Part shown: positions 1-9,441 of the stretch, one piece after another
Layout: every line of letters begins with the position of its first letter
Position numbering within the stretch: position 1 is the stretch's first letter
Assembly (NCBI GenBank): GCA_016932965.1
Contig: JAFGBW010000295.1
Span: 1-9,441, forward strand
From: Candidatus Auribacterota bacterium
Lineage (GTDB): Bacteria; Auribacterota; JAFGBW01
Direction of reading: 5' to 3'
DNA length: 9,441 nt
The notes under the pieces: generated by a model
Told to the model about the DNA's origin: nothing
What the model saw: only the letters and a program-made list of their open reading frames with translations
Database searches by the model: none
Made by a program: the position numbers and the translations under genes

Positions 1-1
1 C

Positions 2-379
2 GATTTGGCCAATGATATGCTGATATTCATGAGAGAACATAAAGGCATCGGACTTGCCGCTCCGCAAGTCGGCATTTTAAAGGAAATCATCGTGGCAGAC
101 ATCGGTCAGGGTCAGATATGCCTGATCAATCCTAAAATCATTCATCATTCAGGATCACAAATATTGACTGAAAGGTGTCTGAGCCTCCCTGAATACTTTC
201 TGGAAATCAGACGCCATACCCATATATCGGTTACCGGATTCAGTCCTGAAGGGAAAAAATTAAAAATGGAAATTCAGGGTTTGCTGGCCAGGGTCATTCA
301 ACATGAGATTGACCATCTGCATGGCACATTGATATGCGATTATGCTCCTCTCAGGAAAGGAGGCGAGATACATCGTTGA
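2..379 (+). CDS. def: Peptide deformylase, C-terminal part (5' end cut by window edge)
   Basis: Removes the N-terminal formyl group from nascent proteins in the cytoplasm, as a metal-dependent hydrolase. All three family motifs are visible, numbering from the TTG codon at position 5: motif I GIGLAAPQVG (about residues 14-23), motif II ERCLSLPE (about 56-63) with metal ligand Cys58, and motif III QHEIDHLHG (99-107) with ligands His100 and His104 and catalytic Glu101. The frame is open to the left edge and the family normally has roughly 25-30 more N-terminal residues, so the true start lies outside the window. The TTG at 5 is probably an internal Leu codon. Motif II is usually EGCLS; here Gly is replaced by Arg. 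The C-terminal tail after motif III is short, so the whole protein would be about 150 residues. A 97-nt gap separates it from the next gene on the same strand. Family assignment is secure; activity with the variant motif is not proven. Confidence 0.95.
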   Translation, partial: DLANDMLIFMREHKGIGLAAPQVGILKEIIVADIGQGQICLINPKIIHHSGSQILTERCLSLPEYFLEIRRHTHISVTGFSPEGKKLKMEIQGLLARVIQHEIDHLHGTLICDYAPLRKGGEIHR

Positions 380-476
380 TTCAGGTGGCGGTCAGACGAA
401 AGCCGCAACCGTAAAAAATAAAAACCGTTGAAATCGTATCAGCAGGGATCATTAATACATTTAAAGGATAAAAGCC

Positions 477-1022
477 ATGATACCTAAAAAAGTTTTTTTT
501 ACCAATGGTTGCGGAATCCATAAGGATAAACTGTCTTCATTCGAACGCGCACTAAGGGATGCGGGAATAGAAAAATGCAATCTGGTGTATGTTTCCAGCA
601 TATTGCCCCCATTGTGCAGGATCATATCAAAGAAAGAGGGAATCCGCCGTCTCAAACCGGGACAAATCACTTTTTGCGTCATGGCAAAAACGGAGTCCAA
701 TGAGCCAAACAGACTCATTTCTTCTGCCATTGGAGTCGCCACCCCCAAAGACGAAAAAAATTACGGATATCTCTCCGAGCATCATGCCTATGGCGAGACT
801 GGAAAATTCACAGGAGAATATGCAGAGGACCTGGCTGCAACCATGCTTGCCACAACCTTGGGCATTCCATTTGATTCCAACCTTGCCTGGCACGAACGCG
901 AACAGGTTTACAAGGCAAGCGGGCATATTTTCAAGACAAAAAACATTACGCACTCAGCACGGGTCCATAAACAGGGTTTATGGACAACGGTTTTAGCCGC
1001 AGCCGTATTTATCCTGGATTAA
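477..1022 (+). CDS. Pyruvoyl-dependent arginine decarboxylase (proenzyme)
   Basis: Converts arginine to agmatine and CO2 using a covalent pyruvoyl group in place of pyridoxal phosphate. Agmatine usually feeds putrescine and spermidine synthesis, or acts in arginine-dependent acid resistance. The 181-residue protein is close to the 165-residue archaeal enzyme. The self-cleavage site is plain: [11 protein letters not shown] at residues 35-45 matches NLIRISSIMPP of the Methanocaldococcus jannaschii enzyme. Cleavage between Ser40 and Ser41 would give a short beta chain and an alpha chain starting with the pyruvoyl group made from Ser41. Asn35 matches the archaeal Asn47, and Glu101 in [10 protein letters not shown] aligns with the catalytic Glu109. 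The block AIGVATPKD (84-92) is also conserved. The ATG at 477 follows AAAGGA (463-468) with 8 nt spacing. bioB starts 12 nt downstream. Histidine or aspartate decarboxylase activity is less likely from these motifs. Bacterial members are related to chlamydial AaxB, but the physiological role here is unknown. Confidence 0.92.
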
Positions 1023-1034
1023 AACGATTCGGCC

Positions 1035-2015
1035 ATGGATATTCAGCCTCTTATACAAAACTGTTATGATATATTGAAAGGCAGAGAACTCTCCTTCAGA
1101 GATGCCCTGAAACTGATCCAGACTCCTCCCCCCTTTACCATGGATTTATATTCTCTCGCCAACAAGGTGAGAGAAAAATTTTCACGTGGATTTCATGTCT
1201 GCTCCATCCTGAACGCGAAAAGCGGAAAATGCGGAGAAGACTGTTTTTTTTGTGCACAGTCATCCTTCAATAAAGGGGCCATCCGCTCCTATCCTCTGAT
1301 GAGTGCGCAAAAACTTGTTGAGGAGGCGGCAAAAGTCAAATCTTATCCGGCAGCGGCTTTTTCCATTGTCACGAGCGGATATGGCTATCAAAAAAGGACT
1401 CGAGAGTTTCAGTCCCTGTTAAATTCGATTGAAAAAATCAAAAATCAAGTCAAAATCAACGTTCATGTGTCTATCGGGGTGCTGAGCGAAGAAAATATCC
1501 GACTTTTAAAGGAAGCGGGGGTGGACAGGATCCATCATAATATTGAAACAGCCCCTTCCTTTTTTTCAAAAATCTGCAAGACTCATGACATCCAGGACAG
1601 GTTCAAAACCATTCGGAACATAAAAAAACAGAAAGTGCCGGTCTGTTGCGGAGGCATTCTGGGCCTTGGCGAAAACAGGAAACAGCGGATCGAATTCTTT
1701 TACACCCTCAAGGACCTGGATGTGGATTCGATTCCCATCAATATTTTTCAAAAACTCGAAGGAACACGAATCAGAACATCCGGGATAACCGTCACAGAAA
1801 TCTTGAATGCCGTTGCTGTTTGCCGTTTGATCAATCCAGGGAAAACGATCATCATGGCTGCGGGGAGGGAAACGATTTTAAAAGATTACCAGGGGCTTAT
1901 TTTCCATGCTGGAGCAAACGGAATGATGACCGGCGGATATCTTACTTTAAAGGGCAGACCCGTGGAAGAGGACCGTAATCTGCTGGATTCTTTTCCTCGG
2001 TGTCCTCCGTTGTGA
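1035..2015 (+). CDS. bioB: Biotin synthase BioB, with non-canonical auxiliary-cluster ligands
   Basis: Radical SAM enzyme that inserts sulfur into dethiobiotin, the last step of biotin synthesis, in the cytoplasm. The 326 residues match the family length. The radical SAM cluster motif CGEDCFFC gives Cys66, Cys70 and Cys73. Other BioB blocks are HHNIETA (167-173, for E. coli NHNLDTS), CCGGILGLGE (204-213), SIPIN (232-236), AAGRE (275-279), HAGANGMMTGG (291-301) and the C-terminal EEDRNLLDSF. The E. coli [2Fe-2S] ligands Cys97, Cys128, Cys188 and Arg260 align by eye with Ser110, His144, Cys204 and Ile273, so only one is kept. Extra cysteines (Cys56, Cys181, Cys205, Cys263) could hold a different auxiliary cluster. 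The start ATG lies 12 nt after the arginine decarboxylase stop, and no strong Shine-Dalgarno is seen. This suggests operon expression with translation coupled to the upstream gene. No other biotin gene is in the window. Another radical SAM function of the BioB family is the main alternative. Confidence 0.9.
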   Translation: MDIQPLIQNCYDILKGRELSFRDALKLIQTPPPFTMDLYSLANKVREKFSRGFHVCSILNAKSGKCGEDCFFCAQSSFNKGAIRSYPLMSAQKLVEEAAKVKSYPAAAFSIVTSGYGYQKRTREFQSLLNSIEKIKNQVKINVHVSIGVLSEENIRLLKEAGVDRIHHNIETAPSFFSKICKTHDIQDRFKTIRNIKKQKVPVCCGGILGLGENRKQRIEFFYTLKDLDVDSIPINIFQKLEGTRIRTSGITVTEILNAVAVCRLINPGKTIIMAAGRETILKDYQGLIFHAGANGMMTGGYLTLKGRPVEEDRNLLDSFPRCPPL

Positions 2016-2080
2016 AATAATCCCTTTAAAAAAAATTTCCCGAATGAGGCTTGTTTGATGATTCCAAAACCTGTTGCGGG

Positions 2081-3769
2081 TTAATCAGATAAACCTTCCA
2101 GTTTCAGCTTATCGAGTTCTCCGGACCCCTCTGCTGAATCCAGGGTGGTGATTCCCTTTCTTTTCTTCTGGGAATCCAGATAGACTTCCTTCATGCTCAA
2201 ACTGATCTTTTTTTCATCCGAATCAATTTCCAGCACTTTAACGTCCACTTCATCTCCCATCTTGATCAGATTCGAAATATCATTCACATGGTCCATTCCG
2301 ATCTGGGATATATGGACCAGTCCTTCAAAATTATCCTTCAGTCTGATGAAAGCGCCGAACTTGGTGATTTTAGTCACGGTTCCTTTGACTACATTTCCGA
2401 CAGGAAAGTCCTCTCGTAATTTCTCCCATGGATCTTCCTCGAGTTGTTTGATACCCAGGGATATTTTCCGGTTTTCCTGATCCACGGATAAGACGACTGC
2501 TTCCAGAACATCTCCTTTTTTATATACCTCATTTGGATTGGTGATCTTTTGTGTCCAGGACAGATCGGAAACATGAATCAATCCGTCAATCCCTTCCTCC
2601 AGCCTTAAAAAAATGCCATAATTCGTCAGGTTCCGGACGGTTCCGGATACTTTTTGACCGGCCTTGTAGCGCTCCGTAATCGTGTCCCACGGATTTTCAT
2701 TCAACTGCTTCAATCCCAATGAGATCTTTCGTCCTTCTTTTTCCAGATTCAACACAACGGCAGTGATGGTATCACCAATGGAAAGCATTTCACTGGGATG
2801 ATGAATCCTCTTTATCCATGACAGTTCTGAAATATGCATCAATCCTTCGACGCCGTCTTCAAGCTCAACAAATGCCCCATAAGGCAAGATATTGACGACC
2901 CGTCCCGTGACTTTGGAACCGATCGGATATCGATCCGTGATGGTGTCCCACGGATTTTCGGTTTTTTGTTTCAAACCGAGAGAAACCCTCTCCTTTTCCC
3001 TGTCTATCTCAAGTATCTTGACGCTGATCCGGTCGCCGATAGCGAGCATTTCGCTGGGGTGCTTGATTCTCTTCCAGGACATATCCGTGATATGAAGCAA
3101 TCCGTCTATTCCATCCAAATCTATGAAAGCGCCGAAATCAGTGATATTCTTGACGAGTCCTTCCACGATATCCCCCACCTTGAATTTCTCAAAGAATTTG
3201 CTTTTATCGCGCTTCTTTTCCTCTTCAAGAAGAATCCGCCTGGAAAGAACAATATTTTTTCTTTCGTAATTGATCTTGATCACTTTGAAATCGTAAGTCT
3301 GACCCACATAGTCATCCAGATTTTTGGGGTTTTTCAACTCAATCTGTGAAGCCGGAAGAAAGGCATCCATTCCCACATCCACCATCAGTCCGCCTTTCAC
3401 TCTCTTATAAATTCTGCCTGATACGATCTTGCCTTCCTCGCAGGCCGCGACGGTTTTTTCCCAATTCTGGATCTTATCCGCCTTGATCTTGGACAGAACG
3501 ATCCTTCCTTCCTCATTTTCCAGTGTTTCTATGAAAACGTCGACCTTATCTCCGACTTGGTATTGACTGATATCCCGGAAATCTTCTATGGGAATGATGC
3601 CGTCTGATTTATATCCGATGTCCACCCATACGTTGTCCGGATTGATCTTTCTGATCGTTCCGCCTGTGACAGTCTCCGGTTTGATTTTTTGAAGTTCCGC
3701 GTTCAACAGAGAGGCAAAATCCTCTTCTGCACCGCTGATTGGTTGAATTTGTTCTTTTTGTTCTATCAT
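2081..3769 (-). CDS. rpsA: 30S ribosomal protein S1, six S1 domains
   Basis: RNA-binding ribosomal protein that helps the 30S subunit capture and unfold mRNA at initiation. The 562 residues are almost the length of E. coli S1 (557). Six S1 (OB-fold) repeats are visible, starting near residues 33, 112, 197, 283, 370 and 457. Repeats 3-6 show the typical pattern VGxxVxGxVxxxxxFGAFxxLxxGxxGLxHISxxSW and each ends in an ISLGLKQ- or ISLSMKE-like strand. Repeats 1 and 2 are more diverged, as expected for the ribosome-anchoring domains. The C-terminal tail (about 535-562) is charged and low in hydrophobic residues. The ATG at 3769 has an AAAAGGAGG Shine-Dalgarno 11 nt upstream. The gene converges on bioB with a 65-nt gap that shows no convincing terminator hairpin. 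It lies downstream of a molybdenum-carrier-like gene on the same strand, but a candidate promoter in between suggests independent expression. Identification is secure. Confidence 0.97.
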   Translation of the reverse strand: MIEQKEQIQPISGAEEDFASLLNAELQKIKPETVTGGTIRKINPDNVWVDIGYKSDGIIPIEDFRDISQYQVGDKVDVFIETLENEEGRIVLSKIKADKIQNWEKTVAACEEGKIVSGRIYKRVKGGLMVDVGMDAFLPASQIELKNPKNLDDYVGQTYDFKVIKINYERKNIVLSRRILLEEEKKRDKSKFFEKFKVGDIVEGLVKNITDFGAFIDLDGIDGLLHITDMSWKRIKHPSEMLAIGDRISVKILEIDREKERVSLGLKQKTENPWDTITDRYPIGSKVTGRVVNILPYGAFVELEDGVEGLMHISELSWIKRIHHPSEMLSIGDTITAVVLNLEKEGRKISLGLKQLNENPWDTITERYKAGQKVSGTVRNLTNYGIFLRLEEGIDGLIHVSDLSWTQKITNPNEVYKKGDVLEAVVLSVDQENRKISLGIKQLEEDPWEKLREDFPVGNVVKGTVTKITKFGAFIRLKDNFEGLVHISQIGMDHVNDISNLIKMGDEVDVKVLEIDSDEKKISLSMKEVYLDSQKKRKGITTLDSAEGSGELDKLKLEGLSD

Positions 3770-3780
3770 GTTGACTACTA

Positions 3781-3789
3781 CCTCCTTTT
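3781..3789 (-). promoter_or_regulatory. Strong Shine-Dalgarno of rpsA
   Basis: Read on the minus strand this is AAAAGGAGG, ending 11 nt before the rpsA ATG at 3769. It is an almost full match to the anti-Shine-Dalgarno sequence and fixes the start codon. From general knowledge, E. coli rpsA is known for a weak ribosome binding site and autogenous control through a structured leader, so expression control may differ here. That contrast is inference. Confidence 0.85.
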
Positions 3790-3803
3790 AAGAAAATTAG
3801 GGA

Positions 3804-3833
3804 ACATTACAGAAATAACGGACAAGCTGTCAA
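3804..3833 (-). promoter_or_regulatory. Candidate sigma-70 promoter for rpsA
   Basis: On the minus strand there is a perfect -35 hexamer TTGACA (3833-3828), an 18-nt spacer, and a weak -10 TAATGT (3809-3804, 3 of 6 consensus bases). The site lies in the 113-nt gap between the molybdenum-carrier-like gene and rpsA, about 35 nt before the rpsA ATG. A start just after the -10 would give a short leader holding the Shine-Dalgarno. The position and the exact -35 make it plausible; the poor -10 keeps confidence moderate. Confidence 0.45.
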
Positions 3834-3882
3834 TCAAATTTACAACAGGAATTCCAATAAGCCGGAAGCGATCCGGATAAGA

Positions 3883-4353
3883 TCACCGGGATGCATCCGG
3901 GTTTTTTGATAACAACTGCAGGACATATTGTTCTGTCAGTTTAAAAATACCCGGACATTTGCTTTCCCTGGGACCCGCCACATTCAGGACTGAAATGCAG
4001 TTATTCCGGATCCAGCTGTATATTTTTCTGTTAAGGCATTGATCCACCTTTGCGATCATGACCGGTTTGCCGTGTTTCTCTGCCAGGCATTTTGTAAGAA
4101 GTGTTCCCCCCTCCAGATCAAAATCAGTGCATAAAATGAGCGTTCCATCGGATTCCAGGACATTTTTTTCAGTACGCTCGGCATAATCACTGGAAGAAAG
4201 CTCGGTCAGTTCATACTTTACTGGTATGATGCCGTCTTCGCATATTCTGCCTTCAGGACAGAATCCCCCTCTTTCAACATGCATCTTGAGTGCTGCCTCA
4301 AGCGCCCCCTGATCGACTCCTGTCTGCCCTCCGCTGATTATTTTCTTAATCAT
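3883..4353 (-). CDS. Putative molybdenum-carrier family protein (Rossmann-type)
   Basis: A 156-residue cytoplasmic protein with no signal peptide or membrane segment. Its pattern fits the putative molybdenum carrier family, related to the LOG/DprA/YpsA Rossmann-like superfamily. The N-terminal IISGGQTGVDQGAL (5-18) is the hallmark glycine-rich loop after the first strand. It is followed by GGFCPEGR (29-36), a TELSSSDYAERTEKNVLESD segment (about 50-69), TLIL (71-74), EGGTLLT (81-87) and LNVAGPRESKCPGI (123-136). In this family the name comes from similarity to an algal molybdenum cofactor carrier protein. Cofactor binding has not been shown for most bacterial members, so nucleotide or ADP-ribose-like ligands are also possible. 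The ATG at 4353 has no clear Shine-Dalgarno (the leader is A/T-rich). It precedes rpsA by 113 nt on the same strand. No molybdopterin synthesis gene is nearby to support the name. Confidence 0.75.
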   Translation of the reverse strand: MIKKIISGGQTGVDQGALEAALKMHVERGGFCPEGRICEDGIIPVKYELTELSSSDYAERTEKNVLESDGTLILCTDFDLEGGTLLTKCLAEKHGKPVMIAKVDQCLNRKIYSWIRNNCISVLNVAGPRESKCPGIFKLTEQYVLQLLSKNPDASR

Positions 4354-4418
4354 TTGTCATTCTAAAAAACATAGAGATATTGGAAACCGCTAAAATCACG
4401 AAAAAAAATAGGAAATCG

Positions 4419-4552
4419 AGACAGGATTAACCGAGCCTGTCCTGAATTTACAGAAGGAATGGACAGGATACGTTTGGCTTCGCCTAAACAAGGGAAAATT
4501 CAGACAGAATTGATACATAAAATTCGCCGGAGCCGATTGATCATCCTGTCCA
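4419..4552. repeat. Degenerate cluster of ACAGGAT / ATCCTGT units in both orientations
   Basis: The units are GAGACAGGAT (from 4419), CCTGTCC (4436-4442), TGGACAGGAT (4460-4469), CAGACAGAAT (4501-4510) and ATCCTGTCCA (4543-4552). The third and the last form an exact 10-bp inverted repeat with about 73 nt between them. Units 1 and 2 form a smaller ACAGG/CCTGT pair. It looks like worn interspersed-repeat text rather than an operator with fixed spacing. From memory, ACAGGATTAA-like intergenic strings are frequent in some deltaproteobacterial genomes, but I cannot verify copy number here. Confidence 0.5.
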
Positions 4553-4597
4553 AAAAACCTTCCCTTTCTCCATCAACCAGCAAAGGGCGATGGAAGC

Positions 4598-4637
4598 TGC
4601 GGGGAAGACCTTTTTTATAACAAAGGTCTTCCCCGCA
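4598..4637. repeat. Perfect 16-bp hairpin, 8-nt loop
   Basis: TGCGGGGAAGACCTTT (4598-4613) is the exact reverse complement of AAAGGTCTTCCCCGCA (4622-4637), with loop TTTATAAC between. The stem is GC-rich at its base and A/T at the top. It is not followed by a T-run on either strand, so it is not a textbook intrinsic terminator. It could still stop or stabilise the che operon transcript, which reaches it on the minus strand roughly 180 nt after cheW. It resembles the neighbouring hairpin at 4662-4702 in arm composition. Confidence 0.9.
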
Positions 4638-4661
4638 CCCCTATCCAAAAATTTATAAATG

Positions 4662-4702
4662 ATGCGCGGAGAGCTTTTTCAGGGAAAAACCTCTCCGCGC
4701 AT
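4662..4702. repeat. Long hairpin: 12-bp stem, one mismatch, 5 more bp, 5-nt loop
   Basis: ATGCGCGGAGAG (4662-4673) pairs exactly with CTCTCCGCGCAT (4691-4702). Past a C/C mismatch (4674 and 4690), TTTTT (4675-4679) pairs with AAAAA (4685-4689), leaving loop CAGGG (4680-4684). On the minus strand it is the first strong structure after cheW, and the following sequence is A/T-rich with a broken T-run. It could therefore act as a terminator or as an RNA 3'-end stabiliser. The 5' arm (GCGCGGAGAG then CTTTTT) resembles that of the hairpin at 4598-4637 (GCGGGGAAGAC then CTTTTT). Confidence 0.9.
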
Positions 4703-4814
4703 AAAATTATTATGAAAGAGTGTGGATAAAATTATTTTATATTTTAGATAATCTTCATGGTTAAAAAATCTCTTCCTCTTATTCTCAATTCTTAATACCC
4801 CTTATCCAGTGAAT

Positions 4815-5228
4815 TCACACCAGCCTCTCCAATTCTAAAAGTGTGATCATTCCGGATTGCAATTTAACCACACCGCGAATGGCTTCCCTTTTAATCCCCG
4901 TTCCTTCATACTCCAGTATCTGCTCCTCCTCCACACGGATGACGCCGTTCACCCTGTCCACAATGAATCCTATCAATTCTCCGCTCATTTCAAGAATAAT
5001 AATACGGCATTTATTGTTTAAAGATACATCCGTTCCTGCAATACTCAGACGTTTTCTCAAATTGATAATGGGAACAATGATGCCGCGCAGATTCGTGATT
5101 CCTTCGAAATAGAAAGGGGCATTGGGAACCGGGGTGATGGGCATCCGCCGGTTGATCTCTTTCATCCGGGACATGTCAAAACCGAACTTCTGCTGTTCTA
5201 CTTCAAAAAGAATCAGCTGCATAATCAC
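4815..5228 (-). CDS. cheW: Chemotaxis coupling protein CheW
   Basis: Scaffold protein that links the kinase CheA to receptor tips in chemotaxis arrays at the inner membrane. At 137 residues it is a single CheW domain with nothing attached. Family landmarks are [20 protein letters not shown] at the N-terminus, [20 protein letters not shown] (about 33-52) with the conserved NLRG turn, PIINLRKRL (53-61), [14 protein letters not shown] (86-99) and the C-terminal [20 protein letters not shown]. The proposed start is GTG at 5228, which overlaps the upstream receptor stop codon as GTGA. An ATG two codons in (5222) is an equally possible start. The overlap implies translational coupling with the receptor gene. 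It is the last gene of the cheA-mcp-mcp-cheW run; a gap with two hairpins follows. Confidence 0.95.
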
Positions 5229-6769
5229 CTGTACCAGCTCAACAGGCGATTCATGTCGTTTTCCAGTGTTTCCAGGCTGTCGGATACGGCCTGGATGGAG
5301 GATGAACTGTTTGAAATCAATTCCGTGGCGGAACGTCCGTCCTCCAGGGACTGGTTCACCCGTTCAAGTGCCAAATCCTGGGCCTCTAGCATTTCGACAA
5401 CACGATTAGTCACTTTTTGCATATCCAGAACCACTTCCGTGATCAGCTGGGAATTTTCATATTGCTGTTTCGTGGCTATTGCCACTGCGCTGGTCAAATC
5501 CTTCATGGTGGAAACCGACTGAATGATCTGTCTGCTGGCACTCCCCTGTTCGGAAGTTCTTTGATTGATCTGGGAAACCAGACGGTTCACATGGCCGATG
5601 GCTTCAACAATCCCCTGAAGGGATTTTCCGGCATTATCAGCCATGACCACGCCTGATTTAACCAGTTTATTCCCTCTGTCAACAGATTGAATCACACGTT
5701 TGATATCCAACTGGATGCTGGTGATCATCTTCGTGATTTCCTTGGTGGCGCTGGAGGTCTTCTGAGCGAGTTTCTTGATTTCGGAAGCAACGATGGCAAA
5801 GCCCTTGCCGTGTTCTCCTGCACGCGACGCCTCGATCGCCGCGTTCAAAGCAAGAAGATTCGTCTGGTCCGCGATGTCGTCAATGGTGGCAGTGATTTTA
5901 CCGATCTCATTCGACCGTTTACCCAATTCTCCCATCGTATGGGAAAATTCCGCCATGCTTCCTGAAATCTGGGTGATGGCTCCAATGACATCATTAACTA
6001 CCTTGCCCCCTTCCACGGCCGAATTCGCGGCTTTCCTCGCGTGAACGCTGGAATTATCGACATTCTGTCCCACTTCTCCTATGGAAATCGCCATCTGCTC
6101 GATTGAAACAGAAGCGGCTTCCACGAAATTCCCCATATTCTGGGCGTCTCCATCCACCTTGGCAATGCTTTTCTCCATCACCTGGACAGAATAAACCGTA
6201 TTTCCCACTGAAACCATAAGAGACTGGATCTCATAGGATATTTTATCCATCACGGATTTGACGTGTTTCATGAATTCAGAAACACGATTCATGAAATCGG
6301 ACTCTCTTCCTGTTCCCTTTTCAAGCTGAAAAAGGATCTCCTTTAAAAATATCCTTTTTTTCTCGATCCGGGAGCGCGTTTCTTCAATTTCCTTCAGATG
6401 AACCGACTGTTTTGACAGGATGATGTCCAGAATCTTTTCCAGATTCTTCACTTCGGTTCCGCTTCTGCTCTCTGTAGCAAATGTGATCCCGCTGTCCCCT
6501 TCACTGATACGGATGAGTTTAGGCCCCAGCTCATCGAGGCCGTGAACCATCTTGTGAAAAGAATAATACAGGATCACCATCACGAAAACTTGGCCGGCAA
6601 AAAAGAAAATCGTGATTTCCTTGAGGTTGAATTTTCCGAAAAATGAAAAATAGATCAAAAAGAGAAGATCGAAACCGATTAAACTGGCAAGAACCAGCGT
6701 TGAAAGCTTTTCTTTCAACGCGATCTTATCCCATTGAGTGGGTGACGGAAAATGAATCTTATCTATCAT
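5225..6769 (-). CDS. Methyl-accepting chemotaxis protein lacking a periplasmic domain (second receptor)
   Basis: A 514-residue inner-membrane chemoreceptor that should control CheA through CheW. Two hydrophobic helices lie at about 22-44 and 52-72, joined by only a few residues (KFNLKE), so there is almost no extracellular sensor. A HAMP-like segment follows (about 73-121), then a long helical region rich in heptads. The signalling hairpin tip is at about 285-330: [20 protein letters not shown] (289-308), then [17 protein letters not shown]. Compared with the consensus [18 protein letters not shown], the tip has several conservative changes: Ser for Ala, His for Gln, Lys for Arg, Ser for Asp. 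No CheR-docking pentapeptide is seen at the C-terminus (ends LLSWYR). The ATG at 6769 overlaps the upstream receptor stop as ATGA, with no strong Shine-Dalgarno, suggesting coupled translation. The stimulus is unknown; membrane state or a cytoplasmic signal is likeliest. Confidence 0.93.
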
Positions 6770-8214
6770 TGGACAAAATGTTCTTTGACATGCTTTAGAA
6801 GAGAGTCCTGATTTTGTATGGCACTGGTCAAGTTCCCTAAGATGGCGGGGACCGACACCGCCATCTTTTTGAACTGGATCATATTTTCCTTTAATTTCAC
6901 AAGGTTATCAGAAATGAGCGTTGTTTCATCCGTGATCTGTGAGCTCTTTTTCATCTGGATCTCATTTTCCATTTTCAGGGAATGGCTGTTTTCCTTCAGG
7001 TTGGTGAGAATGGATGACAAAGAGCTGGATGTCTTTTCCTGTTTGTCAACGGAAAGCGCGATATTTTCCATGAGGGTTTTTGTTTCCTCAATGGCATCGG
7101 CAATTTGTTTTAAAACAGTTTGTGATTCGTCCGCCAGAATGACCCCTTTTTCCACATCCTTCATGCCCTGTTCCATGGACAGGACCACCTCATTGATTTC
7201 CGTCTGCATGGTGGAAATCGTGTTGGCGATCTCCTTGGTCGCCTTGGTGGTTCTTTCAGCCAGTTTTCTCACTTCATCAGCTACGACGGCAAATCCCCTT
7301 CCCTGCTCTCCGGCTCTGGCAGCTTCGATTGCAGCGTTCAGCGCCAGAAGATTCGTCTGATCCGCGATTTCATCAATCGTCTGAATGATCTCACCGATTT
7401 CAACGGAGGATTTCCCCAAATTGGAAATAGAAGTGGAATTTTCTTTGACCGATACGGCGATCCGGTTCATGCCTTCCACGGTCTTCGAAAAAACCCGGCC
7501 CCCTTCTCCGGCCACATCGACTGCTTTGGCCGAATGGCTTTTTGCCTGCTTGACCAGATCCAGCTCCCCATGGATTCCGGAGGAAAGTTCCTCAAGAAGG
7601 GAATGCGTGGATGTCACGGCATTGACCATATCCTGGGATTTCAGCTGGGATTCATCCCCGATTTTCATGATGTCGCGGGACGTGTTGGAAAATTTCCCCA
7701 TGTTGGTCTGGATCTGGTTCAGGCATTCGTTAACGGACTCCACGACAACTGAAAACGGTTCCATGCTTTTTAATAAATCAGAAGACAGACTCTCGCATTT
7801 GGTTTGAATATTTTCGATATCCTCGAGATACTTTTCAAGAAGATTTTGCTGTTCCTCCTTCTTCTGGATCTGGCCGGTAAGATCCTTGAACTTTTCGGCA
7901 AAGACATTCAACAGGGAATTCAAACCGTTTTCAATCTCAGACAATTCATCCTTGTGTTGTATGAGGATGCCCTTTGAAAAGTGATGACGGGAAATGTCTC
8001 CGATCAAACGGGAAAGTTCCGACAGCCTTTCTGAAAATTCCCTCGTTTCCCATTTCCCGATCATAAAGAGAATGATCATCCCTGCCAAAGCCGCCAGCAG
8101 AAAAATCACGAGCAGCGGTATCTTTAAATGAAGAAGGCCCCAGATCAAAAACAATAATCCGAACCAGGATAAGACCGCCAGAATCTGATATCGTTTCAAT
8201 ATTGCTACACCCAC
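6766..8214 (-). CDS. Methyl-accepting chemotaxis protein lacking a periplasmic domain (first receptor)
   Basis: A 482-residue inner-membrane chemoreceptor. Two hydrophobic helices at about 10-30 and 33-53 are separated by only a short turn (about HLKIP), so it has no periplasmic ligand domain. A HAMP-like stretch follows (about 54-106) and a coiled coil with a charged [15 protein letters not shown] segment near 118-132. The signalling tip is fully canonical: [20 protein letters not shown] (263-282), [20 protein letters not shown] (283-302). No CheR-binding pentapeptide is seen at the C-terminus (KHVKEHFVQ). The start is GTG at 8214, chosen because GGGAGGA (8227-8221 read on the minus strand) lies 6 nt upstream. 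It is a diverged paralogue of the next gene: the tips align closely, but the membrane segments and outer helices do not. Its stop overlaps the next receptor start as ATGA. The cheA stop lies 12 nt upstream. Confidence 0.93.
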
Positions 8215-8220
8215 GATGAT

Positions 8221-8227
8221 TCCTCCC
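8221..8227 (-). promoter_or_regulatory. Shine-Dalgarno deciding the GTG start of the first receptor
   Basis: Read on the minus strand, GGGAGGA ends 6 nt before GTG at 8214. Its first base is the last base of the cheA TAG stop codon. The short distance suggests ribosomes ending on cheA can restart on the receptor gene. Confidence 0.75.
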
Positions 8228-9441
8228 TAATTTTTAATTAAATGATCAATATCAATAATCAATGACAAGCGGCCGTCTCCCATGATCGTGCACCCGGAAA
8301 AGCCTTGCACACCTGACAGAAAATGGGTCAGGGACTTGATCACGATCTCCTCCTGTTCTATGAGATAATCCACCATGATTCCGCGAAGCATTTCAGCCAG
8401 ACCAACGATGACAATGTAAACCCAATTATTTTTTTCATCAAGATTTTCCAACATGGCCTCATTTTTTTGCCCAGATGAAACCGGAGCATTTTTTTCCTCC
8501 AGATTATAAATCTCCTTCAAGGAAAGCAAAGGAACCGCTCTCCCCCTGAATTCCATGACCGGCTTTCCGTCAATGTAGGAGATATCTTTGCTTGAAATAC
8601 GTATCGATTCCACGACAGAAGTCAGCGGCAACGCAAAAACATGCTCTGATACTGAAATGAGCAGCACCTGAATGATGGCAAGGGTCAAGGGGAGTTTCAG
8701 CTTAATGGATGATCCCTCATTCAATTCCGTGGAGATTTCAATAATGCCCTTCAGCTGGCTGACCTTATTTTTGACCACATCCATTCCCACCCCCCTGCCG
8801 GACAAGTCCGTCACCCGGTCTGCGGTACTGAATCCGGGCAGAAATATGAGATCCAGAATGTCCCGCTTGGACATTTGTCTTGCCTTCTCCGAGGTAATCA
8901 ACCCCTGCCTGATGGCCTTGTCGCGGATTTTTTCAACGGAAATGCCTCGTCCATCGTCCTGGATCTCAATGATGATCTGGTTACCCTGGTGCGAGGCGCT
9001 CAGATGAATATGACCATATCTTGTCTTGCCTTTGGTCACTCTTTCATCGGGAGATTCAAGCCCGTGGTCCATCGCGTTTCTCAATAAATGAATGAGGGGA
9101 TCTCCGATTTCTTCAATGATGGTTTTATCCAGCTCTGTCTCCTCGCCGCTGATCTGAAACCGGACTTCTTTTCCGGTCTGTTTTTCGAGTTCCCGCATCA
9201 GCCGCTGGAATTTAGAGAATACTTTCGAGATAGGGAGCATTCTTGTTTTCATGACGCCGTTCTGAAGCTCGGCTGCGTTGAAAGCAATCTGATGGATCGC
9301 ATCAGACATTGCGGAATTGATGCTTTCCGGCAATATTTCCTGTTCCTGCATTTTCCGATGAAGCTGAATCAGCCGGTTGCGGCAGAGCACCAGCTCTCCA
9401 ACATAATTCATCAGATTATCAAGACGCTGGACATCCACACG
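8227..9441 (-). CDS. cheA: Chemotaxis histidine kinase CheA, C-terminal part (5' end cut by window edge)
   Basis: Kinase that phosphorylates CheY and CheB in response to receptor state. The visible 404 codons cover the dimerisation, ATP-binding and regulatory domains; the N-terminal Hpt (P1) and P2 domains lie outside the window. Numbering from the GTG at 9438, the P3 dimerisation helices start at DVQRLDNLMNYVGELVL (2-18). The ATPase N-box is DPLIHLLRNAMDHGLE (113-128) with Asn121 and His125. The G1 box is QDDGRGIS (160-167), and the GFSTADRVTDLSGRGVGMDV segment holding the G2 box lies at about 202-221. The P5 CheW-like domain runs from about 262 to the end. An extra polar linker at about 302-328 interrupts P5. 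The GTG at 9438 is almost surely an internal Val: the preceding codon is Arg and matches the usual VDxxRLD context. It is the first visible gene of the cheA-mcp-mcp-cheW run. Confidence 0.96.
   Translation of the reverse strand, partial: RVDVQRLDNLMNYVGELVLCRNRLIQLHRKMQEQEILPESINSAMSDAIHQIAFNAAELQNGVMKTRMLPISKVFSKFQRLMRELEKQTGKEVRFQISGEETELDKTIIEEIGDPLIHLLRNAMDHGLESPDERVTKGKTRYGHIHLSASHQGNQIIIEIQDDGRGISVEKIRDKAIRQGLITSEKARQMSKRDILDLIFLPGFSTADRVTDLSGRGVGMDVVKNKVSQLKGIIEISTELNEGSSIKLKLPLTLAIIQVLLISVSEHVFALPLTSVVESIRISSKDISYIDGKPVMEFRGRAVPLLSLKEIYNLEEKNAPVSSGQKNEAMLENLDEKNNWVYIVIVGLAEMLRGIMVDYLIEQEEIVIKSLTHFLSGVQGFSGCTIMGDGRLSLIIDIDHLIKN

Follow-up and report, generated by a model that had tools for sequence, protein, structure and literature searches.

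We propose that the bioB gene of a Candidatus Auribacterota bacterium encodes a functional biotin synthase of type II, whose four-iron auxiliary cluster would be bound by Cys56, Cys181 and Cys204, with His144 replacing the usual fourth cysteine. Judged from sequence comparisons, this reading was given a probability of about 0.58. The gene lies in a window of 9,441 nucleotides, the contig JAFGBW010000295.1 of a single draft genome in 300 contigs (assembly GCA_016932965.1). Biotin synthase inserts sulfur into vitamin B7, and how the enzyme supplies and renews this sulfur is a long-standing argument. In this class of enzymes, SAM is cleaved, hydrogen is removed from C9 and then from C6, and the sulfur comes from the auxiliary cluster. 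In the Auribacterota protein, the [4Fe-4S] cluster on Cys66, Cys70 and Cys73 would cleave SAM, and the resulting 5'-deoxyadenosyl radical would abstract hydrogen from dethiobiotin at the same two carbons in turn. The sulfur donor would be the auxiliary four-iron cluster inside the barrel (4Fe-5S in the class), held by the three cysteines named above and by His144 as an iron ligand.

Class assignment and alignment of the Auribacterota BioB

The bioB open reading frame begins with ATG, and its coordinates include the stop codon (Table 1). Its product matches the BioB equivalog model TIGR00433 over the full length with 343.1 bits, for a cut-off of 225, and contains both the PF04055 (Radical_SAM) and PF06968 (BATS) domains. 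The closest solved structure is a type II enzyme, both by sequence and by fold. Searches with phmmer gave 249 bits against Veillonella parvula 8vdw, 175 bits against Blautia obeum 8vcw and 140 bits against E. coli 1r30, and comparison of the predicted model (mean pLDDT 94) with the same three structures gave Z scores of 47.9, 44.2 and 39.5. From their deposited titles and release dates, we take 8vdw and 8vcw to be the type II 4Fe-5S enzymes reportedly described by Lachowicz et al. 2024. Cysteines 56 and 181 are common to both of them and to the window protein, and E. coli has neither. A first reading of the DNA, made from the sequence alone (hereafter the sequence-only reading), had suggested a type II enzyme. 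This was borne out: the closest solved enzymes are of this type and cysteines 56, 181 and 204 are all carried. The Auribacterota BioB is thus a type II biotin synthase, a class already described with its 4Fe-5S auxiliary cluster (PMC11138216, PMC11099021). By analogy with that class, the protein would be expected to carry the same cluster type and to share its sulfur chemistry.

Table 1. Coordinates in the window of bioB, its upstream neighbor and the codons discussed in the text. Counts refer to the 203 aligned proteins.
Feature	Position	Strand	Basis or occurrence
Pyruvoyl-dependent arginine decarboxylase gene	477..1022	+	NF009064, 221 bits (cut-off 207); PF01862
bioB, type II biotin synthase, 326 aa	1035..2015	+	TIGR00433; Radical_SAM and BATS domains; closest solved structure 8vdw
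Cys56, type II-specific cysteine on strand beta-1 (Ser in E. coli)	1200..1202	+	Alignment
CxxxCxxC, Cys66/70/73, radical SAM [4Fe-4S] ligands	1230..1253	+	Invariant, 203/203
Ala108, site of the alternative Cys in relatives that lack a 144 ligand	1356..1358	+	Cys in 42/203
Ser110 (E. coli Cys97)	1362..1364	+	S 86, G 81, C 32 of 203
His144 (E. coli Cys128), proposed auxiliary-cluster ligand, codon CAT	1464..1466	+	Sole His among 203
Cys181, type II cysteine in (I/V)C(T/S)TH motif	1575..1577	+	Cys in 180/203, also in 8vdw and 8vcw
Cys204 (E. coli Cys188), auxiliary-cluster ligand common to both types	1644..1646	+	Invariant, 203/203
Ile273 (E. coli Arg260)	1851..1853	+	R 75, I 38, K 38, M 18 of 203

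The protein was aligned to the solved chains with HMMER and to its relatives with MAFFT. The resulting set of 203 proteins comprised the window protein, the two solved type II enzymes, E. coli BioB and a further 199 loci, of which four phyla supplied most. Cys56 was found in 202 of them, E. coli being the sole exception. Named organisms bear out this signature only in part: both Cys56 and Cys181 are present in BioB of Selenomonas, Parabacteroides and Eubacterium eligens; Ilyobacter has Cys56 without Cys181, and Mammaliicoccus and Tsukamurella have neither. Cys144 is present in both solved type II enzymes but does not define the class, being absent from 56 other aligned relatives. We also observed a type II-like group with Val or Thr in place of Cys181, yet with Cys56, Cys144 and Cys204 (L051, L056, L057, L059, L061, L072, L081, L085, L087, L098, L174, L181, L187 and others).

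The sequence-only reading had started from the claim that three of the four canonical [2Fe-2S] ligands are lacking. HMMER and MAFFT agreed in placing Ser110 on E. coli C97, His144 on C128, Cys204 on C188 and Ile273 on R260; neither Cys nor Arg, named beforehand as a possible refutation, was placed at positions 110, 144 or 273. The protein therefore does not carry the type I ligand set (C97, C128, C188, R260). The residues had been read correctly but their oddity was overstated, as Ser110 and Ile273 are ordinary in this class (Table 1). The radical SAM motif retains its cysteines 66, 70 and 73, and the additional cysteines at 56, 181, 205 and 263 are all present as described. Their proposed role in binding a different auxiliary cluster is plausible for Cys56 and Cys181, which are the type II signature. 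It is unlikely for the other two. Cys205 is a common neighbor of Cys204, found in 77 of the 203 proteins regardless of the residue at 144, and Cys263 occurs in the window protein only, in a helix of the model (253-266), at a site that is F, Y, L or M in relatives.

Position 144 and the ligands of the auxiliary cluster

What remains unusual is His144, already singled out from the sequence alone: none of the relatives compared has histidine at this position. The residue at 144 is C in 146 proteins, S in 23, G in 14, D in 14, A in 5 and H in 1. The placement of this column is firm because the spacing around it is fixed, the distance between residue 144 and the HN(L/I)E motif being identical in 200 of the 203 proteins. 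An error of sequencing or assembly that hides the usual residue at 144 is highly improbable. The genome is a draft and the only one in its family, but going from Cys to His (codon CAT) takes two base changes, the frame is otherwise undamaged and the conserved columns are intact.

We then considered how position 144 varies with the other cysteines. Among the variable cysteine columns, the most strongly correlated pair was Cys108/Cys144 (r -0.82), position 108 preceding the column of E. coli C97 by two residues. Residue 144 is S, G or A in each of the 42 proteins with Cys108, and C, D or H in each of the 161 proteins without it. In a tree of 133 proteins from which the trait columns were left out, the Cys108 state switches at least four times; the independent supported pairs that test the swap numbered only three, all in the same direction (p 0.25), which is too few for significance. 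Given the swap and its repeated changes on the tree, residue 144 is probably a ligand, and the simplest reading of the alignment is that this role can move to a nearby cysteine on a barrel strand. The Cys108/Cys144 variation may already have been described in the 2024 type II paper. One Cys108-type bioB (L005, G046:C20:7076-8583) has bioD directly downstream, which supports a biotin synthase function for that variant. Among the 14 proteins with Asp144 (L194, L198, L211, L201, L206, L217 and eight others), 8 display a second apparent relocation of the ligand: they have Cys232, which occurs in no other aligned protein.

The Auribacterota BioB has no Cys at 108, 110, 145 or 232, and His144 is therefore the best candidate for the ligand role. 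The substitution pattern makes it a probable ligand to an iron of the auxiliary cluster. Being neutral, a histidine in this role would be expected to raise the potential and the lability of the cluster. This agrees with what has been proposed for non-cysteine ligands, as the lability of donor clusters is thought to be tied to Arg in E. coli BioB and to Ser in LipA (PMC11138216).

At least three cysteines are kept at the eight candidate positions in every one of the 203 proteins, and a cluster held by three cysteines with an open iron is therefore a serious rival. Under this reading, the enzyme is still a type II BioB, its cluster is bound by Cys56, Cys181 and Cys204 only, the fourth iron bears the inserted sulfide and His144 acts from the second shell as a hydrogen-bond or proton donor. 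Three protein ligands are enough for a 4Fe-5S cluster that carries a ligated sulfide. Eighteen of the 203 proteins, including the window protein and E. coli, have just three cysteines at these positions, so a fourth protein ligand may be dispensable; 13 relatives are reduced to three through the absence of Cys181, and L194, L198 and L211 have Asp144 without a replacement cysteine. However, a small non-binding residue is found at 144 only alongside Cys108, an indication that this site calls for a side chain able to bind metal. We regard the three-cysteine cluster as the less likely of the two, and favor ligation by His144.

Genes corresponding to a DNA pattern for His144 were sought in two phyla, and no match was found in the 395 and 148 genomes searched. 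At the thresholds used, BioB was detected in 269 of the 395 genomes and in 124 of the 148. The pattern matches the window and, once codon 144 is freed, 173 of the 199 fetched bioB loci, corresponding to a sensitivity of about 87%, so that about one in eight such genes would be missed. The survey covers these two phyla, other phyla and above all Firmicutes being hardly sampled, and there is no second genome in the family of the window organism.

Genomic environment and constraint on bioB

The genome holds one BioB only. A second candidate was discarded, as this other match is the maturase HydE (308 bits), which suggests an anaerobic metabolism of the host. BioA (539 bits), BioD (166 bits) and BirA (183 bits) are encoded in the same genome, away from bioB and above their curated cut-offs, so that dethiobiotin-making genes are present in the host through bioA and bioD. 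BioF gave no confident match in the genome; a match at C106 is below the cut-off, lies beside genes judged by eye to be UbiA-like and ketoacyl-synthase-like, and was rejected as doubtful. Judged from gene content, BioA, BioD, BirA and HydE are consistent with an active biotin synthase in an anaerobically metabolizing organism. The protein also looks to be under constraint: at 56 columns that are at least 90% conserved it has 4 departures, for a median of 3, with 4 in V. parvula and 7 in B. obeum.

These data bear on whether the gene could instead be a BioB paralogue with lost or altered function. Its branch is long (1.46), it departs from conserved residues at G200, L238 and P240, and it is located apart from bioA and bioD. 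Nevertheless, it is the sole BioB of a genome with bioA, bioD and birA, and its number of departures at conserved columns is ordinary, which makes such a paralogue very unlikely.

In the window, bioB follows the arginine decarboxylase gene after a gap of 12 bases, and the two are probably co-transcribed. Elsewhere in the window, a cpYpsA protein (circularly permuted YpsA, SLOG) is encoded at 3883-4353 on the minus strand, between rpsA and a chemotaxis cluster. One run on the same strand (4815-9441) encodes CheA, CheW and a pair of proteins that each contain an MCP signalling domain.

Comparison with known biotin synthases

The closest solved enzymes, V. parvula 8vdw and B. obeum 8vcw (39% and 33% identity), share with the window protein the fold, Cys56, Cys181, Cys204, the radical SAM motif and Ser110. 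The window protein departs from them in having His rather than Cys at 144, Ile rather than Arg at 273 and Ala rather than Arg at 108. The type I enzyme of E. coli (1r30, 28-29% identity) has the same fold and radical SAM motif and one of its four [2Fe-2S] ligands in common (Cys188/Cys204), whereas the window protein lacks Cys97, Cys128 and Arg260 and has Cys56 and Cys181. The Asp144 relatives, such as L194, L198 and L211, resemble it in having the type II cysteines, in lacking Cys108 and in carrying at 144 a metal-binding residue other than cysteine. They differ by having Asp rather than His and, in 8 of the 11 others, by Cys232. BioB of Haloferax larsenii (L230), an aerobe, likewise has Cys56, Cys204 and a non-cysteine residue (Asp) at 144, but lacks Cys181 and has Arg at 273; it also lacks the E. 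coli-type C97, and fits cleanly into neither BioB type.

Natural variants in which residue 144 is Cys, Asp or His, or in which the cysteine has moved to 108, would make the effect of the ligand testable by simple swaps. The chances are about even that this is the first biotin synthase with a histidine-ligated sacrificial sulfur-donor cluster, and that the fourth ligand of type II enzymes shifts between Cys144, Cys108, His144 and Asp144, the last either accompanied by Cys232 or not. Compared with about 200 relatives, only His144 stands out, as a probable and slightly new way of holding the sulfur-donor cluster in what is otherwise an ordinary-looking type II BioB.
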